From positions 1-46,210 of the forward strand of contig JALSPK010000063.1 in assembly GCA_026986005.1 (NCBI GenBank): 46,210 nt of DNA, in the 5' to 3' direction. The notes beneath the pieces were generated by a model. The model worked only from the letters and a program-made list of their open reading frames with translations. It did not search any database and was not told where the DNA came from. Below are positions 1-46,210 of this stretch, piece after piece. This DNA comes from Saprospiraceae bacterium. GTDB taxonomy: Bacteria; Bacteroidota; Bacteroidia; Chitinophagales; Saprospiraceae. The translations under genes were made by a program, and so were the position numbers. Within the stretch, counting starts at the first letter, position 1. Each line of letters opens with the position of its first letter.

Positions 1-1008
1 TATTTGTGTAAGCAAACTGTCGTCATTTTGAATCTTTCCATTTTTAAAATAATCATATTCTATACCAAAATATGACTGGGTTTCCACAAAAATATGACTA
101 TTTTTTATTGCTTCATTAGTAATTTCAATTAAATTATTATTTAGATTATTATAAGTATCAATAATTGTATTTAGTGTTGACTCATCATATAAATCTTTAA
201 GTTTAAGTCTCCTCAAACGTAAAACTAAATTCAATAATTTATTAGTATCATTATTGAAGCTGGTAAGTATAAGGTCATTCCAAGAGAATGATCTAGTTAA
301 TATAAACTGGTTGATAGATTTATCTTCAATAGAATCGGCAGAGTTGCAATCTTCCTTAATAAAGCACCTATAAATTATTTCTTTTATTTTATGCTCAATT
401 TTTTCAAAATGATCCATATTTCCCCAAATCAAATGCCAAGGATTTATTTTAAGGTTTGTAATCATACAAAACTTATATTTTCCTGTAACAAAGACAGATG
501 CTTCGTCAATGCCTGATTTTCCATTATTAGATTTTACGTTACTAGAATTTTTTGAGGTACGATCAATTAAATTACGAAAGCATTTACTCAAGTTAAAATC
601 TGCATTAATTGGATACGTAATACCTGACATTATTTGATATGAAGATTCATACATGCCCTGTATGTTATTAAACGGTGCAAAAATAGTCTGAGCAAATTTA
701 TCAGATTCTGCTAAAGTAATATATGCGATATCATAAGATCCAAAAATATGATATCTTAACACTTTAAAATACAAATTATTTTGATCATCACGTGTTTGTC
801 CATTACCATTATCCCCATTGTTGTTTTTATTAATTAATTGGTTGTATCTATTTGAATATTTTTTAAATAACTTTTCAACACTCGCATTGAATATCATGTC
901 TGTAGTCGATTTCCCTTTATTACTTTCAGGGGAAAAATAAATACTAGGAATAGTAGATAATACAATATTTAATTTCTCAGGGCAGAATGTTTTTTTGGTT
1001 GATGACAT
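1..1008 (-). CDS. Partial unrecognised protein (C-terminus outside window)
   Basis: An uninterrupted minus-strand frame of 336 codons runs from an ATG at 1008 to the left edge with no stop, so the gene continues beyond the window. I do not recognise the family. It has no signal peptide or membrane segment. Residues about 60-70 are Asn/Gly-rich (a linker). Two places look alike: around residues 86-100 (HIFGSYDIAYITLAES) and around 239-256 (SFSWNDLILTSFNND). Each is a G/W-x-(Y/N)-D strand followed by an acidic turn and a helix. This resembles AsnC/Lrp-type ligand-binding (ferredoxin-like) modules, but only by eye. A -7-like TACATTTG (1027-1034, read on the minus strand) lies 18 bases before the start. 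The frame is certainly open; the function is unknown. Confidence 0.8.
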   Translation of the reverse strand, partial: MSSTKKTFCPEKLNIVLSTIPSIYFSPESNKGKSTTDMIFNASVEKLFKKYSNRYNQLINKNNNGDNGNGQTRDDQNNLYFKVLRYHIFGSYDIAYITLAESDKFAQTIFAPFNNIQGMYESSYQIMSGITYPINADFNLSKCFRNLIDRTSKNSSNVKSNNGKSGIDEASVFVTGKYKFCMITNLKINPWHLIWGNMDHFEKIEHKIKEIIYRCFIKEDCNSADSIEDKSINQFILTRSFSWNDLILTSFNNDTNKLLNLVLRLRRLKLKDLYDESTLNTIIDTYNNLNNNLIEITNEAIKNSHIFVETQSYFGIEYDYFKNGKIQNDDSLLTQI

Positions 1009-1364
1009 AAATTATTTTTTGAAACACAAATGTAAATAAAATTTCAGCCATTTAAAAATATTCACTAGGAATTTATAGTTGAAATTGTTACTATAGAAAC
1101 TACTTAAAATCAAACACTTTATAGACATAGTTTAGTTTAGCACCACTTTCTCAAATAAGAATTTTTTTACAACTTGTAAGTCAATCACGACTGATAATGA
1201 AAATCCATTGATTAGGTATGAGTAGATAATTGTCATCTTATTATAATTGGTATTATGCAGGCATTAGTTTTATTGTGATAATATTTTAACCAAATTATTA
1301 CCTGCATTTCAACATTTATTTATATTTTACACGGTTATTCAAAAAAACAACAACAAAATTTAAG
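1009..1364. other. Intergenic region between divergent genes
   Basis: This 356-base AT-rich gap separates the partial minus-strand gene from the C69 peptidase. It holds the -7-like element of the minus-strand gene at 1027-1034 and the MITE relic at 1106-1130. I found no convincing TAnnTTTG promoter for the peptidase and no small ORF or RNA gene. Confidence 0.5.
1106..1130. repeat. Degenerate right end of the TAGTGTCTGTC MITE
   Basis: The stretch aaaatcaaacactttatag followed by acatag closely matches the right terminal region of the MITE copies at 7836-7999, 8002-8330 and 14319-14561 (aaaatcaagcactttatag followed by acagacacta). Only this end is present and it is mutated, so it looks like an old relic. 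Confidence 0.5.
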
Positions 1365-3062
1365 ATGAATAGATTAATTATAGCTTTATCAATACTTTTT
1401 ACTTATTCTGTTTCACAGGCTTGTACAAATTTTTTAATCACAAAAGGAGCATCCCATGATGGATCAACAATGATATCTTACAATGCGGATTCACACACGC
1501 TTTATGGTGAATTGTATCATTGGCCTGCTGCAACATATCCTGAGGGCACTATGCTTGATATCTATGATTGGGACTCTGGCAAATATCTTGGAAAAATCAA
1601 ACAGGTACTCGAAACGTACAATGTCGTGGGAAATATGAATGAATACCAAGTGGCTATTGGCGAAACCACTTTTGGAGGGCTCAAAGAGTTACATCACCAA
1701 AAAGATGCAATTATAGATTATGGTAGTCTTATGTACATTGCTCTTCAAAGATCAAAAAGTGCAAGAGAAGCGGTTAAAATAATCGCTGAATTATTGGCAG
1801 AATACGGCTATGCAAGTCATGGGGAATCTTTTTCAATAATGGATAAAAATGAAGTTTGGGTGATGGAAATGGTTGGTAAAGGTGAATTTGGTAAAGGGGC
1901 ACTATGGGTAGCAAGGCTCATTCCTGATGGATATATAAGTGCACATGCAAATCAGGCAAGAATACAGAAATTTCCTTTAAAGTATAAAAACGGGGGTATT
2001 TCATCGGATGAACTGGATAAAATTTTTGACCCGAAGGTCAATACTGTTTATGCAGCGGATGTAATTGATTTTGCTATGCAACATGGATTTTACAAAGGAA
2101 GAAAAAAAGATTTTAGCTTTTCAGATGTATACGCACCGGTTGATTTTGGAGGTGCTAGATTTTGTGAATCAAGAGTATGGTCAATGTTCAGACAAGTCAA
2201 TAGTGATATGGACAAGTACGAATCTTATGCTATGGGCTTTGACCTAAAAAACAGGATGCCATTATTCATCAAGCCTGACAGGAAGATTAGTCTCAAAAAC
2301 ATGATTGCATTCATGGGTGATCATTTTGAAGGCACAAAAATGGATTTTCGCAATGATCCGGGAGCTGGAGCATTTGGATTACCATATAGATGGAGAGGTT
2401 TGACATGGAAAGTTGATGATGTAGAGTATTTTAATGAAAGATCCACCAGTACTCAGCAAACAGGTTTTACATTTGTCGCACAGGGAAGAAATAATTATGA
2501 AGATCCTATAGGTGGAATTCTTTGGTTTGGAGTAGATGATTCGTATTTTACCGTTTACAATCCTATATTTTGCGGAGTGCTATCTGTGCCCAAATCTTAC
2601 AGAAAAGGTTTTGGTAATATGATGCAATTTGAGCCGGATGCTGCATTTTGGGTCTTTAATCAGGTATCAAACCTTGCTTACACAAGGTACAGTTATATAG
2701 CTCCTTTTGTCAAGGAAGAGCAGGAACGAATAGAGAATAAATTCATGAAATCCATAGATATAATTTCCGAAGCGGCAAATAAATTATATAAAGTTGATAA
2801 AGAGCTTGGACTTCAATACATTACTGATTACTCTGTTACCCAAGCTGATAATACTGTGCAGATATGGAAAGAATTATACAAATTTTTATTTGTGAAATTT
2901 GTCGATGGGAATATAAAAAAAACAGAGGGGAAAAAGTTTATTGACAATGGAAACGGAAAAAACATTCCGGCATATCCTGATCAACCGGGATATAGTAAGG
3001 AAGTGTACAAAGAGATTATTAAAGAAACCGGAGATAGGTACAAAATGAGATCTACTAAGTGA
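1365..3062 (+). CDS. C69-family dipeptidase (secreted Ntn hydrolase)
   Basis: The 565-residue product begins with a hydrophobic signal-like segment (residues 4-17) ending in SQA, followed at once by Cys20-Thr-Asn-Phe. In peptidase family C69 (formerly U34) the nucleophilic cysteine becomes the N-terminal residue after processing, so Cys20 is the expected catalytic residue. Downstream residues match the family: ITKGASHDGSTMISYNADSH and GETTFGG. Members hydrolyse dipeptides; here export to the periplasm is inferred from the leader. The gene stands alone: its upstream neighbour is divergent and its downstream neighbour is convergent. The ATG at 1365 is chosen because it gives the complete leader. 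Substrate preference cannot be read from sequence. Confidence 0.9.
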   Translation: MNRLIIALSILFTYSVSQACTNFLITKGASHDGSTMISYNADSHTLYGELYHWPAATYPEGTMLDIYDWDSGKYLGKIKQVLETYNVVGNMNEYQVAIGETTFGGLKELHHQKDAIIDYGSLMYIALQRSKSAREAVKIIAELLAEYGYASHGESFSIMDKNEVWVMEMVGKGEFGKGALWVARLIPDGYISAHANQARIQKFPLKYKNGGISSDELDKIFDPKVNTVYAADVIDFAMQHGFYKGRKKDFSFSDVYAPVDFGGARFCESRVWSMFRQVNSDMDKYESYAMGFDLKNRMPLFIKPDRKISLKNMIAFMGDHFEGTKMDFRNDPGAGAFGLPYRWRGLTWKVDDVEYFNERSTSTQQTGFTFVAQGRNNYEDPIGGILWFGVDDSYFTVYNPIFCGVLSVPKSYRKGFGNMMQFEPDAAFWVFNQVSNLAYTRYSYIAPFVKEEQERIENKFMKSIDIISEAANKLYKVDKELGLQYITDYSVTQADNTVQIWKELYKFLFVKFVDGNIKKTEGKKFIDNGNGKNIPAYPDQPGYSKEVYKEIIKETGDRYKMRSTK

Positions 3063-3089
3063 TACCTATTCAAACACAGGTTGATTCAG

Positions 3090-3527
3090 TTAAGAAAACT
3101 CATTAAAGTCCTTAATTAAAAACCTTGGGTTGCTTTTTTTGATATCTAAAAGAGTAGTTGTTGATAATACTTCATGAATCTGTTTATTAATAGCACCCCA
3201 TTTATGGTGCATTTGACATTTGATGCTAAAAGCACAATTCTTTAATCCAAAAAAACATTCACTTTGGTCGATTTTTTCACCTGAAGCTTCGACTATATCC
3301 AGAAGTGAGATGTCTTCCAAATCCCTCGCTATCATATATCCCCCATATTTGCCTTGTACACTTTTTATAATATCACTCTTAGAAAGTTTAGTCATCAACT
3401 TTCGTAGATACCTGTGAGGAATAGCCAATTCTTCAATGATATCTGTAGCTTTATACAATTGTTTTTCTTCAAGACTCATGTAGCTCATGATTCTTAGAGC
3501 GTATTCTGTAGTCGTACTAAAATTCAT
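3090..3527 (-). CDS. Rrf2-family transcriptional regulator with IscR-like Fe-S ligands
   Basis: The 145-residue product has the Rrf2 winged-helix layout: MNFSTTTEYALRIMSYM at the N-terminus, a recognition helix (IPHRYLRKLMTKLSK) and the wing (VQGKYGGYMIARD). Cys91, Cys98, Cys104 and His107 reproduce closely the spacing of the IscR [2Fe-2S] ligands (Cys92, Cys98, Cys104, His107), so it probably senses Fe-S status, nitric oxide or redox state. The ATG at 3527 is preferred; a frame extension to 3563 adds 12 residues (MFDNVYYFKSFK) that Rrf2 proteins lack. It ends 28 bases from the convergent peptidase gene. No isc/suf genes are nearby, so its targets are unknown. Family is certain; the IscR versus NsrR role is open. 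Confidence 0.9.
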   Translation of the reverse strand: MNFSTTTEYALRIMSYMSLEEKQLYKATDIIEELAIPHRYLRKLMTKLSKSDIIKSVQGKYGGYMIARDLEDISLLDIVEASGEKIDQSECFFGLKNCAFSIKCQMHHKWGAINKQIHEVLSTTTLLDIKKSNPRFLIKDFNEFS

Positions 3528-3747
3528 TTTAAACGATTTAAAATAGTAAACATTATCAAACACTAACTTGTTTAAAAAAACCGGTTATGCCACGATTTTA
3601 ATAAAATCTAAAATTCACCAAATGTATTATTATTATTTCCTTTTCCACTAATTTTAACATTATTACTTGAAAAAAACTATTGTAGTGCAATGATAAAAAA
3701 CACAGGCGATTTTTGAAATTCAGGTAATTTATAAACCCCAAATGGCA

Positions 3748-4905
3748 TCAAATTATTTTTATTATTCTATTCTTAGCTTCTTGAAGTTTATCAATACTAT
3801 TTGTCAAAGATATTCTTAAATATCCTTTTCCATTTTCTCCAAATATTCTTCCGGGCGTTATAAAAACTCTAGCTTTTTGCAATATATTTTCAATTAATTC
3901 TTCATCATTTTTATTATTTTTTACCTTGCCCCAAACAAACATTCCGGAGCTTTGAGTATCATATGTGCAATTTAGTAAATCCATTATTTCCCATACTTTT
4001 TCACGTCTTTTCAGATAAATATCATTCAACTTATCGACCCAGCTTTTGTCAAGTTTTAATGCTTTTGCTCCTGCCAATTGAAGAGGCTTGAACATTCCCG
4101 AATCCATATTGCTTTTAAATTTTATAACTTCATCAATATATTCCTTAGCCCCTATCAATGCTCCTATTCTCCACCCCGCCATATTATATGTTTTGCTCAA
4201 TGACACCAATTCCATCGCTACCTCTTTTGCGCCTTTGATGTTCATAATACTTATTGGTGAGTTATTGAGAATAAAGTTATAGGGGTTATCATTAACCAAC
4301 AGTATTTGATGCTTTTTGGCAAAAGAAATCAATTCCTGAAACAGTTCAATACTTCCCTTTGCCCCCGTTGGCATATGTGGATAATTAACCCACATTATCT
4401 TCACATCTTTTAAGTCTAATCTTTCAATGGATTTAAAATCAGGCATCCAATTATTTTCTTCTTTCAAATTATATTTTATTATTTCAGCTCCAGCCAAACG
4501 TGAAGCAGCAGAATAGGTAGGATAGCCGGGATCAGGGATTAACACTTTGTCTCCGGTATTTAAAAAGCTCATCGCGATGTGCATTATACCCTCCTTGGAA
4601 CCTGCTAAAATCTGAATTTCATCATTTGCATTTATCCGAGTATTAAAATGTGAGAGATACCATTCAGAAAAGCTTTGCCTTAACTCTTCAATGCCCTTGT
4701 AAGATTGATATCCGTGATTTGTCTTAATACCGGACGCTTCATTCAACTTGGCAATTATACTTTTGTCCGGACCTAGATCGGGACTGCCTATTCCGATATT
4801 CAATACATCCATACCTATAGAATTCATCTCTGAAATCTGTGCCATCTTGCTGGCAAAATAGTAAGGTTTTATATGCTTTATCCTATTTGATGATTTTATT
4901 ATCAT
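3748..4905 (-). CDS. Class I/II PLP-dependent aminotransferase, likely aromatic amino acid
   Basis: A 385-residue fold-type I aminotransferase. The PLP-binding lysine is Lys238 in SLSKTYNMAGWRIG. NYPHMPTG (174-181) is a variant of the usual NPxNPTG, and a carboxylate-binding arginine sits in YLRISLT near the C-terminus. It starts 1 base after the pheA stop, so the two are translationally coupled. That context suggests it transaminates phenylpyruvate (and perhaps 4-hydroxyphenylpyruvate) to finish phenylalanine/tyrosine synthesis. The sequence also resembles LL-diaminopimelate and alanine-type aminotransferases, so specificity is inferred from context, not from residues. It shares the attenuated promoter upstream of pheA. 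Confidence 0.88.
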   Translation of the reverse strand: MIIKSSNRIKHIKPYYFASKMAQISEMNSIGMDVLNIGIGSPDLGPDKSIIAKLNEASGIKTNHGYQSYKGIEELRQSFSEWYLSHFNTRINANDEIQILAGSKEGIMHIAMSFLNTGDKVLIPDPGYPTYSAASRLAGAEIIKYNLKEENNWMPDFKSIERLDLKDVKIMWVNYPHMPTGAKGSIELFQELISFAKKHQILLVNDNPYNFILNNSPISIMNIKGAKEVAMELVSLSKTYNMAGWRIGALIGAKEYIDEVIKFKSNMDSGMFKPLQLAGAKALKLDKSWVDKLNDIYLKRREKVWEIMDLLNCTYDTQSSGMFVWGKVKNNKNDEELIENILQKARVFITPGRIFGENGKGYLRISLTNSIDKLQEAKNRIIKII

Positions 4906-4906
4906 T

Positions 4907-5761
4907 TCAATTTGTTTTATCCAATAATAACTTATGCCTTTTATATACTCCCAGTTCTTCAGTCATAATTGTACATTTTTTCAACTCGGTTATCAATTTC
5001 ATATAACACTCTACATCATTAAATTCCAGGTCGATATGAAAATAGTATTCGCTAATAGAACCCAACACAGGATATGACTGGAGTTTACTCATATTCATAT
5101 CGTATTGAGCTATTTTACTTAGCACATTCAATAGGCTACCTTTTTCATCTTTTACTCTGATATATATTGAAGCTTTGTTTTCGTCTCCTCTAATATCAGG
5201 TGTAACTCCATTTTTTTTAATAATAAAAAATCTTGTGTAATTAACATCAGAGGTTTCAATTCCTCCGGCTAGAATATCCAAATTATATAAGTCAGCGGCT
5301 GTAACACTTGCAATCGCAGCTATGTTTTTAAGATTTTTATCGGATATATTTTTAGCGCTCAAAGCAGTATCCTCTGTTTCGATTAGCCTTACATTTTTTA
5401 GAGTCTTTAAAAAACTCATACTTTGATTAAGAGCCATTGGATGTGATATTATTTCGCGTATATCCGTAATACTCTGTCCGGGTAAAGCCATAAGATTGTG
5501 CCTGATTCTTAAATAGATTTCTCCTGTAATTAAAAATTTATTTTCTCTCAATAATCTATAATTTTGAAGTAGACTTCCTGCTATTGAATTTTCAATTGCC
5601 ATTATTCCAAGGTCAATTTCCTTATTATTCACCAATTCATTTGCTAAAATCTCAAATGTCATTGCCGGTATAATTTTGAGTTTCTCCCCTACGAAATAAT
5701 TGTTTGCAGCCTCTTCATGAAATGCTCCCGGATAACCTTGTATGATTATTTTTTTACTCAT
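4907..5761 (-). CDS. pheA: Prephenate dehydratase with C-terminal ACT domain
   Basis: The 284-residue product converts prephenate to phenylpyruvate in phenylalanine synthesis. The PDT catalytic region covers about residues 4-182 and includes GYPGAFHEEAA, AIENSIAGS and the conserved TRF motif (Thr176-Phe178 in NYTRFFII). An ACT regulatory domain follows (about 196-275). In this domain the usual GALV and ESRP phenylalanine-binding motifs are altered to GSLL and QSYP, so feedback inhibition may be changed. No chorismate mutase domain is fused. The gene is first in a two-gene operon. Upstream lie a strong promoter, an aromatic-rich leader ORF and a terminator-type hairpin that ends about 20 bases before the start codon. 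Confidence 0.95.
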   Translation of the reverse strand: MSKKIIIQGYPGAFHEEAANNYFVGEKLKIIPAMTFEILANELVNNKEIDLGIMAIENSIAGSLLQNYRLLRENKFLITGEIYLRIRHNLMALPGQSITDIREIISHPMALNQSMSFLKTLKNVRLIETEDTALSAKNISDKNLKNIAAIASVTAADLYNLDILAGGIETSDVNYTRFFIIKKNGVTPDIRGDENKASIYIRVKDEKGSLLNVLSKIAQYDMNMSKLQSYPVLGSISEYYFHIDLEFNDVECYMKLITELKKCTIMTEELGVYKRHKLLLDKTN

Positions 5762-5780
5762 TCCTTGTGTTTTTTTACAA

Positions 5781-5808
5781 TAAAAAAGCCCTCAAAAATG
5801 AGGGCTTC
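5781..5808 (-). terminator. pheA attenuator hairpin
   Basis: Read on the minus strand, AAGCCCTCA (5799-5807) pairs perfectly with TGAGGGCTT (5786-5794) across a TTTT loop, and a T-tract follows. This is a classic intrinsic terminator, but it lies between the promoter and pheA, about 20 bases before the ATG. A competing partner, AGGGCT, lies at 5845-5850 inside the leader ORF and matches AGCCCT at 5801-5806. Confidence 0.85.
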
Positions 5809-5831
5809 GATATTGTATTATTTTAATTTAG

Positions 5832-5912
5832 TCATACCATATAGAGCCCTGTTTTATTCCAAAAACTGAAATAAAAAGAGAAATGATAACTACTAAAATA
5901 TTTATTATTCAT
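5832..5912 (-). CDS. pheL: Putative pheA leader peptide (26 aa; 5 Phe, 4 Tyr, 1 Trp)
   Basis: An ATG at 5912 opens a 26-codon frame ending in TGA at 5832. The peptide contains Phe at positions 6, 11, 13, 15 and 17, Tyr at 5, 9, 14 and 24, and Trp at 18; its core reads YFSSYHFSFYFSFW. Such density of aromatic residues directly upstream of pheA is what a ribosome-mediated attenuation leader requires. The stop codon lies 11 bases past the antiterminator strand (5845-5850). A ribosome that finishes the peptide would cover that strand and let the terminator form; a ribosome stalled at the Phe/Tyr cluster would leave it free. No Shine-Dalgarno is evident, as is usual in this phylum. The mechanism is inferred. 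Confidence 0.8.
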   Translation of the reverse strand: MNNKYFSSYHFSFYFSFWNKTGLYMV

Positions 5913-5936
5913 TGTTAATATTGATTAAATACGGTA

Positions 5937-5967
5937 CAAATATATACAAACAAAACGATATTGCAAA
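5937..5967 (-). promoter_or_regulatory. Bacteroidota-type promoter of the pheA operon
   Basis: On the minus strand TTTG (5964-5967), 19 bases, then TATATTTG (5937-5944) exactly fits the TTTG-N19-TAnnTTTG pattern of Bacteroidota primary sigma promoters. Transcription would start near 5930, about 18 bases before the leader ATG, giving a leader RNA of roughly 170 bases before pheA. Confidence 0.8.
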
Positions 5968-6038
5968 TATTGAAACAGATATTATACAATTTTTTTTATA
6001 TCATGAACATAAAAAGATATAGTATTTATAATACTTTA

Positions 6039-6076
6039 AGCAAACCATTATCAAGATGGTGAAATAGAAAAACTAT
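6039..6076. repeat. Short dispersed repeat with hairpin (copy 1)
   Basis: The core ccattatcaagatgg followed by tgaaatagaaaaa recurs at 14487-14520 as cctctatcaagaggg plus the same tgaaatagaaaaa tail. In both copies the first part can fold into a small hairpin although its bases differ. Here the repeat abuts the broken end of the AAA ATPase remnant. Confidence 0.5.
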
Positions 6077-6176
6077 TAGTTTTCCCTGATTGACGTGGCC
6101 CAGTAATTGCAAGTATTGGATATTCAAGAATAATTTGTCTTATTTTATACTCAATTTGCCTTTTTATAAACGTCAT
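6051..6176 (-). pseudogene. Truncated AAA ATPase (AAA_14/DUF4143-type) N-terminal remnant
   Basis: A 41-codon minus-strand frame starts with MTFIKRQIEYKIRQ, runs through YPILAITGPRQSGKT (a Walker A motif typical of AAA_14/DUF4143 ATP-binding proteins) and then stops within a few codons. Full-length relatives have several hundred residues. The frame leaves the family pattern directly after the Walker A threonine, where the sequence becomes the dispersed repeat at 6039-6076. The gene therefore seems to have been cut there by an insertion or deletion. No further ATPase fragments are seen in the window. Confidence 0.65.
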
Positions 6177-6289
6177 AGATGTATTTTACTGAACATACAA
6201 TATATTTTGAATTTGCACAGGAATTAGATGCTAAATACTAAGCAGTAAAGGAAAAATATATTTATAAAATAACAAATTGGTAAAACAAC

Positions 6290-6778
6290 TTACTCTCCTA
6301 TGACAATCAATATTTGATTTTTATCTACTGCTTCGCCTTCGACAACATCAATAGATTTAATCACTCCTGAGATCGGTGCTTTGATGAGATTCTCCATTTT
6401 CATCGCTTCAAGGGTAAGGAGATTGTCATTTTTTTCAATAGTTTGTCCTATTTCTACATCGACTTTTACCACTAGACCGGGCATTGGTGATTTTATCTCT
6501 CCTGAGCCTTTTTTCTTTATATTTGAAAACCCCATTTTGTCAAGCATTTGGTCAAGAGAGTCTTTAATATCAAGTTCAATTTCTTTATCGTTTACGGATA
6601 GGGCAAAGTGTTTAGAATTGCAATTAGCATTATTATCTATTGACACAATATATGATTTATTGTTGAATATAACATGATAGGAATCATCATTATTTTTGAT
6701 GACATCTAGTTTGTCAATAGCATCCTTATTTACATTTAAAACTAATCCGTCTTTTGTTTTTACTAAAAATTCTGACAT
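6290..6778 (-). CDS. Biotin carboxyl carrier protein (acyl-CoA carboxylase type)
   Basis: The 162-residue product ends in a biotinyl/lipoyl domain (about 92-162) with the biotin attachment site EAMKMEN, Lys127, and the preceding IKSPMPG hinge typical of acetyl/propionyl-CoA or pyruvate carboxylase carrier domains. Residues 1-80 form the beta-rich extension found in acyl-CoA carboxylase alpha subunits. The ATG at 6778 is preferred over an upstream in-frame start at 6823, which would overlap the previous gene by 44 bases. It starts 1 base after that gene ends, so it belongs to the same transcript as the AtpI-like genes and bactofilin. No carboxylase catalytic subunit is in the window; which carboxylase it serves is unknown. 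Confidence 0.88.
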   Translation of the reverse strand: MSEFLVKTKDGLVLNVNKDAIDKLDVIKNNDDSYHVIFNNKSYIVSIDNNANCNSKHFALSVNDKEIELDIKDSLDQMLDKMGFSNIKKKGSGEIKSPMPGLVVKVDVEIGQTIEKNDNLLTLEAMKMENLIKAPISGVIKSIDVVEGEAVDKNQILIVIGE

Positions 6779-6779
6779 T

Positions 6780-7163
6780 TTACATTTGTTTATTTGATAT
6801 CTTATATACAAAGATTGTCTCAAAGATGGTAAAAATAAAATAAATACTCAAGAAAGGAATGATAAACAATTTGTTCTCAGGTTTTACGACTTTAAAATAA
6901 ACAGCCACAATGCCCATTATGAAAACCAATTTAAAAAAAACATTGACCATAACTAATTGTATAAATGCCATTTTATTAGGGCTTTTAATGGCTCTCATCG
7001 CAGCTAAATAGAATCCTGCAGCAGCTCCAGCCATAAACACAAATCCGATAATGGATAATAATATATCCTTTTTGAATACCTCTATCTGATAAATTAAGAC
7101 AAGAGAAAAAATAGTAACCAGCGAAAGAAATCCCAGATATTTCCAAAAAGGATTATTTGTCAT
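6780..7163 (-). CDS. Four-helix membrane protein, AtpI-like, F-ATPase associated
   Basis: The 127-residue product is almost entirely hydrophobic, with four predicted membrane segments (about 9-27, 33-57, 65-90, 98-120). It overlaps the upstream AtpZ-like gene by 11 bases. In Bacteroidota a protein of this shape commonly lies between the AtpZ-like gene and atpB, so it is probably the AtpI-like assembly or ion-supply factor of F1Fo ATP synthase. Here, however, atpB and the other ATPase genes do not follow. The assignment rests on length, topology and context; no catalytic motif is visible. Confidence 0.6.
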   Translation of the reverse strand: MTNNPFWKYLGFLSLVTIFSLVLIYQIEVFKKDILLSIIGFVFMAGAAAGFYLAAMRAIKSPNKMAFIQLVMVNVFFKLVFIMGIVAVYFKVVKPENKLFIIPFLSIYFIFTIFETIFVYKISNKQM

Positions 7164-7356
7164 CTTTTTGTTTTTTACTTGTTTGATAATAAAGCTTAAC
7201 CATATATCCTATCATTCCAAAACTTACTAAAAGCACGAGCATTATTGGTTTTTCAAATTCTAACCAAGAATCAATTTTTTTGCCGATATACACCATTATC
7301 AGTATTAAAGCCAAGAGCTCAAATGCCATACCTGTATATCTAGCATAATCATTCAT
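7153..7356 (-). CDS. atpZ: AtpZ/AtpI family protein
   Basis: The 67-residue product has two membrane helices (about 8-26 and 38-57) separated by a short loop, YIGKKIDSWLEFEKP. This is the familiar G-(K/Y)-x-(I/L)-D pattern of AtpZ (ATPase_gene1) proteins, and a charged tail (KKQKDDK) follows. AtpZ with AtpI is thought to aid Mg2+/Ca2+ supply or assembly of the F1Fo synthase. It lies 18 bases downstream of the bactofilin gene and overlaps the next gene by 11 bases, so co-transcription is likely. Confidence 0.72.
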   Translation of the reverse strand: MNDYARYTGMAFELLALILIMVYIGKKIDSWLEFEKPIMLVLLVSFGMIGYMVKLYYQTSKKQKDDK

Positions 7357-7374
7357 ACCAATGGTTGAGGTTAA

Positions 7375-7782
7375 TTAAACGGCTCCTTTTATTGTCTTAA
7401 TCTTTTGACTTCCCATGACGCAACTTACATTGAATACTGCTCCGGATTCTACATTGAGTTGATCAGTAAATACATCACCATCAATCATCGCAGCTTCCTT
7501 CACTACAAGCAAATTATTTACTTTCAATTTTCCTTTAATGGTACCTACAATAATTGCATCCTGACATACTATTTCGCCATCAATTCGCCCTTCAGCTCCT
7601 AAAATTAATTTTCCTTTACACTCGATTTTACCAATCAAAGTGCCATCAATTCTAATATCGCTTTCAGCAAAAATTTCGCCTTTCACGGAAGTCCCGACTA
7701 CTAAACTATTCAACCCTGCTTTTGAACTAGGGGTAGACTTCACCTGTTTTGATTTATTTTCATCTTTTTTATTTCCAAACAT
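7375..7782 (-). CDS. Bactofilin-family cytoskeletal protein
   Basis: The 135-residue product has a charged N-terminal tail (about 1-25), a central DUF583/bactofilin beta-helix of repeated strands (ESDIRIDGTLIGKIECKGKL, AEGRIDGEIVCQDAIIVGTI, KVNNLLVVKEAAMIDGDVF) and a short C-terminal tail. Bactofilins polymerise without nucleotides and scaffold cell-shape or wall enzymes. It is the first gene of a four-gene minus-strand cluster (bactofilin, AtpZ, AtpI-like, biotin carrier). The tandem MITEs lie directly upstream, starting about 54 bases before its ATG, and may affect its expression. Confidence 0.9.
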   Translation of the reverse strand: MFGNKKDENKSKQVKSTPSSKAGLNSLVVGTSVKGEIFAESDIRIDGTLIGKIECKGKLILGAEGRIDGEIVCQDAIIVGTIKGKLKVNNLLVVKEAAMIDGDVFTDQLNVESGAVFNVSCVMGSQKIKTIKGAV

Positions 7783-7835
7783 TCTTTATATTTTTTAGGG
7801 GGTTATTTGTAAAATTTATTTCCAATTATTCTATT

Positions 7836-7999
7836 TAGTGTCTGTCCATAAAGTCATTAAAATTTAAAAATAATCTTTTTGCGATATTTTTACTTTATTC
7901 AAATTACTGATGCTAAGGCATCACTAATCCTCAGAAAGACAAAAATCTCATCAAAAATCTTTATTTTTCCAAAATCAAGCACTTTATAGACAGACACTA
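7836..7999. mobile_element. MITE copy 1 (TAGTGTCTGTC termini), 164 bp
   Basis: Ends are inverted repeats of 18 bases with one mismatch: tagtgtctgtccataaag on the left and ctttatagacagacacta on the right. There is no coding capacity. The interior holds a small palindrome (tgatgctaaggcatca). It sits two bases from copy 2; all three flanks (left, middle, right) read ATTT next to the AGTGTC ends, which could be a 4-base target duplication. Confidence 0.8.
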
Positions 8000-8001
8000 T
8001 T

Positions 8002-8330
8002 TAGTGTCTGTCCACAAAGTCATTAAAATTTAAAAATAATCTTTTTGCGATATCATGTAACTGCACAGATAGAATCATTTTGGCTGATAAACGTTCTTTT
8101 TGCATTAAAATTTATCAATATTTTTTGAAATAGCGCCACTATTCCTTCAAAATATATGATTCTTTTAAAACAAAAATAGACATTTTTTTCATCTCAAAAG
8201 CACTCTATCTGTGTAGTTACTTACTTTATTCAAATTAGTGATGCTAAGGCATCACTAATCCTCAGAAAGATAAAAATCTCATCAAAAATCTTTATTTTTC
8301 AAAAATCAAGCACTTTATAGACAGACACTA
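8002..8330. mobile_element. MITE copy 2, 329 bp, carrying a nested second MITE
   Basis: The outer ends and interior match copy 1 base for base over most of their length, but after ctttttgcgata the element is interrupted by about 165 bases that copy 1 lacks. The interruption has its own inverted repeats (see 8057-8220). The outer right end finishes in the same acagacacta at 8330. Confidence 0.8.
8057..8220. mobile_element. Nested MITE (GTAACTnCACAGATAGA termini)
   Basis: The left end gtaactgcacagataga and the right end tctatctgtgtagttac are inverted repeats with one mismatch. The 164-bp element has no ORF and interrupts MITE copy 2. A truncated second copy of its left two-thirds lies at 14374-14483. 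Confidence 0.75.
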
Positions 8331-8859
8331 TTTATCATTTGTTTTAAATCCAACTATTTAACAAATATCATTTTTTCTTAAAGTAAAAAATACTGATATG
8401 CCTTATTTTAAATATAAACCATATCTCAAGCATCATTTTTTCTTTAAAAACAAATTCAAATTTACTAAAATTTATTAAAAAATTTATAAAAACGAGATAG
8501 ATTCTTAATGCATTCTTAATATTTTTCAAAATTAATTTTTCTTCAGAACCCAAAATGGCAAATTCACATGATGAATTTCTCTTTGATTCTATTTTTTCAG
8601 CTACCTCATCATATCTTGACTAGCCCATATGTCATATAAAGCAAATCCTGAAATCAACAATTCCAATTGACAACTCTCCTGTTATAAAACCTCAAGCCAT
8701 TCTACATAACTGTTTTTTTATCTATTTTCATTAAAAATGATTTCCTGATTTATAATTTAATTAAAACAAATATATCAAAAAAATGAAAGGAAGTCCAGTT
8801 TTTGGATTTAAATACCTTGTAATAATTTAAAATGTCTTATATTTGGAAAAAGAAAAAAA
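8331..8859. other. Gene-free AT-rich region
   Basis: About 530 bases between MITE copy 2 and the MscS gene. A 61-codon minus-strand frame (8368-8553) is made of low-complexity Lys/Phe/Ile residues and looks fortuitous. No promoter with a complete TTG-N19-21-TAnnTTTG pattern, terminator or RNA gene was recognised. It may be the eroded remains of a former gene. Confidence 0.4.
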
Positions 8860-9687
8860 GTGATTAAAGAAATAATAGGATATAAACTTGTTGAAATCGG
8901 TGAATATAGCATAACTGTTCAAAATTTAATCAGTATTTTAGTAATAATAATACTCACAAAAATTTTCTTGTCTGTCATACGAAAAACTTTGCTTAAAATA
9001 AGCAAGTTGAAAGGAGAAAGACAGGAAGACTTTTATACAGTTATCAAAATCATTAGTTATATAGTATGGGTGATTTCACTTATCCTGATATTGAATTTGC
9101 TCGGAATAAAGGTGTCCGCATTATTAACCGGATCTGCCGCATTATTAGTTGGGATTGGTCTGGGACTTCAACAAACTTTCAATGATTTTATTTCAGGTAT
9201 TATATTGCTTTTTGAAGGAAAAACAAAGGTTGGAGATTTGTTGGAAATAGAAGGCAGATTGATGGTTTTAAACAATATAGGATTAAGAACGACTGAAGGT
9301 ACAGATCAGAATGGTGTGTCAATTAGTATTCCAAACTCAAAGATCGTCACAGATAAAGTGATAAATTGGACACATCAGGAAGATAAAAAAATAAGATTTA
9401 ATATAAAGGTGGGAGTTGCTTATGGTAGTGATGTTGAATTGGTCATTGATATCCTTGAAAATTGTGTAAAGGAACACCCTAAAGTAATTGATAAAAATCT
9501 TGCAGAAGCACGATTTTCTGATTTTGGTGATTCTTCATTGAACTTTGAGTTATATTTTTTCAGTAAAGAAATATTTAGGGTGGGAAAAATTAAAAGCGAC
9601 ATTAGAAGAGCGATTAACAAACAGCTTATTAAAAACAAAATTGAAATTCCATTTCCACAAATGGACGTTCATATGAAAAAATATTAG
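8860..9687 (+). CDS. MscS-family mechanosensitive ion channel
   Basis: The 275-residue product has three membrane segments (about 20-40, 61-83, 87-112). The pore-lining helix carries the glycine/alanine-rich sequence LLTGSAALLVGIGLGLQQTF, followed by NDFISGIILLFEG. The cytoplasmic beta domain holds IPNSKIVTDKVINW. These are hallmarks of small-conductance mechanosensitive channels, which release solutes on osmotic downshock. The start is a GTG at 8860; the only nearby upstream ATG (8832) is out of frame and ends quickly. The gene is monocistronic, since about 180 bases separate it from the rhomboid gene. Confidence 0.93.
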   Translation: MIKEIIGYKLVEIGEYSITVQNLISILVIIILTKIFLSVIRKTLLKISKLKGERQEDFYTVIKIISYIVWVISLILILNLLGIKVSALLTGSAALLVGIGLGLQQTFNDFISGIILLFEGKTKVGDLLEIEGRLMVLNNIGLRTTEGTDQNGVSISIPNSKIVTDKVINWTHQEDKKIRFNIKVGVAYGSDVELVIDILENCVKEHPKVIDKNLAEARFSDFGDSSLNFELYFFSKEIFRVGKIKSDIRRAINKQLIKNKIEIPFPQMDVHMKKY

Positions 9688-9829
9688 AAATATTGCAATA
9701 AGATTATTTTTAATGACTTTATGTACAGATACTATAGTGTTTGCTAGAAAATATGAGGTCTTTTGAATTATGATAATTATTGTTCTGAAATTATTTAGGT
9801 TAAAAAGCATCCGTTTTAATAATTAAACT

Positions 9830-9837
9830 TATATTTG
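9830..9837 (+). promoter_or_regulatory. -7 element of the rhomboid gene
   Basis: TATATTTG matches the Bacteroidota -7 consensus and lies 30 bases before the ATG at 9868, giving a leader of about 24 bases. No clear -33 TTG is present at the expected spacing. Confidence 0.5.
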
Positions 9838-9867
9838 GTTATTTAAAATTAAAAAATCTATTGTTTT

Positions 9868-10596
9868 ATGTTTTTTCCAATTGGTGACGATCAGATAAAG
9901 GGTGGATACAAGCCCATATTCAGTTATGCATTTATAGCTATTAATACATTGGTTTTCTTTTATGAGATGTATCTGCAATCCAGCCACCATCTCAATGGAT
10001 TTATCAATGAATATGGAGCAATACCGACTGAAATAGTCCATGGTCAAGATTATTTTACACTTTTCACCAATATGTTTATACATGGAGGCTGGATGCATTT
10101 AATAGGCAATATGGTGTTTTTATGGATATTTGCTGATAATATAGAATCCTCTATCGGTAATATTAAGTTCCTCTTATTCTATCTAGGAGGGGGAATTGCG
10201 GCATCTGTAATACATGTGCTTTTAAATACCCAAAGCGAAATACCTAGTGTAGGTGCAAGTGGTGCGATTTCTGCAGTGATGGGGACATACTTAGTCATGT
10301 TTCCCGGATCAAGAGTAAAAGTTCTTGTCTTGTATTTCTTCAGGTCTTTTTATTTATCTGCAATAATTTTTTTAGGTATTTGGATTGCTATGCAATTATT
10401 CAACGGATTTTCATCATTAGGAGCTGATCCAAACACAGGAGGTGTGGCTCACTGGGCTCATATCGGAGGATTTGCATTTGGTCTGCTTTATGGTCTTTAC
10501 GCAAAAAAATATTTTGATAAAAAGGGTGAACTTGTGCAAGGACAAGGTGGAGGTCTAAGCGATTTATTCGGAGGTAGAAGACGAAGGCGATATTAG
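9868..10596 (+). CDS. Rhomboid-family intramembrane serine protease
   Basis: The 242-residue membrane protein has about six helices. It shows the rhomboid signature residues: the HLIGNM segment with Asn81 (oxyanion side), the nucleophile Ser131 in GASGAIS, and the partner His198 in HWAHIGGF. The loop after helix 1 carries the usual WMHL sequence (Trp75-Leu78). The enzyme cleaves substrates inside the membrane; its target here is unknown. A C-terminal tail rich in Gly and Arg (GQGGGLSDLFGGRRRRRY) is cytoplasmic or at the membrane surface. The gene converges on the oxidoreductase gene, leaving 21 bases between them. Confidence 0.95.
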   Translation: MFFPIGDDQIKGGYKPIFSYAFIAINTLVFFYEMYLQSSHHLNGFINEYGAIPTEIVHGQDYFTLFTNMFIHGGWMHLIGNMVFLWIFADNIESSIGNIKFLLFYLGGGIAASVIHVLLNTQSEIPSVGASGAISAVMGTYLVMFPGSRVKVLVLYFFRSFYLSAIIFLGIWIAMQLFNGFSSLGADPNTGGVAHWAHIGGFAFGLLYGLYAKKYFDKKGELVQGQGGGLSDLFGGRRRRRY

Positions 10597-10617
10597 ATTT
10601 GCTCTCTTTCTTAACAC

Positions 10618-12177
10618 TTATCGTCCTGCCATCTTCATTACTTTAATAAAACCACTTATTCCTTTTATAGCACCTATGCTTGATACTCCTCCAAACATTG
10701 CTCCAACAACACCCAAAGAACCCGCATCACTTCCCGTTAGGTACAGATTTTTTACGGGTGTTTTTGGTGATATCCACTTGTGTTTATATCTTTCAGGAGT
10801 TACAGGAACACCATAAAAGCTACCTTTTTCCCATTTTGTAAAATACTCCATGGTTAATGGAGTTGACAGCTCCGTGTAAACCGTAAGTTCTTTGATCCCG
10901 GGAATATACTTATCTGCGAAATCCAATAACTTTGATGATAATTCTTCCTTGTATTTGAGGTAATCATCTCCTCTTTTCATCCATTTGGTGTCTTTCCATT
11001 TACTAAAACTATCATATTGGGAAAAACTAATTATTTCAGCAGTATGTGTTTTTGCCAAAGGATTTTTCATCGAAGGGAATGAAATAAACGCCGAAAGTAT
11101 GTCACCGGTTTTACCACTTTCTTCGTAAGTTTTATCGTGGTCATAAGATGTATTAATCCAATGGTTTTCTCCTTTGATACCCAATTTTGATGGGCTATCT
11201 TTTAGTCCAAGATATAATGTGTTTGTCGAAAACCCACTCATCGCATTCTTTATCTCTTCCCTGAAAGGGATATCAACAATGGGTGGTATCAGCTTCAAGT
11301 ATGTATTAAAAGCTCCCGCATCTGAAACTATCCTATCTGCAAAAAGTTCCATGCTTTCTTTTTTATAACTTACCTTTACTCCAATTGCTTTATTGTTTTT
11401 GATTATTATTTTTTCAACATTGATGTTTGTTTTGACACTTCCTCCACCTTTTTCAATAATAGGAATCATGTTTTTAGCAATAGAGCTTGCACCACCTACA
11501 GGAAAATACCCACCGTATAAATATGACCTTACAACCAAACAATGCATAATAAATGCACTTTTTTCAGGAGGCGTACCATAATCACCCCAAATCGAAGTCA
11601 AAAGTGCTTTCAATTTTTCATCCTCTATTATACTATCTAAATACTCTTTTGTAGTGGAAAGAGCCAATTTTGAATTATCTTTTCTGAAAAACCCAATAAG
11701 GCTATTAGCCCATGACGGCATCACTTTGCCCATCATATATGTTTGAAACCATTTGGCGACTTCTTTGATGTCGAGGAAGTAGCGTTTTATTCCCTTCTCT
11801 TCAGTTGGAAACTGCTCAATAAGAGATTTTTGAAATTCTTTTGGATTAGCAGGTTGTTTAAAACTGAAGTCAGGGTAAACAAATTTTTCAAAATAATGAG
11901 GCATTTTGTTCCATTCCAACCTATTGTCTGTTATATAATCAAAAATCTTTCTTGGCAACAAACCTTTTTTCATTTCTCCAACATAATGTACTCCCACATC
12001 CCATGAAAACTTTTGACCATCTTTCACTCTTGAAAATTCGTGAGTTTGTCCACCGGGAACAAAGTGCTGTTCCAAAACAAGAACTTTTTGATTGTATATT
12101 TTAGAGAGTAATACTGCTGTGGTTAACCCTCCAATTCCGGAACCTATTATTATGGTATCGTATTTTGTATTTGTCAT
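10618..12177 (-). CDS. FAD-dependent oxidoreductase, retinol saturase / CrtI-CrtISO type
   Basis: The 519-residue product starts with a dinucleotide-binding motif (IIIGSGIGGLTTAVLLSKIY, about 10-29), then VLEQHFVPGG and DVGVHYVGEM, the last typical of all-trans-retinol 13,14-reductase and carotenoid isomerase relatives. A C-terminal FAD segment reads KNLYLTGSDAGSLGVVGAMF. Members saturate, desaturate or isomerise polyenes. No carotenoid genes are nearby, so the substrate cannot be named. A -7-like TAAATTTG (12185-12192, minus strand) is only 7 bases before the ATG, which hints at a very short leader. Confidence 0.85.
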   Translation of the reverse strand: MTNTKYDTIIIGSGIGGLTTAVLLSKIYNQKVLVLEQHFVPGGQTHEFSRVKDGQKFSWDVGVHYVGEMKKGLLPRKIFDYITDNRLEWNKMPHYFEKFVYPDFSFKQPANPKEFQKSLIEQFPTEEKGIKRYFLDIKEVAKWFQTYMMGKVMPSWANSLIGFFRKDNSKLALSTTKEYLDSIIEDEKLKALLTSIWGDYGTPPEKSAFIMHCLVVRSYLYGGYFPVGGASSIAKNMIPIIEKGGGSVKTNINVEKIIIKNNKAIGVKVSYKKESMELFADRIVSDAGAFNTYLKLIPPIVDIPFREEIKNAMSGFSTNTLYLGLKDSPSKLGIKGENHWINTSYDHDKTYEESGKTGDILSAFISFPSMKNPLAKTHTAEIISFSQYDSFSKWKDTKWMKRGDDYLKYKEELSSKLLDFADKYIPGIKELTVYTELSTPLTMEYFTKWEKGSFYGVPVTPERYKHKWISPKTPVKNLYLTGSDAGSLGVVGAMFGGVSSIGAIKGISGFIKVMKMAGR

Positions 12178-12281
12178 AATATTTCAAATTTATAGTGTTT
12201 TCTTTCAGATATTATATATTAAAACAGGAAGAAGTTATAGCAATACATATTGTAAAATTGCAAGGATTTAAAAATCATATA

Positions 12282-14150
12282 TTATCCATAACTTTCCAAT
12301 TTTTCCATTAGTGTTTCCCAATGATTTTCCAGATTTAAGATTTCACTTTCCAGAACATTTAGGTTTTTTCCCATTTCGGCTATTTTCGCCGGATTTGCTT
12401 CTGAGTTTGCTTCAAAAAACAGATGCATTTTCTGTTTTTCTTTTTCTTTTTTTTCTATTTCTCTCAAGATTCTGGATATTTCATTGTCGATCTTTTTCTT
12501 TTCCTTTCTCAGAGCATTTTTATCTTCGACAGATTGTTTTTTGTTGTCATCTATTTCCTTTGACAAATTAGATTTTTGAGTGGCCCTATATTCTGTATAG
12601 GTGCCGTTAAAATCCTTGATGTGACCTTTGCCATCCATAATAAAAAGGTGGTCGGTCAGCTTATCCATAAAATATCTGTCGTGAGTAATAATAATCAAAT
12701 TACCTTTGAATCCCATCAAGTAATCTTCCAAAATATTCAGGGTAACAATATCCAGATCATTGGTAGGTTCATCCAGAATGAGGAAATTGGGGTTACGCAT
12801 CAATACCGTAAGGAGCTGCAATCTTCTTTTTTCTCCTCCGCTGAGTTGTGATACATATACTTGTTGATGTTTTCTAGAAAAGAGGAATCGTTCCAGTAAT
12901 TGTTCTGCTGTCAATTTTTTACCATTAGACATTGGGAGGTATTCAGCAATGTCGGTTATCACTTCCAATACCCTTTTATCTTTGGTTAAAACAAGGCCAC
13001 CTTGTGAAAAATTACCAAAATAAACCGTTTCTCCGATAACAATCTTACCGTTATCAGGTTTTACTAGCCCTGTGATTATATTGATAAAAGTTGATTTACC
13101 CACACCATTATCACCCACTATACCTATCTTTTCAAATCGTTTGAACTTGTAGCTAAAATCATTTAATATTCTGATATCTCCAAAAGCTTTTTTTACATTA
13201 TACAATTCAAGGATTTTGCCACCCAATCTTTGAGTCTCGATATTGATACTGATGGAATCATTGTAAATAGCCTTGCTTGCTTTTTCTCCAATATCATTCG
13301 CTCTATCTATTCTAGATTTTGATTTTGTTGTTCTTGCCTTGGGTTGTCTTTTTAGCCACTCAAGTTCTTTTTTGTATAGTTTTTTTAGCTTGTCGGTTGT
13401 TACAGACTCATTATGCATCCTCTCCGCCTTTTTTTCAAGGTATCTTTCATAGTTTCCTGTGTATGAAAAAAGCACTCCTCTATCCAATTCGACAATTCTA
13501 TTGCATGTATTCTCAAGAAAGTATCTATCATGAGTTACCATGAAAAGCGTGATTTTCTTATTGGCGAGATAACTTTCAAGCCATTCAATCATATCAATAT
13601 CTAAGTGATTGGTAGGTTCATCCAGGATTAAAAAATCCGGTTCTTGGACGATTATTTTCGCGAGAGCAACACGTTTTTTTTGTCCACCTGACAGTTCTTT
13701 TATTTTTTTATCAAGTTGTGGTATTTTTAGTTTAAATAGTATTTCTTTTATTTTGTTTTCAATATTCCACGCCCCTAGGTTTTCTAATTTAGCAATGGCA
13801 GAATCTAAAGTAATATTGTCATTTCTAATGACTGCAAGTTCATATTCTTTTATTGCATTAATTTTTGGGTCATCTGTATCGAAAACAGCATCTAAGACAC
13901 TAAATTCTTCAGCAAAAACAGGCTCTTGTTTCAAAAAAGCAAGTCTGATGTCTTTGTTGATTATTATTTTTGCATTTTCTCCTTCCGGACTTTCCTCTCC
14001 AAATATAACACGAAGCAGAGTTGATTTTCCACTACCATTTTTTGCTATCAATCCGATTTTGTCCCCTTTATTAATACTAAAATTTATATTTTCAAATAGG
14101 ATTTTTTCTCCATAGGACTTGGTTACATTTTCTAATAGCAGGTAATTCAT
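12282..14150 (-). CDS. uup: ABC-F family ATPase, Uup-like
   Basis: The 622-residue soluble protein has two ABC domains without membrane segments. Walker A motifs are AKNGSGKSTL and GDNGVGKSTF, signatures LSGGQKKRVALA and LSGGEKRRLQLL, and Walker B motifs LILDEPTNHLD and LILDEPTNDLD. A linker with many Lys/Arg residues separates them. A C-terminal coiled coil (about 530-622) is the ABC_tran_CTD feature of Uup. ABC-F proteins act on the ribosome; Uup has also been tied to suppression of transposon excision and to DNA binding. The ATG at 14150 is preferred to a GTG four codons upstream because LLLENVTKSYG then falls at the usual distance. A -7-like TACTTTTG lies at 14175-14182 on the minus strand. 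Confidence 0.9.
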   Translation of the reverse strand: MNYLLLENVTKSYGEKILFENINFSINKGDKIGLIAKNGSGKSTLLRVIFGEESPEGENAKIIINKDIRLAFLKQEPVFAEEFSVLDAVFDTDDPKINAIKEYELAVIRNDNITLDSAIAKLENLGAWNIENKIKEILFKLKIPQLDKKIKELSGGQKKRVALAKIIVQEPDFLILDEPTNHLDIDMIEWLESYLANKKITLFMVTHDRYFLENTCNRIVELDRGVLFSYTGNYERYLEKKAERMHNESVTTDKLKKLYKKELEWLKRQPKARTTKSKSRIDRANDIGEKASKAIYNDSISINIETQRLGGKILELYNVKKAFGDIRILNDFSYKFKRFEKIGIVGDNGVGKSTFINIITGLVKPDNGKIVIGETVYFGNFSQGGLVLTKDKRVLEVITDIAEYLPMSNGKKLTAEQLLERFLFSRKHQQVYVSQLSGGEKRRLQLLTVLMRNPNFLILDEPTNDLDIVTLNILEDYLMGFKGNLIIITHDRYFMDKLTDHLFIMDGKGHIKDFNGTYTEYRATQKSNLSKEIDDNKKQSVEDKNALRKEKKKIDNEISRILREIEKKEKEKQKMHLFFEANSEANPAKIAEMGKNLNVLESEILNLENHWETLMEKLESYG

Positions 14151-14318
14151 CTTTAAATTCACTTATTTGAATTGCAAAAGTAAGATAATTAATCCAAATC
14201 CATTAAAATAATAGGAAATTCAAGGTTTGAATAATGATATTGTTATTTCATCTTGGAAATATAACTATTATTATCTGAAATATTAATATTAATTGGTGCA
14301 ACTCGTATTTATATTATT

Positions 14319-14561
14319 TAGTGTCTGTCCACAAAGTCATTAAAATTGAAAAGTAAACTTTTTGCGATATCATGTAACTACACAGATAGAATCATTTTGG
14401 CTGAAAAACGTTCTTTTTGCATTAAAATTTATCAATATTTTTTGAAATAGCGCCACTATTCCTTCAAAATATATGATTCTTTTATACCAAACCTCTATCA
14501 AGAGGGTGAAATAGAAAAAGAATTATTTTTCAAAAATCAAGCACTTTATAGACAGACACTA
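14319..14561. mobile_element. MITE copy 3, rearranged, 243 bp
   Basis: The left end tagtgtctgtccacaaag and right end ctttatagacagacacta match copies 1 and 2. Inside are the left two-thirds of the nested MITE (14374-14483), then about 40 unrelated bases carrying the dispersed repeat of 6039-6076, then the outer right end. The right part of the nested element and the adjoining outer sequence are missing, so a deletion or recombination has occurred. Confidence 0.75.
14487..14520. repeat. Short dispersed repeat with hairpin (copy 2)
   Basis: The sequence caaacctctatcaagaggg followed by tgaaatagaaaaag corresponds to the copy at 6039-6076. CCTCT and AGAGG form a perfect 5-base stem around ATCA. 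It lies exactly at the breakpoint inside MITE copy 3. Confidence 0.5.
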
Positions 14562-14662
14562 ACTAATCTGTCATTGTCAATAAAATATAGATTTTGACAT
14601 AATAAACGTATGATTCCAATAATGTATTTCATACTTTAGTTGTCGAGAAGTATACATAAAAC

Positions 14663-15481
14663 TTACAGATAGTTATCAATCCATTCTCTTAAAAGATTCA
14701 TTAAAATCGGTTCTGACTCTTTTACTTTATTCACTACGTCTTGATGAGAGGTTTCCTTAATTCTTTCCGGTGGATAACATTCATTTGATACCATAGAAAA
14801 GCCGGTAACTTTCATATTCCCATGGACTGCCACAATAGTCTCAAATACCGTTGACATTCCAATCAAATCTGAACCCATACGATATATCATTGAGTATTCG
14901 GCGGGTGTTTCCAAGCTAGGTCCTTGTAGCGCAAGATAAATCCCTTGCTTTAAATTATAATCTATTTTTTTTGCTATTTCCAAAAATTGTTTTCTTATTT
15001 TAGCATTGTACGCATTTGACATGTCCGGAAATCTTGTTCCCAATGCATCAATATTTGATCCCCTCAAAGGATGATCGGGAATCATGTTTATATGATCTTT
15101 TAGCAAGATAACATCTCCGGCATTAAAATCAGGATTTATACCACCAGCGGCATTTGTCAATATCAAATTCTTTGCCCCCATTATTTGCATTACTCTAATA
15201 GGATAAGTAACATCTTGAGCCGAATATCCTTCATAATAATGCATTCTACCGGAGAAAAGATAAATAGTTTTGTTTTTTCTTTTACCTATCACTAATTCTC
15301 CTTTATGGTTTTGTACGGTACTAACTTTGAAATGCGGAATATCTTTGTATGGTATTTTAATATCTATGTCATCAAATAGCTCTTCGCTACTCAGACCAGA
15401 ACCAAAAACTATAGCCAAATCAGGTTTAAAATCGGTCATTGATTTGAGATATTTTTCAGTTTCTTTGAGTTTATTTAGCAT
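14663..15481 (-). CDS. punA: Purine-nucleoside phosphorylase (trimeric PNP/MTAP family)
   Basis: The 272-residue product has the family's conserved blocks: the phosphate-binding GSGLSSEE near the start, SGRMHYYEGY, LTNAAGGINPDF, and the base-binding Glu in GPSLETPAEY and Asn in MVSNECYPP. It cleaves purine nucleosides with phosphate to the base and ribose 1-phosphate, serving salvage. Length is normal for the family. Its start lies in a short divergent region shared with rimP; on its own strand TAATTTTG at 15511-15518 fits a -7 element with TTTG at 15541-15544 (spacing 22, slightly long). Confidence 0.92.
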   Translation of the reverse strand: MLNKLKETEKYLKSMTDFKPDLAIVFGSGLSSEELFDDIDIKIPYKDIPHFKVSTVQNHKGELVIGKRKNKTIYLFSGRMHYYEGYSAQDVTYPIRVMQIMGAKNLILTNAAGGINPDFNAGDVILLKDHINMIPDHPLRGSNIDALGTRFPDMSNAYNAKIRKQFLEIAKKIDYNLKQGIYLALQGPSLETPAEYSMIYRMGSDLIGMSTVFETIVAVHGNMKVTGFSMVSNECYPPERIKETSHQDVVNKVKESEPILMNLLREWIDNYL

Positions 15482-15547
15482 TTTTCTTGGGTTTTTTACT
15501 ATAAATTCGTCAAAATTAAAACTTTAGTAATAAAAACTATCAAATTA

Positions 15548-15579
15548 TTGCTAAAAAAATATAAAAAGCCTTATATTTG
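15548..15579 (+). promoter_or_regulatory. Promoter of rimP-nusA-infB
   Basis: TTG (15548-15550), 21 bases and TATATTTG (15572-15579) fit the Bacteroidota promoter. Transcription should start near 15586, only about 10 bases before the hairpin at 15596. Confidence 0.7.
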
Positions 15580-15595
15580 CGCAAGAATTAAGGAG

Positions 15596-15624
15596 AGAGG
15601 GAGCATATTTGCTCCCTCTTTTTT
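15596..15624 (+). terminator. Leader terminator/attenuator before rimP-nusA-infB
   Basis: AGAGGGAGC (15596-15604) pairs perfectly with GCTCCCTCT (15611-15619) around the loop ATATTT and is followed by a run of T. It lies between the operon's promoter and rimP, so it would stop transcripts at about 40 bases unless bypassed. Because NusA itself influences termination at hairpins, it may be a feedback site; that is inference. Confidence 0.75.
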
Positions 15625-15635
15625 ATAAAGATAAT

Positions 15636-16097
15636 ATGATAGAAGATAAAATAATACCGATAATAGAAGATAAATTTACAGAGGAAGGTTTTGAAGATTG
15701 TTATATTGTAGATATAATTGTAAGCAAAAATTCCAAAGTTGTAGTCTATATGGATTGTGATTCGGGTGTACCGATTAGAAAATGTGTCAGCGTGAGTAGA
15801 CGTATCGAACATTATCTTGATGAGTCACTTATTTTAGGTGAAAAATACACTTTGGAGGTTTCTTCTCCCGGTCTTGATAAGCCTTTGGTGAGGCGTCAAT
15901 ATAATAAAAATATTGGAAGGGAATTGAAGGTGAAATTGAAAGAGGAAGAAGTAATAAAAGGAAAATTGATTTCTGTTGACGAAAATGGCATAGAATTGGA
16001 AGAATATGATAAAAAAAACAGAAAAAAAATAGAATTGAGATTTGAGGATATACTCGAATCAAAAGTTATTGTAAAATTTAATAAAAAGAAGAAATGA
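15636..16097 (+). CDS. rimP: Ribosome maturation factor RimP
   Basis: The 153-residue product assists 30S subunit maturation. The N-terminal alpha-beta domain contains VDIIVSKNSKVVVYMD and RRIEHYLDE, followed by the signature LEVSSPGLDKPL and an Sm-like C-terminal beta domain (about 85-150). The ATG at 15636 is chosen; an earlier in-frame TTG at 15609 lies within the terminator hairpin. The gene overlaps nusA by 4 bases (ATGA), the normal rimP-nusA-infB order. Ribosome-binding sequence is weak, as is typical for the phylum. Confidence 0.93.
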   Translation: MIEDKIIPIIEDKFTEEGFEDCYIVDIIVSKNSKVVVYMDCDSGVPIRKCVSVSRRIEHYLDESLILGEKYTLEVSSPGLDKPLVRRQYNKNIGRELKVKLKEEEVIKGKLISVDENGIELEEYDKKNRKKIELRFEDILESKVIVKFNKKKK

Positions 16098-17332
16098 ATT
16101 TAATAGAATCGTTTTCTCAATTCAAATCAGGTAAAAACATGGATAGACCTACATTAGTTAGGGTTTTGGAAGATGTTTTTAGGACACTGATTAAGAAAAA
16201 GTATGGCTCTGATGATAATTTTGAAGTAATTGTGAATACCACCAATGGAGATCTTGAGTTGTGGAAGGTACGAGAAGTAGTTCCTGACGGAGAGGTCACG
16301 GATGAATTGACTCAAGTATCTTTTTCAGAAGCTCAAATAATTGATGAAGATTATGAGATTGGAGAGGAGTGTTATGAACAAATAGAGGTTGAAGCTTTTG
16401 GTAGACGTGCTATTATGGCTGCCAGGCAAACATTGGTTTCAAGGATTACAGAACTAGAGAAAGAAGAAGTGTACAAAAAGTACAAGGATAGAGCAGGAGA
16501 ATTGGTTTTGGGAGAGATTGGTCAAATCATGAAAAAGGATTTGTTGGTAATAGATGATGCTACAGATAACGAATTGATTATGCCAAGAAATGAGATGATT
16601 AAAGGTGATTTTTTCCGAAAGGGTGACATGATAAAAGCTGTGATTAAGTATGTCGAGATGAGGAATAATAACCCGATGATAATTATATCGAGAACTGATA
16701 ATAAATTTTTAGAAAAATTGATGGAGCAGGAAGTTCCGGAAATAGAAGACGGATTGATTACCATTAAAAATATTGTAAGGATACCCGGTGTGAGAGCTAA
16801 GGTCGCTGTAGAATCTTATGATGATAGAATTGATCCTGTTGGTGCTTGTGTAGGTATGAAAGGATCTAGGATACATGGTATAGTTCGTGAGTTGAGAAAT
16901 GAGAATATAGATATTATTAATTTTACAAACAATACAATATTATATATACAGCGGTCTTTGACTCCTGCCAAAGTATCTAAGATAGAGCTTGATGATGTAA
17001 ACATGAAAGCAGCGGTTTATCTTAAGCCTGATCAAGTATCGATGGCAATAGGAAAGAATGGAGCAAATATCAAACTTGCAAGTAGGCTTACAGGTTATGA
17101 AATTGATATTTATAGGGAAGTTGATGAAAATTTAATAGACGATGTGGATTTGGATGAATTTAGTGATGAAATAGAAGAGTGGATCATCGATCAATTCAAA
17201 AATATTGGATGTGATACTGCAAAAAGTGTTTTGGAATTGAACAGGGAAGAACTTGCAAGAAGAACAGATTTAGAAGAGGAAACAATAGATGATGTATTAA
17301 ATATATTGCAGTCAGAGTTTGAAGAAAGCTAG
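16094..17332 (+). CDS. nusA: Transcription termination/antitermination factor NusA
   Basis: The 412-residue product carries an N-terminal RNA polymerase-binding domain (about 1-125), an S1 domain (about 135-200), and two KH domains with GACVGMKGSRIHGIVREL and VSMAIGKNGANIKLASRLTG. A shorter acidic C-terminal region (about 345-412) ends in a helix-hairpin-helix-like segment. The product modulates pausing and termination. It overlaps rimP by 4 bases and is followed after 86 bases by infB. No rho-type terminator or new promoter is evident between them. Confidence 0.96.
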   Translation: MNLIESFSQFKSGKNMDRPTLVRVLEDVFRTLIKKKYGSDDNFEVIVNTTNGDLELWKVREVVPDGEVTDELTQVSFSEAQIIDEDYEIGEECYEQIEVEAFGRRAIMAARQTLVSRITELEKEEVYKKYKDRAGELVLGEIGQIMKKDLLVIDDATDNELIMPRNEMIKGDFFRKGDMIKAVIKYVEMRNNNPMIIISRTDNKFLEKLMEQEVPEIEDGLITIKNIVRIPGVRAKVAVESYDDRIDPVGACVGMKGSRIHGIVRELRNENIDIINFTNNTILYIQRSLTPAKVSKIELDDVNMKAAVYLKPDQVSMAIGKNGANIKLASRLTGYEIDIYREVDENLIDDVDLDEFSDEIEEWIIDQFKNIGCDTAKSVLELNREELARRTDLEEETIDDVLNILQSEFEES

Positions 17333-17418
17333 TGTTTTTTCAAAAAATGATTAGATTTTTTTATGGATTTAAATTAAGGAGCTAAACCTTTAACAAAATA
17401 TAGAATTAAATATTGATA

Positions 17419-20307
17419 ATGGCGTATAAGTTATTTAAAATTGCAAAAGAATTAAATGTTGGAACGAGTACAATTGTAGAGTACTTGCATTCGCAAGATA
17501 TTGAGATTGTAAATAAACCAACAGCAAAAATCTCCGATGAGATGTATGATATGTTAATCGGAAGATTTAGCAATTCTATTGCAGAAAAAGAACAGGCAGA
17601 AGCTTTACTTGCCGAAAGAAGAAAAAGAAAAGAAGACGAGGTGAAAGCAAAAGAAAAAATAGAGGAGCAAAAGAAAGAAAAGGAAGCTGCTAAAGAAGTA
17701 AAAGTGCAAATAGAGAAGAAACCTGAAGAAAAGCCTGAAGAAGAGAAAGTAGAAGTAGCAGAGAAAGCAAAAGAAGAAAAGCCTGAAGTAGAAAAAGTAG
17801 AAGTAGCAGAAAAAGCTAAGGAAGAAAAGCCTGAAGAAGAAGAAGTTGTAGAGAAACAAGAATCTGATACAGTAGAAAATAAAGTTGAGTCTAAGGATGA
17901 ACAGGTAGAACAGGAAAAAGATCCTTTAAAACCGGGACTCACAGTATTGGGCAAAGTTGATTTGGACAAGATGAGTAGAAAGCCTAAAAAGAAAGGAAAG
18001 ACAACACCTAAGGCTGAAGAAAAGTCCAAAGTTATAGAAAAGAAAAAAGTAGACAAAAAGAAAGAGGCTGTTGTTGAAAAGAAAAAGATAGAAGCAAAAC
18101 CGAAAAAAGAGTCCATTAAGAAAGATGAACCTCAGAAAATAGAAATGATGAGGTCTGAAACACCTATATTAAAAGGGTTGAAAAAACTCGGTAAAATTGA
18201 CATAACAAAATTTGAAACCAGAAAAAAAACCAAGGCAAAAACTGTTGCGGACAAAAGCAAGGAAACTAAAAAAACTGAAGGTGGAAATGAGGGTAGAAGA
18301 AAAAGAAAGAGAAGAAAGATTAATCCAAATCAGGTTTTAAGAAATCAAAATAAAAATCGTAAAAAGAAAGAAGAGGTTACTGAAATTTCTGAAAAAGAAA
18401 TCGAAGATAAAATCAAGGCTACTATGGCCAAACTCAAATCCGGTGGTACAGGTAAGAGTAGAAGGACTAAGATAAGACGAGAAAGCAAAGCAATTAAAAG
18501 AGAAAAGAATACTGTGGAGGAAAATGCAGTAACAAATGTTATTGAGGTAAGTGAGTTTATCAGTGTATCTGAATTGTCAAATCTGATGGATATACCGGTA
18601 ACAGATATTATAATGTCTTGTATGAATCTGGGTGTAATAGTATCGATCAATCAAAGAATAGAAAGTGATATTATAGAATTGGTAGCCGATGAATTTGATT
18701 TTGAAGTTAAATTTATAAGTGCAGATGAAATAGATGATGACTTTGAAGATGATGATGAAAACGAAGAAGATTTAGTGCCCAGAGCGCCTATTGTTACTGT
18801 AATGGGTCATGTCGATCACGGTAAAACTTCTTTGCTTGACTTTATTAGAGAGACCAATGTGGCTGGTGGTGAAGCAGGAGGTATAACACAGCATGTAGGT
18901 GCTTATGAAGTCAATTTGGGAGAAGGTAAAAAAATCACTTTCCTCGATACTCCGGGTCACGAAGCTTTTACTGCAATGAGAGCTAGAGGAGCTAAAGTAA
19001 CTGACTTTGTAATAATAGTTATAGCAGCAGATGATAAGATTATGCCTCAAACAAAAGAGGCAATAAGTCACTCACAAGCCGCAGGAGTACCAATGATATT
19101 TGCAATCAATAAAATTGATAAGCCCGGAGCTGATCCGGAAAGGATAAAGCAAGAATTGGCATCAATGAACTTATTGATAGAAGAGTGGGGAGGAAAATAC
19201 CAATCTCAGGATATATCAGCTAAAACAGGTCAGGGAGTCAAAGAATTATTGGAAAAAGTATTTTTAGAAGCAGAAATACTTGAACTTAAAGCCAATCCTA
19301 ATAGACTGGCACTAGGTACAGTCCTCGAAGCAACACTAGATAAAGGTAAGGGTTATATCAGTAATATTTTGGTACAAAAAGGAACATTAAAAATTGGTTC
19401 TGTTATTCTTGCAGGTCATTATTACGGCAAGATAAAAGCTATGTTCAATGCAGCAGGAAAGAAAATAAAAGCTGCAGGACCTTCAACACCTGTTAAAGTG
19501 CTAGGTATGAATGGAGCTGCTCAAGCCGGAGAAGTATTTAAAGAATATGAACACGAAAGAGATGTTAAGGATATAGCTACAAAAAGATCCATTATAGCAA
19601 GAGAACAGTTGACAAGAACAAAGAAACGTGTAAGTTTGGAAGAAATAGGAAGAAGACTTAAATTGGACAACTTTAAGGAATTGAACTTGATTGTAAAAGC
19701 TGATACAGATGGTACAGCTGAAGCTTTATCCGATTCATTGATTAAATTGTCTATTCCTGAATTACAAGTCAATGTCATTCACAAAAGTGTTGGACAGATA
19801 TCTGAGTCAGATGTATTATTGGCTACTGTTTCTGATGCTATTATAATTGGATTTCAAGTTAGACCATCTGCCAATGCTAGAAAACTAGCCGAAAAAGATG
19901 GAGTTGAAATCAAACATTATTCTATTATTTACAAGGCGATTGATGAAGTAAAACTAGCCATGCAAGGGATGCTTACTCCTACTGAAGAAGAAAAAATCAC
20001 AGGATTAGTTGAGGTTAGAAATATCTTCAAGATTAGTAAGATTGGTACTATAGCAGGATGTTATGTGCAGGAAGGAGAAATAACAAGAAACTCTTCAATA
20101 AGATTAATAAGAGAGGGTATTGTTGTGTATCCTATGAAAGAATCACAAACAGCTCATTTAAGCTCATTAAAACGATTTAAAAATGATGCTAAAGAGGTTA
20201 AAGCTGGTATGGAATGTGGTTTGACCATTGAAAACTATAATGATATAAAAGTTGGAGATCAAATCGAAGTCTACAAGATTATCGAAATAGCAAAGGAGAT
20301 GGATTAA
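17419..20307 (+). CDS. infB: Translation initiation factor IF-2
   Basis: The 962-residue GTPase delivers initiator fMet-tRNA to the ribosome. It opens with an IF2_N helix-turn (KLFKIAKELNVGTSTIVEYL). A long Lys/Glu/Pro-rich low-complexity stretch follows (about 50-370) and contains near-identical copies of the unit VEVAEKAKEEKPE. A second IF2_N region precedes the G domain, whose motifs are GHVDHGKTSLLD (near 461), FLDTPGHEAF and NKIDKPGA. Domains II-IV complete the C-terminus. The ATG at 17419 is preferred to a TTG two codons earlier. The gene is third in rimP-nusA-infB, with an AlkD-like gene 12 bases downstream. Confidence 0.97.
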   Translation: MAYKLFKIAKELNVGTSTIVEYLHSQDIEIVNKPTAKISDEMYDMLIGRFSNSIAEKEQAEALLAERRKRKEDEVKAKEKIEEQKKEKEAAKEVKVQIEKKPEEKPEEEKVEVAEKAKEEKPEVEKVEVAEKAKEEKPEEEEVVEKQESDTVENKVESKDEQVEQEKDPLKPGLTVLGKVDLDKMSRKPKKKGKTTPKAEEKSKVIEKKKVDKKKEAVVEKKKIEAKPKKESIKKDEPQKIEMMRSETPILKGLKKLGKIDITKFETRKKTKAKTVADKSKETKKTEGGNEGRRKRKRRKINPNQVLRNQNKNRKKKEEVTEISEKEIEDKIKATMAKLKSGGTGKSRRTKIRRESKAIKREKNTVEENAVTNVIEVSEFISVSELSNLMDIPVTDIIMSCMNLGVIVSINQRIESDIIELVADEFDFEVKFISADEIDDDFEDDDENEEDLVPRAPIVTVMGHVDHGKTSLLDFIRETNVAGGEAGGITQHVGAYEVNLGEGKKITFLDTPGHEAFTAMRARGAKVTDFVIIVIAADDKIMPQTKEAISHSQAAGVPMIFAINKIDKPGADPERIKQELASMNLLIEEWGGKYQSQDISAKTGQGVKELLEKVFLEAEILELKANPNRLALGTVLEATLDKGKGYISNILVQKGTLKIGSVILAGHYYGKIKAMFNAAGKKIKAAGPSTPVKVLGMNGAAQAGEVFKEYEHERDVKDIATKRSIIAREQLTRTKKRVSLEEIGRRLKLDNFKELNLIVKADTDGTAEALSDSLIKLSIPELQVNVIHKSVGQISESDVLLATVSDAIIIGFQVRPSANARKLAEKDGVEIKHYSIIYKAIDEVKLAMQGMLTPTEEEKITGLVEVRNIFKISKIGTIAGCYVQEGEITRNSSIRLIREGIVVYPMKESQTAHLSSLKRFKNDAKEVKAGMECGLTIENYNDIKVGDQIEVYKIIEIAKEMD

Positions 20308-20319
20308 CAATCGTTTGAA

Positions 20320-21048
20320 ATGTTATCTGCTAAAAATATTGAAAAAAAATTAAAAGAGTTTGCTTCTGCAAAAAGAAAGCAAGCCAATGAATGGTTTTTT
20401 AAAACAGGCAAAGGGCAGTATGGTGAAGGTGATATATTTATCGGTGTTTCGATGCCTGATATCAGAAAAGTCATAAAGTCGCATATGAATCTGGAATATG
20501 TGGAACTTGAGCTTTTGTTAAATTCTCCTCTTCATGAAGTAAGGATGGCGGGTGTCCTGATCCTTACTGAAAATGCCAAAATTGCTACAAGGAAATACAA
20601 TAAAGAGCAACTGGAAAAAATAGCAAAGTTTTATCTTAAAAACAGAAAGGGGGTCAATAACTGGGATTTGGTTGATGTATCAGTTCATTATATATTGGGC
20701 AACACTATCTTAAATGATATCTTCAAATTGGATTTACTTGAAAGCCTTAGTTCTTCTGACTCTCTTTGGGATCGCAGAATGTCAATGGTAGCTACCTGGG
20801 CTTTTATACGTAAGTCAGATGTATTTCCTACTATTGCTCTTGCCGAAAAGCTTTTGCATGATAAGGAAGATCTAATGCATAAAGCCATTGGATGGATGCT
20901 CCGAGAATCTTGGAAAAGAGAACCAAATATAATCGAAGATTTCCTTTTGCAACATTACACTCATTTACCACGCACTACCCTAAGGTATGCAATTGAGAAA
21001 ATGGAAGAATCCAAAAGAAAGGACTTTCTAAATATGAAGTACAAGTAG
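20320..21048 (+). CDS. DNA alkylation repair protein, AlkD-like HEAT-repeat fold
   Basis: The 242-residue all-helical protein matches the AlkD/AlkC-type DNA alkylation repair family: IFIGVSMPDIRKVIK, LLLNSPLHEVRMAGVLIL, GVNNWDLVDVSVHYILG, SLWDRRMSMVATWAFIRK and DLMHKAIGWMLRESWKR. In AlkD the tryptophans and aspartate in such segments grip damaged bases and excise N3/N7-alkylpurines. Its start lies 12 bases after the infB stop, so it is probably read from the same transcript. It converges on the giant adhesin gene, leaving 24 bases between stops. Confidence 0.88.
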   Translation: MLSAKNIEKKLKEFASAKRKQANEWFFKTGKGQYGEGDIFIGVSMPDIRKVIKSHMNLEYVELELLLNSPLHEVRMAGVLILTENAKIATRKYNKEQLEKIAKFYLKNRKGVNNWDLVDVSVHYILGNTILNDIFKLDLLESLSSSDSLWDRRMSMVATWAFIRKSDVFPTIALAEKLLHDKEDLMHKAIGWMLRESWKREPNIIEDFLLQHYTHLPRTTLRYAIEKMEESKRKDFLNMKYK

Positions 21049-21072
21049 TATCAATTTTATATCAAAATGGTA

Positions 21073-24000
21073 CTATCTTATTACTGTTACTGCCCCTCTG
21101 TACAATATCTTTCGATTGTCTAAAAACTCAACTTCCACTAAATAAACATACACACCGGGATTTACTCTCTTGCCTTTGAAAGTACCATCCCATGCGCCAA
21201 CATTGCCGGATGTAGGTAGAAGATTAGTTTCAATATGCATCAATTCTCCCCATCTATTAAATATTTTGAAATAATTGATTTTTTTAATTCCTTTACCTAT
21301 TGTTATTTTGAATTCTTCATTTAGACCATCTCCATCAGGAGTAAAAATATTTGGAATATAAACATTTCTAAATGTGTTTACAAATACATTTACTTCTCCT
21401 GTTGCTTCACAGCCATTAAAATCCTTTATCGTTGCGTTTATAGTGCTGTTTTTTAGTGCACTAATCTCAAGTTCACTATGCAAGTCGTTAAGGTATTTAT
21501 AACTGATAGAAAAAGTATCTATTACCCACTTGACACTAGAAATACTAGTGTTTGTATTTAAATGAAGCGTCTTTGAATCTCCTAGATCCAATTCTAAATC
21601 ATTGCCTAAGTCAACAATTATTTCGTCGGGCTGAGTGATGAGAATTTCTTTTTCTTCTTTACATCCTTCTGCATCAAATACTGTAACCAAATAAGGCTCT
21701 TCGCTTGCATATACTTCTGCGCAATCGTCCGAATTATATATTGATCCTCCATTGATGCTAAACGAGTATGCCGGACCTGCTCCACCATAAACCGTATCTA
21801 AATATATGCAGGTCTTATCACCAAAACACTTTATTGTATCTTGCTGCAATACTCCGAAGACTAAAGGTGCTTGTCCTTTTACTTCATAACCGACAGAAGC
21901 TTCACAACCTTTATAATCAGTTACTGTTACCGTATAAACCCCCTTAGCTAGATTATCTGCCAGGTTAGTATCAGATACATCAGGATTCCATTTGAATGAA
22001 TATTTCCCATCTGTATTACCTCCTGAGAATTTTACTTTAATTTGTCCTGAATTATTGCCTGAGCAATTGACATCTTTAGTGTTAAAAGAGTCTATTTCAG
22101 CGACTAATTTTTCAGGTTCAACCATAGTAATAGAGTCAATTATGGTACAATTATTTGCGTCTTTTATCTCAATATGGTAAGTTCCTGCACACAATCCTGT
22201 TCCTATTGCACCAATCTCAGCTGTTTCTTGCCATTTGTAAAAATATGCTGTATTATTTCCTCCTTTTGCATTTATTATTGCTTTTCCATTGCAGTCACCA
22301 AAACAGCTTGGCTTGAATAGCTCAACTTTATCAATTTCCAGCTTGTCGGGGATGCCAATCTCAAATGAATCTTCTTTTGAACATGTATTTCCGGCAATAG
22401 TGTTATATGATACAGCAAAATGATTTTTACCGGCTGGTAAATTATCAAATGATACAATACTACCCGTTCTACTACCTGTATCAAATACAAATTTGTACAC
22501 TCCGGTTGTATTATCACCACCGCTAGCTTTGATTATGACTTTACCATCAGAATGTTGTCCGTCATTACAACTCACACCACTAAGATCCAAAAATTCAGTC
22601 TCAATAGGAGTAGAACCTTCCACCTCAACAGAATCAATAGTCTCACATCCATTGCCATAACTTACTGTGACCACATAAGTCCCTGCACCTACATCTGTAA
22701 TACATTTAGTGTTTTCTCCATTACTCCAGTTGTATTTGAATCCTGAGTCATCTATATCAACATTGATGCACGCTCTTCCTAAGAATCCACCTGTTTCCCC
22801 CTCAGCACATTCAGCTTTCATACTATCAAAAGTGTATTCAAAAGCTTTTCCTGCTGTTAATTCTATCGTGTCTTTTACAGTGCAAGCATTGTCACTAACT
22901 TCAATAATATAAATTCCTTCAGCTACATTAGTTAAAGTACTAGAATTATCACCTATTGGTGAACCGTCTTTTGTCCATTTGTACTTTAACCCCCCTGAAG
23001 TATTGCTGGCCTCAACAATAATATCGGTTGTGGCTCCAGCATTACATAATAAATCATATTTTATGGTATCTATCTTTAGTGCTCCGGGAACTAATTCAAT
23101 GGTAAAATCAATATCTTGCTCACAGCCATTAGCATCAATAGCCTTAACTATATAATCTCCGGGGTTTAAATTATTGTATTGATGTGTTTCATTATAATTA
23201 TTTACAACAACATCACTTCCGATTCCGGTTAGCTTAATTGGTAGTACTCCTCCTGCTGTAATAGTGATTTTAGCCCAAGCACTTCCGTCTTCGATACATC
23301 TAGCGGAGGTTTTATCAACCGGAGACCATTGAATAGCATCGGGTTCATTTAAATCTACAGTATCCTTTATACTGCATCCGGTTATAGAATCAGTAAAAGT
23401 AAAAATCTGCATCGTTCCACTCATATTTTCAATTAATATAGTATTAGCATCAATTTTATTGGCGGTAGGAAAAGGGAAATACGTGTAGTTAATTTGAAAA
23501 TTATCCTTATCAAATCCCTTTAGGTCAATATCGTATAACACCTTGCCATCTTTAGCTCCATTGCACTGCACATCAATTGAAGTTTTGTTTATTTCCATTT
23601 TATATCTAACCGGAATTTCTATTTCATACTCTTCTTTACATGCAGGATAATTATTTAAATCGGTATTGACTTGTATCTTCACTACACCCCCACTCAAATT
23701 GTCAAATGTTGAAGAGCCAAAAGTGTTTTGGAAGTATAGATCAGATCCGGATTGAACTTTTATTGAGTATCCATCTACAGGATTAACGATATCTCCCATA
23801 GGTGTGACTCTGATTCTTCCATTGAGATCTCCAACACAGTTTGAACTATCCAAAATTTCAATTTCAGCACTTAGCCTCTCAGTATTTAATATAGCAAACG
23901 TATCTGTCTCACATCCTGTATCAGAGGTAAGCGTAACACCATAATACCCGTTGGACAAGTCTGAAATTGTATCTTTGTCGAATACGCCATTTGACCATTT

Positions 24001-25635
24001 AGTTTTATAGTTTACGCCAAATCCGTCAACACTTAGAGATATTTGTCCCTCTTGAGCTCCAAAACAGGGGTCAGGAGTAACATTAAAATCTTTTAATACC
24101 AATGGCTTTATGGTAGTTACAAACTCATCCAATGAGTAGGTGTCATTGTTAGAATCTGTAATTTCAATGGTGTATGTCTTGTTCGGTAACAAACCTAAAA
24201 CGGTTGTTTTTTGTTTTGCTTCAGCAATTGAACCAGTTTCAATGATATTTGCTCCATCTTTTACGACATAAGTATATGGTGGTACACCATTGAAAACTTT
24301 AAATGTTAAAGATGCTTCCTGGACACCATTGTCTGCACCGCAATGAGTCGCACTGGCATATAGTCCATCAGGCGGATCAATACAAATCAGTCCCGGTTCT
24401 AGATATGGCCATAAATCAACTTCATTAGATACAAGATTAAATTTTGATAGTAGTATGGGGTAACATTCCCCCGGTTCTCCTATAAGTTCAAAACAAATAG
24501 GAACTAAATCTTTCTCAGAATTAAAACTTGCTTTTTGATCACTAAATAATGCAATAACTCCGGGGGTGTCCTCTCTCCATCCAAACTTTAGTATGTTTTG
24601 ATTTTTGGGTAAATCATCTATAAAGTCCAAGCCGTAGGGATTGTATTGAACTTTCCCTAGTGTATATTCAATATCAACAAAGTTTTTTGCTGATAACATT
24701 ACGCATACGGTATCTCCTTTTTTTCCGAACGTCGTATCCAATTTCATTACGGGATTATCAGCATCTGCTACAACCAATCTATTTGTGTTGTTACAAGAAT
24801 ATCCATCCTCGATAAAAACACTAAAATCACCTAGGAAGGGAAGTTTTACTGTCACTCTATCACCATGAGAAAAATTTGAAGTTAGTATCTCACCTTTTGT
24901 ATTTTGTCTATAATCGTAATCATAAACTTCTATATAACTATAATTAACAGTTTTTCCTTGGGTCTTATAGTATTCGGGGATTCCTCCTTTGACAATAAAA
25001 CTGACTTTTAATGAATCTCCGTCAACATCATAATGAATATCCGAAATTTTAATAGGATTTAGATATACGACCGGAAATGATTGATCAACACCTACATTAA
25101 CACAATTGCCTCCGTTTTCATAATATCCTCTATTCCCTTTTCTGACATCATAAGTAATAGGAGCATAATACATCAATGTCGGAGGTGCACCCACAGTATT
25201 CACATATTCATTAAATGATTTTGTTCCTGAAAAATATCCATTTTCAAATTCAATATCACCATTATAATCTCCTGCACTTACAATTAGATTTGTCAGATCA
25301 CTCCACAATTTAAAATCTTTATCTTGTTTTATGTCAGCTACAGTAGTACCTGTCTTCACAGGTTTATCTGAATACCAGCAATAACCGATTCCCGCAGGTG
25401 TAACAGGATCCGGGTCACTTTGCAAATCAAAATCATTGTTGTGTTCCAATAAAAATCTATCTCTCCAACATAAGAATATCGTATCTGTCAAATCATGTTT
25501 AGTGCTTTGACCTTGAAATGCTTTTATTCCTTTAATTGTTCCTACATCATTATTGCATTGAGCAGAAAGGTTTATTGAAAAAGAAAAACTAAAAAATATT
25601 AAAACAGCCGATATTTTAAAAACCTTTAAATTCAT
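21073..25635 (-). CDS. Large secreted protein with cohesin-like domain, SprB-like repeats and T9SS type B sorting domain
   Basis: The 1520-residue product has a signal peptide (about 1-25, ending SINLSAQ). The N-terminal third holds a beta-rich region with a cohesin-like stretch (about 300-410: GDTVCVMLSAKNFVDIEYTL ... GVIALFSDQKA). From about 430 to 1370 come many SprB-like repeats, each with a paired Cys, GxA/GxI turns, GGxxxYxFxW-type cores and a YxVxVxD end. The last 105 residues (VYIPNIFTPDGDGLNEEF, IFNRWGELMH, WDGTFKGKRVNPGVYVYLVE) are the CHU_C/gliding-motility C-terminal domain, which directs type IX secretion. It is probably a surface adhesin or motility-linked protein. It is transcribed alone; TATATTTG (25679-25686, minus strand) fits a -7 element. 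Confidence 0.9.
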   Translation of the reverse strand: MNLKVFKISAVLIFFSFSFSINLSAQCNNDVGTIKGIKAFQGQSTKHDLTDTIFLCWRDRFLLEHNNDFDLQSDPDPVTPAGIGYCWYSDKPVKTGTTVADIKQDKDFKLWSDLTNLIVSAGDYNGDIEFENGYFSGTKSFNEYVNTVGAPPTLMYYAPITYDVRKGNRGYYENGGNCVNVGVDQSFPVVYLNPIKISDIHYDVDGDSLKVSFIVKGGIPEYYKTQGKTVNYSYIEVYDYDYRQNTKGEILTSNFSHGDRVTVKLPFLGDFSVFIEDGYSCNNTNRLVVADADNPVMKLDTTFGKKGDTVCVMLSAKNFVDIEYTLGKVQYNPYGLDFIDDLPKNQNILKFGWREDTPGVIALFSDQKASFNSEKDLVPICFELIGEPGECYPILLSKFNLVSNEVDLWPYLEPGLICIDPPDGLYASATHCGADNGVQEASLTFKVFNGVPPYTYVVKDGANIIETGSIAEAKQKTTVLGLLPNKTYTIEITDSNNDTYSLDEFVTTIKPLVLKDFNVTPDPCFGAQEGQISLSVDGFGVNYKTKWSNGVFDKDTISDLSNGYYGVTLTSDTGCETDTFAILNTERLSAEIEILDSSNCVGDLNGRIRVTPMGDIVNPVDGYSIKVQSGSDLYFQNTFGSSTFDNLSGGVVKIQVNTDLNNYPACKEEYEIEIPVRYKMEINKTSIDVQCNGAKDGKVLYDIDLKGFDKDNFQINYTYFPFPTANKIDANTILIENMSGTMQIFTFTDSITGCSIKDTVDLNEPDAIQWSPVDKTSARCIEDGSAWAKITITAGGVLPIKLTGIGSDVVVNNYNETHQYNNLNPGDYIVKAIDANGCEQDIDFTIELVPGALKIDTIKYDLLCNAGATTDIIVEASNTSGGLKYKWTKDGSPIGDNSSTLTNVAEGIYIIEVSDNACTVKDTIELTAGKAFEYTFDSMKAECAEGETGGFLGRACINVDIDDSGFKYNWSNGENTKCITDVGAGTYVVTVSYGNGCETIDSVEVEGSTPIETEFLDLSGVSCNDGQHSDGKVIIKASGGDNTTGVYKFVFDTGSRTGSIVSFDNLPAGKNHFAVSYNTIAGNTCSKEDSFEIGIPDKLEIDKVELFKPSCFGDCNGKAIINAKGGNNTAYFYKWQETAEIGAIGTGLCAGTYHIEIKDANNCTIIDSITMVEPEKLVAEIDSFNTKDVNCSGNNSGQIKVKFSGGNTDGKYSFKWNPDVSDTNLADNLAKGVYTVTVTDYKGCEASVGYEVKGQAPLVFGVLQQDTIKCFGDKTCIYLDTVYGGAGPAYSFSINGGSIYNSDDCAEVYASEEPYLVTVFDAEGCKEEKEILITQPDEIIVDLGNDLELDLGDSKTLHLNTNTSISSVKWVIDTFSISYKYLNDLHSELEISALKNSTINATIKDFNGCEATGEVNVFVNTFRNVYIPNIFTPDGDGLNEEFKITIGKGIKKINYFKIFNRWGELMHIETNLLPTSGNVGAWDGTFKGKRVNPGVYVYLVEVEFLDNRKILYRGAVTVIR

Positions 25636-25998
25636 ACTTTATTATTATTTATAATATCTATTTTATTAATTTACAATGCAAATATACGTTTTATTTTAGT
25701 AAAATTTCACAAAGCTAAGTTAAATATGCTTAAACGTAAAATTTTGTACCAAATTATATCAAACAATACAAAAAACAACGATTTACCAAGCCAATTATTT
25801 CAACAGCATATATATTGTTTTGTTTAAATAAATAAAGTGTATGTACGATAACAGATATTTTTTGAAATTACGATATAATACAAAGGTAAGATGTCGTGAT
25901 ATACAAAAATGCTGCATTTTGACTAAAAATATTTTATTGAAATCAAAATAATAAAAAGACACTTATTGTCTTTTGATAGAATTTACTACCTTTGTGCT
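25636..25998. other. Divergent intergenic region between the giant surface protein and mfd
   Basis: About 360 AT-rich bases. On the minus strand TATATTTG (25679-25686) is a -7 element for the surface protein; the nearest TTTG (25710-25713) is 23 bases away, a little far. On the plus strand a promoter for mfd lies at 25970-25994. No ORF, repeat or RNA was recognised in the middle. Confidence 0.5.
25970..25994 (+). promoter_or_regulatory. Probable mfd promoter, overlapping an in-frame upstream extension
   Basis: TTG near 25967-25969, about 18 bases and TACCTTTG (25987-25994) resemble the Bacteroidota promoter. The predicted start of transcription, near 26000, falls on or beside the GTG at 25999. 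This argues against the TTG at 25966 as start codon and suggests an mRNA with little or no leader. Confidence 0.5.
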
Positions 25999-28900
25999 GT
26001 GAGTAATTTGGACAATTTGCTTGAAAGATTCCAGTCTGGCAATCAAATTAAGAGGCTAAAAACATTATTGGAAAGTAATACTTCAGGTAGAATTCATCTC
26101 AAAGGTTTTTCTGGAGACATGCCGTATTTTGCCCTTTCCACTCTATCCGGAGATAGAAAAAATCTGAGCTTATATGTCTCAGACAGCAAAGAGAATGCTG
26201 CATACATTTACAATACCTTGCAAAATATTATGGATAAAAGTGAGATTGGCTTCTTTCCGGATTCTTTCAAAAGACCAATGATATTTGAAGAGCTTAACAA
26301 CAATAATGTTCAAGAGAGGACAGAGATAGTAAACAGGATTAATTCAGACCATAACAAAATCAAAATCCTTGTTACCTATCCGGAGGCTATCTTTGAAAAA
26401 GTGATAAAACCTTCGATTTTGGAAGAGCACAAAATTGTGGTTACTATTGATGAATCTCTCGATGTAGATACCATGATTAGTGTGCTTGTTGAATTCGATT
26501 TTAAAAGAGTTGATTATGTATATGAGCCCGGGCAGTTTTCGATACGTGGAGGGATAATTGATATTTTCAATTATGCAAATGATTGGCCTTTCAGAATAGA
26601 GCTTTTTGATGATGAGGTGGAGAGCATTAGGCATTTTGATCCAACGACACAATTATCAATAAATAACTTGAAAAAGATTTCATTGATACCAAATGTCAAT
26701 AGTAGATTCGATAGTGAGGACAAAGTATCTTTTCTTGAAGTATTGCCAAAATCATCCGTGATTTGGATTGAAGAAGAAACAATCCTTCTTGATAAGTTGC
26801 AACAATGCTTTATCAAGTTGGGGGAATTTGAGAAATCAGTATCTTCAGCTGACGAAAATCTCATTAAATTGTTTAAAGAAAAATCTTTTGTTTTTCCGAA
26901 AGACATCATTAATAAAATATCTGACTTTAAGAATATCTACATAAATACTTCAACTCATGAAATAAAAGGAGATCTTATCGAATTCAAATCAAGACCTCAA
27001 CCTAATTTTAATAAGAATTTTAAATTATTAATAGATAATCTTGAAAAAAACACAAAAGCAGGTTATGAAAATTATATTTTTGCTGCAAATACAAGACAAA
27101 TAGAGAGGTTTTATCAAATATTTGAAGACCTTGATGCCAAAGTATCATTTCATCCGATTCCTAAATCAATTAATGCAGGCTTTATTGATGATATATTGAA
27201 GATTGCATGTTATACCGATCATCAAATATTTCAGAGATTTCACAGATACAATTTGCGTAAAGGTTTTTCCAAAGACAAAGCTTTGAGCGTAAAAATGCTA
27301 AAAGAACTTAAAGTTGGAGATTTTGTTACGCATATTGATCATGGTGTTGGTAAATATATGGGATTGGAAACTATTGAAGTCAACGGCCGTAAGCAGGAGT
27401 CGATGAGACTTGTTTATAAAAACAATGATATCTTATTTGTCAGTATAAATTCAATGCACAAGGTTTCCAAATTTGTGGGTAAAGACGGGACTGCCCCAAA
27501 GATTGATAAATTGGGTTCGGATCGTTGGAAAAAATTAAAATCAAGGACAAAAAGAAAGATAAAAGACATTGCGAGGGAATTGATTATCCTTTATGCCAAG
27601 AGGAAAGCAGCCAAAGGTTATCAATTTAAGGAAGATGATTATTTGCAACTTGAATTGGAATCTTCGTTTTTATTTGAAGATACTCCGGATCAGGAAAAGG
27701 CGACAATAGCGGTAAAAAAAGATATGGAAAGCCCCAATCCAATGGATAGGTTGATATGTGGGGATGTTGGGTTTGGCAAAACAGAGATTGCGGTTAGGGC
27801 TGCATTTAAGGCTATTCTTTCAGGCAAACAAGTTGCTATTTTAGTGCCAACTACGATATTGGCATTGCAGCATTACAAGACATTTTCTGATAGGCTTGGC
27901 AATTTTGCTGTTGAGATAGACTACTTAAATAGGTTTAAAACAGCCAAAGAAAAAACTCAAATATACAAGAAACTGGAAGCGGGAAGTATTGATTTGATAA
28001 TCGGCACACACGCCTTATTGAGCGACAAAGTCAAATTTAAAGACTTAGGGCTCTTGGTTTTGGACGAAGAACAAAAATTTGGGGTTTCAGCCAAAGAAAA
28101 ACTGAGAAAATTTAAAGTCAATGTTGATACATTGACATTGACTGCAACACCTATTCCACGGACATTGCAGTTCTCATTGATGGGTTCAAGAGATATGTCT
28201 TTGATAAATACTCCTCCCCCCAATAGACAGCCGATATATACCGAAAGAAGAACATTCAACGAGGAGTTGATTATTGAAGCTATAAATTATGAAATCGCAA
28301 GAGGCGGTCAGGTGTTTTTTATACACAATAGGATTAAAACACTTGATGATGTTGCTTCTATAATCAAAAGGTTGGTTCCGGACGCTAGAGTAGTGATGGC
28401 ACATGGACAGTTGGAGAGTAAAGAATTGGAGAGGAAACTCTTGGATTTTGTCGATTATAAATACGATGTTTTGGTTAGTACCAATATCATAGAAACCGGT
28501 CTCGATATACCTAATGCGAATACAATGTTTATCAACAATGCCAACCAATTTGGACTTAGTGATCTTCACCAGTTGAGAGGAAGAGTAGGCAGATCCAATA
28601 AAAAAGCATTTTGTTATTTGCTTGCACCACCATTGTCAGTATTGACTCCTGAAGCTAGAAAAAGACTAAAAACACTAGAGGAATTCAATGAATTGGGAAG
28701 TGGATTTAATATTGCGATGAGGGATTTGGATATCAGAGGAGCAGGTAATCTATTGGGAGGTGAGCAAAGTGGATTTATCACGGACATCGGGTATGAGACT
28801 TATATGAAGATTTTGGAAGAGGCAATGCACGAACTTAAAGAGAGTGAATTTAAAGAGCTTTACAAATCAGAATTAAGAAAGGATAGAATTTACGTTAGGG

Positions 28901-29370
28901 ATGTGGAGGTTGATATAGATTCGGAAATACTAATTCCTGATTTTTATGTAAAAGACATTCAGGAAAGATTGAATTTGTATAGTTATTTAGTAAAAATCAA
29001 AGATGAAGAAGGAATTGAAAAATTTAGAAAGGAATTAAAAGATAGATTTGGAAATATACCACATCAAATAGACAATTTATTTGAAGGGTTGAGAGTTAAA
29101 TGGATTTGCAAAAGTTTGGGTTTTGAGAGATTTTCATTAAAATCAAAAAAGATGAGGTTGTTTTTTATATCCAATCCACAATCTTCATTTTATGATTCTG
29201 ATATTTTTCAAAGTATAATGATTGTTGTAAATCAAGATAAAAAATCCGGTTTTATATTTAAACAAACTTCAAAGCATTATATCTTGATAAAAGATAATGT
29301 CAGATCGATGAAAGGGGCGAGATTGCTTTTGGAAAGGATAGACAAAAAGGTGAAAGAGGTGATGTCTTAG
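25999..29370 (+). CDS. mfd: Transcription-repair coupling factor Mfd
   Basis: The product of about 1123 residues displaces stalled RNA polymerase and recruits UvrA. Domains in order are a UvrB-homology module (about 1-340), the RNA polymerase-interacting domain (LKVGDFVTHIDHGVGKYMGL), the translocase with Walker A GDVGFGKTE, DEEQ box (LVLDEEQKFGV), TATPIPRTLQ and helicase motif VI-like QLRGRVGRS, and the C-terminal TRCF domain. The GTG at 25999 (VSNLDNLLERFQ) is preferred; the longer frame from TTG 25966 would start inside the promoter. A GT2 gene follows after 70 bases on the same strand. Confidence 0.95.
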   Translation: MSNLDNLLERFQSGNQIKRLKTLLESNTSGRIHLKGFSGDMPYFALSTLSGDRKNLSLYVSDSKENAAYIYNTLQNIMDKSEIGFFPDSFKRPMIFEELNNNNVQERTEIVNRINSDHNKIKILVTYPEAIFEKVIKPSILEEHKIVVTIDESLDVDTMISVLVEFDFKRVDYVYEPGQFSIRGGIIDIFNYANDWPFRIELFDDEVESIRHFDPTTQLSINNLKKISLIPNVNSRFDSEDKVSFLEVLPKSSVIWIEEETILLDKLQQCFIKLGEFEKSVSSADENLIKLFKEKSFVFPKDIINKISDFKNIYINTSTHEIKGDLIEFKSRPQPNFNKNFKLLIDNLEKNTKAGYENYIFAANTRQIERFYQIFEDLDAKVSFHPIPKSINAGFIDDILKIACYTDHQIFQRFHRYNLRKGFSKDKALSVKMLKELKVGDFVTHIDHGVGKYMGLETIEVNGRKQESMRLVYKNNDILFVSINSMHKVSKFVGKDGTAPKIDKLGSDRWKKLKSRTKRKIKDIARELIILYAKRKAAKGYQFKEDDYLQLELESSFLFEDTPDQEKATIAVKKDMESPNPMDRLICGDVGFGKTEIAVRAAFKAILSGKQVAILVPTTILALQHYKTFSDRLGNFAVEIDYLNRFKTAKEKTQIYKKLEAGSIDLIIGTHALLSDKVKFKDLGLLVLDEEQKFGVSAKEKLRKFKVNVDTLTLTATPIPRTLQFSLMGSRDMSLINTPPPNRQPIYTERRTFNEELIIEAINYEIARGGQVFFIHNRIKTLDDVASIIKRLVPDARVVMAHGQLESKELERKLLDFVDYKYDVLVSTNIIETGLDIPNANTMFINNANQFGLSDLHQLRGRVGRSNKKAFCYLLAPPLSVLTPEARKRLKTLEEFNELGSGFNIAMRDLDIRGAGNLLGGEQSGFITDIGYETYMKILEEAMHELKESEFKELYKSELRKDRIYVRDVEVDIDSEILIPDFYVKDIQERLNLYSYLVKIKDEEGIEKFRKELKDRFGNIPHQIDNLFEGLRVKWICKSLGFERFSLKSKKMRLFFISNPQSSFYDSDIFQSIMIVVNQDKKSGFIFKQTSKHYILIKDNVRSMKGARLLLERIDKKVKEVMS

Positions 29371-29440
29371 ATGCAGATTGAAACGAGCTTGTAAATTATA
29401 AATATTTTTATGTAGGAAAAATAAACAAGGTATTTTTTAT

Positions 29441-30154
29441 ATGAAGAAATCTAGTGTTGATATAGTATTACCATGCTACAATCCTGATAAAGATTGGGCA
29501 TCCAACGTGGTTGAATCATATAAAAATATACTGGTTGATGCCAAATCATGGACTCCCGGTTTAATAATAGTAAATGATGGATCAACAAAGGGGATTTCTA
29601 ATAAAGACATTGAGTTTGTAAGGGCTAATATTGAAAGGTTCGAATGGATTAATTATAAAAAAAATAGAGGTAAAGGCTTCGCCTTGAGAAAAGGTGTAAA
29701 GGAAAGTAAAGCTGATTTTATTGTTTATACGGATATTGACTTTCCATATACTCACTTGAGCCTGATAAATTTGGTTAATTCATTGGTGCAAGGAGAGGCA
29801 GAAGTGCTTGCGGGTGAAAGAAGTGATAATTATTATGTACATACCCCTTTTGTAAGGAAGATCATCTCGCGGGTTTTAAAAAAAATAGTTCGAGGATTGT
29901 TAAAAATAGATGTGGCAGATACACAGGCAGGGCTAAAAGGGATGAATAAGTTAGCGAAAGATGCATTTTTAGCAACTACTATAGACCGGTATCTTTTTGA
30001 TATTGAATTTTTGTGGCTTGCCGGTAAAAAGTACGTAATATCTCCATTTCCTGTTACCTTGAAAGATAATATTGTATTCTCTAAAATGAATTTAAAGATT
30101 TTATTGACAGAGGGAGTAAATTTTGTTAAGTTTTATATCAAAACTTTGAAGTAA
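29441..30154 (+). CDS. Family 2 glycosyltransferase
   Basis: The 237-residue GT-A-fold enzyme resembles dolichyl/polyprenyl-phosphate sugar transferases. It shows IVLPCYNPDKDW near the start, IIVNDGS, KNRGKGFALRKGV and the metal-binding TDIDFPY in place of the usual DADLQ. VADTQAGLKGM matches the D-T-Q-x-G-x-K/R block of this subgroup, and RYLFDIEFLWLA follows. No membrane helix is present. It would move a sugar from a nucleotide donor to a lipid or other acceptor. The next gene, 3 bases downstream, encodes a GT-C-like membrane protein, and the two probably form one pathway. Confidence 0.88.
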   Translation: MKKSSVDIVLPCYNPDKDWASNVVESYKNILVDAKSWTPGLIIVNDGSTKGISNKDIEFVRANIERFEWINYKKNRGKGFALRKGVKESKADFIVYTDIDFPYTHLSLINLVNSLVQGEAEVLAGERSDNYYVHTPFVRKIISRVLKKIVRGLLKIDVADTQAGLKGMNKLAKDAFLATTIDRYLFDIEFLWLAGKKYVISPFPVTLKDNIVFSKMNLKILLTEGVNFVKFYIKTLK

Positions 30155-30157
30155 AGC

Positions 30158-32395
30158 ATGAGAAACAAAGTTGTAACATATGGTTTGTATACAGTGATAG
30201 CAGGCACAATTCTTTATTTTGCCTTTTTGAAAGTATTTCAAAATCCTGAACATTATTTATTTGGTGATGGAGGGGATGGCTTAAAAAATTATTTTACGTT
30301 TGTAGATTATGTGCGAAATGGTGAAGGTACTCATTTTTCGGGAATGAATTATCCTTATGGTGAACATGTTATTTTCACCGATAACCAGCCTGCATTCGCA
30401 TTTTTTTTCAATTGGATAAATCATAATATAATAAGTATTGATAATAATTTGATAGGGATTTACAATTTGATTTTAATTTTAGCTATATTTTTATCAGGCC
30501 TATTTGTTTTAAAAATATTGAAGTTTTTTGAACTTCCCGATTGGTATTCTGTTACATTTGCTATTTTGATAATGTTTTTATCACCTCAATTATTGAGGCT
30601 AGAAGCGCATTTTACACTATCTTACGGATTTTTTATACCTGCAATATGGTATTATCTACTGAGGATTTTTGATAAAAGCTCAAGACTGATTCATTATGTA
30701 TTTTTCGGGTTTATTTTTTTACTTTCGTCGTTTACTCATTTGTACTTTCTTGCGATTAACCTCATGCTTGTTTTTACATTCTCATTTATTACCCTTTTGT
30801 TTTTCAAGAAAAGAGTAATTGTAAAATTGCTGAAAGTAATTGGGGTTACTGTGGTTTTAATGTCATTTACGATAGCATTTATACATCTTACGGATACTGT
30901 AATAGACAGACCTATGAAACCCTGGGGCATTGATTTTTATAATGCTAGTTTCGAGAGTGTTTTCCTTCCTAATACAGGATTTTTGTATAATTTATTAAAT
31001 GTAGGTAATCAAAAATTTGAAGGATTGGCATATGTTGGTGTTGTAGGATTGCTTTTTGCTGTTGCATTTGGTTTATATATAATATACAATATGGTTAAAA
31101 ATATAAGTGGAGTTAAATCGTATTTTTCATCTATTGATATAAATAAAGAGAAACTATTAACTATTTCTATGATTACAGGAGTATTGACCGTGCTGTACTC
31201 ATCGCATTTCTATCACAATATTGATATTTTCGGTATTACTAAACATTTGGGAAGTTTTAGTCAATTTAGATCAATAGGTAGATTCGCATGGATTTTTTAT
31301 TATGTTTTCACGGTATTTGCATCTTATTATATTTATAGGTTTTTTAATTATCACATGGGAAAAGGACGATTTAATCTAGCGTTTTTAGTATTGATATTTG
31401 TTGTTGTTGTTTGGAGTATTGAAGCGCAACAAAATTTTTCTAAATCCATAGAGCATATATTTAATCAAAATACATATTTGATAAATAGTGACCATACATA
31501 CAGGGATATTCTTGAAAAAGCAGGAAAAACCCCGAATGATTTTCAAGCTATCTTGCAAATACCGTATGTCATAATCGGGCCGGAAAAATGGGGTATACAT
31601 AAAGGCGGCTGGACTATTAGACAAAGTTATAAATGTTCGTTTCAGACCGGACTGCCTATTATGGATTTTATGATGTCAAGATCATCCTTGAGCCAATCTT
31701 TGGATTTGGTTCAATTGCTCGGTTCAATGCCTATAGAAAGGACAAGACTTCAAAAAATGGATAAACGACCATTGTTAATGATTTATGATTCCAATGAAGT
31801 CAGAGATATAGAGAAACACATGTTGAATAAAGGAATATTAATCGGGGAGAATAAAAATATAAAGTTATTGGAAGTACCTATTGACAGTTTGAAATCAAAC
31901 ATAAAAAGACTGTCTAAGCGATTATATAATCAAAAGAGTAAAACGGATTCTATATACTTGGAAGGGAATAGCGGCTACTATTATATTGATAATTTTGAGG
32001 AACAAAAAGCAATAGTGTCTTTTAATGGACAAGGAGCAAAACTATTTAAAGACGAAACAATTGTTTGTAAACAAATTCCTCTTGATAAGCAGTTTTATGA
32101 AATTTCATTTTGGTTGTATTTTGATCCATTGACCGTAAAAAAGCCAATAATTTACAATGAATTTTCAGAAGGAGATAATAGAGGAAAAACAGAATTGTCC
32201 CTAGATAACATCGTTGATACAAAAGGGTATTGGATTAGATTAAAGACGATAGTGGATGCCGGGATGACGCATTGTATTAAAATCAAAGGAGAAGCGTATA
32301 TTGATGCTTTTATGATTAGACCTGTTGGCAGTCATCTGATAGAATGGAAAAACGATAAAGTCTATTATGATAACTGTGAATTGCCAAAGGAATAA
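30158..32395 (+). CDS. Multi-spanning membrane protein, GT-C glycosyltransferase-like
   Basis: The 745-residue product has about ten to twelve membrane helices in its first 430 residues and a soluble C-terminal part that looks beta-rich (about 590-745). After helix 1 it carries GDGGDG (36-41), then NYPYGE (64-69) and TDNQPAF. Acidic residues in the first extracytoplasmic loop are typical of GT-C enzymes that use lipid-linked sugars. I do not recognise a named family. It is coupled to the GT2 gene with only 3 bases between them, so the GT2 may make the lipid-phosphate-sugar that this protein uses on the outer face of the membrane; that is inference. Confidence 0.7.
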   Translation: MRNKVVTYGLYTVIAGTILYFAFLKVFQNPEHYLFGDGGDGLKNYFTFVDYVRNGEGTHFSGMNYPYGEHVIFTDNQPAFAFFFNWINHNIISIDNNLIGIYNLILILAIFLSGLFVLKILKFFELPDWYSVTFAILIMFLSPQLLRLEAHFTLSYGFFIPAIWYYLLRIFDKSSRLIHYVFFGFIFLLSSFTHLYFLAINLMLVFTFSFITLLFFKKRVIVKLLKVIGVTVVLMSFTIAFIHLTDTVIDRPMKPWGIDFYNASFESVFLPNTGFLYNLLNVGNQKFEGLAYVGVVGLLFAVAFGLYIIYNMVKNISGVKSYFSSIDINKEKLLTISMITGVLTVLYSSHFYHNIDIFGITKHLGSFSQFRSIGRFAWIFYYVFTVFASYYIYRFFNYHMGKGRFNLAFLVLIFVVVVWSIEAQQNFSKSIEHIFNQNTYLINSDHTYRDILEKAGKTPNDFQAILQIPYVIIGPEKWGIHKGGWTIRQSYKCSFQTGLPIMDFMMSRSSLSQSLDLVQLLGSMPIERTRLQKMDKRPLLMIYDSNEVRDIEKHMLNKGILIGENKNIKLLEVPIDSLKSNIKRLSKRLYNQKSKTDSIYLEGNSGYYYIDNFEEQKAIVSFNGQGAKLFKDETIVCKQIPLDKQFYEISFWLYFDPLTVKKPIIYNEFSEGDNRGKTELSLDNIVDTKGYWIRLKTIVDAGMTHCIKIKGEAYIDAFMIRPVGSHLIEWKNDKVYYDNCELPKE

Positions 32396-32453
32396 AATAT
32401 TCATTCTTCTTTTATAAACCTCAAAATTTGCACATAAAAAAACAGTATTTTTT

Positions 32454-32483
32454 TTTGAATAAATATTTTTTTTTCTAACTTTG
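32454..32483 (+). promoter_or_regulatory. Promoter of the trp operon
   Basis: TTTG (32454-32457), 18 bases and TAACTTTG (32476-32483) closely fit the Bacteroidota pattern. Transcription would start near 32490, about 46 bases before the leader ATG. Confidence 0.75.
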
Positions 32484-32535
32484 TGAAATCATTATACTTA
32501 ATAGTGTATTAAAGACGGTATAAAAAACGTAAAAA

Positions 32536-32589
32536 ATGAATATAAATACAAGATTTTGGTGGCTTCTAACTTATTCGATTTCCGGGTAG
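32536..32589 (+). CDS. trpL: trp operon leader peptide with tandem Trp codons
   Basis: ATG at 32536 opens a 17-codon frame ending in TAG at 32587: MNINTRFWWLLTYSISG. Two adjacent Trp codons (32557-32562) upstream of trpE are the hallmark of ribosome-mediated trp attenuation. The last sense codons contain CCGGG (32582-32586), which can pair with CCCGG (32630-32634) in the loop and descending arm of the terminator. A ribosome stalled at Trp leaves CCGGG free; a ribosome reaching the stop codon covers it. The pairing is 5 G/C base pairs, so the antiterminator is a candidate, not proven. Confidence 0.85.
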   Translation: MNINTRFWWLLTYSISG

Positions 32590-32610
32590 GATAGGCAACT
32601 GTTTTGTATA

Positions 32611-32647
32611 AAAAAAGCTTATTGGAACTCCCGGTAAGCTTTTTTTT
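32611..32647 (+). terminator. trp operon attenuator hairpin
   Basis: AAGCTTATTGG (32615-32625) pairs with CCGGTAAGCTT (32631-32641) around the loop AACTC, with flanking A and T runs extending the stem and a T-tract ending at 32647. It lies about 20 bases before the trpE ATG and after the leader peptide. Confidence 0.85.
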
Positions 32648-32667
32648 ATTTGATAAAAGAAAAAGAT

Positions 32668-34062
32668 ATGGACATTATTGAGACAAAAAGAAAATTTAAA
32701 GTTGAGTATAAAAGATATTCGTCAGATACTATTACTCCTGTAAGTGTCTTCTTGAGATTGAGAGATGAGTTTTCGCAGACCTTATTGCTGGAAAGTTCTG
32801 ATTATAATAGCAATCGCAATAGCTACACATTTATTGTCGTGCAGCCACATTCGACTTTTGTGGTAAAAGAGAACAGGATTATTATTGACGGGGTGCCTCA
32901 GGTAGAAGACGTTGATGTAAAAAACTCATTGAAAAGATATATCGGTACTATTGATGTAGAGCAAGATAAAATCACTAAGCAATTTAATGGGCTGTATGGC
33001 TTTACCGGTTTTGAAGCCGTAAAATATTTTGATAATTTTGATTTTGTAGAAAATGAAAGTCCTGATAATATACCTGAGCTATACTATGGTTTTTACAAAT
33101 ATATTATTGCGATCAATCATTTTCAAGACGAATTGATTATTATGCAGAATGTTGAGGAGGGGCAAAAATCCAATTTAAAGTATATAGAAGACTTGGTTCT
33201 TTCACAAAGAATACCGGAGTATAAATTTGAGACATTGGGTGATGAGATATCAAAAATTGAAGATGATGAATTTTTGAAATTGGTAAATAGGGGAAAAGAT
33301 TATTGTCAGCAAGGAGAAGTATTCCAAATAGTATTTTCAAGAAGGTTTGTTCAAAAATTTCAAGGAGATGAATTCAATGTGTATAGAGCTTTGCGTTCGA
33401 TTAATCCATCGCCCTATTTGTTTTATTTTGATTATGGTGATTTCAAATTATTTGGTTCTTCACCGGAGAGTCAATTAGTAATAGCTAGATCTAAAGCCGT
33501 GCTGAATCCAATCGCAGGCACTTATAAAAAAACCGGAATTGAATTTGAAGATGAAGTATTGGCTGTAAAATTGAGTAAAGACCCTAAAGAAAATGCTGAG
33601 CATACTATGCTGGTAGATCTGGCTAGAAATGATTTGAGTCGTTATTGTACCGAAGTCAAAGTTGATAAATACAAGGAAATTCAGCACTTTAGTCATGTAT
33701 TGCATATCGTATCGGAGGTTAGTGGAAAGGTAGAGAAGGCCGAAGATTCTATTGATATATTTGCTTCTACTTTTCCAGCCGGCACATTGAGTGGTGCACC
33801 TAAGTACAGAGCTCTTGAGTTGATTAATAAAGATGAGCGATTTGATCGCACATTCTACGGCGGAACAATAGGCATTTTGAGTTTGTCTGGTGATATAAAC
33901 AGTGCTATTACCATAAGATCTTTTTTAAGCCAAAACGGATTGCTGCAATATCAAGCAGGGGCAGGTATTGTAGTAGATTCTAACCCTGAAACTGAATTAA
34001 AAGAAGTAGACAATAAACTTGGAGCATTAAGAAAAGCTATTGAAATAGCGAAAAAATATTGA
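32668..34062 (+). CDS. trpE: Anthranilate synthase component I
   Basis: The 464-residue product converts chorismate to anthranilate using ammonia from TrpG. The N-terminal domain contains LLLESSDYNSN, which includes the LLES-type tryptophan feedback motif. The chorismate-binding domain includes PYLFYFDYGDFKLFGSSPE, NPIAGTYKKTG, ENAEHTMLVDLARNDLSR and TFPAGTLSGAPKYRA. The ATG at 32668 is chosen; an in-frame TTG at 32650 directly abuts the attenuator's T-tract. It is the first structural gene of trpEGDCFBA-aroF, with trpG starting 1 base after its stop. Confidence 0.97.
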   Translation: MDIIETKRKFKVEYKRYSSDTITPVSVFLRLRDEFSQTLLLESSDYNSNRNSYTFIVVQPHSTFVVKENRIIIDGVPQVEDVDVKNSLKRYIGTIDVEQDKITKQFNGLYGFTGFEAVKYFDNFDFVENESPDNIPELYYGFYKYIIAINHFQDELIIMQNVEEGQKSNLKYIEDLVLSQRIPEYKFETLGDEISKIEDDEFLKLVNRGKDYCQQGEVFQIVFSRRFVQKFQGDEFNVYRALRSINPSPYLFYFDYGDFKLFGSSPESQLVIARSKAVLNPIAGTYKKTGIEFEDEVLAVKLSKDPKENAEHTMLVDLARNDLSRYCTEVKVDKYKEIQHFSHVLHIVSEVSGKVEKAEDSIDIFASTFPAGTLSGAPKYRALELINKDERFDRTFYGGTIGILSLSGDINSAITIRSFLSQNGLLQYQAGAGIVVDSNPETELKEVDNKLGALRKAIEIAKKY

Positions 34063-34063
34063 A

Positions 34064-34639
34064 ATGAAAAAGAAAATATTGATTTTGGACAACTATGATT
34101 CTTTTACGTATAATTTAGTACAGTATGTAGAGGAATTGACAGACATAGATGTAAATGTAAAAAGGAATGATGAGATTAGTATGGAAGAAGTAAGCCAATA
34201 TGATACGATAATACTTTCACCTGGTCCTGGACTACCGCAAGATGCCGGTATAATGATAGATTTGATAAGAGAATATGCTTCGAGTAAGAATATTTTGGGG
34301 GTTTGCCTTGGGCATCAAGCTATCGGCATGGCATTTGGTGCTGATCTCACCAATTTGGAGAGGGTATACCATGGAGTTAAAACTGAAATAAAAGTTTTGG
34401 ACGGAGCAGATCCTATATATAGAGGTATTACTACAAAACCGAAGGTTGGCAGATATCATTCTTGGGTAATTTCACCTGATTCATTGAATGAAGAGTTTGT
34501 GGTGACAGCTATATCCGAAGATAATAATATTATGTCTATAAAACACAAAGAATACAAACTCTGGGGAGTACAATATCATCCTGAGAGTATAATGACGGAA
34601 GAAGGAAAGAAAATAATTAAAAATTTTTTAGAAATATAA
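34064..34639 (+). CDS. trpG: Anthranilate synthase component II (glutamine amidotransferase)
   Basis: The 191-residue class I amidotransferase supplies ammonia to TrpE. It has the oxyanion segment SPGPGLPQDAG, the nucleophile Cys in GVCLGHQAIG and the His-Glu pair in YHPESIMT. It is a free-standing subunit, not fused to TrpD. It starts 1 base after trpE, which implies coupled translation, and trpD follows after 6 bases. Such subunits may also serve aminodeoxychorismate synthase; no pab genes are present here. Confidence 0.96.
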   Translation: MKKKILILDNYDSFTYNLVQYVEELTDIDVNVKRNDEISMEEVSQYDTIILSPGPGLPQDAGIMIDLIREYASSKNILGVCLGHQAIGMAFGADLTNLERVYHGVKTEIKVLDGADPIYRGITTKPKVGRYHSWVISPDSLNEEFVVTAISEDNNIMSIKHKEYKLWGVQYHPESIMTEEGKKIIKNFLEI

Positions 34640-34645
34640 TAATCA

Positions 34646-35653
34646 ATGATGAAAGAGATATTAGAAGGTTTGTTCAACCATATTAAGCTGTCAAGAGAAG
34701 AAGCAAAAGATATATTGATTAGGATATCTTCGCGAGAATTTTCCGATGCTCAGGTTGTTGCATTTATGACGGTATTTCAGATGAGGCCTATTGCAGTAGA
34801 AGAACTGACCGGATTTAGGGAAGCATTGTTGGAATTGTGCATAGCTGTAGATTTTTCGGAGTTTGATACAATTGATATGTGTGGTACTGGCGGTGATGGC
34901 AAAAATACATTTAATATATCAACATTATCGTCTTTTATCGTAGCCGGAGCTGGATATAAGGTGGCAAAACACGGTAATTATGGAGTGTCATCGGTTAGTG
35001 GTTCTTCTAATGTACTGGAGGCAATGGGATATGAGTTCACAAATAATGAAAAAGTGTTGAAAGATCAATTGAGAGATGCTAATATTACATTTTTGCACGC
35101 TCCGAAATTTCATCCCGCTATGGCAGCTGTTGGTCCTGTTAGAAAGCAATTGGGAATGAAGACATTCTTCAATATGCTTGGACCGATTGTCAATCCTTCC
35201 AGACCTCAAAATCAATTAGCCGGTGTTTTTAACAGAGAGTTGGGTCGGCTGTATCAATATTTATTTCAAAAGGAAGCAGGAAAGAAATATGCGGTTATAT
35301 ACGGTCTTGATGGATACGATGAAATATCTTTGACCGGAAAATTTATGATGAGAGACAACAAAGGCGAACATATTTTGTCCCCAAAAGATTTAGGATTGAA
35401 AAAGATAAATGAAGACAAAATTTACGGGGGAAATAATGTTGAAGAAGCAGCCGATATTTTCAAAAAAATCCTTAACGGTAAAGGAACAGAGGATCAAAAC
35501 AATGTGGTTTGTGCTAACGCAGCGATGGCAATGAAGGTGATGAGTGATATAGATTATGGAACTTGTTTTGAATTGGCAAAAGATTCGTTATTAGGTGGAA
35601 AAGCTTTTAAAAGCTTGAAATTAATCACCTGTTTTCGTGCAGACACGAAGTAA
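34646..35653 (+). CDS. trpD: Anthranilate phosphoribosyltransferase
   Basis: The 335-residue product transfers ribose 5-phosphate from PRPP to anthranilate. The PRPP-binding motif is MCGTGGDGKNTFNIST, followed by VAKHGNYGVSSVSGSSNVLEAMG and FLHAPKFHPAM, and MLGPIVNPSRPQNQLAGV later. Two ATG codons stand together (34646 and 34649); either could start translation. It lies 6 bases after trpG and 21 bases before trpC. Confidence 0.96.
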   Translation: MMKEILEGLFNHIKLSREEAKDILIRISSREFSDAQVVAFMTVFQMRPIAVEELTGFREALLELCIAVDFSEFDTIDMCGTGGDGKNTFNISTLSSFIVAGAGYKVAKHGNYGVSSVSGSSNVLEAMGYEFTNNEKVLKDQLRDANITFLHAPKFHPAMAAVGPVRKQLGMKTFFNMLGPIVNPSRPQNQLAGVFNRELGRLYQYLFQKEAGKKYAVIYGLDGYDEISLTGKFMMRDNKGEHILSPKDLGLKKINEDKIYGGNNVEEAADIFKKILNGKGTEDQNNVVCANAAMAMKVMSDIDYGTCFELAKDSLLGGKAFKSLKLITCFRADTK

Positions 35654-35674
35654 TAAATTAAAAAATAAAGCAAA

Positions 35675-36454
35675 ATGAATATATTAAGAAAGATAATTGA
35701 TTTCAAAAAACCTTTAGTTCAAGAGCTAAAAGAGACAATTCCAATTAAGTTTTTGGAGAAAAGTATATATTTCAATACACCGGTGGTGTCGATGAAAGAG
35801 TATCTCAATCGAGAAAATGCATCTGGAATAATAGCAGAATTTAAAAGAAAATCACCGTCAAAAGGAGATATAAATAAATACGCCAAGGTTGATGAGGTAA
35901 CATTGGGTTATATGCAAGCGGGAGCTAGTGCTTTATCAGTATTGACTGACGAGCATTTTTTTGGAGGTAAAAATAGTGATCTTACTGTTGCTAGAAAATA
36001 CAATTTTTGCCCCATATTAAGGAAAGATTTTATTTTTGACGAGTATCAGATTTTTGAAGCTAAAAGTATTGGTGCAGATGTCATCCTTCTGATAGCTGAA
36101 GTATTATCAAAAGAGGAGGTGAAGAAGTTATCTTCAATTGCTAAGACTCTAGGATTGGAAGTTCTATTGGAGTTGCATAGTATTGATCAAATAGAAAAAA
36201 TAAATAAAAATATTGATATCATTGGGGTGAATAATAGAAACTTAAAGACATTTGAAGTTTCAATCGAAAATTCTATTTCAATAGCAAAATCGCTCCTGCA
36301 GGATATAGTGAAAATATCAGAAAGTGGGATTAAAAGTGCTGATGAAATTTTAACATTAAAAGAATATGGCTACAGAGGATTTTTGATTGGAGAAAGATTT
36401 ATGAATGCTCCAAGGCCACAAGAAGCATGCAAAACACTGGTAAGTAGTATCTGA
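35675..36454 (+). CDS. trpC: Indole-3-glycerol phosphate synthase
   Basis: The 259-residue TIM-barrel enzyme closes the indole ring. Key segments are IIAEFKRKSPSKGDI (catalytic Lys), ALSVLTDEHFFGG, ILRKDFIFDEYQI, LLELHS, GVNNRNLKTFEV and SESGIKSADEI. It is separate from TrpF, unlike the fused enterobacterial protein. There are 46 bases before trpF, the widest gap in the operon, with no sign of a new promoter. Confidence 0.96.
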   Translation: MNILRKIIDFKKPLVQELKETIPIKFLEKSIYFNTPVVSMKEYLNRENASGIIAEFKRKSPSKGDINKYAKVDEVTLGYMQAGASALSVLTDEHFFGGKNSDLTVARKYNFCPILRKDFIFDEYQIFEAKSIGADVILLIAEVLSKEEVKKLSSIAKTLGLEVLLELHSIDQIEKINKNIDIIGVNNRNLKTFEVSIENSISIAKSLLQDIVKISESGIKSADEILTLKEYGYRGFLIGERFMNAPRPQEACKTLVSSI

Positions 36455-36500
36455 AAAAACAACTTATATTTAAAATCAATTTTTGTTAAATAAAATAGAA

Positions 36501-37112
36501 ATGAAAATAAAGGTTTGCGGCATGAAATACGAGAACAATATCCGTGATTTGAATAAATTGGATATTGATTTTATAGGATTTATTTTTTATGACAAATCAG
36601 TTAGATATATAGGTGATAATCCCGTGAAATCAGATTATAGAGATATTAAAAAAGTTGGTGTTTTTGTAAATAGTAGTGAAGAGTTAATTGCTAATAAAAT
36701 CAATGAATTTGGTCTTGATTTTATACAGTTGCATGGCGAAGAGACTCAAGAGTTTTGCTTGGAAACAAAAAAGTATGACGTTAAAATTATCAAGGCATTT
36801 AGGATTGACGATAATTTTGATTTTAATAAATGTAAGCGATATATAGATGTTGTAGATTTATTTTTATTTGATGCCAAAGGCGAACAGCCCGGGGGAAATG
36901 GTGTTTCCTTCAATTGGGCAAAGCTAGCGGAGTATCACTTAGAAATTCCTTTTTTATTGAGTGGTGGTATAGCTATAAAACATAGTGCTAAATTGAAAAA
37001 CTATTATCATCCACAGTTTTTGGGAATAGATGTAAATAGTGGATTTGAGATAAGTCCGGGGATTAAAAATATAGAATTATTAAAAAGATTTATAAATGAA
37101 ATACGAAGTTAA
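36501..37112 (+). CDS. trpF: Phosphoribosylanthranilate isomerase
   Basis: The 203-residue TIM-barrel enzyme performs the Amadori rearrangement. [14 protein letters not shown] carries the catalytic Cys in [32 protein letters not shown] (catalytic Asp) and PFLLSGGI complete the signature. The ATG at 36501 is preferred to an in-frame TTG at 36483 because the first beta strand then begins at once. Its 3' end overlaps trpB by 17 bases, suggesting coupled translation. Confidence 0.95.
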
Positions 37113-38283
37113 CAGATTGGGATTTTACGGTAAATATGGAGGGGCTTTTATCCCTGAGCTACTTCACTTTAATATAGAAGAATTGGAGGAAAAATACAAG
37201 GAGATAATTGCTGAAAAGTCATTTCAAAAAGAGTTTCAAGCCTTGTTGAAGGATTATGTGGGGCGACCATCACCATTGTATTACGCCAAAAGGTTATCGG
37301 AAAAATATAATACTAAGATATATCTTAAGAGGGAGGATCTTAATCACACGGGAGCTCATAAAGTAAACAATACTATAGGTCAGATATTATTGGCAAAAAG
37401 ATTAGGTAAAACCAGGATAATAGCAGAGACCGGAGCGGGCCAGCATGGAGTAGCGACTGCGACGGTATGCGCTTTGATGAATTTGAAATGCATCGTTTAT
37501 ATGGGCGAAATTGATATCAAAAGACAAGCCCCTAATGTTGCTAGGATGAAAATGCTAGGCGCCGAAGTGAGACCTGCTAAGTCTGGAAGCAAGACTCTAA
37601 AAGATGCTACCAATGAAGCTATACGCGATTGGATTAATAATCCTGAAGATACCTATTATCTTATCGGTTCGGTAGTAGGGCCACATCCATATCCGGATAT
37701 GGTAGCTTTGTTTCAATCCGTAATAAGCAAAGAGATAATGGATCAAATGATGGACAAAGAGGGTAGGACATATCCTGATAGAATAATTGCCTGTATTGGT
37801 GGGGGTAGCAATGCTGCCGGGGCATATTACCACTATCTTGATGATAATAGGGTCGAATTGGTGTCAGTAGAAGCTGCTGGATTGGGATTAAAGTCGGGAG
37901 AATCTGCTGCTACTAGTGTATTGGGTAGTGATGGAGTGATACATGGAAGTATGACTCTATTGATGCAAGATAAAGATGGGCAAATCATAGAGCCTTATTC
38001 GATATCTGCAGGATTGGATTATCCCGGTATCGGACCATTGCATGCACATTTGATTGAGACAGGTCGTTCGATTGTGCTAAGCGCGACCGATAAAGAAGCA
38101 TTGAGTGCAGGTCTACTATTGACAAGGTTGGAGGGGATTATTCCTGCATTGGAGTCTGCTCATGCATTAGCGGCATTGGATAAAATTGATTTTAAACCAA
38201 ATGAGATAACAGTTGTGAATCTTTCGGGGAGAGGGGACAAAGATTTGGAAACATACATTCGAGAATTGAAAATAACAGAATAA
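37096..38283 (+). CDS. trpB: Tryptophan synthase beta subunit
   Basis: The 395-residue PLP enzyme condenses indole and serine. The PLP lysine is in [13 protein letters not shown], the catalytic Glu region in [14 protein letters not shown], and the phosphate-binding loop in [13 protein letters not shown]. Length and motifs are those of the TrpB1 type that works with TrpA, which follows 6 bases downstream. The start ATG lies within trpF. Confidence 0.97.
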
Positions 38284-38289
38284 ACAGTT

Positions 38290-39072
38290 ATGGGTAAGCA
38301 AAGAATAAACAATATTTTTAAATCAGGTGATAACGATATCCTCAGTATTTATGTGACAACCGGGTATCCTGAATTGGAATCAATGCCGGTATTGGTAGAA
38401 GAACTGGCAGAACTCGGGGTTGGATTTATAGAAGTGGGAATGCCTTATTCCGATCCATTGGCAGATGGTCAAACGATCCAATACAGTAGCAGTATTGCAC
38501 TCAAAAACGGTATTGATTTGGATAAATATTTTGCTCAAGTGCATCAAGTAAGATCAAAAGTTGATATTCCTCTTATATTTATGGGCTATTTCAATCAGGT
38601 ATTAAGATTGGGGGTAGAAAATTTTCTGCAAAAATGTCTGAATAGCGGTATTGATGGGCTTATTTTACCGGATTTGCCTCCGGAAATATATAAAGAGAAT
38701 TACAAGGCAATTTTTGACAAATACGATTTGTCACTTTCATTTTTGATTACTCCGACTACTTCCGATAAAAGAATAAAATTGTTTGATGAATTAAGCTCAG
38801 GCTTTATATATGTAATTTCCGGTTCGGCGACTACTGGAAAAACAAATAATTTTACAAATAGCCAGCTGGAGTATTTCAAAAGAATAAACAGATTAAAATT
38901 AAATAACCCTAAAGTTATTGGATTTGGAGTTTCTAACAGAGAAAAGTACTTAATTGCAAATAAATATAGTGATGGAGCGATTATAGGTTCTGCTTACATC
39001 AAAGCATTAAAAAATTCTAAAGATTATATAAAGACTACAAGGCAATTTGTAGATAAAATTTTAAAGTCATGA
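38290..39072 (+). CDS. trpA: Tryptophan synthase alpha subunit
   Basis: The 260-residue TIM-barrel enzyme releases indole from indole-3-glycerol phosphate. It contains GFIEVGMPYSDPLADGQTIQ, which includes the catalytic Glu and the Asp of PxxDPxADG, then GLILPDLPPE, and GFIYVISGSATTG where phosphate binds. It overlaps the DAHP synthase gene by 4 bases (ATGA). Confidence 0.96.
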   Translation: MGKQRINNIFKSGDNDILSIYVTTGYPELESMPVLVEELAELGVGFIEVGMPYSDPLADGQTIQYSSSIALKNGIDLDKYFAQVHQVRSKVDIPLIFMGYFNQVLRLGVENFLQKCLNSGIDGLILPDLPPEIYKENYKAIFDKYDLSLSFLITPTTSDKRIKLFDELSSGFIYVISGSATTGKTNNFTNSQLEYFKRINRLKLNNPKVIGFGVSNREKYLIANKYSDGAIIGSAYIKALKNSKDYIKTTRQFVDKILKS

Positions 39073-40088
39073 TAATAAAACTAAAAAAAAATATAGATGA
39101 AGTATTGAAAAATAATATTATCGAAAAACTTGATAATATTGGATACAAATCAAATGATGTAACCACTCAATATGCGGATTATATTATAGGTGTTGGTAGC
39201 AAAGAATTTGATATACGAGAGGTAGGTGTACTGAATGGTGTGGAGGATATACACAGAGTTACTAGTTCGGCAAAATTGGTTTCCCGTAAGTGGAAGACTA
39301 AAGAGACAATTATTGACTTGGGAGATGATATAAAGATTGGGGGAGGTCATTTTCAGATAATGGCAGGACCGTGTTCAATAGAGTCCGAGAAGCAAATTGA
39401 AACTACTGTTCGGCATCTTTTGGATAACAATATCAAAATAATGAGAGGAGGTGTATACAAACCTAGGAGTTCACCATATGCTTTTAGAGGGCTTGGTATA
39501 GATGGGTTAAAATTATTTTATAAGTATTGCAATGCAAATGGCATAAAAATAATCACGGAGGTGATGATGACAGATCAAATAGAGGATATGTATGAATATG
39601 TTGATATCTTCCAAGTTGGAGCACGGAATTCTCAAAATTTTAATTTACTGGATGCCTTGGGCAAAGTAAATAAGCCTGTAATGCTAAAAAGAGCATTGTC
39701 AGGAACGATTGATGAGTTGTTGGCTAGTGCTGAATATATTTTTTCCAACGGTAATGAAGATATAATGCTTTGCGAGAGAGGGATAAGAACATATGAAAAA
39801 GCTTACAGAAATACATTTGATATCAATAGTGTTCCCTTGTTGAAGAAAAAATCGCATTTACCCGTCGTTATTGATGCTTCACATGGAGTTGGCATTAGAG
39901 AGTTTGTAGAGCCTGTATCTTTAGCCGGTATTATTGCGGGTGGAGATGCTGTGATCACAGAAGTGCATGAAATACCACAGATAGCATTTTCTGATGGAGC
40001 TCAAACATTGAGTCATAAAGAAGCTGAGATATACTACGAAAATGTGAGAAAAACAGTAAGATTCAGAAAAGATTTGAAGAGGTTCTGA
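39069..40088 (+). CDS. aroF: 3-deoxy-7-phosphoheptulonate (DAHP) synthase, type I-beta with N-terminal ferredoxin-like domain
   Basis: The 339-residue product makes DAHP from PEP and erythrose 4-phosphate, the entry step of the shikimate pathway. Residues 1-70 form a ferredoxin-like regulatory domain as in thermophilic and Bacillus-type I-beta enzymes. The barrel contains MAGPCSIESEKQI, RGGVYKPRSSPYAFRGLG, QVGARNSQNF, MLKRALSGTIDE and VVIDASHGVG. It is the last gene of the trp operon, translationally coupled to trpA. Placing the first enzyme of the common pathway under trp attenuation is notable. The N-terminal domain would allow feedback by Tyr or Phe in relatives. Confidence 0.93.
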   Translation: MIIKLKKNIDEVLKNNIIEKLDNIGYKSNDVTTQYADYIIGVGSKEFDIREVGVLNGVEDIHRVTSSAKLVSRKWKTKETIIDLGDDIKIGGGHFQIMAGPCSIESEKQIETTVRHLLDNNIKIMRGGVYKPRSSPYAFRGLGIDGLKLFYKYCNANGIKIITEVMMTDQIEDMYEYVDIFQVGARNSQNFNLLDALGKVNKPVMLKRALSGTIDELLASAEYIFSNGNEDIMLCERGIRTYEKAYRNTFDINSVPLLKKKSHLPVVIDASHGVGIREFVEPVSLAGIIAGGDAVITEVHEIPQIAFSDGAQTLSHKEAEIYYENVRKTVRFRKDLKRF

Positions 40089-40175
40089 TTTATACCGGGT
40101 CACAATGAAGGAGGTTTATGTAGAACCTATGCCATAAATAATAGTAAAATGCAAAAATTATTTATTAGTGGTAAG

Positions 40176-41417
40176 CTATTTACCATTGATCAGCAAATCC
40201 ATCATTGTAACAGCTGATATTCTAGCTTTTTTATCTATGATCTCTCTGTCTGTTTCATCGCCGACTTCATATGTTAATGATTCTGCTTTAAATTGCATAT
40301 AGAACCAGACTTTGGAATAGGGTTTGCTCAAAGGTTCAGGGGAATGTATTGTTTTGAATGGATAAATCAATCTGTCTATGCTACTTAGCCAATATTTTAC
40401 AAAATTGTGCAATTTGGTATTAAAACTTTTGTCGAAAATATAATATACGTCATTTTGGGTTGAATGAAAATCTATACTTAGGACTACTTTATTATTACCT
40501 TTCTTTGCTCTGTTTACAATGTATTTTGTAATGGTATTTACTTCGTTTTGACGATAATAAGCCCAGTCTCTATTTAGGTCTACACCACTGGCATTGTGCC
40601 TCCAATGACCAAGGTCAACGCCATCTGGATTCAATATTGGGAAGACCCAAATATCATATTTTTTGTAAAAGTCTTGAGATAGTTCATTTTTATTTAAAAG
40701 TTCACTGATAAAGGATTGCATTGCGATAAAACCAGAAATTTCAGGAGGGTGCTGCCGGCTCAATAGTACGATAACGTCTTTCTTGTAAGAATCACCAATG
40801 CCAATTCTAAAAAAAGGTAAATCTCTGCCCATTTTAGTTTTTCCAATAGAATTGAACCCTGAGGTCATTCCATTTGTTTTTAAATGATCTATCCACAAAT
40901 TTACATCTGTAGTATTTATTATTTCTTCTGCTGATATCCAGGTTTTATTTTTACTTATTTTTGTTTTGATAATTGCATATGATTTATCAGCCGCAATATC
41001 GACAAGAGAATCATTTATTATTTCCCATACGACACGATCATTACTTCTTTTTGGTGTATAGCGATGATGACCATTTTTGTAATTGAGTTTTAAATAAACC
41101 TCTCTAGTGCTGTCACTCCAAATCCTAAAGGAATACCAAGGACTATCATTTATGGGGTAATTCTCCGGTTTAATATTTATCTGATAAGTAGAATCATTTA
41201 TTTGAAAAAAATCATTCATTCTTGCTCCATCAAATATATTATCGGCAAAAATATTTCCCTCTTTGTATATTTTTTTTACCTGCAGGTTAATGCTCTTATC
41301 TTTTGTATTGACAGGTGAAGGGTATTTGAAAGTTCTTCTGTTGTAATAGCTATTTGAGCAAGATGAACTAATCAAGGTGATTAATATAATTAAAATAGAA
41401 AGTTTAAAGTGTTTCAT
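40176..41417 (-). CDS. M14-family zinc carboxypeptidase, probable lipoprotein
   Basis: The 413-residue product has a signal peptide ending LISSSC with Cys20 as possible lipid-attachment site. A beta-rich N-terminal domain (about 40-165) precedes the M14 domain. Zinc ligands are His223 and Glu226 (RQHPPE) and His318 (SIDFHST); Asn282-Arg283 (VDLNRDW) would hold the substrate carboxylate, and Glu384 (LTYEVGDE) is the general base. The architecture, an N-terminal beta domain plus RQHPPE, resembles the cytosolic-carboxypeptidase-like branch. It lies 20 bases downstream of the MutS-like gene, so the two are probably co-transcribed. Natural substrate unknown. Confidence 0.87.
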   Translation of the reverse strand: MKHFKLSILIILITLISSSCSNSYYNRRTFKYPSPVNTKDKSINLQVKKIYKEGNIFADNIFDGARMNDFFQINDSTYQINIKPENYPINDSPWYSFRIWSDSTREVYLKLNYKNGHHRYTPKRSNDRVVWEIINDSLVDIAADKSYAIIKTKISKNKTWISAEEIINTTDVNLWIDHLKTNGMTSGFNSIGKTKMGRDLPFFRIGIGDSYKKDVIVLLSRQHPPEISGFIAMQSFISELLNKNELSQDFYKKYDIWVFPILNPDGVDLGHWRHNASGVDLNRDWAYYRQNEVNTITKYIVNRAKKGNNKVVLSIDFHSTQNDVYYIFDKSFNTKLHNFVKYWLSSIDRLIYPFKTIHSPEPLSKPYSKVWFYMQFKAESLTYEVGDETDREIIDKKARISAVTMMDLLINGK

Positions 41418-41437
41418 AATACTATTGGTTTATTTAC

Positions 41438-43234
41438 TTATCCGTCAATGTCGATATCAATTCCGATTTTTTTCATTAAGATTGATGCATTAAAGCTGTC
41501 GCAAACTCCTTCAGTCAATTTATAATCGAAATAGAGTTCATTGTCCTTTGTTTTTACTCCAAAATTGTAATTCCTTATAGAATTGGGGTAATCGTATACC
41601 ATCTCTGTCAATGCCAAATCATGAGTTGCGATTATTCCTGAGGCATTATTTTTTATCATTTGCTTGATAAGAGCTTTTGTGCCTATATGTCTGTCTTGTG
41701 AGTTTGTTCCCCTTAGTAGTTCGTCAAGCAAAAGAAAGCAATTTTCATTTGTCTCAACATATTTTAAAATAGATTTTATCCTCTTCAGCTCAGCGTGAAA
41801 AGTGGATAAATTATCTTCCAAAGAGTCAATTATCCGCATATATGTTATTAGTCTTATGCTTGATATTTCAAATGATTCAGCACAAACCGGACAGCCATTT
41901 AGAGCAAGTATTGAGTTGATACCGATTGTGCGGAGAAATGTACTTTTCCCAGCCATATTTGATCCTGTTACGATATCGAACTTTCCCTTTCCTTGTATAA
42001 AATAATCATTGCCAATTCGATTCTCCTTTTCAATCAGGGGATGACCCATATTTTTACCTTTTATACTCATTTTCTTATCTGTAATAGTTGGAAATGCCCA
42101 ATCACTATTATTGAAATACAATATACTACAAGATAACAATGCATCAAAAATTCCAATTTTTTCAATCCAATTTTGAATATTTGTAGAGTTTTTTTTCATC
42201 CAACTTTCTATTTTGAATGCATAGTGAATATCCCAAAATAAAAGTAAGTTTAAAACACTGGCCACAACTATATTCAAACGATAATCTAAATTTTTAATAA
42301 GAAGAGACAAAGTTTTTAGTTCCTTTTCAATTTGATTTTCTCCTAACAATTCACTTTGCTTATTTTGCAGATATATATTTTCAAATTTTTCATTTTTTAT
42401 AATCTTTACTAAAGATGAATATTTTAAAAATAGTTTTTCTTGTTTGGATATATGTTCGTGAATCAGATCGACTCTCCTCTTGAATTTCATAGTTATAAAG
42501 TAATTAATCACGATAAGCACAATAGAAAATTTCCAATAATAAGGATTGATAAATCCAGCTAATAAAGAAAAGATAGATACTGCGGAAAGCGCGATTAAAA
42601 TCACTTTTAAGTAGTTCTTTTTTACGAAATAATATTTGAATATACTAACCCATTTTTCAATACTGTTGATATCTTCTTCTTCCTTGTTTGATATAAAGAA
42701 TGAAAGAAGGAAACAATATCTGAATTCAGTTTTAGTAGAAAGTTCTTTTATTACTTTTTGTCTTGTAATAATTGTTTGTTTTGAGATGGATGTGCTTAAT
42801 AACCAGTCAGAAAGTATTTTCTCTCCTTGTACTGTCACAGTCCGGTTCATTATATTGAACAATGAGTATTTTCCAAATATATCTAGGTCAGAAGAGTACT
42901 CGTGCAATCCGTCCTTATATGATTGTCCATCTCCAAACATATTTGAGGAAGAATGCAAATCCAATTCATTTTCAAATATCAAAGTCAAATGTTTGTTCTT
43001 TTCTCTATTAGAAAATAGTTTGTCGTGTTTTTTCACGATAATAACGAAAACAGTAATAATGAAACATAGAAAAATAAATCCTAAAATATTGGAATAAGAG
43101 AAGCCTAGATAAAGCAAATATATTCCAACCACCACTATCAATAACCTGATTATAGAAAAGATTGATATTTTTTTTGTTAATAAATCCGTTTCTTTTCTAA
43201 GTGAATTTAATTGTTCTATATAAAATTTGTGCAT
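41438..43234 (-). CDS. Membrane-anchored MutS-like ATPase
   Basis: The 598-residue product has a MutS-type ATPase at the C-terminus (about 395-590): P-loop TGSNMAGKSTFLRTIG, STFHAELKRIKSI, Walker B FLLLDELLRGTNSQD and a following IIATHD. The middle has helical core-like segments. No mismatch-recognition domain (the F-x-E region of MutS1) is present. Instead, residues about 26-66 form two membrane helices and about 208-245 two more. Proteins of this kind are common in Bacteroidota as MutS-related proteins; their role is not established and classical mismatch repair is unlikely. A carboxypeptidase gene follows 20 bases downstream; dnaB lies divergently upstream. Confidence 0.87.
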   Translation of the reverse strand: MHKFYIEQLNSLRKETDLLTKKISIFSIIRLLIVVVGIYLLYLGFSYSNILGFIFLCFIITVFVIIVKKHDKLFSNREKNKHLTLIFENELDLHSSSNMFGDGQSYKDGLHEYSSDLDIFGKYSLFNIMNRTVTVQGEKILSDWLLSTSISKQTIITRQKVIKELSTKTEFRYCFLLSFFISNKEEEDINSIEKWVSIFKYYFVKKNYLKVILIALSAVSIFSLLAGFINPYYWKFSIVLIVINYFITMKFKRRVDLIHEHISKQEKLFLKYSSLVKIIKNEKFENIYLQNKQSELLGENQIEKELKTLSLLIKNLDYRLNIVVASVLNLLLFWDIHYAFKIESWMKKNSTNIQNWIEKIGIFDALLSCSILYFNNSDWAFPTITDKKMSIKGKNMGHPLIEKENRIGNDYFIQGKGKFDIVTGSNMAGKSTFLRTIGINSILALNGCPVCAESFEISSIRLITYMRIIDSLEDNLSTFHAELKRIKSILKYVETNENCFLLLDELLRGTNSQDRHIGTKALIKQMIKNNASGIIATHDLALTEMVYDYPNSIRNYNFGVKTKDNELYFDYKLTEGVCDSFNASILMKKIGIDIDIDG

Positions 43235-43649
43235 ATACGATTTTCTTTGATTTTCTGTGAGGATTATGTTTTTGACTTAATCTAATTCAAATAACGTATT
43301 ATAAGATTAATTGATATAAAAAAGCCCAAAATAAATTGATTTATTGGAGATTTGGAATTTACGTAGGGAAATAAGCCGGTATATTATCTTTTGTGTTTTT
43401 TTCCACATTTCATATTTTATAGATAAGCTGTTTAATTATTGAACTTAATTCAATAAGGATGGGTTATAAGTAGTATAATATCTGCAAGAAAGAAGTAACT
43501 AAATCAATTCAATTTAAAATGCTTTGTAATTAATCAGATAGTTGTTAACATTTTAATGAGGTTATCAACAGTGAAATTGCAATTGACATAGAAACACAAC
43601 TTTAATTTTAAATATATCTTTAGTATCTTTGCATTAAAATATTAAAAAA
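43235..43649. other. Divergent intergenic region upstream of dnaB
   Basis: About 415 bases. TATCTTTG (43624-43631) fits a -7 element for dnaB and lies 18 bases before its ATG; no clear TTG is found at -33. Two 9-base words are DnaA-box-like: TTTTCCACA (43399-43407) and TTATCAACA (43562-43570), each one base from TTATCCACA. A TGTTAACA palindrome lies nearby (about 43545-43552). No ORF or RNA gene recognised. Confidence 0.45.
43624..43631 (+). promoter_or_regulatory. -7 element of dnaB
   Basis: TATCTTTG matches TAnnTTTG and would start transcription about 11 bases before the ATG at 43650. The -33 element is weak. Confidence 0.5.
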
Positions 43650-45170
43650 ATGCCGGAAAATAAAAATATACTATCTAAGATAAAAGGGGGATTAAAACCT
43701 AGCCATAATTCTGATTTTCTTCAGATGGGTAAAATAATGCCGCATTCAATAGAATTGGAGGAAGCCGTATTGGGAGCATTGCTTATAGATAAAAATGCTC
43801 TCCCTGCTGTTTTGGATATAGTGAGAAAAGAGATATTTTACAAACCGGCACACCAGACTATTTTTGAAGTAGTAATTGATTTGTTTCAAAAGTCACAACC
43901 AATAGATATTCTTACTGTTCATGAAGGGTTGAAAAAGAATGGCACAATAGATGATATCGGAGGACCTAATTTTATAGTTGAACTTAGCAATAAAGTAGGA
44001 TCGGCGGCCAATATTGAGTATCACGCGCGGATATTGGTACAAAAGTATATTCAACGAGAGCTTATCCGAGTGTCTTCTGATGTGATTAAAGATTCTTATG
44101 AAGACACTAAAGATGTATTCCAACTATTGGATGATGCGGAAAAATCTCTATACGATATAACCGATCAAAATCTTAATACAGCCTATGAAAAACTTGGAGG
44201 CTTGGCCGTCAAAGTTCAAAAAGAAATCGAGGAATTGAGTATGAAAGAAGAAGGGGTGACCGGGATTACTACCGGATTTGAGGAACTCGACACAATACTT
44301 CTCGGTTGGCAACCTTCTGATTTGGTCATATTAGCTGCTCGTCCCGGTATGGGTAAAACAGCTTTTGCTCTTTCTCTCGCTAGAAATGCAGCATTAGCTG
44401 GACATTCGACCGCTGTATTCTCATTGGAGATGTCCAAAATGCAACTTACTCAAAGGCTTCTTGCAATGGAATCTGAAATAAATAGTAGAAAAATACGTAG
44501 TGGAAAACTTGATGAATACGAATGGAAAAAACTTCATGAAGGAGTTGAAAGAATGTCAGAATTGGATATTTATATAGATGATACTCCAGGTATAAATATA
44601 TTTGAACTTAGGGCAAAATGTCGTAGGATGAAACAAAATCACGACATTAAATTGATAATAATTGACTATTTGCAATTGATGACTTCTGCCCCCAATCAAA
44701 GTAGAGGAAATAGAGAACAAGAGATTAGTTCTATATCTAGGGCACTAAAGGGAATGGCTAAAGAATTGAATGTTCCTGTAATTACCTTATCTCAGTTGAG
44801 TAGGGCGGTTGAAACAAGAGGAGGAGACAAACGACCCCAACTTTCGGATCTTAGGGAATCGGGAGCTATTGAGCAAGATGCAGATATCGTGACATTTGTT
44901 TTTAGACCGGATTACTACGATTTGAATGAAGAGTTTGAAGGACCAAAGGATGTTGCCGAAATCATTATTTCTAAGCATAGAAATGGAGGATTAGGAACTG
45001 TCGAACTTAAATTCATAAAAGAGCTTACTAAATTTACGGATCTTGACAATCCATTATTTCCAAGTTTTGATAATCCGGGTGCAGATCCATTGAGTTCCGG
45101 AGGTAATGTTATCACCAAACCTTCAAAAATGAATGGCGATAATGGAGCAGATATTGATATACCTTTTTAA
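43650..45170 (+). CDS. dnaB: Replicative DNA helicase DnaB
   Basis: The 506-residue hexameric helicase unwinds DNA at the replication fork. The N-terminal primase-interacting domain (about 30-135) contains PHSIELEEAVLGALLIDKNA. The RecA-like C-terminal domain has Walker A LAARPGMGKTAFAL, LFSLEM-like VFSLEMSKMQL, Walker B LIIIDYLQLM, the SRALKGMAKELNVPVI strand and the arginine finger region SDLRESGAIEQDADIVTF. No intein is present. A short tail rich in Gly/Asp (about 475-506) ends in DIPF. The gene is immediately followed by 89-bp tandem repeats that start at its stop codon. Confidence 0.97.
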   Translation: MPENKNILSKIKGGLKPSHNSDFLQMGKIMPHSIELEEAVLGALLIDKNALPAVLDIVRKEIFYKPAHQTIFEVVIDLFQKSQPIDILTVHEGLKKNGTIDDIGGPNFIVELSNKVGSAANIEYHARILVQKYIQRELIRVSSDVIKDSYEDTKDVFQLLDDAEKSLYDITDQNLNTAYEKLGGLAVKVQKEIEELSMKEEGVTGITTGFEELDTILLGWQPSDLVILAARPGMGKTAFALSLARNAALAGHSTAVFSLEMSKMQLTQRLLAMESEINSRKIRSGKLDEYEWKKLHEGVERMSELDIYIDDTPGINIFELRAKCRRMKQNHDIKLIIIDYLQLMTSAPNQSRGNREQEISSISRALKGMAKELNVPVITLSQLSRAVETRGGDKRPQLSDLRESGAIEQDADIVTFVFRPDYYDLNEEFEGPKDVAEIIISKHRNGGLGTVELKFIKELTKFTDLDNPLFPSFDNPGADPLSSGGNVITKPSKMNGDNGADIDIPF

Positions 45171-45542
45171 TTAGTGCATTAGTGGCAAATAATAAGAGAT
45201 ACCTGCCACGAATTCACGAATTATGGGCGAATAATACGCATGAAATAATAAGAATTTAATTAGTGCATTAGTGGCAAATAATAAGAGATACATGCCACGA
45301 ATTCACGAATAATGGGCGAATAATACGCATGAAATAATAAGAATTTAATTAGTGCATTAGTGGCAAATAATAAGAGATACATGTCACTAATTCACGAATA
45401 ATGGGCGAATAATACACATGTAATAATGAGTATTTAATTAGTGCATTAGTGGCAAATAATAAGAGATACATGCCACGAATTCACGAATTATGGGCAAATA
45501 ATATGCATGTATTAATAAGAATTTAATTAGTGCATTAGTGGC
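45171..45542. repeat. Tandem 89-bp palindromic repeats: four full units and one left arm
   Basis: Units start at 45171, 45260, 45349 and 45438, exactly 89 bases apart, and differ at few positions; a fifth left arm occupies 45527-45542. Each unit contains two inverted arms, TTAGTGCATTAGTGGCA and TGCCACGAATTCACGAA, matching at 14 of 17 positions, with about 17 bases between them; the rest reads ATTATGGGCGAATAAT and an AT-rich tail. Spacing and unit-to-unit identity throughout exclude a CRISPR array. Confidence 0.92.
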
Positions 45543-45556
45543 TTATATAGGTTTTC

Positions 45557-45931
45557 TTAGAAAAGGATTCGTTTGTATTTTAAACTTAACTCTCCAAAAT
45601 TAACAATCAAAGCTAGTCTGTTTCCTGAAACTTTTAAATAGTTTATTGCTTGTGCTATAAATTGATCAGAAATTCCCGAAACGGCTTTAATTTCTAATAT
45701 TATTTTGTCAAAGATAACAAAATCAGCAAAAAATTTATGTGGTAATATGATATCTTTGTACTGTACTGTATATAATTTTTCTCTTTGGTAGGGGATTCCT
45801 GCTTTACTAAATTCATACTCTAATGCATCTTTATAAACAATTTCTAAAAATCCGGCGCCCAAATTATTATGTACTTCCATACATTTACTGATTATTTTGT
45901 AGGACTCTTCTTTATACATTAATGTAGACAT
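45557..45931 (-). CDS. GxxExxY protein (PDDEXK_3 family)
   Basis: The 124-residue product has the defining GFLEIVY (GxxExxY) segment in NNLGAGFLEIVYKDAL and the later PD-(D/E)xK-like core FFADFVIFDKIILEIKAV, with candidate residues Asp and the Glu-x-Lys pair in LEIKAV. An Ala-Gln-Ala-x-Asn-Tyr helix (AQAINYLKVSG) follows. The family is widespread in Bacteroidota, Planctomycetes and others; its function is not established. The gene is enclosed by inverted repeat arms of the 89-bp family, left at 45527-45542 and right at 46008-46024. Start at 45931 (MSTLMYKEE) or four codons later at Met5. Confidence 0.9.
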   Translation of the reverse strand: MSTLMYKEESYKIISKCMEVHNNLGAGFLEIVYKDALEYEFSKAGIPYQREKLYTVQYKDIILPHKFFADFVIFDKIILEIKAVSGISDQFIAQAINYLKVSGNRLALIVNFGELSLKYKRILF

Positions 45932-45977
45932 ATTAAATTATTTTAAAAGTGAAAATACTGAAAATAATTGGCACTTT

Positions 45978-46140
45978 ATGTATTAGTGACTAAAAAAAAT
46001 GAAATTTTGCCACGAATTCACGAATTATGGGCGAATAATGCTCATGTAATAATAAGTATTTAATTAGTGCATTAGTGGCAAATAATAAGAGATACCTGCC
46101 ACGAATTCACGAATTATGGGCGAATAATGCTCATGTATTA
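45978..46140. repeat. Further units of the 89-bp palindromic repeat, downstream side
   Basis: A degenerate left arm (tatgtattagtgacta, about 45978-45992) is followed by a perfect right arm TGCCACGAATTCACGAA (46008-46024) and the ATTATGGGCGAATAAT core. A full unit then starts at 46064 and ends in tgctcatgtatta near 46140. Both share the variant gctcatgta, absent from the units before the gene. Confidence 0.85.
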
Positions 46141-46183
46141 ACTTTATTTTTGTTTTTCAAAGACAAATTTTTACTTTTACGGG

Positions 46184-46210
46184 ATGAAAAACTTTCTTAA
46201 AACTTTAGGT
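46184..46210 (+). CDS. Start of a gene cut by the right edge
   Basis: ATG at 46184 opens a frame of nine codons (MKNFLKTLG) to the window edge. A promoter-like TTG, 19 bases and TACTTTTA precede it by about 5-35 bases. The residues look like the start of a signal anchor; too little is present to identify the product. Confidence 0.4.

Follow-up and report, generated by a model that had tools for sequence, protein, structure and literature searches.

Leader-peptide attenuation of pheA is a textbook mechanism in enterobacteria, in which pheL provides a Phe-rich leader ORF, a terminator precedes pheA and an antiterminator makes use of the 5' arm of that terminator. Classical attenuators are assumed to work by order of events. 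Within Bacteroidetes, the Bacteroid-trp motif is a Trp leader attenuator. The accessible part of a 2010 survey (PMC2965389) gives leader-peptide attenuation as known only in Proteobacteria and Actinobacteria, in addition to the survey's own case in Firmicutes, and Bacteroid-trp (RF01692) was reported as a likely cis-regulatory motif of Bacteroidetes (PMC2864571). In 2021, a transcriptome of Flavobacterium psychrophilum (PMC9723704) found strong hints of attenuation by leader peptides ahead of amino-acid operons, named the TAnnTTTG promoter consensus, and placed a structured 5' element with no Rfam match before pheA in this species and other Flavobacteriaceae; the accessible portion of that paper gives neither the codon content of the element nor its alternative stems, spacing or range beyond the family. 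Short ORFs reminiscent of leader peptides were described in Bacteroides thetaiotaomicron, pheA not being named in the portion of the paper available (PMC7366714), and mRNAs of Bacteroidota are without Shine-Dalgarno sequences (PMC6847099). In the open literature, as far as its accessible portions go, no description of a Phe/Tyr leader in Bacteroidota was found beyond PMC9723704. Given pheL, Bacteroid-trp and the F. psychrophilum precedents, the attenuation type itself is thus already known, also in Bacteroidota.

The window, i.e. the whole stretch of 46,210 nt of DNA that was analysed, carries a promoter, a Phe/Tyr leader ORF and a terminator from 5967 to 5781 on the minus strand, followed by pheA. 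All of the parts that the earlier note had described were found, and the coordinates bear out its promoter (TTTG, N19 and TATATTTG), its 26-codon ORF with 5 Phe, 4 Tyr and 1 Trp codons, and its terminator, the T-tract of which ends ~20 nt before pheA. The features of this region are as follows.

5967-5937, minus strand: promoter of the TAnnTTTG type, with TTTG (5967-5964), N19 and TATATTTG (5944-5937)
5912-5832, minus strand: leader ORF, unannotated, 26 codons, MNNKYFSSYHFSFYFSFWNKTGLYMV, then stop
5880-5847, minus strand: possible 1:2 hairpin of the pause or protector type, in which 5880-5867, over Phe/Tyr codons, would pair with 5861-5847
5850-5845, minus strand: strand 2 (5' strand of the antiterminator), AGGGCT, ~13 nt past the first base of codon Phe17
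5808-5799, minus strand: strand 3 (5' arm of the terminator, with strand 2 as alternative partner), from folding and pairing
5794-5785, minus strand: strand 4 (3' arm of the terminator), followed by a T-tract to 5781
5761-4907, minus strand: pheA, prephenate dehydratase (PF00800, E 1.5e-52)
4905-3748, minus strand: second gene, aminotransferase class I/II (PF00155, E 4.2e-58)

The terminator stem (5808-5785) consists of nine Watson-Crick pairs and one outer G-U pair around a 4-nt loop, and T's follow it. The AGGGCT/AGCCCT pairing seen earlier was confirmed, strand 2 (5850-5845) being complementary to 5806-5801 in the 5' arm of the terminator. Phe and Tyr make up 9 of the 26 leader codons. As judged by comparison with shuffled sequences, the leader region folds more stably than 200 of 200 shuffles (z -5.5), and the 1:2 hairpin reaches -9.0 kcal/mol (z -2.7). 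Strand 2 lies inside the leader ORF in the window and over the stop codon in several Saprospiraceae. An intrinsic terminator stands between the leader ORF and the first structural gene in the window and in relatives, and an antiterminator using its 5' arm was obtained in silico, forming only before strand 4 exists.

The window shares with enterobacterial pheL/pheA a Phe-rich leader, a terminator and an antiterminator on the 5' arm of the terminator, but differs in its many Tyr codons, its TAnnTTTG promoter, a PheA in which Pfam reported no chorismate-mutase domain, and an operon that includes an aminotransferase gene and, in relatives, often also tyrA and DAHP synthase. The earlier view that the sequence is unrelated to enterobacterial pheL agrees with the score of the Phe_leader family (RF01859), which aligned end to end with 5780-5896, though weakly (28.0 bits, E 0.0077), and did not reach its gathering threshold of 55. 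No Rfam family matched the whole window at threshold, and T-box and metabolite riboswitch families were thus unmatched. The F. psychrophilum pheA element is probably the same system as that of the window.

A gene for an Rrf2-type regulator lies next after the aminotransferase gene on the same strand. Downstream of the aminotransferase gene, tyrA was found in the congener G003 and was not found there in the window or in congeners G001 and G002; in the window's genome, tyrA is on another contig. The loci in question are L033, downstream of pheA, and 2309-3175 of L195. The tyrA stretch (contig C220) showed only one ORF with 5 Phe/Tyr codons and a weak hairpin, ~1.1 kb before tyrA and with another ORF between, and no Phe/Tyr leader was seen around the PF00793 genes that lie beyond the window (C194 and C175). 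TyrR was considered as an alternative regulator, and one match to PF18024 above the cut-off, inside a 425-aa frame, makes it a possible one in the genome of the window. At 6051-6176 on the minus strand of the window, a 41-codon ORF with ITGPRQSGKT looks like a truncated gene start; Pfam gave no match, and its family is presumably that of AAA-type ATPases.

Relatives were fetched with PheA, and 98 of the 110 loci obtained were retained (window counted) after nine with identical upstream DNA and three with short upstream DNA were left out. The 450 nt upstream of pheA were searched with a strict detector that requires an ORF of 10-60 codons, at least 6 Phe/Tyr within 12 codons, and a terminator at most 60 nt away. 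A module was identified in 94 of the 98 distinct loci (single in 67, two in 27), though these counts are not independent because the loci are related. Shuffled regions gave 0, 0, 0, 1 and 0 of 98 in five rounds, and among 417 other ORFs with a length of 200 aa or more, only one was preceded by a module. The strict detector missed L018, L026, L040 and L044, and at a looser setting a leader with 5 Phe/Tyr codons was found in L026. Of the 94 module loci, 79 have a TAnnTTTG box no more than 60 nt ahead of the first leader, as compared with one that has it in a control stretch located 300 nt farther upstream.

The nearest named relatives of the window are metagenome genomes labelled Saprospiraceae, with a PheA identity of 79%. 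In three congeners the leader pattern YF..Y.FSFYF.(F/Y)WNK is kept, changes of the N, C or H type occurring at variable places only, and in leaders from outside the genus it is the Phe/Tyr codons and the spacing, not the sequence, that are common. The alignment of relatives that the earlier note had proposed as a check thus showed that the leader ORF has largely been kept, together with its Phe/Tyr codons and the two alternative stems. Among 17 lower-scoring PheA relatives, the module was detected in nine. The eight misses include L182, in which a leader is present by eye, and L188, which has just 111 nt upstream and retains part of a Phe/Tyr-rich stretch and the terminator; in L184 and L189-L193, no leader was visible by eye.

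A sample of the window's class, drawn from a phylum-wide sample, comprised 41 genomes with a listed pheA match (L024 among them); two f24 genomes and one f30 genome, whose matches had no listed places, were left out. The strict detector passed 35 of the 41. Leaders were present by eye in L124, L131 and L157, and in L133, L135 and L148, which belong to one family, no leader was visible and pheA directly follows another ORF, which we take to be aroA. From well over a hundred genomes of other classes with a match, 22 were chosen by hand. The module was absent by the detector in 18 of these and present in four (L115, L117, L136 and L141), in which the start of PheA is Bacteroidia-like by eye. The presence of both together in these four genomes suggests joint inheritance or joint transfer of leader and operon, and possibly both were transferred together into these four.

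The same window contains a trp operon with a leader of its own, the features of which are given below.

32536-32589, plus strand: Trp-Trp leader ORF MNINTRFWWLLTYSISG, before trpE
32610-32646, plus strand: terminator of the trp leader, before trpE
32668-40088, plus strand: trp operon, from trpE (32668) to its last gene, DAHP synthase (39069-40088)

At 30 trpE loci (window counted), a Trp-Trp leader with a terminator was found in 23, the terminator of L212 being doubtful, and 28 had the ORF at least. None of the 30 carried a Phe/Tyr module before trpE, and none of the 98 pheA loci carried a Trp-Trp leader with a terminator before pheA. Short ORFs enriched in codons for the product of the operon are found before both, and the Phe/Tyr leaders of pheA dissociate from the Trp-Trp leaders of trpE. 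This change of codons with operon product is the strongest argument for reading of the signal by a ribosome. Bacteroid-trp is likewise a cis-regulatory RNA of the phylum to which the window belongs, but RF01692 (gathering threshold 49) had no match in the window, its trp leader included, or in its own genome.

To locate the antiterminator strand in 121 modules, the sequence following the last Phe/Tyr codon was scanned for the segment that gives the best duplex with the 5' arm of the terminator. Strand 2 starts on average 13.1 nt past the first base of that codon (interquartile range 10-14 nt, n=121), as compared with a median of 24 (interquartile range 12-34) in shuffled stretches, and its start relative to the stop codon has an interquartile range of -16 to +2 (n=121). 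The footprint of a bacterial ribosome extends ~12-15 nt downstream of the working codon. With this value, the spacing would put strand 2 immediately beyond a ribosome that has stalled on the last control codon and beneath one that has gone past it, irrespective of whether strand 2 falls inside the ORF or over the stop codon.

In 113 of 121 modules, strand 2 pairs with strand 3 of the same module better than do at least 95% of 50 shuffled versions, and an unbroken run of at least 6 pairs was present in 106 of 119, with 85 distinct strand 2 sequences and 93 distinct arm sequences. Within the genus, one column changes jointly in strands 2, 3 and 4, being G/C/G in the window and A/T/A in G001 and G002; in G003 it is G/T/A, i.e. 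a G-U pair in 2:3. When arms were exchanged among all loci, the own arm stood out poorly, with 43 of 121 modules reaching 5% or less, because GGGAC/GTCCC-like cores recur; with dissimilar arms only, the own arm beats at least 95% in 78 of 119. The 1:2 hairpin is less general, 5% or fewer of the shuffles being equally stable in only 64 of 119 modules.

The RNA left free by the ribosome was folded at several ribosome positions. At the stalled positions tried, the antiterminator formed while only strand 3 was out and the terminator once strand 4 was out, and with the ribosome at the stop codon folding permits the terminator only. The fold without a ribosome resembles the stalled case, with the antiterminator forming before strand 4, which counts against the model and leaves the untranslated state unexplained. 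Switching between two states at equilibrium was rejected, because at equilibrium the terminator prevailed for all of the ribosome positions that were tried. Hence, the switch must be kinetic, by order of events.

What can be read from the sequence is which parts the element has, how they are conserved, which pairings are possible, how they are spaced and how the codons match the product. Together, these findings make a ribosome-mediated attenuator of transcription, responsive to Phe and, probably, to Tyr, the likely identity of the element. For its operation we infer leader translation, stalling, termination, read-through and a response to Tyr in the following order. RNA polymerase would start slightly downstream of 5937, and the leader would be translated while it emerges. 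When Phe- and Tyr-tRNA are charged, the ribosome would clear the Phe/Tyr codons and cover strand 2 (5850-5845); with strand 2 covered, strands 3 and 4 would form the terminator and transcription would end before pheA. When these tRNAs are uncharged, the ribosome would stall within the codon cluster, and its leading edge would halt just short of strand 2. The free strand 2 would pair with strand 3 before strand 4 is made, and transcription would continue through pheA and the aminotransferase gene.

Codon content makes it plausible that both amino acids are sensed, as the 121 codon clusters contain 605 Phe and 385 Tyr codons. The aminotransferase, from which the earlier note had argued for dual sensing, is an incomplete argument alone; in relatives the commonest order is pheA, aminotransferase, tyrA and DAHP synthase, seen at 40 of the 57 loci for which 4.5 kb or more of downstream DNA was available. 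In a first set of loci, 45 leaders for which tyrA was found had means of 5.3 Phe and 4.2 Tyr codons, and nine for which it was not found had 8.4 and 0.9. In a second set, the mean Tyr content was 3.4 in 33 leaders with tyrA and 4.1 in seven without a tyrA match, all of which have a DAHP synthase match. The idea that Tyr codons track the presence of tyrA in the operon thus held well for the first set and failed for the second, and the seven loci indicate that Tyr does not follow tyrA as such. The leader Tyr content may follow any gene common to both branches. The six leaders of Marinifilum/Labilibaculum (L074, L079, L083, L089, L093 and L094), which represent one clade, have 7-10 Phe and 0-1 Tyr codons, and at these loci no aminotransferase, tyrA or DAHP synthase match was found within ~4.7 kb of pheA.

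As this pattern of Tyr against operon content is suggestive only, some weight has to be left for the same attenuator sensing Phe alone, with Tyr codons that are neutral and stem from similarly T-rich triplets. The excess of Phe over Tyr codons, the nearly Tyr-less leaders of the six pheA-alone loci and the fact that the enterobacterial pheA leader is a Phe leader would all suit it. We nevertheless consider it unlikely, given that Tyr accounts for 39% of the Phe and Tyr codons over the 121 clusters and is nearly absent only in the one clade where no match to the three other genes follows pheA. Control of the terminator by a ligand-binding RNA, an RNA-binding protein or a T-box, with the ORF incidental, is far less probable still. 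A terminator with a structured 5' leader would suit a riboswitch too, and the F. psychrophilum pheA element was left unnamed in the accessible part of its paper (PMC9723704), but the window has no Rfam family at threshold, what the leaders have in common beyond the genus is Phe/Tyr codons and spacing and not sequence, and the codons become Trp-Trp before trpE. Chance, i.e. an incidental ORF in an A+T-rich intergenic stretch ahead of the terminator of an upstream unit, has next to no probability. TTT and TAT are frequent triplets in such DNA, but the shuffles gave 0-1 of 98 and other ORFs 1 of 417, so that recurrence in relatives exceeds both, and TAnnTTTG precedes the leader in most module loci.

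The attenuator of the window is a single one, and some of its relatives carry two. The second module of L020 overlaps the first terminator and was considered spurious, and 26 of the 27 loci scored with two modules are thus tandem (L012, L013, L030, L051, L053 and L072 among them). The strict detector scored two modules in 17 of the 20 loci titled Chitinophaga; of the others, L056 and L066 have a second unit by eye and L095 has one unit. Tandems were also found by the strict detector in part of the Saprospiraceae, and in Marinifilum at a looser setting. TAnnTTTG precedes the first leader in 27 of 27 two-module loci and was found between the first terminator and the second leader in 0 of 27, and the two units therefore most likely act in series on one transcript. 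Over the 27 loci, first leaders contain on average 4.9 Phe, 3.0 Tyr and 0.6 Trp codons, and second leaders 5.1, 4.0 and 0, respectively. A series arrangement should multiply the read-through probabilities and so sharpen the response. Salmonella mgtCBR likewise carries a pair of leader-ORF attenuators in a single 5' leader, an arrangement that it shares with relatives of the window but not with the window itself. According to the available part of PMC3641672, the mgtCBR pair responds to different signals, ATP and proline, whereas the two leaders of the tandem relatives are alike in being Phe/Tyr-rich, each with a terminator of its own.

Less expected than the attenuation type are the arrangement in series for one signal, the range over the class, and the near Tyr-less leaders in the pheA-alone clade. 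Taken together, the data incline us, by a small degree, to the view that much of Bacteroidia uses one conserved dual-amino-acid attenuator on the Phe/Tyr branch, which would have been inherited with the PheA type and the operon. Several lineages would have two in series behind one promoter for a steeper response with lower leak, and the codons would adapt to operon content, Tyr being nearly absent where pheA stands alone. The comparison yields missing gene models, namely the leader ORFs, and candidate sensors of Phe/Tyr limitation in Bacteroidota, and the natural variants (single or tandem, Phe-only or Phe and Tyr) make attenuator tuning directly testable. For the bacterium, this simple aromatic amino-acid switch, backed by a wide comparison in a phylum without Shine-Dalgarno sequences, would most likely allow the enzymes of Phe, and probably Tyr, biosynthesis to be made only when these amino acids are short.
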